A DNA stretch of 64,000 bases from assembly GCF_907165195.1 (NCBI RefSeq), contig NZ_OU015584.1, forward strand, positions 248,001 to 312,000, given 5' to 3'. Below the pieces are notes generated by a model. The model saw only the letters and a list, made by a program, of their open reading frames with translations. It did no database searches and was not told where the DNA came from. This DNA comes from Parvicella tangerina. GTDB lineage: Bacteria > Bacteroidota > Bacteroidia > Flavobacteriales_D > Parvicellaceae. A program made the translations under genes and the position numbers. Positions 1-64,000 of this stretch are shown here, in pieces. The first letter of the stretch is position 1; each line of letters opens with the position of its first letter.

Positions 1-253
1 TCGTTCGGATGGAAGACCATTCATCTAGTGTAACCTTTTTTTGATCTTTTCCATCTATAGTGATCTTTCCAGAGTAGTCTGTCCGAAGACCCATAACATA
101 AGCTGCAAAAGTGGATTTCCCTTTTCCACTTCCCGATTGTAAAAAGTAAGCGTGCTGACTATCTATTTCACAGGAATGGCTCCAGACACTATCTTCAGAG
201 AAAGTGTCTTTCTTCATGGGGTCAGGTATTACATTTTCAAAGCGTATCAGCAT
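1..253 (-). CDS. ABC transporter ATP-binding protein, N-terminal part (runs off left edge)
   Basis: Only the first 84 codons are in the window; the gene continues past base 1. I read it from the reverse complement. It starts with ATG at 253 and has a Walker A-type P-loop (SGSGKGKST) at residues 40-48, followed by a stretch ending KITIDGKD, typical of the strand after the P-loop in ABC ATPases. The first P-loop position is Ser where Gly is usual. It should hydrolyse ATP on the cytoplasmic side of an ABC machine. The substrate cannot be told because the Q-loop, signature and Walker B lie outside. A promoter box lies 8 nt upstream of the start, and the gene is divergent from the operon beginning at 368. 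Confidence 0.75.
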   Translation of the reverse strand, partial: MLIRFENVIPDPMKKDTFSEDSVWSHSCEIDSQHAYFLQSGSGKGKSTFAAYVMGLRTDYSGKITIDGKDQKKVTLDEWSSIRT

Positions 254-261
254 ATAGCAAT

Positions 262-290
262 CAAAGATAAAAGATTAGAACGGACAACAA
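262..290 (-). promoter_or_regulatory. Bacteroidota promoter for the ABC ATPase
   Basis: On the minus strand TATCTTTG (262-269) fits the -7 consensus TAnnTTTG, and a TTG (288-290) lies 18 nt upstream at the -33 position. The box ends 8 nt before the ATG at 253, so the 5' leader would be very short. Confidence 0.6.
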
Positions 291-367
291 TTGAAATTTA
301 TTTACAAGAAACATGCAACCCTTTCAAAAAGCACTGTCAACTAAGTGAAAAACAAAACAAGAAAAGC

Positions 368-1069
368 ATGAAAAAGATAGCATTAGTAGCTTTAGTTGGG
401 ATGACCTTAACAAGTTGCCATGATCTTATTGATGGAACAGCAGGGGCAGTAACTACAGAAATGAGAACTGAGCCAGCATTCCACTCAATTAACATGGAGG
501 GCAATGTGGATGTGTTTGTCTCTTACGATACCATTAATTCCATCAAAATAGAGGCAGGAGAGAATTTGATAGATTACATCGAAACTTCAGTCATCGGAGA
601 TGAATTATTTGTCTATGAAGCTCCAAATAATATTGTGAATACGAAACCAATCCGGGTATATGTAACGATGGATTCGTTAGAAAGTGTGCACATGGAAGGA
701 AGTGGAGATCTGGATGTCAATGATATGAGTAGCGATCATTTGAATGTACTTTCCATTGGTAGTGGAGATGCTAATTTTGAAATTGACGCAAATAACATCA
801 ACTACGAAAATACAGGAAGTGGGGATGCACGTTTCACTGGGACAGTAAACTCGCTAAATGTTTTTCTGGAAGGTTCAGGAGATTTTAAAGGGAAGTATAT
901 GTATGCTTTTGACGCTAATGTGGAGATCGAGGGCAGTGGAGATGCTTTGGTGCGTGCAAGCAATTCCTTAGTCGCAACCATTTCTGGCTCTGGAGATATT
1001 ACTTACTATGGAAACCCAACAACCGTAACTACTTCCGTAACTGGTAGTGGGGATGTGTACGGAAATTAA
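368..1069 (+). CDS. GIN-domain (DUF2807-like) lipoprotein with seven GSGD repeats
   Basis: A 233-aa protein. I start it at ATG 368 because that gives a clean lipoprotein signal (MKKIALVALVGMTLTSC, lipidated Cys17); the reading frame stays open further upstream but that part is not signal-like. From residue 111 on, the motif GSGD recurs at about 111, 131, 150, 169, 189, 207 and 226, one copy per 18-20 residues. This is the hallmark of the putative auto-transporter adhesin head GIN domain, which is thought to form a beta-solenoid. It is probably anchored in the outer or inner membrane. It is the first gene of an apparent operon with a small outer-membrane protein (25-nt gap) and the ECF sigma pair. 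The family's molecular function is unknown. Confidence 0.8.
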   Translation: MKKIALVALVGMTLTSCHDLIDGTAGAVTTEMRTEPAFHSINMEGNVDVFVSYDTINSIKIEAGENLIDYIETSVIGDELFVYEAPNNIVNTKPIRVYVTMDSLESVHMEGSGDLDVNDMSSDHLNVLSIGSGDANFEIDANNINYENTGSGDARFTGTVNSLNVFLEGSGDFKGKYMYAFDANVEIEGSGDALVRASNSLVATISGSGDITYYGNPTTVTTSVTGSGDVYGN

Positions 1070-1094
1070 TAAAAAGACACTAAAAACAAAAGAC

Positions 1095-1748
1095 ATGAAA
1101 ACGTTATCAACCTTTATTTTACTAACACTCGCCCTTGTCGCTTTCGGACAGGAAGAAAAAGAACAACAGTCAGACTATAACCCACAGACGATCCTGGGAA
1201 CGAAAGATAAAAGCGTAAGAGGATACCTGAGCTTTAACGAAAAAGGAGTAATCCTCAATGATCAGGTAGGTTTGCTTACGGGAGGAGAGATCAGTTTGGT
1301 ATTTGGACACCGTTTAAATATTGGATTCTTCGGTTACGGAAAAACAAATCGTGTTCAAAGTGACTATATTGATACAGATGGATTCCGTCATTTCTACGAA
1401 ATGGGAATGGGAGGAATGAAGTTAGAGCGCGTATTCTTCACGAATAGTGCTGTACATTTTACTGTTCCGTTGAGTTTTGGGGTGGGCGCAATGACCTTGA
1501 ATAGGTATGCCTTGACTGACTATGAATTCTATAACAATCATATTAATTGGGAAAATTCACTTTATGATTTTGATACATTTGTATTCATTGAGCCCGGTTT
1601 AAATGTAGAATTGAATTTGTTAAAGCATTTGAGACTGGATGCAGGAGTGGGGTATATGTTTACAGATGAGGTTCATTTGGCAGGAACTAACAATTGGCCG
1701 CTAAATAATTTTACAGGAAACATTTCGCTGAAACTGGGCTGGTTTTAA
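1095..1748 (+). CDS. small outer-membrane beta-barrel-like protein
   Basis: A 217-aa protein. It starts at ATG 1095 with a signal peptide (TFILLTLALVAFGQ, cleavage likely after AFGQ near residue 18). The rest alternates aromatic/hydrophobic and polar residues and is rich in Gly and Tyr (for example GHRLNIGFFGYGK and LRLDAGVGYMF), and it ends on an aromatic residue (KLGWF). This is the pattern of a small outer-membrane beta-barrel. No family is recognised with certainty. It lies 25 nt after the GIN lipoprotein and 6 nt before the sigma factor, so it is probably co-transcribed with both. It may be a structural or sensing partner of the operon, but that is inference from position. Confidence 0.6.
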   Translation: MKTLSTFILLTLALVAFGQEEKEQQSDYNPQTILGTKDKSVRGYLSFNEKGVILNDQVGLLTGGEISLVFGHRLNIGFFGYGKTNRVQSDYIDTDGFRHFYEMGMGGMKLERVFFTNSAVHFTVPLSFGVGAMTLNRYALTDYEFYNNHINWENSLYDFDTFVFIEPGLNVELNLLKHLRLDAGVGYMFTDEVHLAGTNNWPLNNFTGNISLKLGWF

Positions 1749-1754
1749 AAGACC

Positions 1755-2309
1755 TTGGAGAGTAAACTGAGCATATCCCAAAATGTTGTTGATCGCTGCC
1801 GAAAAGGAGATGGATCTGCCTACAATGAAGTGTATCAAATGTGCTCAAAAGGGGTGTTCAATTCGATCTTGAGGATTGTTAGGCAACGAGAAGAGGCAGA
1901 GGATCTTTTGCAGGAGACGTTCATGAGTGCATTCCAAAACATTAAGAGCTACCGGGGAGAAGCTTCATTATTTGGATGGATCAAGAGAATTGGGGTAAAC
2001 AAGGCGCTGAATGCGATCAAAAAGAGAAAGATCCAGTTTGAGTATGAAGAAACGGATGCGATAGAGGAGGAGAGTGAAGAAGCAGAATGGGAACAACTGA
2101 AATTAAACGCCAGAGATATTTTGGAAAACTTAAGTGAGTTGCCAGAAGGGTTTAGAGTAGTGCTGACGTTGTATTTATTTGAGGGGTACACACACAAAGC
2201 TATTGCTGAAGAATTAGGTATCTCTGAAAACACTTCGAAAACGCAATACTTAAGAGGTAAGAAGAAATTGAAAGAACATTTATTACACAGTTATGAGGGA
2301 ACAAGATAA
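1755..2309 (+). CDS. ECF RNA polymerase sigma factor (sigma-70 family)
   Basis: A 184-aa protein with the sigma-70 region 2 pattern (REEAEDLLQETFMSAFQNIKSY, around residues 45-66) and a region 4 helix-turn-helix (FEGYTHKAIAEELGISENTSKTQ, around 137-160). It should direct RNA polymerase to a small regulon, probably including its own operon. The start is TTG at 1755; the next in-frame Met is at residue 29 and would remove the beginning of region 2, so the TTG start is preferred. The 3' end overlaps the next gene by 17 nt, which implies translational coupling to the putative anti-sigma protein. Confidence 0.9.
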   Translation: MESKLSISQNVVDRCRKGDGSAYNEVYQMCSKGVFNSILRIVRQREEAEDLLQETFMSAFQNIKSYRGEASLFGWIKRIGVNKALNAIKKRKIQFEYEETDAIEEESEEAEWEQLKLNARDILENLSELPEGFRVVLTLYLFEGYTHKAIAEELGISENTSKTQYLRGKKKLKEHLLHSYEGTR

Positions 2310-2892
2310 AGATCACCTAAGGGACTTTGTGAACGAGCATCGAGCAGAGTTTGATGACGTTACTCCACCGAGTTTAGACTTTAGTCAGATGGGTAAGGAT
2401 CAACAAGAAGATCAAGGACCTAAAATGATCCCGATCACCTGGTTATATCGAGTGGCGGCCGTATTTGTGATGATTCTCGGCCTGGGTGCGATATGGCTAT
2501 TGACAAATGATCCTGCTGAACAGCCTGATGTTGCAGAAGTAGAGGAACAGGAAGAACAAAGAGATTTTTCCCTCAGTGAATTGTCTCCAGAAATGGCAGA
2601 AATAGAAGAGTATTACTCAAATGAGTTGAGCACGAAACAGAAAGAATTGGAAGCTTTGGGATATGGAGATGCCATTTCAGAAGAACTGACCTTGTTGGAC
2701 GAAGAGTTTAATGCGCTAAAGAATGAATTGGGAGAAAATGTAGACAATCATTTGATCGTGAATGAGATGGTGAAGAACTATAAGTTAAAGCTAGACCTGT
2801 TGGAAAGCGTGCTGATGGACCTTCAGGAAAACTATGATGATAAGAACTTAACGAATTTAGAAGATGATGAAAACTATACTATTTACTATTAG
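2293..2892 (+). CDS. putative membrane anti-sigma factor
   Basis: A 199-aa protein overlapping the end of the ECF sigma gene. It has an acidic cytoplasmic N-terminus of about 50 residues, one transmembrane segment (YRVAAVFVMILGLGAIWLL, about 54-73) and an extracytoplasmic, highly acidic, coiled-coil-like C-terminus rich in Glu, Leu and Lys. No zinc-binding HxxxCxxC motif is visible. Position directly after and overlapping an ECF sigma gene, plus a single TM helix, is the usual arrangement of membrane anti-sigma factors; that role is inferred. It overlaps the next gene by 29 nt, so the three downstream reading frames are interlocked. Confidence 0.65.
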   Translation: MREQDKDHLRDFVNEHRAEFDDVTPPSLDFSQMGKDQQEDQGPKMIPITWLYRVAAVFVMILGLGAIWLLTNDPAEQPDVAEVEEQEEQRDFSLSELSPEMAEIEEYYSNELSTKQKELEALGYGDAISEELTLLDEEFNALKNELGENVDNHLIVNEMVKNYKLKLDLLESVLMDLQENYDDKNLTNLEDDENYTIYY

Positions 2893-3943
2893 TTTACTCG
2901 TAGTCAGCAGCGCTTTGTTTGCTGGCACGTTTGATGACAGTAAGGTCATTAGAAAAAGCATGCCGGCTACGGATGATTTTGAATTGGAGATTAAGAACAA
3001 GCATGGTAGAATAGATGTGACTACCTGGGACAAAGATAGCGTAGTGCTGGAAATAACGATTTCTGCTACAAGTAATAAATTAGATCGGTTAGAGTCGATC
3101 ATGGAGCAGGTTACGGTCAACTTCTCAGAGCATGATGACTATCTTGCTGCAAGTACCCAGTGGGGAGGGGGAGCCAATGAGTTACGACTAGACTTCATTA
3201 AGCTCTTTGATGATCAAACCGTTCGAGTAGATTACAGGATTTGGATGCCTGTTGAAACCGAACTCGAGTTAGAAAACAAATTTGGAGACATTTCTATGGA
3301 AGATTGTAAGGGAAAATTGAAGGTTGACCTTTCTCATGGAGACTTTAAGGCAAGAAAACTAAAAGATGCCAAATCGATTAACGTGCAGTATGGAGATATT
3401 AATATCAAAGAGTTGGAAGATGGGAACATCACTTCAAAATTTGGAGATGTGACCATTGATAAAGCAAAGGAATTAGACCTAGACATCATCTCTGGCGATG
3501 CTGAACTTGAAAAGGTAGATGAACTAACCTTAAAGGCCACAAGTGCCGATGTAGAAATAGAGGAAGTGAATACCTTGAACTTTAGCAGTACCCTGGGCGA
3601 TATAGAAGTTGAAAAATTAAACAAAACAGTTACTGGTTACTTAAAGTTTGGTGGGTTTGAAATAGAGGAGGTTGATCCCGGGTTTATGGGCATCACCCTG
3701 AATGGGACCAATACGGATATTAGTATAGACTTTAATCCACAAATCGCATTCGTTTACAACGTGCAGCTAGAAAAGGGGAAGGCGTTTAGCATACCAAGTG
3801 AAGGCAATACACTGGATAAAGACAATTCCTTTGACGATGTACATCAATATGAAGGCACATTCGCTACCATCCCAGTGGGAGGGCTACCAGCTTCGGTGAC
3901 GATATCGGCAAAATCAAGCTATGTGAAGTTTGGGTTGGAGTGA
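2864..3943 (+). CDS. DUF4097-like secreted beta-solenoid protein
   Basis: A 359-aa protein with a signal peptide (ILFTISLLVVSSALFAG) at the N-terminus, starting at the tandem ATGATG at 2864. From about residue 135 to 270 short turns ending in Gly-Asp recur (KFGDIS, SHGDFK, QYGDIN, KFGDVT, ISGDAE, TLGDIE), roughly one per 18-22 residues, as in DUF4097/adhesin-like beta-helices. The GIN lipoprotein at the head of the operon has the same kind of fold signature. The gene overlaps the anti-sigma-like gene by 29 nt and ends one base before the stop of the convergent serine hydrolase gene. Function is unknown; a periplasmic or surface partner of the sigma system is an inference. Confidence 0.65.
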   Translation: MMKTILFTISLLVVSSALFAGTFDDSKVIRKSMPATDDFELEIKNKHGRIDVTTWDKDSVVLEITISATSNKLDRLESIMEQVTVNFSEHDDYLAASTQWGGGANELRLDFIKLFDDQTVRVDYRIWMPVETELELENKFGDISMEDCKGKLKVDLSHGDFKARKLKDAKSINVQYGDINIKELEDGNITSKFGDVTIDKAKELDLDIISGDAELEKVDELTLKATSADVEIEEVNTLNFSSTLGDIEVEKLNKTVTGYLKFGGFEIEEVDPGFMGITLNGTNTDISIDFNPQIAFVYNVQLEKGKAFSIPSEGNTLDKDNSFDDVHQYEGTFATIPVGGLPASVTISAKSSYVKFGLE

Positions 3944-5089
3944 TCAGAAACTCTTGCTAATATCTCTGAAAATGTTCACCCAGTTGGCTTGTCCCCATTG
4001 TTTGCCAAATCGGATTATGATAACTTCATTCACAGGATCAATTGCCATGATCTGACCTAAATGTCCTTGAGCAGCATAAGTAACAAGATTTGGCTTTTTA
4101 GGGTCTGAAGGACGAAATAGCCACCATTGATTTTGATAGAAGTTATCTTCCGTGTCTGGTTGGATTTCAACCGATTTTTCGACCCATTCTTCAGGGATGA
4201 TTTGTTCCCCTTGCCAATTTCCTTTATTCAGGTATAATAATGCAAACTTGGCAAAATCTTCTGTGTGAGCGTTAATGCAGCAGAATGACTTTTCTCTTCC
4301 CTTCTTTCGATCCACAGACCAGGTAGCGTTAAATTGGGTTCCAATTTTACTCCAAATCTTATCTTGAAGGTAAGCACTCACTGGTTGCCCCGTAGCTTCT
4401 TCGATGATCACCCCAAGTAATTGGGTAGCAATGCTGATGTATTCAAACTCTTCTCCCGGAGGCCCTTTGATCTTTAGTTTAGAAATATGACGATCTAAAT
4501 TTCTGCCATAATATCCAATAGCAACGTTTCCAAAGGGGTTGTAGTAACTTTCTACATAATCAATCCCTGTTCGCATGTCTAACAAGTGCTGAATCGTGAT
4601 CTGATCAAAACCTTCGTTCTTAAACAATTTGATATAATCTGTGATCGGATCATCCAGGCTTTTTATGTGTCCTTCATCTAACGCAATACCAATCAAAGCA
4701 GAAATCATCGATTTAGACATGGAAAAGGAGGTGACAATATCTTCATTGCTCCAGTTATCAGCATACCACTCATACTTGATCGTGTCTTTGTGCAAAACCA
4801 TGAACGCCACGGATTTATTGTTTTCCAGAAGTGTCTCTAACCCTTTGATCGTCTTAAAACGGTCCTGAGTATGTTCGTTTTCTAGAGCTTCAGGTTCAAT
4901 GTCTCGATAGAATTCAAAAGGCACTGTTGCTGATTTGATTTCTCTGGAAGGAAATTTCTTATAATCAGAAATGTTTGCAAAATTGTAAATGACGTACCGC
5001 CCCACATGACACCCATTTAGGGAGAGCAGAAGACTCACTGACAACAGTAGCTTAAGAAGTAATATCTTTGTTGTTGATTGATGGGTCAT
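3944..5089 (-). CDS. beta-lactamase family (class C-like) serine hydrolase, lipoprotein
   Basis: A 381-aa protein of the serine beta-lactamase/penicillin-binding superfamily. The SxxK nucleophile motif is S-M-S-K at about residues 123-126, and a Y-I-S at about 216-218 stands where class C enzymes have YxN. A GHLG near the C-terminus occupies the third (KTG/HxG) position. The N-terminus is a lipoprotein signal with lipobox LNGC (Cys27), so it is envelope-anchored. I start it at ATG 5089: a longer TTG start would lie inside the promoter box. Such proteins are esterases or peptidases more often than true beta-lactamases; the substrate cannot be given. Confidence 0.85.
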   Translation of the reverse strand: MTHQSTTKILLLKLLLSVSLLLSLNGCHVGRYVIYNFANISDYKKFPSREIKSATVPFEFYRDIEPEALENEHTQDRFKTIKGLETLLENNKSVAFMVLHKDTIKYEWYADNWSNEDIVTSFSMSKSMISALIGIALDEGHIKSLDDPITDYIKLFKNEGFDQITIQHLLDMRTGIDYVESYYNPFGNVAIGYYGRNLDRHISKLKIKGPPGEEFEYISIATQLLGVIIEEATGQPVSAYLQDKIWSKIGTQFNATWSVDRKKGREKSFCCINAHTEDFAKFALLYLNKGNWQGEQIIPEEWVEKSVEIQPDTEDNFYQNQWWLFRPSDPKKPNLVTYAAQGHLGQIMAIDPVNEVIIIRFGKQWGQANWVNIFRDISKSF

Positions 5090-5092
5090 TTT

Positions 5093-5100
5093 CAAATATA
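5093..5100 (-). promoter_or_regulatory. TAnnTTTG box immediately before a start codon
   Basis: On the minus strand this reads TATATTTG, an exact match to the Bacteroidota -7 box. Only 3 nt separate it from the ATG at 5089, so transcription would start at or within the start codon (leaderless). No clear -33 TTG is seen. Confidence 0.5.
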
Positions 5101-5120
5101 GTTCATTTTGTTGTTCGTAA

Positions 5121-5621
5121 ATGAAGGAATATCATTTTAGGAAATATAGCTTAGAAGATAAAGATGCATATATCAAAATTATTGGAAAAGGTGAGTCACG
5201 AACAATTCCAAAAAATAAGATCAAGGATGTATTTGCTTTGAAGAGTTTTTTATGGGGTCATGTTAAATGGTATCATAGGTTACTTGTAGGGATAATACTG
5301 AGCGCCTTATCTGTTTTTGTTTTTCGTTTTACATTTACTTGGTCTGAGCAACTAGATCAGATAGAGGAGACAGTATCATTATTGGTAAACCTCGGAATAG
5401 TATTATGGATCCTATCAGGGATTTTATTCTTGATGATGATCTCTTTTCTATTTGAAGCTACTTCCGATTTTCCTGGGTTGACGTTGATTCTTTCAAAAAA
5501 AATATTTGCAAGTCGATACAGAGCGGTGGTTATCCAGAGAGCTAGCATTGAATACCATTTGAAAGTAAAGAATAAGGAAGATCAGGAAAGGCTAATGCAC
5601 GAAATAAAGAAGCTTATTTAG
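5121..5621 (+). CDS. hypothetical two-TM membrane protein
   Basis: A 166-aa protein I do not recognise. It has a basic cytoplasmic N-terminus of about 50 residues, two transmembrane helices (about 53-72 and 86-110) and a cytoplasmic C-terminal region of about 55 residues that ends in a charged helix. It lies alone between the divergent serine hydrolase and the convergent glycosyltransferase, whose stop codon it overlaps by 8 bases. The first strands plus C-terminal helix could be a small PH-like domain interrupted by the TM pair, but I cannot support that further. Confidence 0.55.
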   Translation: MKEYHFRKYSLEDKDAYIKIIGKGESRTIPKNKIKDVFALKSFLWGHVKWYHRLLVGIILSALSVFVFRFTFTWSEQLDQIEETVSLLVNLGIVLWILSGILFLMMISFLFEATSDFPGLTLILSKKIFASRYRAVVIQRASIEYHLKVKNKEDQERLMHEIKKLI

Positions 5622-6372
5622 TGGTTTGATATTCTCCTAAACCTCTATTTACAGAACTTTTTTTACTCGTGAACCAACCGTACTTAAGAATACAATAAAT
5701 AGCTCTGAACCCATCTTTCCAACCGATCTTTTTCCCTTCTTCATTCGTTCTGGGGATATACGTGATGGGAACTTCTTGCCACTTGAGGTGTTTCAATTTT
5801 GCCAGCTTAGCAGTGATTTCTGGTTCGAAACCAAAACGTTGCTCAACCAAATTTAGCGATTGAAATATAGGCGTTGGAACCAATTTATAACAAGTTTCCA
5901 TGTCGGTGATATTCGTGCCGAAAACAACATTGCTTAAATTAGTCAGGAATGCATTGGCCGCTTTGCCCATCTTAGAACCTTGCATTTTTTGGTTCAGAAA
6001 ACGGGAGCCGTAAACAACATCGGCAGATTGATCTAACACAGGAGCGATGATGATATTATATTCGTTGGGGTCTAACTCAAGATCAGCATCTTGAATAATA
6101 GTGTATTCGCCCGTTGCGTTTTTTATTCCCGTGTGCAGCGCACCTCCTTTACCCTTGTTTACTTCGTGATTGATAAACTGAACATTATTACTAGGAAATT
6201 CATTGAGGTAGCGTTCCACTTCTTTAGCACTTTCATCAGAAGATTTATCGTTAACCACAATGATCTCCTTTTGAATTCCCTGAACTAACTCCACATCATT
6301 AACCTTGACCAGCACATCGTATATCGTAGCTTGCTCGTTGAATACTGGTATAATGATAGATAATTTTTGCAC
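5614..6372 (-). CDS. family 2 glycosyltransferase (dolichol-phosphate mannosyltransferase-like)
   Basis: A 252-aa GT-A-fold glycosyltransferase. It begins VQKLSIIIPVFNEQATI, the standard first strand of GT2 enzymes, and has VVNDKSSD, NKGKGGALHTGI and the metal/nucleotide motif DADLE, in the arrangement of DPM1-like polyprenyl-phosphate sugar transferases. No C-terminal TM helices are present, so it is probably cytosolic or peripheral. I place the start at GTG 6372: the 26 codons upstream do not resemble GT2 sequence, and an exact promoter box sits 5 nt before this GTG. An alternative ATG at 6450 overlaps the neighbouring phosphatidyltransferase-like gene by 8 nt. Sugar and acceptor are unknown. 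Confidence 0.85.
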   Translation of the reverse strand: MQKLSIIIPVFNEQATIYDVLVKVNDVELVQGIQKEIIVVNDKSSDESAKEVERYLNEFPSNNVQFINHEVNKGKGGALHTGIKNATGEYTIIQDADLELDPNEYNIIIAPVLDQSADVVYGSRFLNQKMQGSKMGKAANAFLTNLSNVVFGTNITDMETCYKLVPTPIFQSLNLVEQRFGFEPEITAKLAKLKHLKWQEVPITYIPRTNEEGKKIGWKDGFRAIYCILKYGWFTSKKSSVNRGLGEYQTTK

Positions 6373-6377
6373 GGACG

Positions 6378-6385
6378 CAAAGGTA
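6378..6385 (-). promoter_or_regulatory. TAnnTTTG box 5 nt before a GTG start
   Basis: Minus-strand TACCTTTG, exact consensus, ending 5 nt upstream of the GTG at 6372. It decides the start of the glycosyltransferase and predicts a leaderless mRNA. Confidence 0.5.
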
Positions 6386-6442
6386 GAAATAAAATGATTT
6401 ATTGAATATAGGGTAGTCAAAAAACCTGTTTTGCCCCTTATT

Positions 6443-7060
6443 TTAGCCATTAAATATTTTAAAACGCTTGATCTCCTTCCCTTTTCTTAGTTGAAGGGCA
6501 TGCCAGCAGGACGGAATATCATGATCCCATTGCTTAAGGAATAAATAGATGAGTAAACTATCCAGATGAACGATTGCTCCGTATATCAGCGCTATAGTAA
6601 AGTGCATGCCTTCTACACGAAAGAGGAGTAAAGAAAACTCAATGACCAACCACAACCCCCAAAATTTAGCCAGCGTAGCGTGAGCTGAAGGCATTTTGCC
6701 AAAGCGTATCAATGAGACAAGGTATTTCGTGAGTTCAGTACTTAAAATAACGATGACTAGGCCAATATTAACAAGGAATGGCTGGGGGTTTGAATACCAC
6801 AAATAGAAGATTACACTTCCAAAGAATACAAGATCTACGATAGAGTCTGCTTTTCGAAATGACGGGGTAGAGGTATTAAATTTTCGGGCTAAAATGCCGT
6901 CAAAAATATCTGAGATAAGCCCATATAAAAGGAGAATAAAAACCATTAGATCAGTACATTCCGACCGGTAAAAACTCAAACTAGCTATCGGGATCGCGAT
7001 TATCCATCTGCTGTGTAATAGGATACGGGGAATAAGATAGCCCCAATTTACTTTTGTCAT
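6443..7060 (-). CDS. CDP-alcohol phosphatidyltransferase family protein
   Basis: A 205-aa polytopic membrane protein with the family signature D51xxD54G55xxA58R59(x8)F68(x3)D72(x3)D76. All four catalytic/metal-binding Asp residues and the AR pair are present with exact spacing, but the Gly expected after the x8 gap is Phe68. Members transfer a phospho-alcohol head group from a CDP-alcohol at the cytoplasmic membrane. The exact product (for example phosphatidylglycerophosphate or another lipid) cannot be read from the sequence. It is followed by the GT2 gene, which may belong to the same lipid or glycan pathway. A promoter box with a 17-nt leader precedes ATG 7060. Confidence 0.8.
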   Translation of the reverse strand: MTKVNWGYLIPRILLHSRWIIAIPIASLSFYRSECTDLMVFILLLYGLISDIFDGILARKFNTSTPSFRKADSIVDLVFFGSVIFYLWYSNPQPFLVNIGLVIVILSTELTKYLVSLIRFGKMPSAHATLAKFWGLWLVIEFSLLLFRVEGMHFTIALIYGAIVHLDSLLIYLFLKQWDHDIPSCWHALQLRKGKEIKRFKIFNG

Positions 7061-7077
7061 GTCATTTTAGTTTTGAT

Positions 7078-7085
7078 CAAAAGTA
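7078..7085 (-). promoter_or_regulatory. promoter -7 box of the phosphatidyltransferase-like gene
   Basis: Minus-strand TACTTTTG, exact TAnnTTTG, 17 nt before the ATG at 7060. An out-of-frame ATG followed at once by TGA lies in the leader at 7065. Confidence 0.5.
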
Positions 7086-7141
7086 GATAGTGCGGCACTT
7101 CCTTTAAATGGCCAGAATTTAAAATACGTATTTTAGAAACG

Positions 7142-9778
7142 CTATAGAAGCTCCTCTGCCTTAGTAAGGGCATTCTCAATTCCATCAGGATTCTTACCAC
7201 CAGCGGTTGCGAAGAATGGTTGTCCACCGCCTCCACCGCCAATCTCTTTTGCGAGTTCACGGATGATGTTTCCAGCATGGAGCCCCTTTTCCTTCACCAG
7301 ATCATCAGAGATCATAATTGTAAGCATGGCTTTGGGGCCATCATAACTTCCTACAATAAAGAAGAAGCTGTCTTCTTGACCTTTGATCTGATAAGCAATA
7401 TCCTTTACGCTGGCAGCATCCAAAGCCACTTTAGCACTAATGAACTTGATGCCGTTGATCTCTTTTGCATTTTTCAAGATCTCATCTTTAGCACCTTTAG
7501 CTTGTTCTTTTTTTAATGCCTCAACCTCTTTTTGAAGTTTGCTGTTTTGTTCGAGAAGATCATGAATTGCTTTCGTGAGGTCTTTCGGGTTCTTAAGGGT
7601 TTCTTTTGCAGATGCAAGCGTATCCAGTTGATCATTGATGTACTGATCAGCAGCTTCAGAAGTGATTGCCTCAATTCGTCTGATGCCCGCTGCTACGGAG
7701 CCTTCATTTATAATTTTGAACGTGCCTATTTGAGATGTGCTTGGTACGTGAATCCCTCCACACAATTCTATTGAGTCACCAAACTTGATCATTCGCACCA
7801 CATCCGCATACTTCTCTCCAAAAAGCATCATAGCTCCAGCCTCCCTGGCTTTTTCCAGGGGAATCTGTCTGGTTTCTTCTAGCTCATGATTTGCTCTAAT
7901 CTCCTGATTAACTAAATCTTCAACTTGCTTGATCTCTTCGGGAGTGACTTTAGAAAAGTGGGAAAAATCAAATCGCAAGGATTTATCCGTAACCAAGGAG
8001 CCTTTCTGCTCAACATGCTCACCTAATACGGTTCTTAACGCAGCATGAACAAGGTGAGTTGCCGTGTGGTTATTCGAAGTCAATTTTCGCTTTGCACTGT
8101 TCACTACAGCTTTAAACCTTCCGTTAAGTACTTTTGGAAGCTCTTTTGCGAAATGCAGGATTAGATTATTCTCTTTTTTTGTATCGAAGATGAACGTTTT
8201 CTCACCATCCAGCTCAATATATCCTGTGTCGCCAATTTGTCCTCCTCCCTCTGGGTAAAAAGGAGTGTAGCTAAATACTAACTGGTATATTGTTTTATCC
8301 TTAACGGTTACCTCTCGATATCGCGTGATGTAGACATCTCCTTCGGTGTAATCGTAGCCGATAAACTCTTCCGCATCATCTTCCTTTAGAACAACCCAGT
8401 CCGAAGTGTCTGTTTCAGCTGCCTTTCGGGACCTGTTTTTTTGTTCTTCAAGAGCTTTTTCAAACCCCTCTTGATCTAACGTCATTTCATACCCTTGCGC
8501 AATCAGGTTGGTGAGATCCACGGGAAAACCATAGGTGTCGTACAGTTCAAAAACAGCTTCTCCTGGCACTTCTTTTTTCCCTTCAGCATTTAAGTTGATA
8601 CAGATCTGGTCAATTCTTTTTAAACCAGTCTCTAACGTCCTGAAAAAAGAAATTTCTTCTTCTCTGATCACTTTTTCAATGAGCATTTTTTGATTATTGA
8701 GCTCCGGAAATGCTTCGCCCATTTGATTCGCTAATGTAGGCACCAAACGACATAGGAACGGTTCTTTTAAATTGAGTGTTTGGTAGCCATATCGAACCGC
8801 TCTTCTCAAAATTCTTCTGATCACATAGCCAGCTCCGTTGTTACTTGGTAACTGACCATCTGCGATAGAAAATGCAATAGCTCTGATGTGATCAGCAATT
8901 ACCCGCATGGCAATATTGATCTCCAGAGCTTGTTTGTGCTTATCTTCATCTACTGGTTTATAGTTTAAACCAGAAAGGTCTTCAATCTTATTGATCAGAG
9001 GCATGAAAATATCTGTATCGTAGTTAGAGGTTTTTCCTTGGAGCGCCATGGCTAAACGTTCAAACCCCATTCCTGTATCTATGTGTGTAGATTTTAATGG
9101 AACCAAGGATTGGTCTTTCATCCGGTTGTATTGCATAAAGACCAGGTTCCAGATTTCGATAACCTGTGGGTGATCCATATTTACCAGTGTGGCACCATCA
9201 GTTTTCATCCTTTCTTCAGCTGACCTTAAGTCAATGTGAATCTCTGAGCAAGGACCACAAGGACCAACATCTCCCATTTCCCAGAAATTGTCCTTTTTGT
9301 TCCCCATTAAAATCCGATCTTCGGCAATATGCTGTTTCCAAAGGTCAATTGCTTCTTGGTCAACCTTTAGATTCTCGGAGGAATCTCCTTCAAATACCGT
9401 AACGTATAGTCGGTCTTTGTCCAGTTTATAAATGTCAGTTAGTAATTCCCAAGCCCATTCGATTGCTTCTTCTTTAAAGTAATCACCAAAAGACCAGTTG
9501 CCCAGCATTTCAAACATGGTGTGATGATAGGTGTCTACACCAACTTCTTCGAGGTCATTGTGTTTTCCTGATACGCGTAAACATTTTTGTGAATTCGCCA
9601 CTCGTAAATCCTTGATCGCTGAGTTTCCCAAAAACAGGTCTTTAAACTGGTTCATTCCCGCGTTGGTAAACATTAACGTTGGATCATCCTTGATTACCAT
9701 TGGTGCAGAAGGAACTACTTTGTGTCCTTTCGACTCAAAAAATGCTAAAAATGCTTTACGAATATCAACTGATTTCAT
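7142..9778 (-). CDS. alaS: alanyl-tRNA synthetase
   Basis: An 878-aa class II synthetase that charges tRNA-Ala in the cytoplasm. The N-terminal catalytic core starts at [16 protein letters not shown] and includes [15 protein letters not shown]. The central editing domain carries the zinc and hydrolysis motifs H571TATH575 and C673GGIH677. The C-terminal part is a coiled coil followed by a DHHA1-type Gly-rich end ([15 protein letters not shown]). The length is normal for AlaRS. The start is ATG 9778; ten extra in-frame codons upstream are part of the leader, since the promoter box lies at 9806-9813. Confidence 0.98.
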
Positions 9779-9805
9779 CCTCGTTTTGCCTTTGAATTTG
9801 AAGGG

Positions 9806-9813
9806 CAAATGTA
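9806..9813 (-). promoter_or_regulatory. alaS promoter -7 box
   Basis: Minus-strand TACATTTG, exact TAnnTTTG, 27 nt upstream of the alaS ATG at 9778. It is back-to-back with the box for the divergent gene at 9866-9873. Confidence 0.5.
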
Positions 9814-9865
9814 ACTATTTTGCCTTAGTTGCGAGAGAAAATTAGATGGTTCCCAAGGAAAAGGC

Positions 9866-9873
9866 TAATTTTG
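9866..9873 (+). promoter_or_regulatory. TAnnTTTG box 5 nt before an ATG
   Basis: TAATTTTG, exact consensus, ending 5 nt before ATG 9879. It supports the start at 9879 over the upstream ATG at 9846 and predicts a leaderless mRNA. Confidence 0.5.
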
Positions 9874-9878
9874 TATCC

Positions 9879-10712
9879 ATGCTTGGACGGATTATCATAT
9901 TGGTTGCTTTGGGTGTTGTTTTCACTCGCCCGTATCCGTCTTACGGACAAGGTTGTGAGTGTTTCGAAGATGATAAAAAAGTGTTCTTTTTCTATTGGGG
10001 ATACAATAGGAGTGCCTACCTCAGAAGTGATTTAAAAATGCATGGAGCGGGCTATAATTATGAGTTGAGTCAGGTTTTTGCAAAAGATAAACCAGAGGAA
10101 TTCGATCCGAGGGTATATTTTAACCTCTTCAAGTTGAGTATTCCTCAATTCAATATTCGACTGGGCTATCGATTAAATGAAAAGTGGGCAGTTAGCTTGG
10201 GTTATGACCACATGAAGTACGTGGTGCAAAGTGGACAGGAAACTACCTTGTCAGGAACAATTGATTCCTCGGCTTCAAGCCAATACGCGGGAGTTTATGA
10301 CAATGCCAACTTTTATTTAACGGACAATTTTCTTCATTTTGAACATACTGATGGACTTAACTTTATAACGGTTGAACTTGATTATGTTTCCACTTTGTGG
10401 ACCTCGGATAATAGAAAGTTTTGGTTAGAAAACCGATCGGGGATTGCTCCCGGTGTTCTATATCCTAGAACTGATGTAAACATTTTTGGAACGCCCGGTC
10501 CGAATATCTGGAATCTGGCTGGAGGTGGAGTCGCCCTGAAGTCTGAAATGAGACTAAACATGTGGAAGTACTTCTTTATTCAGACTACTGCAAAAGCAGG
10601 TTTGCTTTTTTTACCAAGGATTCAAACGACAGGAAATAAAGGGGAGTATGCAAAACAAAACATTCAGTTCTTAGAAGGGTTTTGGGCCGTAGGAGCAAAT
10701 TTCAAAATTTGA
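9879..10712 (+). CDS. outer-membrane beta-barrel-like protein
   Basis: A 277-aa protein with a signal peptide (MLGRIIILVALGVVF...SYGQ) followed by a CECFEDD segment and then alternating strands rich in Tyr, Phe, Trp and Gly, as in outer-membrane barrels (RLGYRLNEKWAVSLGYDHMKYVV; the end reads FWAVGANFKI). The start at 9879 gives the better signal peptide and matches the promoter box. No specific family or ligand is recognised. It is divergent from alaS, and its 3' end is 5 nt from the convergent lipoprotein gene. Confidence 0.65.
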   Translation: MLGRIIILVALGVVFTRPYPSYGQGCECFEDDKKVFFFYWGYNRSAYLRSDLKMHGAGYNYELSQVFAKDKPEEFDPRVYFNLFKLSIPQFNIRLGYRLNEKWAVSLGYDHMKYVVQSGQETTLSGTIDSSASSQYAGVYDNANFYLTDNFLHFEHTDGLNFITVELDYVSTLWTSDNRKFWLENRSGIAPGVLYPRTDVNIFGTPGPNIWNLAGGGVALKSEMRLNMWKYFFIQTTAKAGLLFLPRIQTTGNKGEYAKQNIQFLEGFWAVGANFKI

Positions 10713-10717
10713 GGCGC

Positions 10718-11512
10718 CTATAAGTTGATGAGAATGTCTTCACCAGAATAAGTTACCGTCCCGTTGTTATCACAAGAACCTGCTCCGTAATCCAGCACGA
10801 TAGATTCTCCGTCAACATCTTCTAATTCAACGAAACCATCGTTAAACCAATCGCAGTTCAATTCTTTAGAAATTCCTTCATTATTGATAGTAAAGTCGTT
10901 GCCGTATCTATCGTTCAAGGACCCCTCATCACTTACCATAATAAAGTTGTCGAGCAGTAAATTAACATTGCCACCAGTTCCCATATTATAAATGATTGCC
11001 CCAGCATAATTAATTTCTCTTGTTCCAATAATTAACTTCAGGTTTGTGGTAGATACTCTGTAGGCATTTCCTCCGGTACGCTTGATGGTTAAACTACCAC
11101 TCAAAATATTGTTGTTTACAGAAAATGCATCAAAGGAAACAAAGCAACTCGCACTGTCCACATTGAAGTAATCGTAAAGGATACAACTCAAATTTCCATT
11201 CTTTAACTCGTGATCCATATCACTGCATTGCGAAAAACTAATCTCATACTGCATCGGACTGTTCGTAATATCAAGTGTGTCTCCAGCTAAATAAACGTAA
11301 CTGGCACAGGAGTTCAGTGTGTCTGCTCCGTAGTTAAGAACGTCCAGCAAATAGGTCTGAGACTGACCGGTATGAATAACCAACGGAATTACATTAGATA
11401 GCCCCTCGTGCATTAACACGTAGTCTCTGGCTGGTTGGATACTTCTCTCTGTGTTTCGATTACAACTGTAAAGCGTTAGAGACAAGAGGGATATGTAAAA
11501 CAGAATTCGCAT
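10718..11512 (-). CDS. hypothetical lipoprotein
   Basis: A 264-aa protein starting at ATG 11512 with a lipoprotein signal (MRILFYISLLSLTLYSC, Cys17). A longer in-frame start at 11578 would put the promoter box inside the gene and bury the signal peptide. The mature part looks like a secreted beta-rich protein with four or more further Cys residues (CASYVYLAGD, SQCSDMDHEL, SCILYDYFNV, ASCFVSFDAF) and an acidic C-terminus. No family is recognised. It is divergent from the membrane-protein/ppa operon, and both sides have boxes right next to their start codons. Confidence 0.65.
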   Translation of the reverse strand: MRILFYISLLSLTLYSCNRNTERSIQPARDYVLMHEGLSNVIPLVIHTGQSQTYLLDVLNYGADTLNSCASYVYLAGDTLDITNSPMQYEISFSQCSDMDHELKNGNLSCILYDYFNVDSASCFVSFDAFSVNNNILSGSLTIKRTGGNAYRVSTTNLKLIIGTREINYAGAIIYNMGTGGNVNLLLDNFIMVSDEGSLNDRYGNDFTINNEGISKELNCDWFNDGFVELEDVDGESIVLDYGAGSCDNNGTVTYSGEDILINL

Positions 11513-11517
11513 AGCTA

Positions 11518-11525
11518 CAAACTTA
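11518..11525 (-). promoter_or_regulatory. TAnnTTTG box 5 nt before an ATG
   Basis: Minus-strand TAAGTTTG, exact consensus, ending 5 nt before the lipoprotein ATG at 11512. A leaderless transcript is predicted. Confidence 0.5.
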
Positions 11526-11589
11526 CAAAACATCCGATGATGAACGAGAATTAAAAAACCTTTAATGTAGAACCTCATTCAAAATAAGC

Positions 11590-11597
11590 TACCTTTG
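11590..11597 (+). promoter_or_regulatory. TAnnTTTG box 4 nt before a GTG
   Basis: TACCTTTG, exact consensus, ending 4 nt before the GTG at 11602. It is the partner of the divergent box at 11518-11525; the two starts are only 89 bp apart. Confidence 0.5.
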
Positions 11598-11601
11598 TAA
11601 C

Positions 11602-12288
11602 GTGTTAAGACTAGCAAATATTTTGTCTGTGATCGTGGTAATTGCGACTTCTGCTCTTGCTTTTTTTCATTATCATGATGATATGGACATAAAAATTCCT
11701 TATCTATCGCAGATGTTTATAGGTGCGGCTGTATTGCTGGGAATGGTTTTGCTGATTAAACTCACCTCTAGATGGCCTGCTGTATTGATGGCGCTAAAAA
11801 CTGAGGGATATAAGTTGTCACTCAAAGGGTTCAGAAAAGTGATCATTTACGAAGGGATGGTATTGCTTTATTTAGGCGTTTTCGCTTATGTGATGTTGTC
11901 TTACATTGATATTGGGTTTTGGACGGGTATTGTTGCTTCTGTTCTGTTTTTGGAGGGAGCAATTTTGTTGTTAACACAATTGGTAAAGTCTCCTTTTAAA
12001 GTACTGTTGAACGATAAAGCAATAACTAAGATCACCAATGAGTGGGAAGTAGTTTCGTGGAATGACATTAAGAAAATTGATAGCAGACAAAATGATATTC
12101 ACCTAATCAGAAAAAACGGAACACCTGTATTGATTGATTTGGAATGGATCGAAAAGTCAGTGAGGGATGATTTTATCGCTAGAATCAATCGAATTGCGCA
12201 AGAGAAAGGAATTTACTGCAGTATTGATTGCGTAGGGGAATATCAAGACTTTGCAAAAATGAGTTCACAACCTATTTACAACGAATAA
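11602..12288 (+). CDS. membrane protein with C-terminal PH-like domain (STM3941-like)
   Basis: A 228-aa protein with about four transmembrane helices in the first 130 residues, then a soluble C-terminal domain (LNDKAITKITNEWEVVSWNDIKKID...LIRKNGTPVLIDLEWI). That domain has the pattern of the bacterial PH-like domain found in small inner-membrane proteins such as STM3941; the match is by general resemblance only. The start is GTG 11602, directly after a promoter box. The stop TAA shares its last A with the ATG of ppa (TAATG), so the two are translationally coupled and this gene probably carries the promoter for ppa. Confidence 0.6.
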   Translation: MLRLANILSVIVVIATSALAFFHYHDDMDIKIPYLSQMFIGAAVLLGMVLLIKLTSRWPAVLMALKTEGYKLSLKGFRKVIIYEGMVLLYLGVFAYVMLSYIDIGFWTGIVASVLFLEGAILLLTQLVKSPFKVLLNDKAITKITNEWEVVSWNDIKKIDSRQNDIHLIRKNGTPVLIDLEWIEKSVRDDFIARINRIAQEKGIYCSIDCVGEYQDFAKMSSQPIYNE

Positions 12289-12983
12289 TGGAAAGACAAT
12301 TTAGCCGATTATGGCAAAAGCTGGGAAGGAGATACCAATCCCACCCTTGGCATGGCATTAACCTTGGTGATGATGCTCCAGAGGTAGTAATGTCCTTTAT
12401 AGAAATGACTCCATCTGACACGGTTAAGTATGAGATCGATAAGGAGTCTGGTTTTCTGAAGGTTGACCGACCACAGAAGTTTTCTAATATTGTGCCGGCA
12501 CTTTACGGATTTCTTCCACAAACCTACTGCAGTGAGAAAGTTGCTGAACGCTGCAATGAAAAAACAGGTAGAACGGATATTGTAGGAGATGAAGACCCCT
12601 TGGATATAATCGTTTTAACGGATAGGAATATTACGCATGGTAATATTATTGTTCCTGCTATTCCTATTGGAGGTTTTAGAATGATTGATGATAATGAGGC
12701 AGATGATAAGATCATTGCTGTGCTTAAAGGAGATCAGATTTACTCTGGTTATAACGATGTCTCGGACCTTCCTCAAACTGTAGTGAATCGATTACGACAT
12801 TATTTCTTAACTTACAAGAATATTCCTGGAGAGGAGAGTGCTAAAGTGGAGATTGCAGAAACGTATGGAAAAGAGGATGCGTTAGAGGTGATCAGAAGGA
12901 GTAGGGAAGATTATGCCTCTGTTTATGGGAATATAGAAAAAGAAATGTCTAGAGCAACTATGGATTTGTTTAATGCTCAATAA
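12288..12983 (+). CDS. ppa: inorganic pyrophosphatase (soluble, family I)
   Basis: A 231-aa cytoplasmic enzyme hydrolysing pyrophosphate to two phosphates. It has the family I signature D101EDPLD106, with the metal-binding Asp residues, and the surrounding ALYGFLPQTYC and GDQIYSGYNDVSDLP blocks. Its length resembles the longer, eukaryote-like family I forms rather than the ~175-aa E. coli enzyme. The ATG at 12288 overlaps the stop codon of the preceding membrane-protein gene; an upstream in-frame start at 12228 lies inside that gene and is rejected. A GTG-started gene follows 5 nt downstream. Confidence 0.96.
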   Translation: MERQFSRLWQKLGRRYQSHPWHGINLGDDAPEVVMSFIEMTPSDTVKYEIDKESGFLKVDRPQKFSNIVPALYGFLPQTYCSEKVAERCNEKTGRTDIVGDEDPLDIIVLTDRNITHGNIIVPAIPIGGFRMIDDNEADDKIIAVLKGDQIYSGYNDVSDLPQTVVNRLRHYFLTYKNIPGEESAKVEIAETYGKEDALEVIRRSREDYASVYGNIEKEMSRATMDLFNAQ

Positions 12984-12988
12984 AAATA

Positions 12989-14083
12989 GTGCAAGAACTC
13001 GTTGACAAAATAAAGGAATTTACAATAGACGGTTCTCCGTCAGTTGGTCAGTGGATTCAATTGGGTGAATTGGCCAAAAAGTCTGGTGTCAAGAAGTTTG
13101 AGATGGAAAAAATGGTGGCCGAAGCGCTGAAGAAAAAGGTGGCAACCACGGTTTCGGAGGAGTCGAAAGAGATTGTCCCCGAAAATCTAGACTCAGAAGA
13201 AAACCTGATAGACATAACAGATCCTTTTGAATATAAGAGAGAGGCTACTTTCAATCGTCCGAATTTGGAGTTTGACAGGGATAAGTTTGAGCGTGAAATG
13301 ATGTCCAGACGAGTGCAGGAGGATAAAATGTTTGACAGAGACGAGGAGGAAGAAACGGAAATTGAGCAGCCCGAGGTTGTCTTTCCCGAACTCAATGTAA
13401 CGTTTGATCAACCCGTTGATCAGGTTGAACCTCCTAAGGCAGAAGAGGAACCCATTGTTGAAGTGCCAATTAATCCGATCGAACAGACTGTTGATCCACC
13501 AAAACAAGAAGCATACAAGGCTAATGAGATTCCTGAAATGGAGTTCAATATTGAGCCGTCTGATTCAAACATCGAGTTTGAGGATATCTCAAAAACGAGC
13601 TTTGAGGAAGACCCAGTAGCTTTTGAAACCACTGTTGAGTACGACAATATTGCCGATTATATCGCTGCTTCAAATAAAAAAGCAGTTGAAGAAGCGGAAC
13701 AAAGAGCAGAGGATAATAAAGAGAAGGAAGAACAGGAGTCGAGAGAAAAGAAAAGAGCCAAAGAACGTCAGGCTGAGCGTAAGCAGCAACGCGAGTATTC
13801 TCAACGAAAATCGTCAATGGTTACGCATGCTGAAGCAAAGCGAGCTCGAACTGTTGGAATTGTAGCGCTTATTGCGGGGCTGGTTTTTGGTTTTATAGGA
13901 ATTTTTGTAGGACTTTATGGCTTGAACTCAAGCAATAAACTTAAGAAAGAGATTGATGAAAGCAGCAATCTATATGGAGATCAGATCAAGCAAAATGTTT
14001 CGTTGGGACGAGGACTAAGTATTGCTGGAATCGTAATTGGTAGCCTTCGTCTTTTCAACTCCTTTTCAGATTTGTTTCTGTGA
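12989..14083 (+). CDS. charged protein with two C-terminal TM helices
   Basis: A 364-aa protein starting at GTG 12989, 5 nt after ppa. Three zones are visible: a short N-terminal helical region (about 1-60), a long Glu/Asp/Pro-rich low-complexity stretch (about 60-230) followed by a strongly charged Lys/Glu/Arg helix (about 230-275), and two TM helices near the C-terminus (TVGIVALIAGLVFGFIGIFVG and LSIAGIVIGSL) joined by a short loop. The C-terminal pair resembles DUF4190-type membrane hairpins. Function is unknown. Its stop is directly followed by the stop codon of the convergent gene at 14084. Confidence 0.6.
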   Translation: MQELVDKIKEFTIDGSPSVGQWIQLGELAKKSGVKKFEMEKMVAEALKKKVATTVSEESKEIVPENLDSEENLIDITDPFEYKREATFNRPNLEFDRDKFEREMMSRRVQEDKMFDRDEEEETEIEQPEVVFPELNVTFDQPVDQVEPPKAEEEPIVEVPINPIEQTVDPPKQEAYKANEIPEMEFNIEPSDSNIEFEDISKTSFEEDPVAFETTVEYDNIADYIAASNKKAVEEAEQRAEDNKEKEEQESREKKRAKERQAERKQQREYSQRKSSMVTHAEAKRARTVGIVALIAGLVFGFIGIFVGLYGLNSSNKLKKEIDESSNLYGDQIKQNVSLGRGLSIAGIVIGSLRLFNSFSDLFL

Positions 14084-15136
14084 TTACTTCTTGGCAGATC
14101 GGTAAAATTCAAATTTTCCTAACTTGAATTTGGTTACTTTTTTGTCTGCTGATTCTGCTTCATCATAAGCTACATCCCAATTCGTTTTTTGGTCAATGAT
14201 TGAAGCAAGGAGTGGCTCTTTATCCTGCTTTTCAACTTTTAAAACCTTTTCAGCAAGAAACTCAGGAACGGTAAGGTCTTTGGGAGTAGACGGAGTGTTA
14301 CTTGCTAGCTCCTGATCAGCATCTTGATCCATAACTGAAGGAACTTGCTGCACAGAATCCTTTTCATTAGCAAGGTAAGTAACAGGCACTTCATTTTGAT
14401 CAGTAGTGTCTAAAGCAAGATCATTATTTTCTAAAGGTTGAGTGAACTCTACATCGTTAATAGCGTCTTTTGGCGTGGAGTTTTCATCAGCAATAGATGA
14501 TTCATTTGTAAAGATTGGTGAAGGAGTACCTTGCATTTCTTTTTCTTCCTGCTGTTCAAAGTTGAACGTTTTGTGATTGACCAAACTTCTTGGTCCAATC
14601 TCTTTTAACGCAGCCGGTTCAACTAGGATACTTGGTTTTGATTTTTCAGCCACTTGATTAGAATGAGTAAAACTTCCCCATGGGAAGAAAGTAGCAATGA
14701 CACCTATTAAGGCTGCTGCAACTGCCACTCTCCAGTACATGCTAATCACCGTTGGTTGCTTTAAATCAGATTTAGAAGCATAGGTAACGGTACTCACAAG
14801 CCTTGTGTTTTGAAACGCTTTTGTGAGTTCAATATATTGCTCAGGATATTTGTTTTTTAGTTGATTTAACCTTGAAGTAGACGATAGCTCATTGTCCATT
14901 TCTTGTACGATCAGTACTTCCAGCTCAGCAATTTCCTTTAGGGCCTCTTTTTCTGAATTGTTAAGCGTGCTTGCTGAATCCTGGTTCAAATAAACCAGTT
15001 CGTCCTCAAGATCAATGGCTAACTCTGGATACTGAGCAGCAAAAAGCAAGAATTCTGCAGCATCTTCAGAAGAGAGTGAACCCTCTACATAATCCAGCCA
15101 AAAAGCTTCGTAGTTATTTAGGTTGATTCTACTCAT
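14084..15136 (-). CDS. putative anti-sigma factor, membrane-bound
   Basis: A 350-aa protein starting 4 nt inside the ECF sigma gene (ATGA overlap). The N-terminal 50 residues (NNYEAFWLDYVEGSLSSEDAAEFLLF) fit the small helical domain by which Bacteroidota anti-sigma proteins bind sigma. A TM helix follows at about 130-150 (RVAVAAALIGVIATFF), then a long acidic periplasmic region (about 150-350) with Gln, Asn and Ser low complexity and no recognised domain. The arrangement predicts that it holds the upstream sigma factor at the membrane and responds to an envelope signal. Confidence 0.7.
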   Translation of the reverse strand: MSRINLNNYEAFWLDYVEGSLSSEDAAEFLLFAAQYPELAIDLEDELVYLNQDSASTLNNSEKEALKEIAELEVLIVQEMDNELSSTSRLNQLKNKYPEQYIELTKAFQNTRLVSTVTYASKSDLKQPTVISMYWRVAVAAALIGVIATFFPWGSFTHSNQVAEKSKPSILVEPAALKEIGPRSLVNHKTFNFEQQEEKEMQGTPSPIFTNESSIADENSTPKDAINDVEFTQPLENNDLALDTTDQNEVPVTYLANEKDSVQQVPSVMDQDADQELASNTPSTPKDLTVPEFLAEKVLKVEKQDKEPLLASIIDQKTNWDVAYDEAESADKKVTKFKLGKFEFYRSAKK

Positions 15137-15615
15137 ATTAAAACATCCATTGATTTGATCTTGTTCTTTAAAAATTTTCTAGCTCGAAAAATATTCACCT
15201 TTACTTGAGACTCATTAATTGCCATAATTTCGGCAATTTCGGCATAACTGTAACCTTCGTAATCCCTCAATGTAAGGGCCGTTTTTTGCTTTTCTGGCAG
15301 GAGCGTCAGTAGTTGTTCAAGAACCTCCTGAACATCAGAATAATGCGATTCGTGACTGGGCTCTAAATATTGAACAGCTTCTGTAGAGAGTGGTTTGTGC
15401 TTTTTGATGTGGTCCAACATCGTGCGGTAGGCAGCCGAGAAAATATAAGATTTGGCTTTTTCAAAATTCACCGTTTCTGCCTTTTCCCAGAGCTTAGTAA
15501 AAACTTCCTGAATGATGTCCTTGCTTTCTTCTTCATTCCCCAGGTTTTTGAGAACAAAGCGATAAGCCCCATCAGCATGGAGGTCTACACAAGCATTATA
15601 CTCTCTTTTGGTCAT
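15133..15615 (-). CDS. ECF RNA polymerase sigma factor
   Basis: A 160-aa ECF sigma factor. Region 2 is seen in LGNEEESKDIIQEVFTKLWEK and region 4 in LRDYEGYSYAEIAEIMAINESQVK, the helix-turn-helix that reads the -35 element. It is short but complete for the group. It overlaps the downstream anti-sigma-like gene by 4 nt. It is the second ECF/anti-sigma pair in the window and differs from the first in that it has no surface-protein genes attached. No clear TAnnTTTG box lies upstream. Confidence 0.9.
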   Translation of the reverse strand: MTKREYNACVDLHADGAYRFVLKNLGNEEESKDIIQEVFTKLWEKAETVNFEKAKSYIFSAAYRTMLDHIKKHKPLSTEAVQYLEPSHESHYSDVQEVLEQLLTLLPEKQKTALTLRDYEGYSYAEIAEIMAINESQVKVNIFRARKFLKNKIKSMDVLI

Positions 15616-15707
15616 TTTTGGCTTTGTTCTGTTTGTAAGACGATTGTAAAAGTAATTTGTTACAAGCGAATAGAAAATAATTTAATTTGGTCAAAAAAAT
15701 TAGGGTC

Positions 15708-16208
15708 ATGAGTTTAACAATATTGGAGTTAAAGCTGCTGATTACTGCGATTGTCGTAGTAGCTTACGTAGTGTCACGCATGGTGATGATACAGCTGTTG
15801 AGAAAAATCAAGAGAAAGTTTAATTATGCTCAAGGGAGGTACAAATCTCAGAAGAAGATTTTTTTAATGATTCTAGCCATCGTAATGGTGGTTGCTCTCC
15901 TATTGATTTGGGGAGTAGATAAGTCACAATTATTCGTGTTTATTTCTTCAGTGCTTACCATTTTCGGTATAGCTTTTATCGCGAAATGGTCTATCCTTTC
16001 AAACATCACCGCATCGTTTATTTTGTTTTTCAATCACCCGATTAAGATCGGAGATCGAATATGTGTTTTGGATAAAGATTTTGACCTTGATGGAACGATT
16101 ACTGACATTGGGATCTTCTATCTTTATATTAGGCTGGAAAACAAAGAGATAATTTCCATTCCCACCAATATCTTTTTAGACAAGATGATCAAAACATTTG
16201 AGAATTAG
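15708..16208 (+). CDS. small MscS-family mechanosensitive channel protein
   Basis: A 166-aa protein. Two TM segments precede a TM3/beta-domain-like block (ILSNITASFILFFNHPIKIGDRICVLD), the hallmark of MscS-type channels, and ISIPTNIFLDKMI matches the beta domain where MscS has xPN. The C-terminal alpha/beta part of full MscS (about 286 aa) is missing, so this is a minimal form. I start it at ATG 15708; an in-frame TTG at 15687 lies in a near-consensus promoter sequence. It may release osmolytes under hypo-osmotic stress; regulation is not visible. Confidence 0.75.
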   Translation: MSLTILELKLLITAIVVVAYVVSRMVMIQLLRKIKRKFNYAQGRYKSQKKIFLMILAIVMVVALLLIWGVDKSQLFVFISSVLTIFGIAFIAKWSILSNITASFILFFNHPIKIGDRICVLDKDFDLDGTITDIGIFYLYIRLENKEIISIPTNIFLDKMIKTFEN

Positions 16209-16251
16209 CAAGGGCTGTAAATTTGAATTCCTAAAAAATCCTGCTAATACA

Positions 16252-16280
16252 TTGTGTTTTAACTAAAAAAGCTATTTTTG
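16252..16280 (+). promoter_or_regulatory. promoter of the TPR/ribH operon
   Basis: TTG (16252-16254), 18-nt spacer, TATTTTTG (16273-16280): both parts of the Bacteroidota sigma-A promoter, with a 19-nt leader to ATG 16300. Confidence 0.65.
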
Positions 16281-16299
16281 CAAGTCCAAATTTTATGCA

Positions 16300-17052
16300 A
16301 TGGCAGAAGAAAAGGTAAATAATACGGCTGAGACAACAGAAGAAGCTCCTTCATCAGCTATCAATAGCAACCTCAACAAAGCAAGTTTGCTAGATAAGAT
16401 CAGTGATTTTTTGACCCTGAGAGGTAAGATCATTGGTGCAGTGGTAGGTGGTGCTCTCTTGATCATCCTTGGATGGTTTGGATACCAAAAGTGGTTTGTG
16501 GAGCCTGAAGATATTAGAACAGCAGAGAGTTTATATCAGACAGAAGCGCACATCGTTGATGATCAAAATTGGGAAATGGCAATCAAAGGGGATACGGCTA
16601 TGGGAACTTACCCTGGTTTAGAAACCCAATCAAAACAATTTGAAGGATATGCTGGTGGTAATATTGCCAATTATGATCTAGGAATCGCTTACTTGAATAA
16701 GGGGGATGCGGCAAATGCTTTAAAGGCTTTTCAGAAAGTGGAGTTTGATGATGAAAATCTGGCAACCCTTACGCTTGGAGCAATGGGAGATGCTAGCTTG
16801 AATCTTGGAAAATATGCCGATGCAATTGACTATTATAAGCAAGCCTATAACAGAAGACCAAAGAATGAAATGACTGCACCACTTTATATGGTAAAGTTGG
16901 CAAACACCTACGAAGTTCAGAAAAAGTATGGGGAGGCTGAAAAGTTATACAAAGACTTGATCGCAAATTTTCCCGACTCTCCTTTGAGAGCTGAAGCTGA
17001 GAAAAATCTCGTATTTGTTGAAGCTGGTACTTCTATCTACGAAATCAAATAA
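16300..17052 (+). CDS. TPR protein, membrane-anchored (YfgM-like)
   Basis: A 250-aa protein with a soluble N-terminus, one TM helix (IIGAVVGGALLIILGWFGY, about 47-65) and a periplasmic TPR region (for example ANYDLGIAYLNKGDAANALKAF and ADAIDYYKQAYNRRP, then KKYGEAEKLYKDLIANFPDSP). The layout is that of YfgM-like periplasmic TPR proteins, which help fold secreted proteins at the translocon; that role is assumed by analogy. It has its own well-formed promoter and is followed after 31 nt by ribH. Confidence 0.75.
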   Translation: MAEEKVNNTAETTEEAPSSAINSNLNKASLLDKISDFLTLRGKIIGAVVGGALLIILGWFGYQKWFVEPEDIRTAESLYQTEAHIVDDQNWEMAIKGDTAMGTYPGLETQSKQFEGYAGGNIANYDLGIAYLNKGDAANALKAFQKVEFDDENLATLTLGAMGDASLNLGKYADAIDYYKQAYNRRPKNEMTAPLYMVKLANTYEVQKKYGEAEKLYKDLIANFPDSPLRAEAEKNLVFVEAGTSIYEIK

Positions 17053-17083
17053 CCTCTTTTAAAGGGTAATTCTATTTTACATT

Positions 17084-17572
17084 ATGGCAACGGAAGGAAA
17101 AGACCTTTCTTATTATGATAAGTCTACTATTCCAAACGGGAAGGGCATGACGATAGGTTTGGTTGTTTCAGAGTGGAATGAGAAAATCACTGGTGGCCTT
17201 TTATCTGGGGCGAAAAAAGCATTATTGGATAATGGTGTTTTAGAAGAAAATATTCTCATTCATTGGGTTCCAGGCTCTTTTGAACTGGCGCTAGGAGCAC
17301 AATACTTGTTTGAAGATAAAATGGTAGATGGAGTGGTTTGTTTGGGAAGTGTAATTCAAGGAGAAACCAAGCATTTTGATTTCGTTTGTCATGGAGCTAC
17401 TCAAGGAATTATGAATGTGGGTTTAAAATATAACAAGCCTGCAATTTTTGGATTGCTTACAGATAACACCATGCAGCAAGCAATTGATCGTTCTGGTGGG
17501 AAGCATGGCAATAAAGGTATAGAATGTGCCATTGCTTGTATGAAAATGGTAGCATTGAAGAAAAAGATCTAA
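17084..17572 (+). CDS. ribH: 6,7-dimethyl-8-ribityllumazine synthase
   Basis: A 162-aa enzyme of riboflavin biosynthesis that condenses 5-amino-6-ribitylaminouracil with dihydroxybutanone phosphate. The family blocks are present: VSEWNEKITGGLLSGA near the N-terminus, VPGSFELALGAQ, and GSVIQGETKHFDFVCHGATQG with the catalytic His. The length is standard. It lies 31 nt after the TPR gene and 7 nt before the glutamine amidotransferase-like gene, so it is probably co-transcribed with both. No FMN riboswitch is visible upstream. Confidence 0.95.
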   Translation: MATEGKDLSYYDKSTIPNGKGMTIGLVVSEWNEKITGGLLSGAKKALLDNGVLEENILIHWVPGSFELALGAQYLFEDKMVDGVVCLGSVIQGETKHFDFVCHGATQGIMNVGLKYNKPAIFGLLTDNTMQQAIDRSGGKHGNKGIECAIACMKMVALKKKI

Positions 17573-17579
17573 ACGTAAA

Positions 17580-18143
17580 ATGAAGGGAAAGATAGTCGTT
17601 GTGGATTGCGGTAGCTCGAAAGTGCCAGACATTGAAAAATGTCTTTTGGAGCTAAATGCTGATGTGCAAACTATTTCTTGGAAAGACATTGATGCTTCGA
17701 TTGAGGATTCAAGAGGTGTGGTGATCAGTGGAAATCCAAGTCTCTTAACCGAAGATGGATACGACCATTATCTACCCAAGTTTGAGTTCTTGCAGAACTG
17801 TGATTTTCCTGTGTTAGGTATTTGTTTCGGACATCAGATCATGGGAATGGTTCATGGGGCAAAGGTCTCCAAAGGGAAGGAAGTTAGAGGAGTAGAAAAT
17901 ATTCATATTGAGGACTCGTCCGTACTTTTTAATGATATCAAAGGAGATGTACTTATGGGGCAGGATCACGCTGAGGAGATTGATCTTCCAGAAAATTTCA
18001 AGCTAATAGCTTCTTCACAAACCTGTCGGGTTGAGGCCATGCAACATAAATTTAAACCCTTGTTTGGCGTTCAGTTTCATCCTGAGGTAAGCGGAGTACA
18101 AGGACTGATGTTGTTGAAAAACTTTGTTAAAACTTGTTACTAA
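17580..18143 (+). CDS. class I glutamine amidotransferase-like protein
   Basis: A 187-aa protein with the full GATase class I triad: nucleophile C82 in GICFGHQ, then H167 and E169 in FHPEV. It therefore should release ammonia from glutamine or act as a related hydrolase. The length is that of a stand-alone glutaminase subunit like GuaA-N of archaea or PuuD-like proteins. The synthetase partner is not in the window, so the pathway is unknown. It starts 7 nt after ribH, which suggests an operon. Confidence 0.8.
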   Translation: MKGKIVVVDCGSSKVPDIEKCLLELNADVQTISWKDIDASIEDSRGVVISGNPSLLTEDGYDHYLPKFEFLQNCDFPVLGICFGHQIMGMVHGAKVSKGKEVRGVENIHIEDSSVLFNDIKGDVLMGQDHAEEIDLPENFKLIASSQTCRVEAMQHKFKPLFGVQFHPEVSGVQGLMLLKNFVKTCY

Positions 18144-18186
18144 CTCTCGTTGAGTACTAGCTGAATAAGCTGATATTTGTTATCCT

Positions 18187-19467
18187 ATGGTGCTGAATTA
18201 CATTTGGATAGCTTTCTTTTTAATTGCTTTTGTGGTGGCCTTGATTCGAACGCTGTTATATGCGTTTAGAGACACCTTTGGATTGGAGTCTATCATGACG
18301 GAGGCCGACAGGGATGTTTTCACAACTATTGTGAAGTCTACCTTTGACATGGGAGAGACCTCTGTTACTATTGCTATAGGATTGATAGGGGCTATGACGT
18401 TGTGGTTGGGTATTATGAAGATTGGAGAGAAGGGCGGGGCAATAGACGTTATGTCTAAAGGAATTAAGCCTCTTTTTACTCGAATTTTTCCGGAAATACC
18501 GAAAAGTCATCCAGCTCATGGTGCAATGGTAATGAATTTTGCGGCTAATATGCTTGGGTTAGACAATGCAGCCACTCCAATGGGGCTTAAGGCAATGGAT
18601 GAATTGCAAAAAGAAAACCCCGTCAAAGATACAGCCAGTAACGCGCAGATCATGTTTTTGGTTTTAAATACCTCTGGTTTAACATTGATTCCTGTTTCAA
18701 TATTAGCCTTAAGAGCTTCTAACCACTCTGCCAACCCAGCTGAGGTTTTTATACCTATTTTATTAGCGACCTACTTTTCGACCATGGTCGGATTATTAAC
18801 AGTTGCGATTTGGCAGAAAATTAATTTATTTGATAAAGTCATTCTGTCTTATTTGTTGGGAATGGCGGCCATTGTTTCCGGAATAATTTGGTTCTTTAGC
18901 ACACTGTCCCAAGATCAGGTGGAAACCTATTCTTCGGTTTTAGGTAACGGGATATTATTTTCAATAATTGCTGCATTCATCTTACTCGCAGTACTAAGAA
19001 AGGTTAATATTTACGAAAGCTTCATTGAAGGAGCCGTTGATGGATTTCAAACTTCCGTTAAAATAATACCGTATTTAGTAGCAATGCTGGTGGCAATTGG
19101 CGTATTCAGAGCATCCGGAACACTAGACTATATATTTCTTGGATTTAAGTGGTTCTTTGGTTTATTTTTTGAAGATTTGAGATGGGTAGACACTTTACCC
19201 GTTGCCTTTATGAAGCCACTAAGTGGTAGTGGTGCACGAGCTGCCTTCGTTGAGGTTGCGGAAAATTTTGGCGGGATGGATGTCTTTAGAGCAAAGATCG
19301 CAGCCACACTTCAAGGGTCTACAGAGACAACATTTTACGTTATTGCTGTATATTTCGGCTCAGTAGGTATTAAAAAAACGAGATATGCTGCCGGCTTAGG
19401 ATTACTTGCCGATTTAGCAGGAATCATTGCTGCTATTATTATTTCTTATATCTTCTATGTTCATTAG
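18187..19467 (+). CDS. fused SpmA/SpmB-like nucleoside-recognition membrane protein
   Basis: A 426-aa polytopic membrane protein with two Nucleoside_recog (Gate)-type halves. The first holds an SpmA-like block (NFAANMLGLDNAATPMGLKAM) near residues 118-138; the second ends with an SpmB-like block (GSTETTFYVIAVYFGSVGIK). In Bacillus the two halves are separate spore-maturation proteins; here they are one polypeptide in an organism not expected to sporulate. Transport of a small solute is inferred from the domain. A near-consensus box (GATATTTG, 18172-18179) ends 7 nt before the ATG. The last 29 bases overlap the convergent deaminase gene. Confidence 0.85.
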   Translation: MVLNYIWIAFFLIAFVVALIRTLLYAFRDTFGLESIMTEADRDVFTTIVKSTFDMGETSVTIAIGLIGAMTLWLGIMKIGEKGGAIDVMSKGIKPLFTRIFPEIPKSHPAHGAMVMNFAANMLGLDNAATPMGLKAMDELQKENPVKDTASNAQIMFLVLNTSGLTLIPVSILALRASNHSANPAEVFIPILLATYFSTMVGLLTVAIWQKINLFDKVILSYLLGMAAIVSGIIWFFSTLSQDQVETYSSVLGNGILFSIIAAFILLAVLRKVNIYESFIEGAVDGFQTSVKIIPYLVAMLVAIGVFRASGTLDYIFLGFKWFFGLFFEDLRWVDTLPVAFMKPLSGSGARAAFVEVAENFGGMDVFRAKIAATLQGSTETTFYVIAVYFGSVGIKKTRYAAGLGLLADLAGIIAAIIISYIFYVH

Positions 19468-20368
19468 GGTAAATTTCCAGCCCATACCTTTCCTCAAAAC
19501 CCTCAATGCCTTGTAGCCCGCCAGTGTGGGTAAGTATGATTCTCGACCCCTTAGGAAAGAAGCCATTTTTCAGTTGGTCAAAGACAGCATAAAACTGCTT
19601 GCCAGTATAAATTGGATCTAACTTGATGCTGGTTTGATCATAGAACCACCGCATGAATTGAATCAATTCAGGTTGAAACTTCGCATAGCCACCAAAATGA
19701 TATGCCGTCCAAATTTCAAACTTATCAGAATAGTTAGGACTGAAATCTTCCACTTCATTTGAAATAAAATCTTGTCCTTTCAAGACCTGAACTCCAATCG
19801 CTTTTTGATGCGGTTGGAGTTGTCTTACCATTCCGGCAAGCGTTGCACCAGTACCACAATCTACTGTAATAAAATCAAAGTCAGTAAGATCCTTGCACTC
19901 CGTCACGATTTCTTCACACCCTTTGATGCCAAGCTCATTTGCCCCACCCTCAGGAATTATGTAAGCACTGGGGTATTTAGTTTGTAAAGCCTCAAGATAA
20001 GTTGGCGTATTTTTGTTTCGGTACTCAGAACGTGAAACATACTGACAGTCCATACCTGCTTCCAAAGAAGCTTTTAAAGTCGGACTTATCTGTTTGGCTT
20101 CTTCTCCTCGAATAATTCCCGTGCATTTAAGGTCAAATTGTTTACACAGATAGGCTGTCGATGCAATGTGGTTGGAGTGAGCGCCTCCAAAGGTCAAAAC
20201 ATGGTTAAAGTTGTTTTTGTTAACCTCCAAAAGATTATATTTTAACTTTCTGTATTTGTTTCCACTAATTACGGGATGAATAAGGTCATCTCGCTTGATC
20301 CAAAGTTCTACGTCAAATGGTTTGCCTAGTTTTTCAGGAAGTCGTTCTAGTGGTGAAGGGATGACCAT
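19439..20368 (-). CDS. PLP-dependent 1-aminocyclopropane-1-carboxylate deaminase/D-cysteine desulfhydrase family
   Basis: A 309-aa fold-type II PLP enzyme. The PLP lysine is K38 in SGNKYRKL, with the AHSNHIAST loop (about 80-90) and a Gly-rich phosphate loop VDCGTGATLAG (about 170). True ACC deaminase and D-cysteine desulfhydrase cannot be told apart from sequence by eye. It follows the V4R sensor kinase gene after a 34-nt gap on the same strand and may share its transcript. Its 3' end overlaps the SpmAB-like gene by 29 bases. Confidence 0.85.
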   Translation of the reverse strand: MVIPSPLERLPEKLGKPFDVELWIKRDDLIHPVISGNKYRKLKYNLLEVNKNNFNHVLTFGGAHSNHIASTAYLCKQFDLKCTGIIRGEEAKQISPTLKASLEAGMDCQYVSRSEYRNKNTPTYLEALQTKYPSAYIIPEGGANELGIKGCEEIVTECKDLTDFDFITVDCGTGATLAGMVRQLQPHQKAIGVQVLKGQDFISNEVEDFSPNYSDKFEIWTAYHFGGYAKFQPELIQFMRWFYDQTSIKLDPIYTGKQFYAVFDQLKNGFFPKGSRIILTHTGGLQGIEGFEERYGLEIYPNEHRRYKK

Positions 20369-20402
20369 TATGCTCTAGAGTTTTCAATGCGTGTGTTGTA
20401 AG

Positions 20403-21833
20403 CTAATGCCTGCCACATTCTAGGACAAAGGTAGTTCCATTATTGCTTTTTACATCAATACTGCCTTCGAGTTGATCCACTAGTGAGCATACCAGTTCTA
20501 GGCCAAGTGAGTCAGACTGATTAATATCAAAGTCTTCAGGCAAACCTCTGCCATTGTCTGAGATGACCATTTTTGTGCGATGATCGTTAAGTTCGAGCTC
20601 GATATTAATTGTCGGAGCACTCTTCTGATCTTCAGTGAACGCATGCTTCATGGCGTTTGTTACAATTTCATTGATAACAAGTCCGCACGGAATCGCTTTT
20701 TCGATAGGAACCTTGGTTTCAAGTACTTTATCGGTATTTAAGTTGATATGTATTTCGGTGCCAAAAGTCTCTCTTAACAAATCTACAATTGAACCAATGT
20801 ACTCCGTGAAATTAGCATGTTGAACATCATCAGACTTGTAGAACCTTTCGTGGACCATGGCAATCGCTTTGATTCGGTTGCGCATATCGTTAAATTTTGC
20901 AAGCGAATCTGCGCCTTCAAAGTATTGAGATTGCAGGTTAAGCAAGCTCGAAATGATCTGTAAGTTATTCTTTACTCGATGATGTACTTCCTGAAGAAGC
21001 ATTGTTTTTTCCTCAAGAGAACTGATTAACTCTTGTTCCACTTGCTTTCTTTCGAAAAACTTTGGAATTTCATAAGGTGCTGAACTGTCTTTGAGTTCCT
21101 CATCTTTGTCTAGATGTTCATTGATCTTTTGTGGATGAGCCATTACAAACAGACAGCAATCATCTCCTTTTGCTCTGCATTTGAGCTCCACTGAAGTCAA
21201 AGGGACACCAAAACTCTGCTCACACCAACCTGATGAATAGCCCGCATTCATTATGCATACCGGGAAGTCTGCAGTTTTGCCTTTGTTGATCCATGCATCA
21301 GCTTCAAAGGAATGAGGATGCTTATATTTTAAGTAGAAGTTTTCATCTGGTGAGGGATTGCTTTCTACTATATCAACATAAGCCCATCCGCTATGAGCAA
21401 AATGTACTGGTCCTGCGGAAAGTTTAGAAACGGGATCTGTAAGCGATAACTTCTCGTGAAATTCTTTAGCGTCTTCCACGCCAATCACATGACTGATATC
21501 AAAAAGGAAGTTTTGCCCTATTTTTGTAGCTTCTTTGGATCCTTTGTCTTCATAAAGACGAAGAATAGTTTCAAAAAAGTCAATGGAGAGTGACGATGCT
21601 CTCATCAGTACGTAGCGCTCCCCATCGATGGAAATATTCGCCTCTTCAGGATTGAACTGAATCTTGTTAAAATAATCGCCAACTTGTTGTTGAGCCTTTT
21701 CAAAAGGTGCTGACAGTTCTGGGGGATATGATACCGTTTTTGATTGGCACAATCGATCCTTCTCTTGTTGCAGAGTACGCAACTCAGATTCTAGTTCGAC
21801 TATCCTTTTGTTTATTTCGTCTAGGTTTTTCAA
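20403..21833 (-). CDS. V4R-domain sensor histidine kinase (HisKA_2)
   Basis: A 476-aa cytoplasmic kinase with no TM helix. It has an N-terminal coiled coil (1-25), an XylR-N-like segment followed by a V4R small-ligand domain with the usual Cys cluster (C at [15 protein letters not shown], then [11 protein letters not shown]; about 190-230), a second coiled coil, a HisKA_2 dimer domain with H284H285 in [14 protein letters not shown], and a HATPase ([20 protein letters not shown]). The start codon is TTG at 21833; no in-frame ATG precedes the coiled coil. No response regulator lies beside it. It probably senses an aromatic or other hydrophobic ligand, by family analogy. Confidence 0.85.
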
Positions 21834-21902
21834 TTGTTTGTAGGTAGATAACGTAGAGTAAAAGTAAAGAATAAAAGTAAACTAGCAGAAGGGAATAAAA
21901 GA

Positions 21903-21937
21903 AAAAGCCTTTAACTCTTTGATAGTTAAAGGCTTTT
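21903..21937 (-). terminator. intrinsic terminator of tRNA-Cys
   Basis: A perfect 14-bp inverted repeat (21903-21916 with 21924-21937, 7-nt loop) with T-runs on both strands. It lies 4 bases beyond the tRNA 3' end on the minus strand. Confidence 0.85.
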
Positions 21938-21940
21938 CGG

Positions 21941-22012
21941 AGGTCTCGAGCGGATTCGAACCGCTGTACTCGGTTTTGCAGACCGATGCCTAAGCCACTC
22001 GGCCACGAGACC
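21941..22012 (-). tRNA. tRNA-Cys (anticodon GCA)
   Basis: Read on the minus strand it folds as a cloverleaf: 7-bp acceptor stem GGTCTCG/CGAGACC, anticodon stem TCGGT/ACCGA with loop CTGCAAA (anticodon GCA, plus-strand 21977-21979), T arm with GGTTCGAATCC, and discriminator U73 as required for Cys. The 3' CCA is not encoded. The CCA-adding enzyme gene lies nearby at 22675-24102. Its own promoter box and terminator frame it. Confidence 0.95.
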
Positions 22013-22031
22013 AGTTTCGTTCAACGGGGAG

Positions 22032-22039
22032 CAAAATTA
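22032..22039 (-). promoter_or_regulatory. promoter -7 box of tRNA-Cys
   Basis: Minus-strand TAATTTTG, exact TAnnTTTG, 19 nt upstream of the tRNA 5' end, in the 53-bp gap after the PRiA4_ORF3-like gene. Confidence 0.5.
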
Positions 22040-22065
22040 CTAAAAACTTTCGTAATCCTAAAGAT

Positions 22066-22617
22066 TTAATAATCATAACTGTCCTCAAATTCACTAAAAG
22101 GATCATCATCATCAAAATCATCGTAATCGTCATCGTCATCCGATGATCCAAAATCATCTTGAACATGGACATCTAACCCTTCAAAAAGATCGGGTAGCTC
22201 CTTGCTATCTTCATTTGGAGCATCTCCAAACTTTCTCACCATTTTCGGGTAGGACTGAGCACCATCAGCGTCATTAATTTGAATGACTTCAACATAGAAG
22301 ATCCACATTTTTAGGAAGTCATAAACGTAAAGCATTTTTTGGTGCTTCTTATTGAGCATTTGTTCAATAAGAGTGGTTTTCATACTTGGGGTACTATTGT
22401 CCCCATCAAAAGCACTGACGTCCATGAGACCGATTTCCTGACCTTTCTCCCAATCATCATTACTCATGTAGAAAGAAGCCATCTGATCTCCACTAAATTG
22501 AAAGGATTGAATTATTGCATCGTGAAGCTCCTCAAAGTTCTGATCTTGTCGAATTTCAATGTCTCGAAAGATATCCTCCTCAGTGTCAATTACAATCCTA
22601 AGTACCAGTGTCTTCAT
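22066..22617 (-). CDS. PRiA4_ORF3-like protein with acidic tail
   Basis: A 183-aa protein resembling the plasmid pRiA4b ORF-3 / IS1096 TnpR-type fold (LVLRIVIDTEEDIFRDIEIRQD, FEELHDAIIQSFQFSGDQMASFY, LKMWIFYVEVIQI). This domain also occurs in many chromosomal proteins with no link to mobility. The last 30 or so residues are almost only Asp, Glu, Ser, Tyr and Phe, a strongly acidic tail. Function is unknown. A promoter box lies 22 nt upstream. No transposase or plasmid gene is near, so I read it as a chromosomal gene. Confidence 0.75.
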   Translation of the reverse strand: MKTLVLRIVIDTEEDIFRDIEIRQDQNFEELHDAIIQSFQFSGDQMASFYMSNDDWEKGQEIGLMDVSAFDGDNSTPSMKTTLIEQMLNKKHQKMLYVYDFLKMWIFYVEVIQINDADGAQSYPKMVRKFGDAPNEDSKELPDLFEGLDVHVQDDFGSSDDDDDYDDFDDDDPFSEFEDSYDY

Positions 22618-22639
22618 TCGTTTCCTTGGGTTTAGTGTG

Positions 22640-22647
22640 CAAAGGTA
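22640..22647 (-). promoter_or_regulatory. promoter -7 box of the PRiA4_ORF3-like gene
   Basis: Minus-strand TACCTTTG, exact consensus, with a 22-nt leader to ATG 22617 that contains a purine-rich AAGGAA near the start codon. Confidence 0.5.
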
Positions 22648-22674
22648 ATGCTTAATGGTAAAATTCGTAAAGAA

Positions 22675-24102
22675 TTATAGCCCCATTTTTTTGCCTAGTT
22701 CCAGCATATATGCTTTCGCTTTATCTAGATCATTTTCTACCTTTCCATCTAGTATAGCTTCGCGTATAACTTGTTTGATTTCTCCTACTTTTTTGGATGG
22801 AGGAAGGTCAAAGGCTTCCATAATCATCTGACCGGTAATTGGAGGCTGCCAATTTCTAAGCTTATCACGTTCTTCAACATCTTTCAGTTTTTGTTCTACG
22901 ATGTCAAAGCGAGCTAGGTACCGTTTTACTTTTTCTGGATTTTTAGAGGTAATATCCGCCCTGCAAAGGGTTAATAGGTCTTCCAGGTCATCTCCGGCAT
23001 CAACAATTAACCTACGAAGTGCTGAGTCTGTTATTTCCTCTTTGGTAAGCGCAATAGGTCTCAAGTGTAAGGCGACTAACTTTTGAACGTACTTCATTTT
23101 GGCATCTAAGGGAAGCTTTAACCGCTTAAATATTTTTGGAACCATTCGTGCTCCCCGGTCTTCGTGACCATGAAAGGTCCAACCTGCTTTTGGGTGAAAA
23201 CGCTTGGTGGCCGGTTTAGCAATGTCGTGCATAATTGCTGCCCACCTCAACCACAGATCATCCGTGTGCTTACTAATATTGTCAAGTACTTCAAGGGTGT
23301 GATAAAAGTTGTCTTTATGACCTTTTCCGTTTTTGATTTCAACTCCTTGCAAGTCCACCATCTCTGGGAAAATACGATGCAACAACTTTGTATTAAACAT
23401 GAGTTTGAAACCAAGAGAAGGATGTGGAGAAAGAATCATTTTATTCATCTCATCAATGATACGCTCTTTAGATATGATGTCAATTCTATGAGCATTTCTA
23501 GTTATTGCTTGATAGGACTCCTCCTCAATTCTAAACCCTAATTGACATGCAAAACGAATGGCACGCAACATCCTTAAAGGGTCGTCAGAAAACGTAATAT
23601 CTGGATCTAACGGTGTGCGAATAATCTTTGCTTCGAGATCTTGCAATCCTTGAAATGGATCAACAATCTGATCAAAATCATCCTGATAAAGATCAATAGC
23701 CAAAGCGTTGATTGTAAAATCTCTTCGCTGCTGATCATCCTCAAGCGTTCCGTCTTCTACGATTGGTTTTCTTGAATCTCTTTGATAACTTTCTTTTCTA
23801 GCACCAACGAACTCTAGCTCATAATCATCATGCTTGATCATTGCTGTTCCAAAGTTTTTGAAGACACTGATCTGCTTAGTTCCCAGTTTTTTTGCGACTT
23901 CTTCAGCCAATCGAATGCCACTACCTTTAGTCACAAAATCTAAATCTTTACAAGGTCTGTCAAGAAGTAGGTCCCGAACAAACCCACCGATAACAAAAAC
24001 AGGCTGATCTATTTGATGCGCAGCCTGATGCACAATACTGAATAGGTGCCTTATTTGAGCACTCAAATGGGGAGAATTATTTTCTGATGATCTTGAACTC
24101 AC
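22675..24102 (-). CDS. cca: CCA tRNA nucleotidyltransferase with HD domain
   Basis: A 475-aa class II nucleotidyltransferase that adds or repairs the 3' CCA of tRNAs. It has GG-x-VRD at residues 39-44, the catalytic DLD (D53, D55), the RRDFTINALA motif, and a C-terminal HD domain (AAIMHDIAKP, HxxD). It could also be a poly(A) polymerase-like paralogue, but the HD form is usual for CCA enzymes. It fits the fact that the tRNA-Cys in this window lacks an encoded CCA. Its start overlaps the end of the tsaC gene by 26 bases, so it belongs to a tRNA-maturation operon with tsaC. Confidence 0.9.
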   Translation of the reverse strand: MSSRSSENNSPHLSAQIRHLFSIVHQAAHQIDQPVFVIGGFVRDLLLDRPCKDLDFVTKGSGIRLAEEVAKKLGTKQISVFKNFGTAMIKHDDYELEFVGARKESYQRDSRKPIVEDGTLEDDQQRRDFTINALAIDLYQDDFDQIVDPFQGLQDLEAKIIRTPLDPDITFSDDPLRMLRAIRFACQLGFRIEEESYQAITRNAHRIDIISKERIIDEMNKMILSPHPSLGFKLMFNTKLLHRIFPEMVDLQGVEIKNGKGHKDNFYHTLEVLDNISKHTDDLWLRWAAIMHDIAKPATKRFHPKAGWTFHGHEDRGARMVPKIFKRLKLPLDAKMKYVQKLVALHLRPIALTKEEITDSALRRLIVDAGDDLEDLLTLCRADITSKNPEKVKRYLARFDIVEQKLKDVEERDKLRNWQPPITGQMIMEAFDLPPSKKVGEIKQVIREAILDGKVENDLDKAKAYMLELGKKMGL

Positions 24103-24631
24103 CGTTTAACTCAATTTTGATAATCGTTGATGCTTGATTCCTTTTTTGGGTTGGCAAATCTACGATTAAATCTACCTTTGAAGTAATCTCAGGGACAATT
24201 TCTGAGAGTGAAGTAGCACCAGGAGCTCCAGAAAGGTTTGCGGAAGTTGATACAAGTGGTCTCCCAAATGCCTCGATCAACTCATTAAGAGGACCTTTTT
24301 TAATCATCCTTATGCCAATACTTCCATCATCGGCTACAAGATTAGCTGCAAGATTTTTTGCTTTAGGATAGATAATTGTAGTAGGTTTCTCAGCAAAATC
24401 AATAATGTCCCAAGCAACATCTGGAACACGTTCAACATATCTTTGTAGCATCCCATCGTTTGAAACCAAAAGGATCAAACTTTTTTCAGCTGGGCGTTCT
24501 TTGATCGCATAAATCTTCTCTACGGCATCTTTATTTGTCGCATCACAACCTAAACCAGGAATGGTGTCTGTGTTGTAAAGGATTACCCCTCCAGATTTAA
24601 GCACATTAACGACCGCTCGTTTATCAAACAT
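24077..24631 (-). CDS. tsaC: threonylcarbamoyl-AMP synthase (TsaC/YrdC/Sua5 family)
   Basis: A 184-aa YrdC-domain protein. It makes threonylcarbamoyl-AMP from Thr, bicarbonate and ATP for the t6A37 modification of ANN-decoding tRNAs. Visible motifs are the N-terminal GGVILYNTDTIPGLGCDA, the KERPAEKSLILLV nucleotide-site loop and the SANLSGAPGAT block near the C-terminus. The length matches TsaC, without the extra Sua5 domain. It directly follows the glycosyltransferase gene (no gap) and overlaps cca, so the three genes read as one transcript. Confidence 0.9.
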   Translation of the reverse strand: MFDKRAVVNVLKSGGVILYNTDTIPGLGCDATNKDAVEKIYAIKERPAEKSLILLVSNDGMLQRYVERVPDVAWDIIDFAEKPTTIIYPKAKNLAANLVADDGSIGIRMIKKGPLNELIEAFGRPLVSTSANLSGAPGATSLSEIVPEITSKVDLIVDLPTQKRNQASTIIKIELNGEFKIIRK

Positions 24632-25759
24632 TTAAAGATTATTGTAGACGTTCAACAATTGATCAGTTAAGATCGTAGGTTCAAACTTTTTGACATACTC
24701 TTTACCAGATGTGATCATTTCTTCTCGAAGATTGGTATCACTTAGCACCAAGTCAATGGCTTCTCCTATTTCTTCAGGATCATCAGGGTCAATAAACTTC
24801 GATTTGCTCCCTGCCGCTTCAGAAAAGCAGCCTCCATTGGAAGTAATTACAGGAACTCCTGAATGCAAAGCTTCTATGATTGGAATTCCAAAGCCCTCAA
24901 AATGAGAGGGGTAAACGAAAACATTTGCCATTTGATAGATGGCTGGTAACTCCTCAATAGAAACATTTTTAAGAAAGATAATCCGGTTTGGATCGATCTT
25001 TAATTTTTGCATTTGTACCTTAAGAAAATTATAATATTTCGTTTTTTTCCCCACAACTACAATCGGCAAATTGTTTTGCATGGAGAGGGTAGCTTGAATT
25101 AAACCATACAGGTTTTTTCTCGTCTCAATCGTTCCTACATTAAGAATAAAGTCATCTGGAAGATCAAACTTTTCTTTAATATGTATTTTTATTTCATTTG
25201 AGTAGTCTTTCTTAAAATTCTCATGACATGTTTGATAGATGACCTCAATTTTTTCTTCAGGAATACCATAGAACTCTACGATGTCTCGTTTCGTTTGTTC
25301 TGAAATTGCAATAATCCGATTTGAATTTTTACAGGCGTATTTAAACTTGGTATTGTAAATTCTTCGATCGATTGCTTTATAGTTTCTCGGGTATCGTTTA
25401 AAGATGAGATCATGAATCGTTACCACATATTTGATCTTGCTGCCACTTCCTTTCCTGGGGATTTCATTACTTAACCCATGAAAGATATCGATGTGATCCT
25501 GGTCAAGTGTTTTTTCAAGATTTATGGAACGCCATAGTCCTTTGAAAGTCTTGTCTACCTGATTTTTAGGCGTGGTCACGGTGACGTTGTTATGCTGCCC
25601 TATAAACTTAACGCTTGGAATTTTTGTGATTTTTGGAGTGTAGAGAAAATAGTCGTTTTCTGGAGCAATGTCCAAAACGCTTTTTAGGAGGTCTCTGGAA
25701 TAGTTACCAAGTCCAGTGTAATTTTGGTAGGCTCTTTTAGCATCGTATCCAATTCTCAT
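24632..25759 (-). CDS. family 1/4 glycosyltransferase (GT-B)
   Basis: A 375-aa GT-B glycosyltransferase. The N-terminal half starts RIGYDAKRAYQNYTGLGNYSRDLLK, and the C-terminal half has the nucleotide-sugar motif HFEGFGIPIIEALHSGVPVITS and the acidic E-x7-E arrangement of GT4 enzymes. It is cytosolic and probably adds a sugar to a polysaccharide or lipid carrier; donor and acceptor are unknown. It is the first gene of an apparent operon with tsaC and cca. A promoter box with a 26-nt leader lies upstream. Confidence 0.88.
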   Translation of the reverse strand: MRIGYDAKRAYQNYTGLGNYSRDLLKSVLDIAPENDYFLYTPKITKIPSVKFIGQHNNVTVTTPKNQVDKTFKGLWRSINLEKTLDQDHIDIFHGLSNEIPRKGSGSKIKYVVTIHDLIFKRYPRNYKAIDRRIYNTKFKYACKNSNRIIAISEQTKRDIVEFYGIPEEKIEVIYQTCHENFKKDYSNEIKIHIKEKFDLPDDFILNVGTIETRKNLYGLIQATLSMQNNLPIVVVGKKTKYYNFLKVQMQKLKIDPNRIIFLKNVSIEELPAIYQMANVFVYPSHFEGFGIPIIEALHSGVPVITSNGGCFSEAAGSKSKFIDPDDPEEIGEAIDLVLSDTNLREEMITSGKEYVKKFEPTILTDQLLNVYNNL

Positions 25760-25785
25760 CTTGTGACGTGTCTTCTAGTTAAACT

Positions 25786-25793
25786 CAAAAGTA
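25786..25793 (-). promoter_or_regulatory. promoter -7 box of the glycosyltransferase-tsaC-cca operon
   Basis: Minus-strand TACTTTTG, exact TAnnTTTG, 26 nt before ATG 25759. Confidence 0.5.
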
Positions 25794-25881
25794 GGAAGAA
25801 TTTTGAAAAAGGAATTTTATACCTTTCAAAAGACACAACTTTTTAGCAATTTTGGAGTTTCTAAGTAAATAACTGGATAAC

Positions 25882-28191
25882 TTGAAGCATACCCTCACAA
25901 CAAAAAAACTCAGAAAGACCTTACTTCTTCTTGTGCTTTTTCTTTTTTCTAATTTCTTACGGTCACAAAAGGTCGGAGTAGTACTTAGTGGTGGAGGAGC
26001 TTTAGGATATGCTCATATAGGGGTGCTTATGGCACTCGAGGAGAATAATATTCCAATTGACTACATTGCGGGAACAAGTGCTGGAGCATTAGTGGGGAGT
26101 ATGTACGTGGCAGGTTGGTCCCCCTGGGTTATGGATAGTTTGGTGATGACAGAAAAGTATCAATTGATGTCCTCTGGAGGAATAGAGTACCAATTTGACC
26201 ATTTCTTTAGGAAACCTGAGCCTGAAGCATCCTGGATCGATGTCAAATTGACGAAAGATTTGTCTTTGAAAAAAATTGTACCAACTAACTTTACTGATCC
26301 CGTGCTTTTAGATTACGAGAGTATGGCTGGGTACAGTAATGTGAGTGCTGAAGCGGGCTATAATTTCGATAGTTTGTTTGTGCCTTTTCGGTGTGTTGCT
26401 GCAGATGTACAAAGTAAATCTCCTGTAATTTTTAAGGAAGGTCATCTCAATCAGGCGGTGAGGGCTTCAATGACTTATCCAGGATATCTAAAACCCATTA
26501 AGGTAAATGGAAGACTCATGTTTGATGGGGGACTTTACAATAACTTTCCAACGGATGTGATGTATGATGAGTTCTTCCCAGATATCATTATTGGAGTTGA
26601 TTTTTCTGATTCAACTTCTGGCCCTGATGAAGATGATGTGTTTTCTCAGATTAGATCAATGATCATAGACCGCGACCCTACGTCTATCATTTGTCAGAAT
26701 GGTGTATTGATCAAACCAGATGAGACCATAAGTATATTTGGGTTTGATGAGGGAGATAAGGCTATTAAGGCGGGCTATGATGCAACAATCGCTATTATTG
26801 ATTCCCTGAAAATGTTGATTCCAAGAGAAGTTAGTAAGGAAGAAGTTGCAGCAAAAAGAGCAAAGTATCTGCAGTCGCTAGATCCTATTATTATTGAGGA
26901 TGTTGAGATAGAAGGTGTAAATAAAAACATCGCGAAGTACATCGAAAAATCCATTTTTTATAACGACAATGAACTTGATCTGAAGACCTTAAAAAAGCGT
27001 TATTTTCGATTGGTGTCAGATAGTAAACTTAAATTCATTTATCCACTTGCCAAAATTAACCCCGAAACGGGTAAATACAAATTGCATTTGGACGTTTACA
27101 CGGAAAAACCTTTCTCGGTAAAGTTTGGAGGAGTGATCAGTTCAAAGCCAATAAATACGGGCTACGTAGGGCTTAAATACGCTAGGCTTGGTAGAGTTGG
27201 TTTTCAGGCCACTGGAGAAAGTTCGTTTGGAAAGTATTATGGTTCAGCAAAACTGGCAGGACAACTTGATTTTAATTTCAAAATCCCTTTCTCGGTAGAG
27301 GCTTTTTTTACCTTGAACAGGTTTGACTATTTTAAGAGTTTTGCTACTTTCTTTGAAGAGTCAAAACCCTCATTTATTATTGAAAACGACCGTTATGCAG
27401 GTGTCAACGTCTTTGCTCCTATCGATTATTTTGGTAGGGTGGAAGCGGGGTACTCTTACGGAATGATTGAGAACAGTTATTATCAAACTTCAGCGTTTAC
27501 GCCAAGTGATACATCAGATGTTACTGATTTAACGGGTAGCCTTTTTCATCTGGGGTATGCGCAAAGTAGCCTTAACAGAAAACAATTTGCTTCAGAAGGT
27601 GGAGCGATTTCGTTAAAACTGAATTATTTTATGGGTGTTGAGAATACCACTCCTGGAAGTACTGCTGTGTTAACGATTCCTACGAACCAACGAGAGCAAG
27701 AATTTTTCAATGCTCGACTAAAGGCTCAAAAATACTTTGACATTGGTCAGACACTTCATTATGGGCTAAGTTTTGACGGAAGCTTTTATTTTACGGAGAA
27801 GTTTCTCGACAATTACACAGCGACCATAATCAATTCTCCCATATTTCAGCCGATACCAGAAAGCAGGTCGTTGTTTCTTCAAAACTATGCATCGCACAAC
27901 TTTGTAGGATTGGGAACTCAGCTGATCTATAATATTTCTGACAATATTGATCTGAGAGGTGAAGGTTATGCATTTGTACCTTTTTACCGAATCGATAAAA
28001 ACAAATATAATCAGCCTTTCTATAGTAATGATTTGTATAATATTTCCTGGATTGGTTCAGGGAATTTAATCTACCACTCTCCGCTTGGACCACTTGGTGC
28101 TTCGTTGAACTATTATCAAGGGAAAGATCGTCCGTGGAGCTTCTTGGTTACATTTGGGTATATTCTGCACAATAAAAGATTTCTGAAGTAA
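25882..28191 (+). CDS. patatin-like phospholipase fused to an outer-membrane beta-barrel
   Basis: A 769-aa protein with a signal peptide ending about residue 29 (LVLFLFSNFLRSQ), then a patatin domain: oxyanion loop SGGGALG (36-42), nucleophile S66 in GTSAG and dyad Asp D215 in DGG. Residues about 320-400 look like a POTRA-type domain (VEIEGVNKNIAKYIEKS), and the C-terminal 370 residues alternate like a 16-strand BamA/TpsB-type barrel. This is the plan of type Vd (PlpD-like) autotransporters, so the lipase should be exported across the outer membrane. The start codon is TTG at 25882; no ATG is available ahead of the signal peptide. Confidence 0.85.
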   Translation: MKHTLTTKKLRKTLLLLVLFLFSNFLRSQKVGVVLSGGGALGYAHIGVLMALEENNIPIDYIAGTSAGALVGSMYVAGWSPWVMDSLVMTEKYQLMSSGGIEYQFDHFFRKPEPEASWIDVKLTKDLSLKKIVPTNFTDPVLLDYESMAGYSNVSAEAGYNFDSLFVPFRCVAADVQSKSPVIFKEGHLNQAVRASMTYPGYLKPIKVNGRLMFDGGLYNNFPTDVMYDEFFPDIIIGVDFSDSTSGPDEDDVFSQIRSMIIDRDPTSIICQNGVLIKPDETISIFGFDEGDKAIKAGYDATIAIIDSLKMLIPREVSKEEVAAKRAKYLQSLDPIIIEDVEIEGVNKNIAKYIEKSIFYNDNELDLKTLKKRYFRLVSDSKLKFIYPLAKINPETGKYKLHLDVYTEKPFSVKFGGVISSKPINTGYVGLKYARLGRVGFQATGESSFGKYYGSAKLAGQLDFNFKIPFSVEAFFTLNRFDYFKSFATFFEESKPSFIIENDRYAGVNVFAPIDYFGRVEAGYSYGMIENSYYQTSAFTPSDTSDVTDLTGSLFHLGYAQSSLNRKQFASEGGAISLKLNYFMGVENTTPGSTAVLTIPTNQREQEFFNARLKAQKYFDIGQTLHYGLSFDGSFYFTEKFLDNYTATIINSPIFQPIPESRSLFLQNYASHNFVGLGTQLIYNISDNIDLRGEGYAFVPFYRIDKNKYNQPFYSNDLYNISWIGSGNLIYHSPLGPLGASLNYYQGKDRPWSFLVTFGYILHNKRFLK

Positions 28192-28233
28192 GTAAAAATC
28201 GCTATTTTGTGTCACATTTTAAATCTTTAAACT

Positions 28234-28767
28234 ATGATGATATTAGCTTGGATAGGGGTAGGTCTGTTTGGATTAGCCTTGATCATTGTTATAATTGGCT
28301 TCCTGATGCCCAAGCAGGCATATATGAAGAGAGAAGTTATCATCAACTCTGATAAGCAGACGATCTTTGCTTATGCAAATGATCTTAAAAAGTTTGTTGA
28401 GAACTGGTCACCATGGACAGAAAAAGATCCTGATATGGAGACAATCTATGAAGGAGCTGATGCTGGTGTAGGAGCCGTTTATAAATGGAAGGGTGATAAA
28501 AAGAAAGTGGGGTATGGAACTATGAAAATCGTTGAGTCCGTACCTGACGAGAAGGTAGTTAGTTTTTTGAACTTTGGAGGTAGAGGAGATGCAGAGGTAA
28601 CGCTGAGGTTGGAAGGAAGTGATGGAGAAGTTAAAGCTATTTGGGAATACGCTGCGGATAATGGTAATAATCCAATAGCAAGAATATTTGGGTCCATGAT
28701 GGATAAATTTCTCGGTCCAGACTTTGAAAAAGGATTGAAAAAGTTGAAGGAGGTTTGTGAAGATTGA
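28234..28767 (+). CDS. SRPBCC (polyketide cyclase-like) family membrane protein
   Basis: A 177-aa protein with one N-terminal TM helix (AWIGVGLFGLALIIVIIGFL) and a START/SRPBCC-type domain (KREVIINSDKQTIFAYANDLKKFVENWSPWTEKDP, about 31-65, up to the C-terminal helix). This matches the polyketide_cyc2-like proteins that bind a hydrophobic ligand. Substrate is unknown. The start is the tandem ATGATG at 28234. The stop codon lies one base before the left arm of the four-helix-bundle cassette. Confidence 0.75.
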   Translation: MMILAWIGVGLFGLALIIVIIGFLMPKQAYMKREVIINSDKQTIFAYANDLKKFVENWSPWTEKDPDMETIYEGADAGVGAVYKWKGDKKKVGYGTMKIVESVPDEKVVSFLNFGGRGDAEVTLRLEGSDGEVKAIWEYAADNGNNPIARIFGSMMDKFLGPDFEKGLKKLKEVCED

Positions 28768-28768
28768 A

Positions 28769-28803
28769 GTAAAACGTAATTTGTAAAATGTATAACGTTT
28801 TAC
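28769..28803. repeat. left arm: inverted repeat GTAAAACGT / ACGTTTTAC
   Basis: A perfect 9-bp inverted repeat (28769-28777 with 28795-28803, 17-nt spacer). The same sequence recurs in the right arm (29192-29200 and 29213-29222) on the other side of the small gene. Confidence 0.8.
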
Positions 28804-28825
28804 CGAATGAGAAGAGTATCAGGTT

Positions 28826-29176
28826 ATGAATAACTTTAAAGAATTGAATGTATGGAAAGAGGCTATTTCTATGGCTTCCGAAGTTTATTCATTTTGTAAA
28901 CGACTTCCACAAGAGGAGAAGTTTGGTATAATTTCACAGATACAAAGATCCTCAGTTTCTGTCAGCTCGAATATTGCTGAAGGGGCGGGTAGAAACAACA
29001 AAGGAGAGTTTTACCATTTTTTAGGAATTGCTCGAGGATCTGCGAGCGAAACAATGTCCTTACTATATTTGTGTATTGAAGTTGGATTTTCAAACGAATC
29101 TGAATTGACTGATTTAATAGATAAAATAGACAAGATTCAAAATATGATATTTAGATTACAACAGTCTTTGAAATAA
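28826..29176 (+). CDS. four-helix-bundle protein (S23 / bAvd-like family)
   Basis: A 116-aa helical protein. It shows the family pattern: N-terminal FKELNVWKEAISMASEVYSF, then SQIQRSSVSVSSNIAEGAGR and the C-terminal FYHFLGIARGSASETMSLL. It is homologous to the S23 proteins encoded in 23S rRNA intervening sequences and to the accessory variability determinant of diversity-generating retroelements, but no rRNA, reverse transcriptase or template repeat is present. Free-standing copies are frequent in Bacteroidota; their function is unknown, and RNA or nucleic-acid binding is assumed. It is enclosed by inverted GTAAAACGTA arms. Confidence 0.9.
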   Translation: MNNFKELNVWKEAISMASEVYSFCKRLPQEEKFGIISQIQRSSVSVSSNIAEGAGRNNKGEFYHFLGIARGSASETMSLLYLCIEVGFSNESELTDLIDKIDKIQNMIFRLQQSLK

Positions 29177-29191
29177 GAATAGTTACTCAAA

Positions 29192-29222
29192 ACGTTTTAC
29201 GTCTTTTCGGAATACGTTTTAC
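29192..29222. repeat. right arm: two direct copies of ACGTTTTAC
   Basis: Direct copies at 29192-29200 and 29214-29222; the second, as TACGTTTTAC (29213-29222), is the reverse complement of the left-most ten bases of the cassette. Confidence 0.8.
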
Positions 29223-29234
29223 AATAAAAGAAAC

Positions 29235-30443
29235 ATGAAAGCAGCATACATTTTAGACGCAATTAGAACACCCGTTGGTAATTTTGGAGGAACACTGGCT
29301 CCTGTGAGAGCAGATGATTTAGGTGCAATTGTAATGAAAGAGTTGGTGAACCGAAATCCTTCTATGGATGTGAATGAAATTGAAGATGTGCTTTTTGGTT
29401 GTGCGAATCAAGCAGGTGAGGATAACAGAAACGTAGCAAGAATGTCTTTGCTTTTAGCTGGACTTCCAACAACGATTGGTGGAGAAACGGTGAATAGACT
29501 ATGTTCTTCAGGAATGGCGTCAACTATTAATGCGCACAGAGCAATTGCCATGGGAGATGGTGACCTCTATATCACAGGAGGTTTAGAACACATGACCAGA
29601 GGACCTTGGGTAATTTCTAAGGTATCCAAGCCTTTTGGTAGGGATGCAGAGATGCACGATTCCTCATTTGGATGGCGCTTTGTTAATCCCAAGATGAAGG
29701 AGATGTATGGTGTTGATGGAATGGGAGTCACTGCAGAGAACTTAGTGGAGATGTATAACATCAGCAGAGAAGACCAAGATCAATTTGCGTATTGGTCTCA
29801 GATGAAAGCTGCCAAAGCACAACAATCAGGAAGATTAGCAGAGGAAATTATTCCGGTATCTATTCCTCAGAGAAAGAAAGATCCAATCATTTTTGATCAG
29901 GATGAATTCATCAAACCAAATACTACGCTTGAAAAATTAGGAACACTTAGAGCGGTTTTCAAAAGAGAAGGAGGAAGTGTAACTGCAGGAAATGCTTCTG
30001 GGTTAAATGATGGTGCAGCAGCAATTCTTTTGGGTTCTGAAGAAGCTGCAAAGAGAAATGGATTAACACCTAAGGCTAGAATTGTGAGTAGTGCCGTGGC
30101 AGGTGTTGAGCCAAGAATTATGGGAATCGGACCTGTTGAAGCCAGTAGAAAAGCGTTGAAAAGAGCCGGTTTAACAATGGATCAAATGGATATCATTGAA
30201 CTCAATGAAGCATTTGCCGCACAAAGTTTAGCTTGTACGAGAGCAATGGGATTAGCAGATAATGACCCAAGAATTAACCCTAATGGTGGAGCGATCGCTA
30301 TCGGTCACCCTCTTGGAATGACGGGAGCTAGAATTCTACAAACGGCTAGCATTGAGTTACATAAGCAAAATAAGAAATACGCTTTGGTGACGATGTGTAT
30401 TGGAGTTGGACAAGGATACGCAACTGTGATCGAAAGAGTATAA
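29235..30443 (+). CDS. thiolase (acetyl-CoA acyltransferase)
   Basis: A 402-aa thiolase. It has the acyl-enzyme Cys in NRLCSSGMAS (about residue 90), the GHPLGMTGAR His motif and the C-terminal second Cys in CIGVGQG. The length and a QAGEDNRNVARMSLLLAGLP block are close to the beta-ketoadipyl-CoA/3-ketoacyl-CoA thiolase group. It should cleave a 3-ketoacyl-CoA with CoA, in fatty-acid or aromatic degradation; no other beta-oxidation gene is in the window. It follows the four-helix-bundle cassette and is 17 nt upstream of the DUF1801-like gene. Confidence 0.93.
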   Translation: MKAAYILDAIRTPVGNFGGTLAPVRADDLGAIVMKELVNRNPSMDVNEIEDVLFGCANQAGEDNRNVARMSLLLAGLPTTIGGETVNRLCSSGMASTINAHRAIAMGDGDLYITGGLEHMTRGPWVISKVSKPFGRDAEMHDSSFGWRFVNPKMKEMYGVDGMGVTAENLVEMYNISREDQDQFAYWSQMKAAKAQQSGRLAEEIIPVSIPQRKKDPIIFDQDEFIKPNTTLEKLGTLRAVFKREGGSVTAGNASGLNDGAAAILLGSEEAAKRNGLTPKARIVSSAVAGVEPRIMGIGPVEASRKALKRAGLTMDQMDIIELNEAFAAQSLACTRAMGLADNDPRINPNGGAIAIGHPLGMTGARILQTASIELHKQNKKYALVTMCIGVGQGYATVIERV

Positions 30444-30460
30444 TGTAAACTACCCCACAG

Positions 30461-31054
30461 ATGACGGAAAAAGTACAGAAAGCAATTGACAAGATTCTAT
30501 CGGATAAATCAGCTGAAATCAAGGAACTGTTCATGGAGATCAGAGAGATTTTAGCTAATCACGATGATCGATTGACGGAAGGAGTGAAGTGGGGAATGCC
30601 TAGTTATGATTGTAAGACGATTGTAGCAGGGCTAGGGGGCTTTAAGAATCATGTGTCGATCTGGTTTCACAAAGGAGCCATCATGAAAGATGAATTGGGG
30701 TTGTTTGTTCCAGGAGAGAGTAAGGAAATGCGTCAGATCAAGTATGAGCCAGGGGATGAGATTAATGTGGAGGGGATAAAGGTTTACTTGGATGAAGCAA
30801 TAGAGCTAAACGTAGCTGGAATTAAGATTGCAAAAGCCAAAAGCAAAGCAGAAAAAGTTTTCGTTGATTCTTCTGATTTTATGGAGCAATTAGTAAAGCA
30901 CAAAGAGGCAAGTGCCTTTTTTAATGGGTTGACAACAAGTCAGCAAAATAACTTTACGTCCTACATCGAAGAAGCCAAGCAAGAAGCGACCAAACAAAAG
31001 CGGATAGCCCGATCCATAGAAAGGTTGTCTAAAGGCTTTAAAACTACTTACTAG
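30461..31054 (+). CDS. DUF1801 / YdeI-like protein
   Basis: A 197-aa cytoplasmic protein. The N-terminal 120 residues fit DUF1801 (LFMEIREILANHDDRLTEGVKWGMPSY; VSIWFHKGA). The C-terminal 60 residues fit the YdeI/OmpD-associated helical domain (FFNGLTTSQQNNFTSYIEEAKQEATKQKRI). Function is unknown. It starts 17 nt after the thiolase, so it may be co-transcribed. Its last 11 bases overlap the 3' end of the AlgJ-like gene on the other strand. Confidence 0.8.
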   Translation: MTEKVQKAIDKILSDKSAEIKELFMEIREILANHDDRLTEGVKWGMPSYDCKTIVAGLGGFKNHVSIWFHKGAIMKDELGLFVPGESKEMRQIKYEPGDEINVEGIKVYLDEAIELNVAGIKIAKAKSKAEKVFVDSSDFMEQLVKHKEASAFFNGLTTSQQNNFTSYIEEAKQEATKQKRIARSIERLSKGFKTTY

Positions 31055-32189
31055 GATAATAAGCTTCATAGAGCTGATCTATAAACCCAAAGGCAAACTT
31101 ATAGAGATTAGCATCTGTGGAGAGAAGAATGATCACATCGCTTTTTTCTACCTCTTTTCTTACGTCAATGTCTTTAGGGTTAATGGGTTCTTCCCCCTCT
31201 TGATAGATTTGTTCGTTATAGTACCAGAATTGTCCCTGATTAAAGTAATCACGGCTCAATCCCCAGTTATAAACTCCCCAGAAATAACTATCAGCTACCG
31301 TGCTTACTATCAAGTTTGCTTCAGTTCCACTAGTTTCTTTATGAATGGCAGGATAACCCATTTCAAGATCAGGAATATTAAAGAAAAGATTCATTCCGTC
31401 TTCGATATCGTCATCCGTGTCCATCATTTCAGTCGACTTGTTAACCGTATCTATAACTAAGTTGGGGTATTTACAAGAACAGATAGACTCCAGATAATTC
31501 AGTAAAGAATCTGCAGCCAGCACTTCCCCATACTTACTCCAGTGAATCCCTGTTTTAGGCATTAATGGATAAGGAGAGGTTGTTTTCATAGATCTAAACC
31601 ATTGATGAAAATCCAAAAAATGCAAGTCAGTTTTGGAAATAATCTTTTTATAGGTTTCGTAATTGGTCGTGTCTTTTTGATATGGATTGAAACGATCTGG
31701 AATATACTCCGGATAAAAACTCGCTTTCCCAGGAGCAAAAAGTATTATTAATGACTTGTCTAACTTTTCTAGAGTGTCTGAAATAGCAACCATTTTATCT
31801 ACCTTTTCTTGAATAGCTGTTCTCCCCACGTAATCTCGCCCCAAATAAGCTTTGATGTAATTCTCTTCATACAAATAACCCTCATTACCTATGATTACTC
31901 CGTTTGCGACTGCTACATTATAGAACCAATAGTGAATTTGATTATGAATTTTCACCAGCGAAGGTCTGAATCCAGCAGTTTCTTTAAGATAAGTTTGCAC
32001 GCTGTCCTGATAGGATCCCTCCCACCAATTTTCAAGGCTAAAACTTGGCTTTATAGGATCTACAATCGCACCTTTTAAAGGTTCCTCTTCAAAAATCTTA
32101 AACTTCTTTTGAAAGGCAGGAATGATCATCAACCCTAGCAAACCAAGGAAAAGAAAAGTCTTAATGATATTTGTATTCTTTTCGTTCAT
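31044..32189 (-). CDS. AlgJ/AlgX-like SGNH-fold O-acetylation protein
   Basis: A 381-aa protein with an N-terminal signal anchor (FLFLGLLGLMIIPAFQ), then an extracytoplasmic region. Several blocks fit the AlgJ/AlgX/DHHW family: IGNEGYLYEENYIKAYLG near residue 100 and MPKTGIHWSKYGEVLAAD near 210, the latter being the HW-containing catalytic block. In alginate and related systems these proteins pass acetyl groups from an MBOAT partner to a polymer outside the membrane. The start codon overlaps the stop of the MBOAT gene by one base (TAATG). No polymer-synthesis gene is next to it, so the acceptor is unknown. Confidence 0.75.
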   Translation of the reverse strand: MNEKNTNIIKTFLFLGLLGLMIIPAFQKKFKIFEEEPLKGAIVDPIKPSFSLENWWEGSYQDSVQTYLKETAGFRPSLVKIHNQIHYWFYNVAVANGVIIGNEGYLYEENYIKAYLGRDYVGRTAIQEKVDKMVAISDTLEKLDKSLIILFAPGKASFYPEYIPDRFNPYQKDTTNYETYKKIISKTDLHFLDFHQWFRSMKTTSPYPLMPKTGIHWSKYGEVLAADSLLNYLESICSCKYPNLVIDTVNKSTEMMDTDDDIEDGMNLFFNIPDLEMGYPAIHKETSGTEANLIVSTVADSYFWGVYNWGLSRDYFNQGQFWYYNEQIYQEGEEPINPKDIDVRKEVEKSDVIILLSTDANLYKFAFGFIDQLYEAYYPSK

Positions 32190-33607
32190 TAAAATCTGAA
32201 GTAGATGAATGGGTTAAAGCCTGAAGAAGTAATAAAACTCAAACAGAGGATGAAGAGAAGTACGCTTACAGTTGAAAAGATAAAATGCTCTTTCAGAAAG
32301 TAGCTATTCTTTTGGAAGAAGTAATGTTCCAGTTTCTTTCCAATCTTAAATGGATATGCAAAGGAGCATATACAGGCAATGATCAGTGTCAAGTAAAAAG
32401 AATGAATCTCAGACCATTCCCAGATCCCGTCATACATAAATAGTTTCTGGAGGTAGATCCATAGCTGATCGATGTTTTCAATTTTAAAGATCACCCATCC
32501 GATCATCGTAATGAAAAAGGTCAGAATAATAGCTAAAACATCTCCAATCTTCTTTGTGAATTTTTCTAAAAACAGGCGGTCGAGAATTAAAAAGAACCCA
32601 TGAAAACCACCCCATATCACAAAGTTCCAAGAAGCTCCATGCCAGAGACCTGATAGCAGAAATACAGTGATCAAATTGACATATAATCGAGAGGTTGACA
32701 CTTTATTTCCACCCAAGGGGATGTACAGATAGTCTCTCATGAATTTTCCCAAGGTGATGTGCCATCTTCGCCAGAATTCAGTGATGTTTTTTGAAGTGTA
32801 CGGAGCATCGAAATTCTCAGGAAATTTGAATCCCATCATTTTCCCCAAACCAATGGCCATGTCCGAATATCCGGAGAAATCAAAGTAGATCTGGAAGGTA
32901 AAGGCTATTGTTCCCAACCAGGCATTGGCCCAAGTAAGTTGGGTGTAGTCACTTGCAAAAATGACCTCAGCTTGCTCTGCCATTACATTCGCAATCAACA
33001 CTTTTTTTGATAATCCTATAACAAAACGATAAAGACCAATCAGTTTGTCATCAATTTCATCTGGTCGATTTGTTATTTGTTTGGCCACATCTTTATACCG
33101 AACGATAGGCCCTGCAATCATTTGTGGAAACGATAGGATGTATAGCAGATAGTCCGTTACCTTTTCCAAAGGTTTGTCAGTTCCCCTGTATACATCAATG
33201 GCGTAAGTGAGTGTTTGAAAAGTATAGAAAGAGATCCCGATGGGTAGTGCAACTTCTGTCCAGGAAACGGAGCTAAATCCGAGTTCCAAAAGAACAGCGT
33301 TAACATTTTCGACAAAGAAATTGGCATACTTGAAATAGGCTAGTAGTCCCAAATTCATGATCAGCGAGGCAGATAGTAGTAATTTCTTTTTCTTCTTTTC
33401 GTTAGCCCGATGCATGCCCTTTACGATGTAGAAGTCGATGATCGTGGAGCCAAGAATAACAAATACGAATTTTGGAGCCCCCCAACTATAAAACAGGATG
33501 CTAAAAAGTAGGATCACATAGTTTTTGAATGCCTTTGGGGTAATCAGATAAACTCCCAAAAAAGCAGGCAGGAAATACATCAGAAAGACGATACTGCTAA
33601 AAACCAT
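32189..33607 (-). CDS. MBOAT family O-acyltransferase (AlgI/DltB-like)
   Basis: A 472-aa polytopic membrane protein. It has the MBOAT signature FWRRWHITLGKFMRDYLYIPLGG and the catalytic-His block LLSGLWHGASWNFVIWGG, with about ten TM helices in total. It should transfer acetyl from a cytoplasmic donor across the membrane to the AlgJ-like partner encoded immediately downstream. A near-consensus box TATTTTCG lies 4 nt before the ATG. It is divergent from tyrS with an 82-bp gap between starts. Confidence 0.9.
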   Translation of the reverse strand: MVFSSIVFLMYFLPAFLGVYLITPKAFKNYVILLFSILFYSWGAPKFVFVILGSTIIDFYIVKGMHRANEKKKKKLLLSASLIMNLGLLAYFKYANFFVENVNAVLLELGFSSVSWTEVALPIGISFYTFQTLTYAIDVYRGTDKPLEKVTDYLLYILSFPQMIAGPIVRYKDVAKQITNRPDEIDDKLIGLYRFVIGLSKKVLIANVMAEQAEVIFASDYTQLTWANAWLGTIAFTFQIYFDFSGYSDMAIGLGKMMGFKFPENFDAPYTSKNITEFWRRWHITLGKFMRDYLYIPLGGNKVSTSRLYVNLITVFLLSGLWHGASWNFVIWGGFHGFFLILDRLFLEKFTKKIGDVLAIILTFFITMIGWVIFKIENIDQLWIYLQKLFMYDGIWEWSEIHSFYLTLIIACICSFAYPFKIGKKLEHYFFQKNSYFLKEHFIFSTVSVLLFILCLSFITSSGFNPFIYFRF

Positions 33608-33660
33608 GAGACGAAAATAAGATTTTATGAACGAAGGAAATGTAATTCCTTTCTAGATTT

Positions 33661-33668
33661 TATCTTTG
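33661..33668 (+). promoter_or_regulatory. tyrS promoter -7 box
   Basis: TATCTTTG, exact TAnnTTTG, 21 nt before ATG 33690. An in-frame TTG at 33666 overlaps the box and is therefore not the tyrS start. Confidence 0.55.
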
Positions 33669-33689
33669 TTCTCAAACCAATCAAAGCTT

Positions 33690-34970
33690 ATGAGTTTTAT
33701 AGAAGAAATGACGTGGAGAGGTATGGTGCATGACATCATGCCTGGCACTGAGGAGATGTTGAACAAGGAGAGAGTTACAGGATATATAGGATTTGATCCA
33801 ACAGCTGATTCATTGCACATCGGAAACCTGGTTCAAATCATGACCTTGGTTCATTTTCAAAGAGCTGGTCATAAGCCGATTGCCTTAGTAGGTGGAGCTA
33901 CTGGAATGGTGGGAGATCCTTCTGGGAAGTCAGCAGAGAGAAACTTACTAGACACGGATACTCTACAACATAACCTCACTTGTGTAAAGGCTCAATTAGA
34001 AAAGTTCTTGGATTTTTCGGATCCAGAGAATGGTGCTGAAATGGCAAACAACTACGATTGGTTTAAAGACTTCAATTTTTTAGATTTTATTAGAGATGTC
34101 GGAAAGCATATCAGTATCAACTACATGTTGGCTAAAGATTCTGTAAAATCTAGATTGGAAACAGGTATGTCATTTACCGAGTTTACTTACCAGTTGGTGC
34201 AAGGATATGACTTCTACCATTTGTGGAAGAACAAGAATTGCAAATTACAATTGGGGGGTTCTGACCAATGGGGGAATATCGTTACTGGAACGGAATTGAT
34301 CAGAAGAAAGGAAAGTGGTGAAGCGTTCGCGATGACTACTCCTTTGATCAAAAAAGCAGATGGGACGAAATTTGGTAAAACAGCTGGTGGTAGTGTTTGG
34401 TTAGATAGAGAAAAAACATCGCCATACAAGTTCTACCAATACTGGATCAATGCTTCTGATGAAGATGCAGCTAATTTTATTAGAATCTTTACGTTAAAGT
34501 CAAAAGAAGAGATTGAAGCGATCGAAGCTGAACATAAAGAAGCACCGCACTTAAGAGTGCTACAAAAAGCGCTTGCATCTGACATTACAGAAAGAGTGCA
34601 CAGTAAAGAAGACGTAGATGCAGCGATTGAGGCGTCTCAGATCTTATTCATGAAAGGAGACGAGGCTGTCCAGGCTTTTAAGAATCTTTCTGAGCAGATG
34701 TTTAACGATATTTTTGATGGAGTTCCGCAAGGCGAGGTAGCAAAATCTGAATTCGATGGAGGTATTGATATCATTGCCTTACTTGCTGAAAAGAGTGGTT
34801 TCTTGGCTTCTAATGGTGAGGCAAGAAGAGCTTTGAAGGAGAATTCAGTAAGTGTGAATAGAGCTAAAGTGAAAATGGATGCTAAGGTTACTTCGTCTGA
34901 TCTAATTGCTGGGAAATATCTTCTACTACAGAGAGGTAAGAAGAATAACTTTGTAGTGAAGGCAGTTTAA
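33690..34970 (+). CDS. tyrS: tyrosyl-tRNA synthetase
   Basis: A 426-aa class I synthetase charging tRNA-Tyr. It has the HIGH-type motif ([12 protein letters not shown], about residues 36-47), the tyrosine-binding [10 protein letters not shown] and GGSDQWGNI regions, the KMSKS-type motif as KFGKT, and a C-terminal S4 RNA-binding domain ([18 protein letters not shown]). The start at 33690 gives the usual N-terminus. It overlaps the convergent M20 gene by 4 bases; the palindrome TTAA supplies a stop to both genes. Confidence 0.97.
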
Positions 34971-36151
34971 GCTTCTAACTGTTTCAACGCAATATAACTC
35001 ATTAAGCCAGGAGCAAACTTTAATGCTTCTTCATCAAGCATGAGCTCTGGATGATGAAGTGACCCTCCGATGTTTTTGGATGTGTTAGAAGTTCCCAATC
35101 GGTAAAAACAACCGTTAGCTACTTGGCTGAAATAAGCAAAGTCTTCAGCCGTCATTCTCAGGTCTAGGTCCACAACGTTTTCTTCTCCCATGAATTCGAT
35201 GGCGGCTTGTTTAGCAATAGCAGTTGTTTTTTCATCATTAGTTAAATAGGGGTATCCAACTCGTATGTCAATCTCAACTTTTCCACCCATACCCTCAACG
35301 GTAGTTGTTGCGATCTCACGGATGAGGTCGTGAGCTTCTTTGCGCCATTCTTCATTGAATGTTCTGAAGGTGCCTTTTAGGTTCACCTCATTAGGAATCA
35401 CATTTGTTGCACCGTGCCCTTGAATATCACCGAAAGACAAGACTGTAGGTATAGCTGGGTTGGCTTTTCGACTGCTAATCTGTTGTAGTGCGATGATCAA
35501 GTGACTAGTTGTGACAATGGGGTCAACAACTTTGTGCGGAAGTGCTGCATGCCCTCCTTTGCCAATTACTTTGATGTAAATCTCATCGGCCGATGCCATA
35601 TACATTCCACTTCTAAAGCCAACTTTTCCTACTTCTAAATCAGGATAAACATGTTGTCCAATAATGGAACCTACTTTAGGGTTTTCTAAAACATTTTCTT
35701 CAATCATCAACTTGGCTCCTCCCGGTAGTAATTCTTCTCCAGGTTGAAAGATTAATTTGATAGTTCCTTCGAAAGAATCTTTAATTTGATTCAGAATAAT
35801 CGCACATCCTAATAGCGATGACGTATGCATATCATGTCCACAAGCGTGCATCACACCCCTGTTTTGTGAAGCAAATGGGAGACCTGTGTTTTCTTGAATA
35901 GGAAGAGCATCCATGTCTCCTCGAAGAGCAACACACTTTTTGTTCGGGTTTTTTCCTTTGATGAGAGCGACAACGCCTGTTTCAACGATACCTTTTTCAT
36001 AGGCAATGCCTTGTTGTTCTAAAACTTCACAGATGTAGTTTGAAGTTTCGAATTCCTTGAAAGACAACTCAGGGTTGGCGTGAAGGTGTCTTCTATGACC
36101 CACTACTTCTGCAAAGATTTCTTGCGATATGGATTTGATTTTAGCTATCAT
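34967..36151 (-). CDS. M20 family amidohydrolase (hippurate hydrolase-like)
   Basis: A 394-aa metallo-amidohydrolase. It has the metal-binding blocks [11 protein letters not shown] and [14 protein letters not shown] (about 75-115), the [11 protein letters not shown] Glu pair and the C-terminal ligand His. The dimerisation domain lies in the middle. It should hydrolyse an N-acyl amino acid or similar amide in the cytoplasm. Its start overlaps the TauE-like gene by 4 nt (ATGA), and it ends on the shared TTAA with tyrS. It is the last gene of an apparent operon that starts with the PD40/barrel gene. Confidence 0.92.
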
Positions 36152-36549
36152 TCTTCATTTGTAAAAACGGACCAGCCACTCATGATCATTCGGATGGAAA
36201 CATATAGCATAAGTAGTCCAAACAATAGTTTTACCACATTTACAGGTATTTTAAGCGCTAGTTTGCTCCCAACAAACCCGCCAATAATGAACAAGACAGC
36301 CATAATACTAGCGGAGATAATTCCCATTTTATCGATATGACCTTTCTGATAATAATTATAGAACGCCAACACACCAATTGGAGGCAGCATGAGCGTAAGG
36401 CTCATGCCTTGTGCTTGAAGTTGATTATACCCAAGAAAGTAGATTAATGCAGGGATAATGATAACCCCTCCGCCTACTCCAACAAAACCGCTGAGTATAC
36501 CCGCAGCCAATCCAATTCCCATCAAAATAAGAATAGTAGATATTTCCAT
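36148..36549 (-). CDS. half-size TauE/SafE family membrane protein
   Basis: A 133-aa membrane protein with about four TM helices and the start of the TauE/SafE family (GIGLAAGILSGFVGVGGGVIIIPALIYFLG), then NQLQAQGMSLTLMLPP. Full members are about 250 aa with eight helices in two repeats; here only one repeat is present and the gene is otherwise intact, so two copies would have to assemble. An anion or sulfonate export role is inferred from the family. It starts 14 nt after the PD40/barrel gene and overlaps the M20 gene by 4 nt. Confidence 0.8.
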   Translation of the reverse strand: MEISTILILMGIGLAAGILSGFVGVGGGVIIIPALIYFLGYNQLQAQGMSLTLMLPPIGVLAFYNYYQKGHIDKMGIISASIMAVLFIIGGFVGSKLALKIPVNVVKLLFGLLMLYVSIRMIMSGWSVFTNEE

Positions 36550-36563
36550 TTTATCCTTGATGA

Positions 36564-39500
36564 TTAAAAATCTAAAGCTAACGAAAAATAAGTAACAGGT
36601 TTAAGAACAACCCCGTCATCTACTCCCCAGGCTAGATCAAAACGCACGTAGTAACCAAGAACTTTAGAACGAAGACCTCCTCCATAGCCATAAATAATGG
36701 GTTCTTTTTGGTTGTCAAGAATTACTTCATAGTTCTTACCTTCTACTACAGTTGTGTTGAAGGAGTTTTCTAGATCATAGGGGTTTTTCCCTGTCCAAGC
36801 GGACCCTACATCTGCAAACCCAATGATCATAAAATTGCGGATAAAGTCCGATCGAATAGGGTTTTTGGCCAGATATTTAAACACAGGAAAACGAAGTTCA
36901 TTATTGATTACCGCAAATGTGTTTCCATTTCTTGCGTTCTGATGAAAGCCACGTAAAGGAGTTGCGATTGTTTGAAATTGATAGTTCTCATTAGGAGATA
37001 TTTGAATGGAGTTGTCAAATTTCGCTCCCATCCAGTTGTCCACGCCTCCCATAAAATAAACTAACCGTTGACTTCCAACAGAAGTTGATACAGCGACTCT
37101 AGAGGCAAAAACGAGCGTACGATGGATTTTCTGGTAATGTCTGAAATCAAGACCGAAAGTAAAGAAATCACCTTCTCTGGTATTAATCTGCTGCATGTAT
37201 TCACCCCATGCTTTGAACCTTGTTCCAAATCGAATATTCGTTCCAACAGTTCGTGTAATGTCGTAAACGTACTCCAATTTTAAACCACCATAAATGTCAT
37301 TATATCCTTCTTCTTCTAATGCTCCTCTGTCAACACTTAAAGGCGTGTTAATGTCGTATCTTGCATTGGTGGTTAATCGCAATGAAGCAACTTCACTAAA
37401 AGGATATCTAAAAAGAGCTTTGATCTCATAGTTTTGAATTTTATACACATAGTCACCCACATTATCACGAAAAGCTCTTCTAGAAACAAGATATTTTTTG
37501 TCTAATCGATTCTTTAAGTTTTCGAAACTCAGCAAATACTCTGTATTAGAAAAGTTTACAGGGTATCGGAAACCTCCTATGATTTTATAGTCCTCAAAAA
37601 CGTCTTTCAGACCTAGTTTAAAAATCCCATTAAAACCTGGGTTAATATAACCAGAAGGGGATAATCGTTGATAGGTTTGATTCAAGAACCCATTGTCAAA
37701 TTGAGACACTACAAAGTCATTGGCGAAGTTCAATACGTATAGGTCTCTACGTGGAAGCTCAAACGGAATAGAATCTTTTACCAATTGTTCATCTTCAAAC
37801 GAAATAATGCTGGAGGTAGTATCTACCTCTGGTGAGATCACAATTTTCTCAGTACCAGTCTTCAGGTCGGTATCAAATTGATAGTTATCAATGTCCACCG
37901 CATTGGGGTCGTTATTGATCTCTTGTTCCTCAAAGTCTTCATTGTCTAGCGGAGTATTGCTCGTTCGTAACTTAGTTTCCATAAACTTCGTAAGGTATGG
38001 ACCCTCTTCGAAGGCGAGATCATTTGCCTTCATCCCTTTAAGGAATTGGTAAGATCCACCAGACCTCATCAATATCACGTATTCATCACTTTTGGACGCG
38101 AGCTCATAGTCTAGCGCACTAATTGGATAGTTGGTTAGTTGATCAGCAACAGAAAAGTAACGGTAGTGAACAGAAGTGTCAATATAACTGATGGCACTGT
38201 CATAGTAAGCAATGTATCTATTGTAAATACCATTTTCATCAGAAAGATAAGTGTAATGATCACCGTCATATTGAGCGGGCTGAATTTCATTGATTAAAGG
38301 GGTGCTCGTAATTCTTTGAAGAGGATTTTTGGGACGCTTAACATCAATAACGAAAAGGTCGGTATGCGCATCGTAACTTTCAACAGGAACATTCTTTCGG
38401 ATCGTATCGTCAAAGCGATTGCTCGCGAAGATTATTTTCGTATCGCCATCCACAAATGATGGATCTAAGTCATCAAAAATATCATCGGTCAGCTGAGTTT
38501 GGTTGTTTCCGATAATGTTGTAGACATAAATATCTGTTTTTCCATCTTTAACGGCAGACATCGCCAGTTGCTTTCCGTCTGAGTTGTAGCTGATTGAAAG
38601 AATTTTATCAAGTTTAGGAACTATTCGAGGGGAGTTCTTCTTGGCATCTACATCGTAAATATTCATCGTCAGATTTCCCTTCTTTTCCGCAATATAGGTT
38701 AAAACCCTACCTGTTGGATGCCATGACATTACTGGGTAAGAATAGTCTGGCAAGCGATCTAACTTGTGATCTCCCTTAGCTATTTTCTTGAGTTTATCTT
38801 CTTGAATATCATAGATCCATACTTTGTACTGACCAAGCTCATTGGTAGCAAATGCTAGTTTGTTACCGTCTGGACTGAGGGCAAGGTTATAATATTTATA
38901 CTTTTTCTTGATCTTGAAGGGAAGGAGCTCTTCATTCGGCTGGCTGCGATTCTGCGCATCCATATCATAACGGGAGTTATAGTAGGCTTTCACATCACGA
39001 CTCAAACTACTTAGCCCTGAACCAAGCACATAAAGAAAACCACTCTCAACATTCTTGCTAAGCCTAGTCATGTAAAGAATGTTGGGGATCATTTTATCTC
39101 CATAAACTTCGCTGATATAATTCCAGATCGAATGACCTGCTAATCGCGCTTTTTCCCCTTCAAGATGATTGAGGTTGTCAAAAAGATTAGTCTTGATATC
39201 AGCTCTCAAGGTATTGTCTAAAGTAGTGTTCCATGGGCCTTCCATGTAGGCGACAAATCCTTCGATATACCATTTGGGTAAAGCAAGCAGAGAACTGTTT
39301 TTAAGCGCTTCTCTCCAACTTGATCCATACATCATCTTGAAAGCAATGATCTTTGCAATTCCTGATCTAACCTGACGTTCAAGTTGGTCGTGTGTCCCTT
39401 CATAATAAAGAAACACCTTTTCCCCTTCAATTCTGGTCGTTCCACCAATATTCGTTTCTGAACTCGATAAACCAATATTACTCTCTTTAAACTGAGATTG

Positions 39501-39791
39501 AGAATTAAAGATGATAAACTCTAATTCTTCATCGATGTCATAATCCATGATTTCAGACAATTCGAGCAGGTATTTTTCAGCCGCTTTTGCCGCAAATACG
39601 GCATGGTTTTCGCCACCAGCAGAAAAATAAACCTTAAAATTTTCGAAGTGATAATACTGCCAGAAGAAACTATGATATTGCACCCTGTTCTGACCAAACT
39701 CAATGTTCGATCCAGTATAGAATTGTCCAAATGAATTGCTCAACATCATTAGCAAAACAACGGAAAGCACTATGTGTTTAATACGCTGCAT
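36564..39791 (-). CDS. PD40 beta-propeller protein with C-terminal outer-membrane barrel
   Basis: A 1075-aa protein with a signal peptide (VLSVVLLMMLSNSFGQ). Residues about 50-280 look like a peptidase-MA-type domain, with ALPKWYIEGFVAYMEG, but I cannot find an HExxH where the zinc site should be (the stretch reads RSGIAKIIAFKMMYG). Residues about 290-600 hold TolB-like PD40 propeller blades (YNLALSPDGNKLAFATNE, SWHPTGRVLTYIAEK, ISYNSDGKQLAMSAV). The C-terminal 350 or so residues read as a BamA-type barrel and end in F. It probably sits in the outer membrane with a periplasmic propeller. It heads an operon with the TauE-like and M20 genes. Confidence 0.75.
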   Translation of the reverse strand: MQRIKHIVLSVVLLMMLSNSFGQFYTGSNIEFGQNRVQYHSFFWQYYHFENFKVYFSAGGENHAVFAAKAAEKYLLELSEIMDYDIDEELEFIIFNSQSQFKESNIGLSSSETNIGGTTRIEGEKVFLYYEGTHDQLERQVRSGIAKIIAFKMMYGSSWREALKNSSLLALPKWYIEGFVAYMEGPWNTTLDNTLRADIKTNLFDNLNHLEGEKARLAGHSIWNYISEVYGDKMIPNILYMTRLSKNVESGFLYVLGSGLSSLSRDVKAYYNSRYDMDAQNRSQPNEELLPFKIKKKYKYYNLALSPDGNKLAFATNELGQYKVWIYDIQEDKLKKIAKGDHKLDRLPDYSYPVMSWHPTGRVLTYIAEKKGNLTMNIYDVDAKKNSPRIVPKLDKILSISYNSDGKQLAMSAVKDGKTDIYVYNIIGNNQTQLTDDIFDDLDPSFVDGDTKIIFASNRFDDTIRKNVPVESYDAHTDLFVIDVKRPKNPLQRITSTPLINEIQPAQYDGDHYTYLSDENGIYNRYIAYYDSAISYIDTSVHYRYFSVADQLTNYPISALDYELASKSDEYVILMRSGGSYQFLKGMKANDLAFEEGPYLTKFMETKLRTSNTPLDNEDFEEQEINNDPNAVDIDNYQFDTDLKTGTEKIVISPEVDTTSSIISFEDEQLVKDSIPFELPRRDLYVLNFANDFVVSQFDNGFLNQTYQRLSPSGYINPGFNGIFKLGLKDVFEDYKIIGGFRYPVNFSNTEYLLSFENLKNRLDKKYLVSRRAFRDNVGDYVYKIQNYEIKALFRYPFSEVASLRLTTNARYDINTPLSVDRGALEEEGYNDIYGGLKLEYVYDITRTVGTNIRFGTRFKAWGEYMQQINTREGDFFTFGLDFRHYQKIHRTLVFASRVAVSTSVGSQRLVYFMGGVDNWMGAKFDNSIQISPNENYQFQTIATPLRGFHQNARNGNTFAVINNELRFPVFKYLAKNPIRSDFIRNFMIIGFADVGSAWTGKNPYDLENSFNTTVVEGKNYEVILDNQKEPIIYGYGGGLRSKVLGYYVRFDLAWGVDDGVVLKPVTYFSLALDF

Positions 39792-39980
39792 CTTTTCTTG
39801 GGTAGTCTACAGAACGTAAAGATATTGAAAATAGTCTGAAAAACACTGAAAAATAAGGAAGCGCCTCAAAGTTTGAATCATTTTTTATTCAGAATACATT
39901 CGGTAATCAGCAGTTCGAATAAAAAACTTCCGCAAGTTGCGTTTAAGATAGTAACTTAGTAGTTCATCAAAAGCATAAGT

Positions 39981-42557
39981 ATGAAATACCTTTTGTTGTC
40001 AGCATCAACATTATTTTCGTTGTTAGGGTTTGGTCAAATTAACACTAATCTACCTGTAAATCTTCGCACAAATTACTTTATCGAGAATCAAGCAGATACG
40101 GTGGAAAGCGTTGGGGTCTTTGTCAAAGGAAAAAAGACGGATGCCAAATCATTTGTTGAAGAAAATAAAGGGATCTATCGAGGAGAGGTTAAGGGGTGGC
40201 AGTTCATTAGGATCCCAGGTAAGGCGATGAAAAAACTGGCGTTTGATAAGCGTTTCACCAGTATTGATTATTCACCCTATCAAGGAAGGCCCATGAATGA
40301 TACCATGCGTGTTAATAACCGAATTAATCAGGTTCATCAGGGCTTGTCTCCATTACCTGGTGGATTTACCGGTCAAGGTGTGGCGATGGGCTTTATTGAT
40401 ACAGGAATTGATTTTGAACATGGTGATTTTAATGATGCGTCTGGAAATACAAGGATTCTTCATCTCTGGGACCAAACGAAACCAAATAATAGTTTTACAC
40501 CTAGTGAATTTGGTTACGGAAGACATTGGAATGCAGCGCAAATTGATGCAGGACAATGCACCAATCATGACCAGTGGGGACACGGTTCAACTGTGGCGGG
40601 TACGGGTTGTGGAAATGGTTTAGCGAATGGAACACACATGGGAGTGGCTCCCGAAAGTCATATTATTGTTGTGGAGAGCAAGTTTAACGCTACGGATTGG
40701 TTAGCAACTGTGGTGGATGCAACAGAATACATTTACAACTATGCAGACTCCAATAATGTGCCTTGTGCCATCAACGCAAGTGTTGGGACTTATTTGGGTT
40801 CTCATGACGGACTCGACCCTTATGCACTCTACATTGACAGTCTTGTTGCCGCTAAAAGAGGTCGACTATTCGTTGCTTCTGCGGGTAACAGTGGAGATTG
40901 GGGGAATTATCACCTACATACCGATGTAACACCTGATACTTCTTTTACTTGGTTTGATGTGAATCCGTCCTCTGCTTTCGGTGGTCCTGCAGCTTTTGTA
41001 GAATTATGGGCGGATACCGCAGATTTTAATCAGGTTTATTATGCGGTTGGCGCAGACAAAGTAGATCCTAACTATTCTTTTAGGGGTAGAACAGTTTTTC
41101 GAAATATTGCATCAAACTTAAATACATTGATTGAGGATACCATTTTCAGTCCCAATAACGATACAATTGCAACGATGATGTTTTGGGCAGAGCAGCGGGA
41201 TGGACAGTACCTTGTTCAGGTGTTGATTCAGGACCCTGATAGCGCAGACTACAACTTCAGGTTTGAAACCTATGGAAATGGAAGTTTTGATGCTTGGAGT
41301 CCTGAAGTTTACGGGATGAGTAAGATCATTGACTCAATACCAATGGCCAGTACCTTTCCAGCGATTACGAAGTACGTAATGCCAGATTCATTGCAAACTA
41401 TTGTTAGTAGTTTCCAATGCTCCCCAAATGTGATTGCTGTTGGTAACTATGCCAATGATTCCGGATATGTGAACATGTATGGTAACTGGATCGATATCAA
41501 TGCCAATCGGGGTGAAATCTACCTGACTTCTTCTATTGGTCCAAATCGCTTGGGGGATGTCAAACCGGAGGTAGCGGCCTCTGGACATGGGAATATGAGT
41601 AGCGCACCTTCCCATCGAATCGCTGACTACTTTACAGACGGAATTGATAGCTTGCTGGCCTATGGTGGGCAGCACATGCCTAATGGGGGAACATCCATGG
41701 CTTCACCAGTGGTTGCAGGTGTAGGAGCCCTATTGTTAGAGAAGTGTCCAAGCCTTTCTCAAGAAGAATTTATTGAGATCATAACTTCTACAGCTTATGA
41801 AGATAATTGGACCGGTACGAATTTACCGAACTATGCCTATGGTTATGGAAAAGTAGATGGTTTCGCAGCTGTTTTGAGCACAAACTTTACGCCTTCCTTC
41901 ATGGGGGACACTTCCTTTTGCGAAGGAGAGAATACGACCATCCAAATTGACCCAAGCTATCCATTGGTGGAGTGGGAAAGTGGCTCTAATACTTATGATG
42001 ACATCTTTTTAGATACGGAATGGACTTATTTTATAGCACAAGATTCTTCTGGATGTGTTGGAGATACAGCCTGGTTGAATATTATAGAACATGCTAATCC
42101 AATGATACCTGTAATAACAGTCAGTGGAGATTCGTTAATTGCTACATCTGGTTATGAAGAATATGATTGGAATTACAACGGGTTGCCGTTTGCCTCAACT
42201 GGTGCGGATAGTGTCACGAATGTTTTCAACAACGGGAATTATTGGGTAACGATAACCGATAGTAATGGGTGTTCCTCAACCTCTTCCGTGCTGAACTACC
42301 AATCTGCAAGCGTGGAGTTAAATACGAATGGAGTAGTAGAGGTTTATCCGAATCCGAGTTCTGGGCAGTTCTCGGTATCATATACGGAGCTGTTCCGAAC
42401 AGTGGTATTGGATGCTACCGGAAAAATCATTGCACGCTATGATCAAGAATCAAATAACATAACGATTGACCTAAGTAGTTTTGCGGATGGAGTTTATTGG
42501 TTGCAAATTTTAACAGAGGAGTCACGGTTTGTGCAAAAAATCGTGTTGAATAAATAG
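39981..42557 (+). CDS. secreted subtilisin-family (S8) protease with T9SS sorting domain
   Basis: An 858-aa protein with a signal peptide (LLSASTLFSLLGFGQ). The subtilase triad is D140 (FIDTGIDFEHGD), H201 (DQWGHGSTVAG) and S572 (GGTSMASPVVAG). About 370 residues separate His and Ser, so there is a large insertion as in cell-surface subtilases. After the protease come Ig-like stretches, and the last 75 residues form a T9SS type A sorting domain (VYPNPSSGQFSV...GVYWLQI...VQKIVLNK). It should be exported through the type IX system and degrade external proteins. It is flanked by a 189-bp gap upstream that holds no clear full box. Confidence 0.93.
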   Translation: MKYLLLSASTLFSLLGFGQINTNLPVNLRTNYFIENQADTVESVGVFVKGKKTDAKSFVEENKGIYRGEVKGWQFIRIPGKAMKKLAFDKRFTSIDYSPYQGRPMNDTMRVNNRINQVHQGLSPLPGGFTGQGVAMGFIDTGIDFEHGDFNDASGNTRILHLWDQTKPNNSFTPSEFGYGRHWNAAQIDAGQCTNHDQWGHGSTVAGTGCGNGLANGTHMGVAPESHIIVVESKFNATDWLATVVDATEYIYNYADSNNVPCAINASVGTYLGSHDGLDPYALYIDSLVAAKRGRLFVASAGNSGDWGNYHLHTDVTPDTSFTWFDVNPSSAFGGPAAFVELWADTADFNQVYYAVGADKVDPNYSFRGRTVFRNIASNLNTLIEDTIFSPNNDTIATMMFWAEQRDGQYLVQVLIQDPDSADYNFRFETYGNGSFDAWSPEVYGMSKIIDSIPMASTFPAITKYVMPDSLQTIVSSFQCSPNVIAVGNYANDSGYVNMYGNWIDINANRGEIYLTSSIGPNRLGDVKPEVAASGHGNMSSAPSHRIADYFTDGIDSLLAYGGQHMPNGGTSMASPVVAGVGALLLEKCPSLSQEEFIEIITSTAYEDNWTGTNLPNYAYGYGKVDGFAAVLSTNFTPSFMGDTSFCEGENTTIQIDPSYPLVEWESGSNTYDDIFLDTEWTYFIAQDSSGCVGDTAWLNIIEHANPMIPVITVSGDSLIATSGYEEYDWNYNGLPFASTGADSVTNVFNNGNYWVTITDSNGCSSTSSVLNYQSASVELNTNGVVEVYPNPSSGQFSVSYTELFRTVVLDATGKIIARYDQESNNITIDLSSFADGVYWLQILTEESRFVQKIVLNK

Positions 42558-42607
42558 TAAAATCAAAAAAAAATTATTCTCTTCGTGGGAGAAACAAAAA
42601 AGAGAAG

Positions 42608-43018
42608 ATGAGTTTAAGAGGAATAATATCAATTTCAGGTAAAAGCGGATTGTACAAAGTAGTTGCCCAGGGGAAGAACAATGTGATTGTGGAGTCCTTA
42701 GAAGATGGAAGAAAGTTTCCGGCTTTTGCTTCAAATAAGATCAGTGCGCTTGAAGATATCAGCATTTATACGATAGAAGATGATGTGATGTTGGCTGAGG
42801 TTTATGAGAAAATGTATGAAAAACTCAATGGTGGTGAGGCAATGAGTCACAAAGGGGATGTCGGTGATATGAGAGACTTTCTAGGAGAGGTTTTACCAAA
42901 TTATGACGAAGACCGAGTGAATAATTCTGATGTAAAGAAGTTATTTCAGTGGTACAATATTTTGCAAAATGCAGGACTACTCGTTCCAGAGGAAGTGGAA
43001 GGAGATGAAGAAGAATAA
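42608..43018 (+). CDS. DUF5606 family protein
   Basis: A 136-aa protein conserved in Bacteroidota. The N-terminal half is a small beta domain (LRGIISISGKSGLYKVVAQGKNNVIVESL), and the C-terminal half has MSHKGDVGDMRDFLGEVLPNYDEDRV, followed by a very acidic end (VEGDEEE). It has no signal peptide and is presumably cytoplasmic. Its role is unknown. It is followed by a strong terminator at 43042-43077, so it is not co-transcribed with the M3 peptidase. Confidence 0.85.
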   Translation: MSLRGIISISGKSGLYKVVAQGKNNVIVESLEDGRKFPAFASNKISALEDISIYTIEDDVMLAEVYEKMYEKLNGGEAMSHKGDVGDMRDFLGEVLPNYDEDRVNNSDVKKLFQWYNILQNAGLLVPEEVEGDEEE

Positions 43019-43041
43019 AATACATACAACTACTAACTATG

Positions 43042-43077
43042 AAAAATTCCAAAGCAGCTATTTGTTTTGGAATTTTT
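43042..43077 (+). terminator. intrinsic terminator after the DUF5606 gene
   Basis: A perfect 12-bp inverted repeat AAAAATTCCAAA (43042-43053) with TTTGGAATTTTT (43066-43077), a 12-nt loop and a run of T at 43073-43078. A TTG inside the right arm (43067) is in frame with the next gene but is not its start. Confidence 0.8.
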
Positions 43078-43102
43078 TATTGGAAACAAAAAATACGAAG
43101 TA

Positions 43103-44824
43103 ATGAGCACATTAGAAATCCCTGTTAAGCCTAAGAGAAATTTCGTTCCAGAAGATATCAACTGGAACAATTGGGACGAAGTAGAACCGCTACTGGAAGA
43201 TTTATTGAATCGTAAGCTTGATTCCATGGATAGTTTGAAAAAGTGGTTGCAAGATCGAAGCGAAATGGAGGCCGTTGTCGCTGAGGACGTTGGAAGACGG
43301 TACATCAAAATGACTGTTGATACTTCCGATGAAGAGGCCGCAAAGAACTACGAGTACTTCGTTACAGAGATCAATCCGAAGATATCGCCCTATGATGATA
43401 AATTGAATCGAAAGTTGAACGATTGCTCTTTTACACAAGAATTAACAGGAGATGGATATCAGATTTATCTCAGAGGTATAGCATCTGCCATTGAGATTTA
43501 TCGAGATGAGAACAACGAACTTGCAGCAAAAGATGCACAGCTTGGGCAGAAGTATGGAGCCGTTTCAGGAAAGCAGTCGATTACTTATAACGGTGAGGAG
43601 ATGACTATGCAAAAAGCAGGGACCTTTCTAAAGTCTACAGACCGAGAAGTAAGGAAGGAAGTGTTTGATTTGGTTGCAGAAAGACGAATGCAGGATGCAG
43701 ATGAAATGGATCAAATACTAACTGAAATGGTTAAGATCAGGACGCAAATTGGCAAGAATGCTGATTTTGAGAACTATCGTGACTATAAATTCAAAGCAAT
43801 GGGAAGATTCGACTATTCTGTTCAAGACTGTTTTGATTTTCACAGTAGTATTGAGAGTGAGATTGTACCAATCGTTAAAACATTTACAGAAGAAAGACTC
43901 GAGAAATTGGGCTATGGAGAGCTTAAACCCTACGACACAGCTGTTTCCTTAGATGGGAAACCTCCCCTAAAACCATTTGAAACTGGTGAAGAAATGCTTC
44001 AAAAGACCATAGAGCTTTTTTACAAGATTGATCCCTATTGTGGAGAGCGTCTGGAGATCATGAAAGCAATGAAGCACTTGGATTTGGAGTCTAAGAAGGG
44101 AAAGGCTCCGGGAGGATATAATTATCCGCTCTACGAAATTGGAGTTCCTTTTATTTTCATGAATAGCGTTGGATTACAACGAGATTTAGTAACGATGATT
44201 CACGAAGGAGGACATGCCGTTCATAGTTTCTTAAGTAGAGAGTTGGAGTTGACGCCATTTAAGAGTTTAACAAGTGAAATTGCTGAATTGGCCTCCATGA
44301 GTATGGAGTTGATTTCTATGGAGCACTGGGATGATATTTACGACAATAAAGAAGACCTAACGAGAGCTAAGAAAGAACAACTGCAAGGAGTCTTGGATGT
44401 GTTACCTTGGGTTGCAACAGTAGACGCTTTTCAACATTGGTTATATGAAAATCCAGCGCATACGGTTGAAGAAAGACATGAAGCGTGGTTGGTGATCAGT
44501 ACGCGTTTTTCTAGCAATATGGTTGACTGGACAGATTATCCAGATTATCGTCAAGTAACCTGGCAAAAACAATTACATATCTATGAGGTTCCGTTCTATT
44601 ATATTGAATATGGGATGGCTCAGTTAGGAGCAATTGCGATGTGGAGAAACTACAAGAAGGATCCTAAGAAAACCATGGAACAATACAAAGCAGCATTGTC
44701 TTTAGGGTATACAAAGTCTATTCCAGAAGTCTACGAAACAGCAGGGGTGAAATTTGATTTTTCAGGAGAATACATTGGGGAATTGGCCGCTTTTGTCAAA
44801 AAAGAATTAGCACAACTAAAATAA
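43103..44824 (+). CDS. M3 family oligoendopeptidase
   Basis: A 573-aa zinc metallopeptidase of the thimet oligopeptidase/PepF clan. The zinc motif is H367EGGH371 in MIHEGGHAVHSFLS, with the downstream Glu in SEIAELASMSMEL. It should cut oligopeptides in the cytoplasm (no signal peptide). I start it at ATG 43103 because the upstream in-frame codons fall in the preceding terminator hairpin. Its last 9 bases overlap the stop region of the convergent radical SAM gene. Confidence 0.92.
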   Translation: MSTLEIPVKPKRNFVPEDINWNNWDEVEPLLEDLLNRKLDSMDSLKKWLQDRSEMEAVVAEDVGRRYIKMTVDTSDEEAAKNYEYFVTEINPKISPYDDKLNRKLNDCSFTQELTGDGYQIYLRGIASAIEIYRDENNELAAKDAQLGQKYGAVSGKQSITYNGEEMTMQKAGTFLKSTDREVRKEVFDLVAERRMQDADEMDQILTEMVKIRTQIGKNADFENYRDYKFKAMGRFDYSVQDCFDFHSSIESEIVPIVKTFTEERLEKLGYGELKPYDTAVSLDGKPPLKPFETGEEMLQKTIELFYKIDPYCGERLEIMKAMKHLDLESKKGKAPGGYNYPLYEIGVPFIFMNSVGLQRDLVTMIHEGGHAVHSFLSRELELTPFKSLTSEIAELASMSMELISMEHWDDIYDNKEDLTRAKKEQLQGVLDVLPWVATVDAFQHWLYENPAHTVEERHEAWLVISTRFSSNMVDWTDYPDYRQVTWQKQLHIYEVPFYYIEYGMAQLGAIAMWRNYKKDPKKTMEQYKAALSLGYTKSIPEVYETAGVKFDFSGEYIGELAAFVKKELAQLK

Positions 44825-45868
44825 ACCCAATTGACCGTTTCGGATCACCTTGAATTGGGAGTTGTCTAGTTGAATGCGCTGTGCGTTTGGAAGGTGCTTT
44901 TTAAGGTTGATTTTAAAGAGATCTCTGATCTGTTGAGCCACCGCACCAGCCCCCCGCATTCTTGAATTGAAATTCGTGTCACCCAATTTACCCTGATGAA
45001 TATCACTGACCAGAGAGAGGATTTTCTCCGCTCGATCTGGGAAATGTTCCTTGGCCCACTCCGTAAAGATATCACCAACAATGTGATTCAGTCTGACAAT
45101 GATGTAAGAAGCATCTTGAGCACCAGCACTGGCTGCTGATTTTAGTAGTGCAGGAATCTCAAAATCATTGATCGCTGGAATGATAGGCGCAATATTAACC
45201 CTTACAGGCACGCCATTCTTCGCAAGTGTCTCGATTGCTTTTAATCGATTGTAAGCAGACGATGTTCTTGGTTCTAATGCTCGCCTGGTTCCTTCATCCA
45301 ATGAAGTTAGCGATATGGTTACCGCTGCCTGCTGCTTTTCTGCCATTCTTCTCAAAATATCTAGATCGCGAAGAACTAAACTGTTTTTGGTTATAATGCC
45401 AACCGGATTGTTGAAGTCTTCTAAAACGGTCAGCATTTTACGAGTTATCTCAAGCTTTTTTTCTGCTGGTTGATAACAGTCTGTATTTCCAGAAAATAAA
45501 ATTGCTCTGGGAACATACGATCGAGCACAAAGTTCCTTTTTCAAAAGCTCAACAGCATTCGACTTGATTAAGACTTTACTTTCAAAATCAAGCCCGGCAC
45601 TATACCCCCAATATTCATGAGTTGGTCGAGCATAACAATAGACACAACCGTGTTCACAGCCCTGATAGGGATTAACAGAATAATCTAAAGGAACATCTGG
45701 ACTCGGAACTTTATTGATGATTGTTTTCGGGTAAACTTCAATGTATTCAGTTTTAACCTTGAGATCTTCATCTTCAAAACGTGCAAACTCGAGATACTCA
45801 CGATCTCTTTCTGCATCATTTTTAGCAAACCTATTTTTTGGATTATATGTAGCTCCTCTACCTTTCAC
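44816..45868 (-). CDS. radical SAM protein, PA0069/SplB-like
   Basis: A 350-aa radical SAM enzyme. The 4Fe-4S cluster motif CxxxCxxC is C-E-H-G-C-V-Y-C in NPYQGCEHGCVYCYARPTHEYW (about residues 66-87). N- and C-terminal sequences (GRGATYNPKNRFAKND; FNSRMRGAGAVAQQIR) fit the PA0069-type group of uncharacterised SPL-related proteins. It produces a 5'-deoxyadenosyl radical; the substrate is unknown. The start is GTG 45868; the sequence TACCTTTA ends 4 nt before it, a one-mismatch promoter box. Confidence 0.88.
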   Translation of the reverse strand: MKGRGATYNPKNRFAKNDAERDREYLEFARFEDEDLKVKTEYIEVYPKTIINKVPSPDVPLDYSVNPYQGCEHGCVYCYARPTHEYWGYSAGLDFESKVLIKSNAVELLKKELCARSYVPRAILFSGNTDCYQPAEKKLEITRKMLTVLEDFNNPVGIITKNSLVLRDLDILRRMAEKQQAAVTISLTSLDEGTRRALEPRTSSAYNRLKAIETLAKNGVPVRVNIAPIIPAINDFEIPALLKSAASAGAQDASYIIVRLNHIVGDIFTEWAKEHFPDRAEKILSLVSDIHQGKLGDTNFNSRMRGAGAVAQQIRDLFKINLKKHLPNAQRIQLDNSQFKVIRNGQLGLF

Positions 45869-45910
45869 AAGGTAAAGGTAGTTGAAGAAGACGTAAAATG
45901 TTTACGCATA

Positions 45911-45939
45911 AAAAAGTCGACCCTAAAATGGGTCGACTT
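45911..45939 (-). terminator. intrinsic terminator of the SPFH gene
   Basis: A perfect 10-bp stem AAGTCGACCC (45914-45923) / GGGTCGACTT (45930-45939) with a 6-nt loop. On the minus strand it is followed by a T-run. It lies 21 bases after the SPFH stop codon. Confidence 0.8.
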
Positions 45940-45960
45940 ACAAAAAATAGGTGTCTATCT

Positions 45961-46887
45961 TTAGATGTTGTCCTTTTTCGAGTTTTTCTCCATCATTTCA
46001 CCAGCAATATCCGCAGCCATTAAATGTGAAGTTAATCCTTGACCATCTGGCGAGTGTGGCATGAAGATGACGTTTGGATTGTCTTTAGCCATTTCACGCA
46101 TGGTGTCGTAGTATTGCGTCAGAATTACGAAGTTCATAATCTCTTTTTGATCAATGTTTGTGTTGTTGCCAAAAGCACTAATGGATTCCTCAAAACCTTT
46201 GATGATCGCATTTCTTTGGTCAGCAATTCCTTGACCTTGAAGACGTTTTGAATCGGCTTCAGCCTCTGCCGCTTTTACCTTTCTGATTTTAGCAGCTTCA
46301 CCTTCCTCCAGAGCCGCAATTTTATCTCGTGTAGCTGCATTAATTCTGTTCATGGCATCTTTTACATTTGGGTCGGGATCAATATCTACAACCAAGGCGT
46401 TTTGAATAATAAAACCGTATTTCTCAATTGCGTCAGATAAACCAACTTTTACAGCCATTTCGATATCTTCCTTATTCTCAAACACTTCATCTAACTCTTT
46501 TCTTGGAACCTCTGCTCTGATCTCATCAAAAACGTAAGAACGAATCTGATTTCTAAAGTCAGAGAGCTCATAAGCTGAATTTTTAATGCTGTCTGGATTG
46601 TCTTTAATGTAATACTGTACAGCCACTCTGATATGAACAGATACTTTATCCTTTGTAATTGTTTCAATATCAACAGCCAATTCATTAATTCTCAAGTCCT
46701 GTTTATAGGCTACACGATCGATAAATGGAATGATTAAAGAAAAACCAGCTCTTCGGATGGAGTGAAATCGGCCAAGACGTTCAATTAAGTTGGCCTCTTT
46801 TTGTTTGGTGATAACAACTGATTTGTAAATCAGAAAGATTAAAATGATGGCACCGAATATTCCACCGTACATTTCTCCTGGGATCAT
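45961..46887 (-). CDS. SPFH/Band 7 (stomatin/prohibitin-like) membrane protein
   Basis: A 308-aa protein with one N-terminal TM anchor (GGIFGAIILIFLIYKSVVI) and a Band 7 domain (KQKEANLIERLGRFHSIRRAGFSLIIPFIDRV to about residue 200). An Ala/Glu-rich coiled coil follows (KIRKVKAAEAEADSKRLQG). Such proteins form large ring-like oligomers that organise membrane domains; here the exact client is unknown. It is transcribed alone, ends at the strong hairpin at 45911-45939, and is divergent from ligA. Confidence 0.9.
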   Translation of the reverse strand: MIPGEMYGGIFGAIILIFLIYKSVVITKQKEANLIERLGRFHSIRRAGFSLIIPFIDRVAYKQDLRINELAVDIETITKDKVSVHIRVAVQYYIKDNPDSIKNSAYELSDFRNQIRSYVFDEIRAEVPRKELDEVFENKEDIEMAVKVGLSDAIEKYGFIIQNALVVDIDPDPNVKDAMNRINAATRDKIAALEEGEAAKIRKVKAAEAEADSKRLQGQGIADQRNAIIKGFEESISAFGNNTNIDQKEIMNFVILTQYYDTMREMAKDNPNVIFMPHSPDGQGLTSHLMAADIAGEMMEKNSKKDNI

Positions 46888-46932
46888 AGTTAATGGGTTT
46901 TAAATTTTTATAAATGTAGGGAAACGTTGTGA

Positions 46933-49068
<2,136 letters not shown>

Positions 49069-49091
49069 AAGGTACTGATGGTAGAGCAGAA

Positions 49092-50846
49092 TTACTTAAC
49101 CACAAAGTAGGAAACATTAGAGAAATCTTCTTTGGAAAAGTCAATAGGGTCAGCCGTGTTGTAAACCCTTAGCTCTGTCAATTGCTCCTTGTATGCCATA
49201 AGATCTTTTGGTAGCGAATTTTTTTGATCTTGACAAAACAAGTGAAGTGATGTTAGCGACTTGGAGTTTATTGACCATTCCCTAACACCAACTTTTGAAA
49301 ATTTTAATGATAACTCCTGAATGTTATTGTCAACTGGTAGGGTGATCTCTGAAGAACTTTTGCTTTGCCCAAAGTCTATGAAGACTTTCTTGATTTGCTT
49401 GCAGGATGATAGATCAATACTTCCCTCTTTCGGACAGATGAGCAGCTTTTCCAACTGAGTCCAATAGGGTAATACCTCTTTGATACCTTCAATTGATGAG
49501 TTAGAAATACCCTCACCTAACCAATGAATATTCTGAAAGGATTTTAAATTGGTCAAGTCCTTAAAAGAAGCCGGTATTTCTTTAGGTCGAATATATAGTT
49601 CCTCTAATTTGGTAAGAGAACTTATAGCATCTACGTTGTTTGAGATTGTAACACCTTTAATGATCATTTTTTTAAGTTCAGTGAGTTCTCCGATTTCATC
49701 TGGTAACTCGAATGAATTTACCCGAATTGATCTTTTTTCTGGACGAATCATTTCAAGTTCAAAAGATGTTAGGTGTTTGCATTGATTGATGCCTGCAATA
49801 GATGGTGCGGAAACACTTGAGCCTGAAGTCTGGGTCGAATAGTTACAAATGATTTTTAACTCTTCTAGTTCAGTGGATGGTATTAAACTCCAATCAATTT
49901 GCGCGAGTTCTGCGTAAATAGTTAGACTTTTTAGTTGATGTTTCTTAACCCATGTTGGAATAGCAGACAAAGGTGGCAAAACCAATGTGTCTAGTTCAGG
50001 AAGTTTTAATGCTGGCAGATCAGTGATATCTTTGGTGATTATTTCCAGGTATTTAAGTTTTTGAAGAGAGTTGATTGCTGATGGAATCTCAGGGAAATTA
50101 GAGAATTCACCTCCCATCCTTAATTTTTCTAGATTTTCAAGTTGAGGAATAAACTCAATCAGACGCTCAAGGTCGCCCCCAAAAAACGACACATAAACAT
50201 TACGAACGGAATGTGCATTTTGTTCATTTACTTCTTTGATGGAGTATACTTTGTAAGAGAAATTCTCATTTGCTTCTTCCTCGTTCTGAGGGACTGATTG
50301 CTGAGGTTGAATCGAACTCGTTGTAGGTGATGAATTGTTGGTTAGGGAGTTGTTTTCAGGCAAGGCTGTTGTATTCAAGGGGTCGAGCTCGTTATTGGAA
50401 GCTTGCGGTGCTTCAAAAATACTTGGGATATCTTCTTGGAGCGTAATTACTTCGATTCCCAGTTTGCTGGAAATTTTGTTCAGTTCCTTGGCTCTCAAAC
50501 TAGAAGATATGGCAACAATGACCTCAAGGTTGGGTAGTTTTTTGATGTATGGATAGAGTAGTCCAATTTCGGTATGGCTAATGTTGAGGTATTTTAGCGA
50601 AGAAAGTTTCTTAAATCCAAGTGGAACAATAGACACATTTTTTGCTACGGAAAGGTCCAAGATTTCTAAGTTAGGGAACTCAGTAAGTACATACCCATCT
50701 GCAGTTGGATCAAAATCTGATGGAGCGAGGTGCTTAACGCTATTAGGGTTAAGCTGTGCTTTTGCTAAACTGGTGTAAACCTGAGCAAATGGAGCTCCAA
50801 TTATTGGTAATAAAACTAGACTAAAAAGTATTGTCTTGATCTTCAT
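49092..50846 (-). CDS. secreted leucine-rich-repeat-like protein
   Basis: A 584-aa protein with a signal peptide (ILFSLVLLPIIGAPFAQ). Two blocks of irregular leucine-rich repeats are visible: residues about 55-130 (LTEFPNLEILDLSVAKNVSIVPLGFKKLSSLKYLNISH) and about 235-570 (LENLEKLRMGGEFSNFPEIPSAINSLQKLKYLEII and others), with an Asn/Ser/Gln-rich linker (about 150-205) between. It has no T9SS tail. It may bind proteins or glycans at the cell surface. It is the last of four envelope-protein and regulator genes on the minus strand, 32 nt after the adhesin-like gene. Confidence 0.65.
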   Translation of the reverse strand: MKIKTILFSLVLLPIIGAPFAQVYTSLAKAQLNPNSVKHLAPSDFDPTADGYVLTEFPNLEILDLSVAKNVSIVPLGFKKLSSLKYLNISHTEIGLLYPYIKKLPNLEVIVAISSSLRAKELNKISSKLGIEVITLQEDIPSIFEAPQASNNELDPLNTTALPENNSLTNNSSPTTSSIQPQQSVPQNEEEANENFSYKVYSIKEVNEQNAHSVRNVYVSFFGGDLERLIEFIPQLENLEKLRMGGEFSNFPEIPSAINSLQKLKYLEIITKDITDLPALKLPELDTLVLPPLSAIPTWVKKHQLKSLTIYAELAQIDWSLIPSTELEELKIICNYSTQTSGSSVSAPSIAGINQCKHLTSFELEMIRPEKRSIRVNSFELPDEIGELTELKKMIIKGVTISNNVDAISSLTKLEELYIRPKEIPASFKDLTNLKSFQNIHWLGEGISNSSIEGIKEVLPYWTQLEKLLICPKEGSIDLSSCKQIKKVFIDFGQSKSSSEITLPVDNNIQELSLKFSKVGVREWSINSKSLTSLHLFCQDQKNSLPKDLMAYKEQLTELRVYNTADPIDFSKEDFSNVSYFVVK

Positions 50847-50878
50847 TGCGGATGGGTATGATTAAAAGTTAAGATAAT

Positions 50879-52177
50879 TTAGGGGCAGGTAATGCTGTTT
50901 GTAATCAGTGAGCCGCTATTGTCAACAGTTACTCGGTAACAGTTCCCGTTTGGATTTGTCAGGATAACACCGTTAGTAGCATCTGGGAGGTAGATGTCAC
51001 CATTTTCTACCGTTAACTTTGACCCAGGAGATTCAGTTCCAATTCCTACAAACCCAGTGTTAGTGGAGCTATTGGCCCCTACATAGAAGGCAATATCATT
51101 GTTTGCCGCACCTGTTTGCGGACAAAAAGCGATGTTAAATGATCTATTGCCGTTTGCTACTACTGGATTTGAAGGAGAATCACCGATGCCTATTACGTAA
51201 GCATTTGCCGTATTAAATTCGATATTTCTACCAAAACCGTAGTTGTATATCCCAACGCTGTTAGTAATGTCTTGACCGAACATATATCCTCCAGGCAGGG
51301 TAATAATATTTTCCCCGACTCCGAGAGAAGGAATCGAATTATAGGTTCCGTTTCCACTTCTTAGTAGTTTGACATTTTCACCAAAGGCATACTTATATAA
51401 CGTAAAACCACTTTGACCGATTGTGTCTCCAAAACCGACAGCCATATTCATAAACCCAGTAACATCATTTTGCATTCCAGAAACAATAGAATAATTGGCA
51501 TCAAGTGTATTGTTTTCCCCAGCAACTACAGAGAAATCATTATTGGCGGAAATGGTATTAGTTTGGCCAAGGTAAACAGCTGAGTCACTATTCATAATCC
51601 ATGATTCATTTCCTCCTGACACTGGTAAAGTGATTGTGTTTCCTCCGCTGATCGTAAGGTCAGAGCCAACAAGTGATAGGGACTGAATTTCGTTGCTACT
51701 ATCAAAATCACCATCATTGGGAGACGTAATGAATCCAGCATCGTTGTTGAGGTCAGAAACGTTAGTTGGAGTATCTTCAGAAGTTTTTGCGTGCAATGCG
51801 TAGGGCACACTCACTAGAGAGGAAGTTCCCATAACACTATAATTACTTCCTCCATTTACGTCTAACTCTACTTGTACAAAATGTGCATTTGATCCCCAGT
51901 CAATGGTGCTAAAGTTTCCAGATTGCGAAATGCCATCTCCAATTTTGAAATCAACTAATCCTAAGTCTGAGGTCGTTGCAGAATGGGTTTCCACGTAGAC
52001 GCTATTCCCTCCAACAGATCCTTCCAGAATTGAAATTCGGAAGCTTACGTTTTGGTTGGCAACGATATCACCTGAACTGTTTCGCACAGCACTTTGATAG
52101 TTGAACATTTCTGGTGCTTGTGCTAGTACCGAAGAAAGAGTCATAAAGGTTAAAATGGATAGTATTACTTTTTTCAT
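50879..52177 (-). CDS. secreted protein with YadA-head-like repeats
   Basis: A 432-aa protein with a signal peptide (ILSILTFMTLSSVLAQ). The N-terminal part (FNYQSAVRNSSGDIVANQNVSFRISILEGSVGGNSVYVETH) is a block common in Bacteroidota surface proteins. The middle, about 195-300, has short repeats such as DSAVYLGQTNTISANNDFSVVAG and FMNMAVGFGDTIGQSG, resembling YadA-type head repeats. The C-terminus (FVGIGTESPGSKLTVENGDIYLPDATNGVILTNPNG) is the block often found before peptidase-like tail ends. It starts one base after the stop of the T9SS-tail gene at 52179, so both are likely co-transcribed. Confidence 0.65.
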   Translation of the reverse strand: MKKVILSILTFMTLSSVLAQAPEMFNYQSAVRNSSGDIVANQNVSFRISILEGSVGGNSVYVETHSATTSDLGLVDFKIGDGISQSGNFSTIDWGSNAHFVQVELDVNGGSNYSVMGTSSLVSVPYALHAKTSEDTPTNVSDLNNDAGFITSPNDGDFDSSNEIQSLSLVGSDLTISGGNTITLPVSGGNESWIMNSDSAVYLGQTNTISANNDFSVVAGENNTLDANYSIVSGMQNDVTGFMNMAVGFGDTIGQSGFTLYKYAFGENVKLLRSGNGTYNSIPSLGVGENIITLPGGYMFGQDITNSVGIYNYGFGRNIEFNTANAYVIGIGDSPSNPVVANGNRSFNIAFCPQTGAANNDIAFYVGANSSTNTGFVGIGTESPGSKLTVENGDIYLPDATNGVILTNPNGNCYRVTVDNSGSLITNSITCP

Positions 52178-52178
52178 T

Positions 52179-52643
52179 TTAGTTCGTTTTATTGATTTTT
52201 AGTATAGTTTTTTGTGTTTTGTCTCCAAGTGGTAAAACCTCAAGTAAGTAGTTGCCATTTGCATAAGCAGAAAGGTCAAATTCCTTTCTCAATGAGGTAA
52301 AGGCCCCACTATTGAGTAATACTCCTTCGATTGTGAAGAGCTTATAACTCAAGGGTTGTAAATCTTTCTTTGAAAGGAAAAAGACTCCGTTATTTGGATT
52401 CGGAAAAAGCTGAAGTTCTAATTGGTTTTCAGAAGTAAAAGAAACAGTAGTGTTTCCTTGATGAAATCCTTGGGTGATCTGATCACTCCCTTGAGTGTAT
52501 GTGGTCACCACTGTTTCTCCAATAGAGTAGGCTAACTTAGTGTTGGCATCCTGAACAGAAGTCCCTGAGGTAGATATCAGATTCTGAGCATCAACCTGAA
52601 AACTGATGGTTGCCAGTATTAGATAGAGTAACGTCTTTTTCAT
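52179..52643 (-). CDS. small secreted protein with T9SS type A sorting domain
   Basis: A 154-aa protein: signal peptide (LLYLILATISFQVDAQ), a short NLISTSGTSVQDANTKLAYSIGE...ITQGFHQG module, then a T9SS type A C-terminal domain (LQLFPNPNNGVFFLS...NGNYLLEVLPLGDKTQKTILKI). It has almost no other domain, so the mature protein is small. It is exported by the type IX system and probably ends up on the cell surface. It lies one base upstream of the adhesin-like gene and 90 bp downstream of the LytTR regulator. Confidence 0.85.
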   Translation of the reverse strand: MKKTLLYLILATISFQVDAQNLISTSGTSVQDANTKLAYSIGETVVTTYTQGSDQITQGFHQGNTTVSFTSENQLELQLFPNPNNGVFFLSKKDLQPLSYKLFTIEGVLLNSGAFTSLRKEFDLSAYANGNYLLEVLPLGDKTQKTILKINKTN

Positions 52644-52733
52644 GTGCGATCTTTTCTAACGAAATTAGGCGCACAAGGAGATTTTCTAAAGTTAGAAAGA
52701 GCATGTGGTTTGTTTGGGATAGAATTTGGCGTC

Positions 52734-53480
52734 CTATTGCAAGAATTTGTTTGATAGGGCGGTTAGTAATGCCTCCTTTTTTCTTCTTGATACGGGCAAT
52801 TCCTGATCAAGAACGATTACAAAACCTCCTTCACCCTTGATGTATTTTGTGATGAAGTTCACATTGACAAGATAACGCTGATGTGTTCTTATGAAAGAGG
52901 AGTTCGTGAGTAAGTTTTCAAAGTATTTTAAGGTTTTGGTAACGATCAATTCCTTTCCATTTCGGGTCTTGAAGATGCTGTAGTTATTTTCAGACATAAC
53001 GTAGGCGATGTCTTCAAGGGAGTAAATCTCAAAACCATCTTGCGTTGGCAGAATGATCTTGTCATTTTTCTCTTGTTGTTGAAACAGAAAATCGATCTTC
53101 TCTTTCAGGTTTTTATCCGCTAAATGTTGTTCTGCTTTTTCAATGGAACTAACTATTTCATCGGGCTCAAAGGGTTTTAGGATGTAATCTAATGCAGCAA
53201 ACTTTATGGCTCTTTGAGCGTAATGGTCAAAAGCAGTAACAAATACAAGATTAAAAGGAATGGCATCTAACTTTTCTAGATAGTTAAATCCAGTGCCATC
53301 AGAAAGGTGAACATCAAGGAATACAAGGTCGGGACGAAAAGTGGCAGTAACTCTGAGGGCGTCCTGAACACCATCTGCTATAGCCACTTCATGCTGCTCA
53401 CTGGAGAATTGCATGATAATGTTTTTCAACGTGATCTGCCCATTTACCTCGTCCTCAACAATAAGTATTTTCAGTGCCAT
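52734..53480 (-). CDS. LytTR-type response regulator
   Basis: A 248-aa response regulator. The receiver domain (1-120) has the acidic pocket (VEDE, residues 8-11), the phospho-acceptor D56 in LVFLDVHL and a lysine in ILKPFEPDE. The C-terminal 100 residues are a LytTR DNA-binding domain (IYSLEDIAYVMSENNYSIFKTRNGKEL; SFIRTHQRYLVNVNFITKYIKGEGGFVIVLDQELPVSRRK). It starts 4 nt after the stop of the sensor kinase gene, so the two form one two-component system. The target genes are unknown. Confidence 0.95.
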   Translation of the reverse strand: MALKILIVEDEVNGQITLKNIIMQFSSEQHEVAIADGVQDALRVTATFRPDLVFLDVHLSDGTGFNYLEKLDAIPFNLVFVTAFDHYAQRAIKFAALDYILKPFEPDEIVSSIEKAEQHLADKNLKEKIDFLFQQQEKNDKIILPTQDGFEIYSLEDIAYVMSENNYSIFKTRNGKELIVTKTLKYFENLLTNSSFIRTHQRYLVNVNFITKYIKGEGGFVIVLDQELPVSRRKKEALLTALSNKFLQ

Positions 53481-53484
53481 ACTT

Positions 53485-55392
53485 CTAATCTAAATATATT
53501 TTTATTGTCACTTTGGTTCCTGATGTCTCCTTTGTGGAATCAAAGAGATCCTCATAGATAACTTCATTCAAGTGATGCTCAGATTTGAGTCTTTGCATGG
53601 TAATTTCAATGCCATGAGATTTTCGGTCAAAATCTGAGTTCAACTTGGCTTGCTCCCTTCCGATACCGTTATCTGTAATGATTAAGTAGAGATGTGCTCC
53701 TTCAATTTTAGCGGTTACATTTACTTTTCCAATGTAGTCGATTTCTTTAAACCCATGGAGAATTGCGTTTTCGACAAATGGTTGAGTAATCAAAGGAGGA
53801 AGTTCAATGTCATCAGATGCATCAGTTTGGTCTTCAATGGAGTAACTAAACTTATCATTAAAACGGAGCTTTTCGAAACCCAAATAGCTTTCTAAAACAC
53901 TTAGCTCCTCAGATAGGGTTACACTGTCTGTTCTGGTAAAGTCTAGAATTTTTCGAAGGAGTTTACCAAATTTACCCATATAGGTTGTGGCAGATTTAGT
54001 ATCGTTTTCTAGAATAAAGCGCTGGATAGAGTTTAGTGTATTAAAAATGAAGTGAGGATTCATTTGCGATTGCAATAGCTTCCTCTCAGTTTTTAATCGT
54101 TCATTTTCTGATGTTAACCAATTCGTTTTAATCCGGAGCTCCCTCCTCTTAAGAATGATCCAGACAAACGAGAGAATTACCAGTCCTGCAAGCGTTATAC
54201 TCACAATCATTAAGTTTCTGTTTGCTATCTTTTGGTTTTGATCAGCGATCTCTAATTGTTGCAGTTTCGTATTTTTTGCAGCGATCTCGATATCCTTGTT
54301 GAGGATGGCAATTTCCTTGTCCTTTTTGGCATTTTGAAACTTCTCTTCAACCTCAAGAATCTTCAATCCTGTTTTGATGTGTTCTAGGCTGTCGTTTAGC
54401 TGATGATAATACGTGATTGATTTATAGGCCTGTTCATAGTCACCCATTTTTTTGTAGACCAATGCTAGGTTTTGCTGTAAATCCTTAATGAGAACAGTGT
54501 TGTCAAGTTCATTTGCCAGGATCAACGCTTTTTCATAAGCTATTTTAGCCTGATCAAAATGATTGGTTTTATAAAGGTAAATGCCATTGGCCTGATGAAA
54601 GAACATTTCGTAGTAATCAGAAGGCTGGGTTTTTAGTAAGTTTTTATATTGTTGTAGGAGTGGTGACACACTATCCTGTTCTTCTTTTATATCGAAGGCT
54701 TTGATAAGATTCCGAATAGAAGCGATCTGTAGTGACCACTGATTCGTTTCGTTAAATATTTTTTTCGCTAAGCCATTGTATTTTATGGATGAGTCCTGAA
54801 GGTCTTGCCCAGCATAGCATGCACCAAGGTTGAGGTAAGCATTGCCCAAGCTGGATAAATGGGTGCTTTTGTTTTGTGATAAAATATATACAGCATTTTT
54901 ACCATGGTCAACACCTTTTTGATAAACCTCTAAATCTCCATAAAGCTTGGATAGATTCGTATGAATGATTCCGAGAAATGGATGGTTAGTTTCTGTCAAC
55001 TGTCCGACTGCCTTGTTATAATAAACAATGGCTGAATCGTAGTTGTGTTTTTCAACAAAGCACACACCAATATTTGAGTAGCATTTTGCAATGAAAATAG
55101 GATCCTTAGATTTAGAAATCGCTTGTTTATAATAATCTGTAGCAGCATCTAGGTCGGCTCCATAATAATAGGCGATACCAACTTTCTTTAACCATTCGCT
55201 CTTTAAGGAGTCAGAAGCACTGCTTTGGGACATTTGAAGTGCAATTTCCTGCGAATAGGTTGGGTTAGTAAATAAGGAGTCACTATATAATTGTTCAAGA
55301 TTTTCTGATTGAGAATAAAAGTTGATCCAGTTTGTGATTACACTTAGCAAGAGTGAAGTCCTGAACAGTATTTTTCTTATTATCGGCTTCAA
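53485..55392 (-). CDS. LytS-type sensor histidine kinase with TPR sensor domain
   Basis: A 635-aa kinase. It has an N-terminal signal anchor (ILFRTSLLLSVITNWINFY), TPR repeats in the periplasm (about 60-330, for example AIVYYNKAVGQL, AYLNLGACYAGQ), a long coiled coil (about 335-395), one TM helix (MIVSITLAGLVILSFVWIIL), the His_kinase domain with H447 in QMNPHFIFNTLNSIQ, and a HATPase (PLITQPFVENAILHGF, DNGIGREQAK). The start is TTG at 55392; no suitable ATG lies ahead of the anchor. It phosphorylates the LytTR regulator encoded 4 nt downstream. Confidence 0.92.
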   Translation of the reverse strand: MKPIIRKILFRTSLLLSVITNWINFYSQSENLEQLYSDSLFTNPTYSQEIALQMSQSSASDSLKSEWLKKVGIAYYYGADLDAATDYYKQAISKSKDPIFIAKCYSNIGVCFVEKHNYDSAIVYYNKAVGQLTETNHPFLGIIHTNLSKLYGDLEVYQKGVDHGKNAVYILSQNKSTHLSSLGNAYLNLGACYAGQDLQDSSIKYNGLAKKIFNETNQWSLQIASIRNLIKAFDIKEEQDSVSPLLQQYKNLLKTQPSDYYEMFFHQANGIYLYKTNHFDQAKIAYEKALILANELDNTVLIKDLQQNLALVYKKMGDYEQAYKSITYYHQLNDSLEHIKTGLKILEVEEKFQNAKKDKEIAILNKDIEIAAKNTKLQQLEIADQNQKIANRNLMIVSITLAGLVILSFVWIILKRRELRIKTNWLTSENERLKTERKLLQSQMNPHFIFNTLNSIQRFILENDTKSATTYMGKFGKLLRKILDFTRTDSVTLSEELSVLESYLGFEKLRFNDKFSYSIEDQTDASDDIELPPLITQPFVENAILHGFKEIDYIGKVNVTAKIEGAHLYLIITDNGIGREQAKLNSDFDRKSHGIEITMQRLKSEHHLNEVIYEDLFDSTKETSGTKVTIKIYLD

Positions 55393-55427
55393 GAGGAAGG
55401 CATTATTGCGGGCTAAAGTTAGAAAAA

Positions 55428-56687
55428 CTATTCCTCTTCTTCTGGAAAATGTAACTCTCGAAGGCGGGGTAATTTAGCACCCATACCCAAAACGATGAGT
55501 AAGGTTAAAATTCCTCCTCCAATAACCGCTTTTACAGGGCCAAATAATTTGGCAGTTACACCACTTTCAAAAGCACCGAGTTCATTGGATGAACCCACAA
55601 ACATACTGTTTACTGATGCCACTCGGCCTCTCATTTCATCTGGCGTAAATAGCTGTAGAATCGTACTCCTGATGACCACAGAGATGCCATCTAGCACTCC
55701 ACTCATGAAAAGTGCAAATACCGATAGCCAGAACCATTCTGACCAACCGAAAAGGATAATGCTTAGCCCGAAGCCGAAGATGGCGTAGAGAAGCTTTTTT
55801 CCTGCATTTCTCGTAATCGGAATATATGCCATGATAAGGATTGTTAGAAAAGAGCCGATGGCAGGTGCCGCCCTTAATACTCCAAATCCAATTGACCCAA
55901 CGTCTAAAATATCTGTTGCGTAAATGGGCAAAAGTGCCATCGCACCGCCAAACAGCACGGCAACCATGTCTAACAAAATAGCTCCAAAAAGCTCTTTAGT
56001 TCGATAAACGAAGAGGATGCCCTTTTTTAAACTTGTGAAAATAGGCTCAGAAGTTTCTTTGTTCATGATTGGTTTTGGACTGATTTGAAGTAGCATTGTC
56101 AATCCAACCAATGTCATGAAAAGAACAATTGCTAACGACCAGGAAACACCAAACTGATGAATGGCCAGTCCTGCAGTTGCTGGCCCAAGAACGGAACCCA
56201 TCTGCCATGCGGAGCTGCTCCAGGTGGTTGCATTTCCGTACAGTTTTTTAGGTACGATCAAACTCAAAAGCGCAAAGATGGTTGGACTAATAAATGAACG
56301 AACGATACCGCCAATAAATACGCATCCATAGATCCCATATAAGATGAATTGCTCATTAAAGGATTCAAGAGCGTAACTCGAGGTTAGGTAAACCAGTGCC
56401 AAACTGAGAGAAGAAAATGCAAATACGCAGATCATCAAGAGTTTTCGCTTTTCACTTTTATCAATGATGTGACCCGCGAATAAAGCAATAGAAAGGGCTG
56501 GAATGATTTCCATTAGTCCTATGATACCAAGAGAAAGTGGGTCTTTCGTGAGGTGGTAAACTTCCCACTCGATCACAATGAATTGCATCGTCCAGGCAAA
56601 AACCAGTGCAAACCTCATGATTACATAAGGCTTGAACTCCCTTTCGCGTAAAGAAGCGTAAGGATCTTTACTTTTGAACCTGCCCAT
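55428..56687 (-). CDS. MFS transporter
   Basis: A 419-aa protein with about 12 TM helices and the major-facilitator layout. It resembles the MFS_3/enterobactin-exporter-like group (MRFALVFAWTMQFIVIEWEVYHLTKDPLSLGIIGLMEIIP; the AGHIIDKSEKRKLL loop between TM2 and TM3; DEMRGRVASVNSMFVGSSNELGAFESG). Substrate and direction are unknown; efflux is likely from the group. It starts 8 nt after pyrD on the same strand, so it is probably co-transcribed with it. Confidence 0.88.
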   Translation of the reverse strand: MGRFKSKDPYASLREREFKPYVIMRFALVFAWTMQFIVIEWEVYHLTKDPLSLGIIGLMEIIPALSIALFAGHIIDKSEKRKLLMICVFAFSSLSLALVYLTSSYALESFNEQFILYGIYGCVFIGGIVRSFISPTIFALLSLIVPKKLYGNATTWSSSAWQMGSVLGPATAGLAIHQFGVSWSLAIVLFMTLVGLTMLLQISPKPIMNKETSEPIFTSLKKGILFVYRTKELFGAILLDMVAVLFGGAMALLPIYATDILDVGSIGFGVLRAAPAIGSFLTILIMAYIPITRNAGKKLLYAIFGFGLSIILFGWSEWFWLSVFALFMSGVLDGISVVIRSTILQLFTPDEMRGRVASVNSMFVGSSNELGAFESGVTAKLFGPVKAVIGGGILTLLIVLGMGAKLPRLRELHFPEEEE

Positions 56688-56695
56688 GAGAATGT

Positions 56696-57733
56696 TTAGT
56701 TAGTTGATTTTAGAATCGCCTGGTTGATCTTCTTTACCAGTTTGGGACCCTCATAAATAAAGCCTGTATAGATTTGTACAAGGTCAGCACCAGCCTCTAT
56801 TTTTTCGATGGCATCTTCTGCGGAATGGATGCCTCCGACCCCAATTATCGGGAAAGCTTTGTTAGATTTTTTCGCCAGGTATCTGATGACTTCGGTGCTT
56901 CTATCCTTCAAAGGTTGACCACTTAAGCCTCCGTTCCCAATTTCTGCTAGTTTTTCAGGAGTAGTCTTAAGGTTAGACCGGTCTGTTGCAGTATTGGTTG
57001 CAATTACACCATCAATCCCTGACTTTGCAATAACTTCTATCACCTCATCTAACCCTTCGTTCGTTCGGTCAGGACCGATTTTTAGTAGAATAGGCCTGTC
57101 TTTTCCAAGTTCATTGTTGATGGCCTTGAGTGTTGAAAGTAGCTCAATAAGGAAATTTTTGTCGTTAAGTTTGGCAATGTTTCCGATGTTAGGGCAACTT
57201 ACATTAATCACAAAATAGTCTACGTAGGCATGTAGTTTGCGGTAGTTATATTCGTAGTCTTCCAATAGGTGACCATCTGTCGTTTTTGTGTTCTTTCCAA
57301 TGTTTCCTCCTATAATGATTTTAGTTTTCCGCTTTTTCAGTCTTTCAACAGCCGCATCTACTCCTTCGTTATTAAACCCCATTCTGTTGATCAACCCTTG
57401 ATCTTCTTTGAGACGAAAAAGTCTTGGCGTAGGATTTCCAGCTTGAGGTTTTGGTGTCACGGTACCAATTTCAACAAAGCCAAAACCATAATTTTCTAAT
57501 TCATTATACAAAACAGCATTTTTGTCAAAACCTGCGGCAATGCCCACTGGATTTTTGAATGTTAAACCAAATAAACTTCGTTCTAACCGCTTGTCGTTCA
57601 CTGTAAAAAGGGAGCGATTGATAGCTCCTAATCCTGGTATAGCGTTGATGAACTTAATCAGTTTGAAAACAAAGTGATGAACCTTTTCTGGGTCAAAAAG
57701 AAAGAAAATGGGACGAAGAATAAACTTATACAT
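56696..57733 (-). CDS. pyrD: quinone-dependent dihydroorotate dehydrogenase
   Basis: A 345-aa class 2 enzyme of pyrimidine synthesis, which oxidises dihydroorotate to orotate at the membrane with quinone as acceptor. It has the N-terminal helix that contacts the membrane ([21 protein letters not shown]), the FMN-binding core, the catalytic Ser in NVSCPNIGN and the C-terminal [28 protein letters not shown] start it at ATG 57733; a longer TTG start at 57745 lies inside the promoter box. The box ends 9 nt before the ATG. Confidence 0.96.
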
Positions 57734-57742
57734 ACTGGGGTG

Positions 57743-57750
57743 CAAAGTTA
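57743..57750 (-). promoter_or_regulatory. pyrD promoter -7 box
   Basis: Minus-strand TAACTTTG, exact TAnnTTTG, ending 9 nt before ATG 57733; it settles the start of pyrD. Confidence 0.5.
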
Positions 57751-57932
57751 GTACACATGGTTTACATATTGTCTATCTATTTGGGATGAAAATTAATTTT
57801 TTCCAATTGGGAGAGTTATACCTTGCAAGCTAAAAGACGCTTTAACATCGCTTTAACTTCGTGATAACCTCATTTACGTCTAAAATTTGCGACTTTTGAT
57901 GTGATTATCCGTTAACATTAAAAAGAAACATT

Positions 57933-58322
57933 ATGAAAAAATATATTTTATTGGTACTTATCCTGTCACTAGGAGCATCCGTTTTTGGACAGAAGAAGGT
58001 TCAAACAGACACAATCAAAGTTTATGGAAATTGCGGGATGTGTGAAGAAAGAATTGAAAATGCCTGTGATGTAATTGGCGTTAAAAGAGCAAGCTGGAGC
58101 GACAAAACAGAGATGTTGACAATTACCTACAAACCCTCAAGAATATCCATTGAGGAAATCCATCAACTTTGTGCAGATGTTGGTCATTCAACTTCTAAAG
58201 TAAAGGCGAATCAAGAGGCTTATAATAATTTACATCACTGCTGCAAGTATGTAGAGCATGACCATGAAGGAGAACATGAACACGAACACGAAACAGAGGA
58301 GGAGGGCCATGCCGATCATTAA
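57933..58322 (+). CDS. secreted heavy-metal-associated (HMA) domain protein, His-rich tail
   Basis: A 129-aa protein with a signal peptide (ILLVLILSLGASVFGQ, cleavage near residue 20). The HMA domain has the metal motif C34GMC37 in YGNCGMCEERIENACDV. A second metal-type site HHCC lies at 101-104. The last 21 residues are His and Glu alternating (DHEGEHEHEHETEEEGHADH), a probable low-affinity metal sponge. It should bind Cu or a similar ion in the periplasm. It overlaps the TonB-dependent receptor gene by 14 bases, so the two are coupled. Confidence 0.85.
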   Translation: MKKYILLVLILSLGASVFGQKKVQTDTIKVYGNCGMCEERIENACDVIGVKRASWSDKTEMLTITYKPSRISIEEIHQLCADVGHSTSKVKANQEAYNNLHHCCKYVEHDHEGEHEHEHETEEEGHADH

Positions 58323-60594
58323 ATCAGTTTTTAGTTTTCTCGTAGTTTTATTCCTTTCGTCAAGCTTACTGGCTCAAGAATATCTTGAGGGAACTGTTTT
58401 TGAGGCAGGTGAAGTTGATAGGGCTACACCAATTCCTGGGGTTAATGTTTATTTTGTTGACTTCGATGGAGGGACCATAACTAATCCAGAAGGTTATTTT
58501 AAGATAGAGATCCCAGAAGGAGCGCATCAAGTAGTATTTAGTTTCGTAGGTTTGAAGAACGATACCCTTCATGTACATGACCTAAAGAATCCTGTTTCAA
58601 TTGTAATGAGAGATGGTGATATTCTTCCAGATGTCGTGGTAAAAGGAGGTAGTGATGGTTATCGGTTTGAGAAATTCAATCCGAGAGATGCACATATTAT
58701 GAACGAAGGAGAACTTCGAAAAGCTGCGTGCTGTAATATTTCAGAAAGTTTTGAGACTAATCCTGCAATTGACGCCAATTTTACCGATGCGGTCACGGGT
58801 ACTAAGCAAATCCAAATGCTGGGACTCTCCGGAAGATATGTTCAAATGATGCAAGATAACATTCCGATGTCAAGAGGGCTCAGTACTATTTATGGTTTAG
58901 AGTTTATTCCTGGAGCCTGGGTGAATAGTATTCAGATTTCTAAAGGTGCTGGCTCTGTGGTAAACGGTTACGAAAGTATGACTGGACAGATCAACATTGG
59001 AATGAAGAATCCAGAGACTGGAGAACCTTTACATGTCAATGTATATTCGAATACAGCACTTCGAAATGAGTTGAATATTCACTCTACATTTCGAGTAAAT
59101 AAACGTTGGCGATCTACAGTTCTGGGGCATGCAAAGTATGCGGGAGCTAAATTTGATAGAAATGGAGATTCATTCCTCGATCGTCCGTTGAGTAATACAT
59201 TTATTGTTCAAAACCAATGGAACTATTCTGGACCTGTTCTTCATTCTGAACTGGGGATTGGTGTAGTCTCTCTTGATAATAGAGCAGGGCAATATAGTGA
59301 GGCTTTTGATGCGAATGTAGATTTTGCTCCTGAGATTTACACTAATCCGTATCGAGTACATTCCTACTCTGGCAAAGTCAATGCTTTTGCCAAAATAGGA
59401 TACTTATTTCCTCAGGAACGCTATAAAAGTATTGCAATTCAATTGAATGGATCCTACCATAACCAGCTGGGTAATTTTGGGTATCGTCACTATGGAGGTG
59501 AACAGGCTTCTGGTTATGCTAACCTTATTTTTCAAGATGAGATCGGGGAGGGAGACGTACACAAATATAAAACAGGAGCAAGCTTAATCTACGATGACTA
59601 TCGCGAGGAAACAAAGAAAATTCAAACAACAGATACCTCTTACCATTGGACTGAAGTGGTTCCAGGTGCTTACTTTGAATATTCTTTGAATAAGACGCTT
59701 TTTAGCATGGTGGCTGGTATTCGAGCTGACTATCATAATATTTATGGACCGTTTGTAACACCAAGGTTGAACGCCAGATGGAGTCTGACAGAGAAGACGG
59801 CATTTAAATTTGCTGCTGGTATGGGTAGAAGAACCCCAAATGTCTTTATGGAAAACGTAGGTGCATTAGCATCCTCTCGAACTTGGGTTATAAATGGAAC
59901 CTCGAGCAGTCCAGTATACGGACTTGATCAAGAAATAGCAGCGAATTTTGGTGTGAGCTTTAATCAAGACTTAAAAATTGGTGGTGAGGAGGCAAATTTG
60001 AACATTGACTTTTATCATTCTCGCTTTGTGAACCAAATTGTTGCAGATTATGATTATTCAACGCGAGAATTGCACCTTTATAATCTGAACGGAGAGTCCT
60101 TCTCTAATAGCGCTCAGGTTGAGTTTAATTTTAAACCAATAAAACGCTTGGATGTTCGAATGGCCTATCGATGGTTGGATGTGAGAACGCAGTATTTAAC
60201 TGGTGTATTACAGCAGCCGCTAACTGCAAAACATAGAGGTTTTGTCAATGTGGCGAAAGAGACCAGAAAAAACAAGCATGGAAGCTACTGGAAATTTGAT
60301 ATTACTGCACAATGGGTCGGGCAACAGCGTTTGCCTCAGACTTTAGATAACCCTGAGGTGTATCAACGTTCAGGCACTAGTGATGATTATGTCTTACTTA
60401 ATTCGCAGGTAACCTATTTGCTCAGAGATAAATGGGAGTTTTACCTCGGTGGTGAGAATTTAACCAACTTTAAACTCGCTAATCCGATTGTGGCAGCAAG
60501 CGACCCATTTTCTGAGTATTTTGATGCAAGCATGGTGTGGGGGCCGGTTTTTGGTCGTATGATTTACCTGGGCGCTCGGTTTACAATAAAATAA
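58309..60594 (+). CDS. TonB-dependent receptor, metal-type
   Basis: A 761-aa outer-membrane receptor. The start is ATG 58309, after the purine-rich GAGGAGGAG, with a signal peptide (PIIKSVFSFLVVLFLSSSLLAQ). Then come a CarboxypepD_reg-like domain (about 25-105), a plug domain (KAACCNISESFETNPAID; QIQMLGLSGRYVQMMQDNIPMSRGL; ISKGAGSVVNGYESMTGQINI) and a 22-strand-type barrel. The pairing with an HMA protein and the CC in the plug suggest import of a metal or metal complex, copper being the most likely, but this is inferred. The signal peptide begins inside the His-rich tail of the upstream gene in another frame. Confidence 0.92.
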   Translation: MPIIKSVFSFLVVLFLSSSLLAQEYLEGTVFEAGEVDRATPIPGVNVYFVDFDGGTITNPEGYFKIEIPEGAHQVVFSFVGLKNDTLHVHDLKNPVSIVMRDGDILPDVVVKGGSDGYRFEKFNPRDAHIMNEGELRKAACCNISESFETNPAIDANFTDAVTGTKQIQMLGLSGRYVQMMQDNIPMSRGLSTIYGLEFIPGAWVNSIQISKGAGSVVNGYESMTGQINIGMKNPETGEPLHVNVYSNTALRNELNIHSTFRVNKRWRSTVLGHAKYAGAKFDRNGDSFLDRPLSNTFIVQNQWNYSGPVLHSELGIGVVSLDNRAGQYSEAFDANVDFAPEIYTNPYRVHSYSGKVNAFAKIGYLFPQERYKSIAIQLNGSYHNQLGNFGYRHYGGEQASGYANLIFQDEIGEGDVHKYKTGASLIYDDYREETKKIQTTDTSYHWTEVVPGAYFEYSLNKTLFSMVAGIRADYHNIYGPFVTPRLNARWSLTEKTAFKFAAGMGRRTPNVFMENVGALASSRTWVINGTSSSPVYGLDQEIAANFGVSFNQDLKIGGEEANLNIDFYHSRFVNQIVADYDYSTRELHLYNLNGESFSNSAQVEFNFKPIKRLDVRMAYRWLDVRTQYLTGVLQQPLTAKHRGFVNVAKETRKNKHGSYWKFDITAQWVGQQRLPQTLDNPEVYQRSGTSDDYVLLNSQVTYLLRDKWEFYLGGENLTNFKLANPIVAASDPFSEYFDASMVWGPVFGRMIYLGARFTIK

Positions 60595-60624
60595 AAGCAT
60601 GGTCTAGATTACGCTTGCTAAACT

Positions 60625-60720
60625 GTCATTTCGATCGATTATTGAGAAACCTCAAACTTAAGAGAACAGGTTTCTTCGCACTTCCCACCCGTCTTGAAAA
60701 TTTGAAATGGTTGGTTCTGC
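60625..60720. repeat. degenerate REP-like palindrome after the TonB receptor gene
   Basis: GTCATTTCGA (60625-60634) faces TTTGAAATGG (60711-60720), and a perfect inner inverted repeat AGAAACCT (60645-60652) / AGGTTTCT (60668-60675) lies between. The whole looks like a worn copy of the long GTCATTTCGA...TCGAAATGAC palindrome that I recall from Flavobacteria intergenic regions; that likeness is from memory. No T-run follows, so it is not a classic terminator. The rest of 60595-60845 holds only the promoter of the next gene. Confidence 0.4.
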
Positions 60721-60791
60721 AAACTGTGTTATTTGTCGGATGAATTACTGAATTTTCCGTACGAATGTCACGAAAAGTTGGTCTAATGTAT

Positions 60792-60821
60792 TGAGGATAG
60801 TTAATTTTTTGTTAATTTTGA
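60792..60821 (+). promoter_or_regulatory. promoter of the SprB-repeat protein gene
   Basis: TTG (60792-60794), 19-nt spacer, TAATTTTG (60814-60821): both parts of the Bacteroidota promoter, 24 nt before ATG 60846. Confidence 0.7.
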
Positions 60822-60845
60822 GCAAAACTACTAGCAACACCTTAC

Positions 60846-63800
60846 ATGAAAACACTTTACGCAGGCATAATTTCTTGCCTAATTACATTCGGATTATTTG
60901 GACAAAATCAGGAGTTTGAATCGGGTTTAGTAAGCGCTCAGTCATTCATTAAGAACGAGGGGCAATTTGATGGGAGGAACTGGAATTCAAATGGCCATAT
61001 TGAGTATGCAATGGCTCAAAACCCTTTTTATATCTTCTTCTCTAAGTCTGGCATTACTTACCGTTTTGACAAAATTATTAAAAATCCAAAACTTAAAGGG
61101 GAAGAAGCTGAGTATGAGAATTCTGGACTTCCAAAGCGAACAAATATATCTGAGCTGGTCCATGTTAAATGGATAAACTCAAATCCAAATGTAAAGATCT
61201 TGGCAAAGGAGGAAAATCAGAATTATTATTCCTATGCAGTAAGAGACTTTTCTTCAGGAGAGACTTATAACATTAATCATGTCAAAGGTTACCAAAAGCT
61301 GATCTACAAAGATTTATATGATAATATTGATGTGGAATATGTCTTTCATCCTGAAGGAGGTGTAAAGTATAGTATCATTCTGCACCCTGGAGCAGATCCT
61401 AGTGATGTTAGGTTGGCTTACTCTTCAGCGCATACTGATGTTCAAAATGAATCGATTCAAATCGAACTGGAAGTTGATGGTAAAATGCACATATTAACAT
61501 CATTAGGAGAAATAGTTGAGCACGAACCATACACGTTTGTAGAAGAAAATGATGAAGAGGTCACTTCATCTTATGTGTTTCAAAACAATGAGTTGTCATT
61601 TGACTTAGGGAGTTATGACCAAAACGAAACAGTAATTATTGATCCTTGGATAGTGTCACCTACATACACAACTTCTTCGGCTGTTTGGGAGGTTGAGACT
61701 GATGCAGGAGGTAATGTCTATACGATTGGAGGAGAAACTCCCATGGAGTTAAAAAAGCACGATGCCGCAGGAAACCTACAATGGACGTATACTACTCCTT
61801 GGGATACGGCCTCGGTATGGTTAGGAACGTTGGCAACAGATGTGGGTGGAACCAGCTACATTACCTCTGGAACAACCCCTGAAATAGAAAGAGTAGATAA
61901 TGGAGGTACTATGATTTGGCACAATGCCTCAGGAGGGGGGTTCCTTTCTTCCACAGAATATTGGAGTATCTCGTTCAATTGCGATAAAACAAAATTGATT
62001 GTTGGAGGTACTAAAGCCGCAGGTTTGTTTGATTATTATGCAGCGATTTTCGATATTGATATCACAAACGGTAATGTCATTTCTGATCAAACATTTGCCT
62101 ACACTAATATTGGTGGGTTCGGTGCTACTCCAGTGGAGGTTAGGTCTATATCTTCGGCACGAAATGCGAAGTTCATCTACCTAACGCATGAAGAAGTAGG
62201 TGCGATTAACCAAAACCTAGCTACGTGTCCAAACATTGAGCCAACTTTTCAGGTAGACAATACGCATCATTTAGGATATAAATGCGAGAACTATCTGCCT
62301 TCAACTCAAAATGGAGGAGGGTTAAAGGCTTTGATAGCAAACGATAATTATTTTTATACTCACTCGGGTGATGAAATTCATCAATGGGACTTAAATACTG
62401 GAGCACAATTGAACACTGTTTCTCTTCCAGGAGGTGTTTCAACAACAGTTCCCATAGTGGGCGGTCAGGTTGTTGAATGCAGTGGTTTGGCTGTAGATGA
62501 CTGCGGTAATGTATATGCAGGCTCAACCAACCAAGTGGTGAAGTTTGATGAAAACCTCAACCAATTGGCAACCAGTCCAACTTCTTTTGCTGTGTACGAT
62601 GTTAGCGTTAACTCCAACGGTGAAGTGCTGGCTGTTGGTGCTCAGAGTGATAACTCAGCAACGAATAGAAATGGTAGAATTGAATCTTTGGCTTTAAGCG
62701 CTTGTGCTCAGTATGCTGTGGTTTGTTGTGATGCAAGTTTTTGTGAACAGGATGATCTGTGCGAGTCAGATGCTCCTGTGACTTTAACTCCTGCAACAGC
62801 AGGTGGGACGTGGAGTGGCCCTGGAGTTGATCCAGTTTCTGGAGTTTTTGATCCCTCAACTGCTGGTCCTGGAACACATACAATTACCTACACGCTCACT
62901 TGTGGAAGTGAATCGCACGATATTGTTGTATCAAGTTGTGCATCATTAACCGCGTGCCTTGAATCAAATGGGGATGTGACAGTTACTAGTGGGTCTGGCC
63001 CTTATACTTGGTATGAATGGTCTGCTGGGGGTTCTACACCAATTACTAATCAAACCGAGTGTCAGAACTGTGGGTATACCTGGCAAGGTTTTCCTTTGAA
63101 CCAATGTTTAGATGGTATAGCTCCTGTTACGACCTGTAACTCCCCTGCTGGATATGTAATGTCTGGAACCGGAACAACATATACCCCTTCAGCTTATCCA
63201 ATATATGTTATCGATAACGTAGGAGATTCATTAATTATCAATGCGGCTGGAGATTTGTCTGCTTGTTCATCTACTTGTACCAATCCTACCCTTTCAGAAG
63301 TGGTGACAGATGTTACTTGTGCAGGAGGTACAGATGGTGCAATAGATGTTACGGTAACTGGTTCATCGACTTACGACTATTCCTGGACGAATTCAGCGAC
63401 TACAGAGGATATTTCAGGAGTAGGAGCGGGTACGTATACAATCACCGTAACGGATCAGACAGATCCTACCTGTTCAGCAACTGGAACTTACACCGTGAAC
63501 GATGGTACATCACCAACCGTAGTGGCTAATGCGACTGCAACAACGATTTGTAGTGGTGATCCAGTGACATTAACAGGTAGTGGAGCTAGCACGTACACCT
63601 GGGATAACAGTGTTACTGATGGAGTTGCTTTTAACCCAACTGCAACTACTACTTATACGGTAACGGGAACGGATGCATCAGGGTGTACAGCAACAGATCA
63701 GATCACTGTAACGGTGAATACCTGCTCATGTACCTTACCAACGCTTTCAGAAGTAGTGACAGATGTTACTTGTGCAGGAGGTACAGATGGTGCAATAGAT

Positions 63801-64000
63801 GTTACGGTAACTGGTTCATCGACTTACGACTATTCCTGGACGAATTCAGCGACTACAGAGGATATTTCAGGAGTAGGAGCGGGTACGTATACAATCACGG
63901 TAACGGATCAAACGGATCCCACCTGTGTGACAACTGGAACTTACACCGTGAACGATGGTACATCACCAACGGTAGTAGCTAATGCAACGGCAACAACGAT
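60846..64000 (+). CDS. giant secreted protein with DUF7948-like N-terminus and SprB repeats (runs off right edge)
   Basis: At least 1051 aa; I read the frame without a stop from ATG 60846 to the right edge. It has a signal peptide (LYAGIISCLITFGLFGQ) and an N-terminal block like DUF7948 (FIKNEGQFDGRNWNSNGHIEYAMAQNPFYIFF; YKDLYDNIDVEYVFHPEGGVKYSIILHPGADPSDV). Residues about 275-620 look like a beta-propeller/SBBP-type region. From residue 816 a 151-residue unit recurs, containing SprB-type repeats (CAGGTDGAIDVTVTGSSTYDYSW; GAGTYTITVTDQ) and PKD-like stretches. Such proteins are surface adhesins or gliding components exported by T9SS; the C-terminal signal lies outside the window. Confidence 0.88.
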   Translation, partial: MKTLYAGIISCLITFGLFGQNQEFESGLVSAQSFIKNEGQFDGRNWNSNGHIEYAMAQNPFYIFFSKSGITYRFDKIIKNPKLKGEEAEYENSGLPKRTNISELVHVKWINSNPNVKILAKEENQNYYSYAVRDFSSGETYNINHVKGYQKLIYKDLYDNIDVEYVFHPEGGVKYSIILHPGADPSDVRLAYSSAHTDVQNESIQIELEVDGKMHILTSLGEIVEHEPYTFVEENDEEVTSSYVFQNNELSFDLGSYDQNETVIIDPWIVSPTYTTSSAVWEVETDAGGNVYTIGGETPMELKKHDAAGNLQWTYTTPWDTASVWLGTLATDVGGTSYITSGTTPEIERVDNGGTMIWHNASGGGFLSSTEYWSISFNCDKTKLIVGGTKAAGLFDYYAAIFDIDITNGNVISDQTFAYTNIGGFGATPVEVRSISSARNAKFIYLTHEEVGAINQNLATCPNIEPTFQVDNTHHLGYKCENYLPSTQNGGGLKALIANDNYFYTHSGDEIHQWDLNTGAQLNTVSLPGGVSTTVPIVGGQVVECSGLAVDDCGNVYAGSTNQVVKFDENLNQLATSPTSFAVYDVSVNSNGEVLAVGAQSDNSATNRNGRIESLALSACAQYAVVCCDASFCEQDDLCESDAPVTLTPATAGGTWSGPGVDPVSGVFDPSTAGPGTHTITYTLTCGSESHDIVVSSCASLTACLESNGDVTVTSGSGPYTWYEWSAGGSTPITNQTECQNCGYTWQGFPLNQCLDGIAPVTTCNSPAGYVMSGTGTTYTPSAYPIYVIDNVGDSLIINAAGDLSACSSTCTNPTLSEVVTDVTCAGGTDGAIDVTVTGSSTYDYSWTNSATTEDISGVGAGTYTITVTDQTDPTCSATGTYTVNDGTSPTVVANATATTICSGDPVTLTGSGASTYTWDNSVTDGVAFNPTATTTYTVTGTDASGCTATDQITVTVNTCSCTLPTLSEVVTDVTCAGGTDGAIDVTVTGSSTYDYSWTNSATTEDISGVGAGTYTITVTDQTDPTCVTTGTYTVNDGTSPTVVANATATT
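63291..64000 (+). repeat. 453-bp tandem repeat inside the SprB-type gene
   Basis: The unit starts at 63291 and again at 63744, period 453 bp (151 codons). The second copy is cut by the window edge after 257 bp, over which I count 13 differences (about 95% identity), nearly all in third codon positions. Confidence 0.9.

Follow-up and report, generated by a model that had tools for sequence, protein, structure and literature searches.

The window, that is, the whole 64-kb stretch of DNA analysed here, contains a 454-bp cassette (28769-29222) that lies not in a 23S rRNA helix but between two protein-coding genes of the plus strand. The upstream neighbour is an SRPBCC, or polyketide-cyclase-like, gene (28234-28767), and the downstream neighbour encodes a 3-oxoadipyl-CoA thiolase of the pcaF type (29235-30443; TIGR02430, 609.7 bits vs the cut-off of 597). 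The sole gene of the cassette (28826-29176, plus strand) encodes a 116-aa four helix bundle protein of the S23 family, also known as 23S rRNA intervening-sequence proteins (IVP). Both pertinent profiles recognize this protein far above their cut-offs, namely, PF05635 (23S_rRNA_IVP; E 3e-36, 124.2 bits vs the curated cut-off of 33.8) and TIGR02436 (four helix bundle protein; 2.8e-34, 117.6 vs 24 bits), and it also matches XCC0516 (PDB 2gsc) at 1.5e-16. There is no transposase within the cassette.

The cassette starts 1 nt past the stop codon of the SRPBCC gene (TGA, 28765-28767) and ends 12 nt before the thiolase ATG (29235). Its outer left end is GTAAAACGTA (28769-28778, plus strand), its outer right end is TACGTTTTAC (29213-29222, minus strand), and inner copies of ACGTTTTAC are located at 28795-28803 and 29192-29200. 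The original prediction had given these limits, ends and inner copies exact to the base, was correct on the distances to both neighbours, and had likewise recognized the S23-type gene as the only one inside and the absence of a transposase. The 10-bp terminal repeats it described are present but are only part of the structure because each arm is an array of units of about 7 bp. The left arm (28769-28803, plus strand) consists of the degenerate units GTAAAAC GTAATTT GTAAAAT GTATAAC GTTTTAC, and the right arm (29186-29222, minus strand), which is inverted relative to the left one, reads CTCAAAA CGTTTTA CGTCTTTT CGGAATA CGTTTTA C. The inverted match between the two arms extends over 19 nt at 79%, and the left array folds as a hairpin on its own. 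The 64-kb window contains the motif GTAAAACGTW at 4 places, each within the cassette, vs 0.22 expected copies, and no shuffle reached 4. When 464 kb of the same genome were scanned for inverted pairs at S23-like spacing, the window cassette ranked first.

The outer ends coincide with the boundaries of an insertion. The empty SRPBCC-thiolase site that the original prediction proposed to look for is present in two congeners, G027 and G026, in which the same SRPBCC and pcaF genes are separated by 13 and 12 nt, respectively, without a cassette; excision of 28769-29222 from the window leaves a 13-nt spacer. In another genome, G028, S23 is also absent before pcaF, but the upstream gene differs. No target-site duplication is visible at the window insertion, where the divergence of the empty sites leaves room for one of 2-3 bp.

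The genome, a single contig of 3.98 Mb, carries 9 PF05635 genes, most of which are flanked by inverted arms with a unit sequence of their own. With one of these paralogues, located between fadB and fadA, the window cassette aligns across the gene and both arms (GTAAAACGTxxTxxGTAAAATGTATAA in the left arm). In the S23 tree, which is built on few columns and includes many weak forks, the window copy is nested within the fadB|fadA clade of this genome and related genera (SH-aLRT 82/85/99). A fadB|fadA-lineage cassette is the most likely ancestor of the window copy, which would have been acquired once this genome had diverged from G027 and G026. Both junctions precede a thiolase gene, and the start sequences of the two thiolases are similar, so that local homologous recombination could have aided this jump.

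Comparisons among other S23 loci point in the same direction. Between two loci from different genera (L143 and L144), the S23 genes are 90% identical at the DNA level, the adjacent 100 bp are 79-84% identical, and the flanking genes only 72-73%; on these comparative grounds, the identity gradient demonstrates horizontal transfer of a related cassette. Relocation is apparent from the sister S23 genes of L097 and L101, which occupy different junctions, and replacement at one site from L097 and L094, which have similar flanks but S23 genes that are just 67% identical. The groES|groEL junction of Flavobacterium is filled in at least 6 species, other species have almost no spacer there (14 and 36 nt), and in G373 and G371, it holds inverted heptad forms without S23. 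Three Flavobacterium groES|groEL loci (L231, L232 and L234) contain inverted heptad arms around a loop of about 75 nt, with the S23 gene absent, and resemble miniature derivatives of the cassette.

Taken as a whole, the sequence data support mobility of the S23 cassettes. We consider it probable, at roughly two chances in three, that the window element is a mobile DNA cassette, in which an S23 gene is enclosed between inverted arrays of 7-bp units, and that it was inserted exactly in the gap of about 13 nt within a co-directional gene pair belonging to a single transcription unit.

The arms are a recurrent feature of S23 loci. The main survey comprised 127 S23/PF05635 loci, drawn from Bacteroidota as well as from other phyla; one of the locus sets was selected by similarity of the S23 protein, not by arms, and over-represents relatives of the window gene. 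Across these loci, identity at lag 7 is 0.388/0.386 in the two S23 flanks compared to 0.307/0.318 at the outer ends of the neighbour genes, and other lags yield about 0.28. Among 51 loci of the phylum, lag-7 identity is 0.37 in both flanks vs 0.25 at a distance of 600-900 bp, with further peaks at 14 and 21. An inverted left-right arm score of at least 16 is reached at 49% of the loci vs 0 of 58 outer controls; a strong match is, accordingly, absent from about half of the loci. When left and right arms from different loci are paired, only about 2% match in inverted orientation. The unit logo, C T N A N N N, is the same whether derived from 58 right arms or from 67 left arms (the latter inverted), and some Flavobacterium-like loci have 8-bp units instead. 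The arms also extend beyond Bacteroidota, to Clostridia, Betaproteobacteria, Bosea, Brevundimonas, a cyanobacterium and Kiritimatiellae, and surround most of the S23 genes on contigs classified as viral.

The cassettes have in common that their arms are built of 7-bp units and inverted; the arm sequence itself varies from cassette to cassette. The expectation that GTAAAACGTA ends would recur around other cassettes, therefore, is not borne out: the arms are element-specific, and only the fadB|fadA paralogue has arms recognizably homologous to those of the window. Among close relatives that share a site, arms of the same side are more alike than the two arms of a single cassette, which indicates that the arms are mostly inherited. 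The converse relationship, with a cassette's own arms more alike than the same-side arms of relatives, was considered and rejected as a rule because it holds for distant pairs only.

S23/IVP genes are present in 236 of the 297 sampled Bacteroidota genomes, with counts that reach 15 or more per genome in this analysis. At 109 of the 117 loci with two callable neighbours, the S23 gene is oriented in the same direction as both. These 117 loci are spread over 65 different gene pairs and often split the genes of one enzyme or pathway. By gene names that were assigned from start and end peptides judged by eye (only the window genes were profile-scanned), the sites include fadB|fadA (22), thiolase|acyl-CoA dehydrogenase (8), sdhA|sdhB (5), cysD|cysN (5), nuoC|nuoD (3), carA|carB (2) and mutA|mutB (2), as well as groES|groEL. 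In G000 (2389338-2391305; L002 and L003), two cassettes reside 1.6 kb apart in the arrangement fadB|S23|fadA|S23|acyl-CoA dehydrogenase, and G027 has the same double arrangement. The S23 genes of L026 and L027 contain in-frame stops and appear to be decaying copies.

Residence within operons could also be expected of an ordinary host gene that is inherited vertically, with the 7-bp arrays being intergenic microsatellites produced by polymerase slippage. Some sites indeed retain S23 across genera, heptad arrays without S23 exist elsewhere in the same genome, and in many bacteria, heptamers are given as the most frequent class of long simple repeats (Mrazek 2007, here through its citation in PMC4679880). 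Furthermore, S23 is under purifying selection, with dN/dS of 0.04-0.19 in ten pairs of S23 genes including the transferred one, so the protein must be of value either to the element or to its host. The empty sites, the transfer between genera without the flanks and the presence of different S23 lineages at one site contradict this account, and slippage alone does not account for inverted arms that bracket a single gene family across many phyla. As a full explanation, vertical descent combined with slippage is refuted, and we give it hardly any credence.

The operonic location and the co-orientation with host genes are also compatible with an RNA-level role, as an mRNA form of the intervening sequences (IVS) of 23S rRNA. 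Under this explanation, the arms pair in the transcript, with the S23 gene in the loop, RNase III trims the structure, the host genes stay coupled, and complementarity is maintained by RNA folding. In the predicted RNA fold of the window, the arms do close the element (z -2.2), and there is a precedent in the IVS of Coxiella burnetii, an RNase III substrate with 7-nt repeats immediately 5' of the S23 ORF (PMC4990558). Selection for pairing in the sense strand should produce an excess of G-U among the arm mismatches, but G-U and A-C are about equally frequent (100 vs 107, p 0.68, 81 loci), which favours a role of the arms at the DNA level; moreover, S23 cassettes vary as to whether their arm length suffices for RNase III. 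Hence we view the RNA-level explanation as unlikely, though not negligible.

The Coxiella IVS is described as a selfish element of 428-444 nt with complementary ends and, by the S23 ORF, tandem heptamers GACAGAT whose copy number varies among strains (PMC4990558). It resembles the 454-bp window cassette in the protein family, the size, the complementary ends around a single ORF and the 7-nt repeats next to that ORF. The differences are that cassettes of the window type lie between protein genes rather than in rRNA (none of 20 S23 loci outside Bacteroidota has an rRNA location), occupy many sites in many copies per genome, and have arms that behave as DNA repeats. The Coxiella heptamers fit the inverted-heptad pattern, and the source paper did not generalize them (PMC4990558).

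Movement through RNA, which the original prediction had entertained, could involve S23 acting like its homolog Avd, with a reverse transcriptase (RT) supplied in trans. S23 shares a related four-helix-bundle fold with Avd of the diversity-generating retroelements (PMC10053308), and the genome with the window cassette encodes two RTs, in both cases of the group II intron type and located elsewhere (L174 and L175; identical 423-aa proteins with RVT_1 and GIIM domains). Unlike Avd systems, the window cassette contains neither an RT gene nor template or variable repeats, and no RT adjoins S23 in its ORF neighbourhood. Nor is there a link at the genome level: RVT_1 and S23 copy numbers are unrelated, and 24 of the 48 S23-rich genomes lack RVT_1 (Fisher p 0.64), including single-contig genomes with 10-15 S23 copies. 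Given that RT presence does not follow S23 copy number and that the arm mismatches show no G-U excess, the RNA route finds no support, and we regard retro-mobilization as very improbable. The notion of an autonomous or trans-mobilized S23 cassette thus survives in part: the discrete insertion with arms of its own stands, and relatives display transfer and relocation, but the shared ends and the route through RNA are not supported.

With regard to trans-mobilization at the DNA level, one set of candidates is the Y1 (HUH, RAYT or IS200-like) transposases, which might mobilize the cassettes via the arm hairpins in the way REPINs are mobilized. In 297 Bacteroidota genomes, S23 and Y1 copy numbers are correlated (rho 0.58; partial correlation controlling for genome size 0.44 in S23-positive genomes); the correlation persists inside most of the large families, phylogeny being treated at the family level only. 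Y1 is present in 47 of the 48 S23-rich genomes, and neither DDE_Tnp_1 nor RT shows such an association with S23. On the other side of the ledger, the flanks of Y1 genes contain REP-like palindromes without the 7-bp period of the S23 arms (lag 7, 0.27/0.24), and nine genomes with at least 7 S23 genes lack Y1. Because of these two observations, we do not adopt Y1 as the mobilizing enzyme and consider such a mechanism improbable.

The cassettes nevertheless share several features with MITEs and with REPINs associated with RAYT (Y1) (PMC3116915), being small inverted-repeat units without a transposase that have mini forms devoid of S23 and a copy number that follows Y1. They depart from these elements in that the arms are element-specific 7-bp arrays, not a shared REP, and in that they carry a conserved protein. 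No MITE parent sharing the cassette ends was found among Y1 genes, whose flanks are free of 7-bp arms, and the window cassette does not qualify as a REPIN, given the different arm sequences among cassettes and the single Y1 gene in the genome.

Returning to the mobile DNA cassette, we can envisage the following mechanism. Read-through transcription of the host operon would provide for expression of the cassette, and an S23 oligomer could bind the arm DNA of its own element, exposed as a hairpin or cruciform at replication. The arm-bound S23 might then aid copying or joining, with strand transfer performed by a host or trans-acting enzyme, for which a Y1 HUH transposase would be a candidate by copy-number correlation only. 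The arms would drift through slippage of their units and yet stay complementary to each other, perhaps via template switching between the arms. A far broader proposition, to which we assign a low probability, casts the S23 cassettes as a class of selfish DNA spread throughout bacteria and mobilized by S23 itself acting on inverted 7-bp arrays, without a classical transposase or RT, such that the rRNA IVS would represent one niche.

To our knowledge, S23/IVP genes have no known function. The common anatomy, that is, inverted 7-bp arrays, co-directional insertion into operons, empty sites and inter-genus transfer, turns this family into a testable class of mobile elements, offers a common origin for the puzzling intervening sequences of rRNA, and suggests where some of the heptamer repeats in many genomes come from. 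The element seems to be widespread and not previously described in this form. In the open-licence literature, to which the search extended, we found no account of cassettes in which an S23 gene with inverted heptad arms lies between protein genes, and nothing that ties S23 genes to such arms beyond the Coxiella note; with subscription journals outside its scope, this silence is weak evidence.

Heptamer direct repeats have been reported in Beggiatoaceae, Cyanobacteria, Bacteroidetes and Xanthomonas (PMC4679880, PMC4692102). Like the S23 arms, these are 7-nt, intergenic and degenerate, but the two papers treat direct repeats, with no link to S23 genes, whereas the S23 arms are inverted pairs around S23. 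Heptad arrays are not exclusive to S23, a possibility that was considered and rejected because some ORFs without a Pfam match also have long arrays nearby. At two places in the genome that carries the window cassette (L196, 13117-15400, at 3.91 Mb, and L184, 17134-17388, at 1.62 Mb), ORFs of 219-234 aa (MAKAKGIF.. and MAKATSIV..), neither of which has a match in Pfam, have long 7-bp unit arrays on both sides or upstream; these ORFs are possibly another cargo of heptad arrays.
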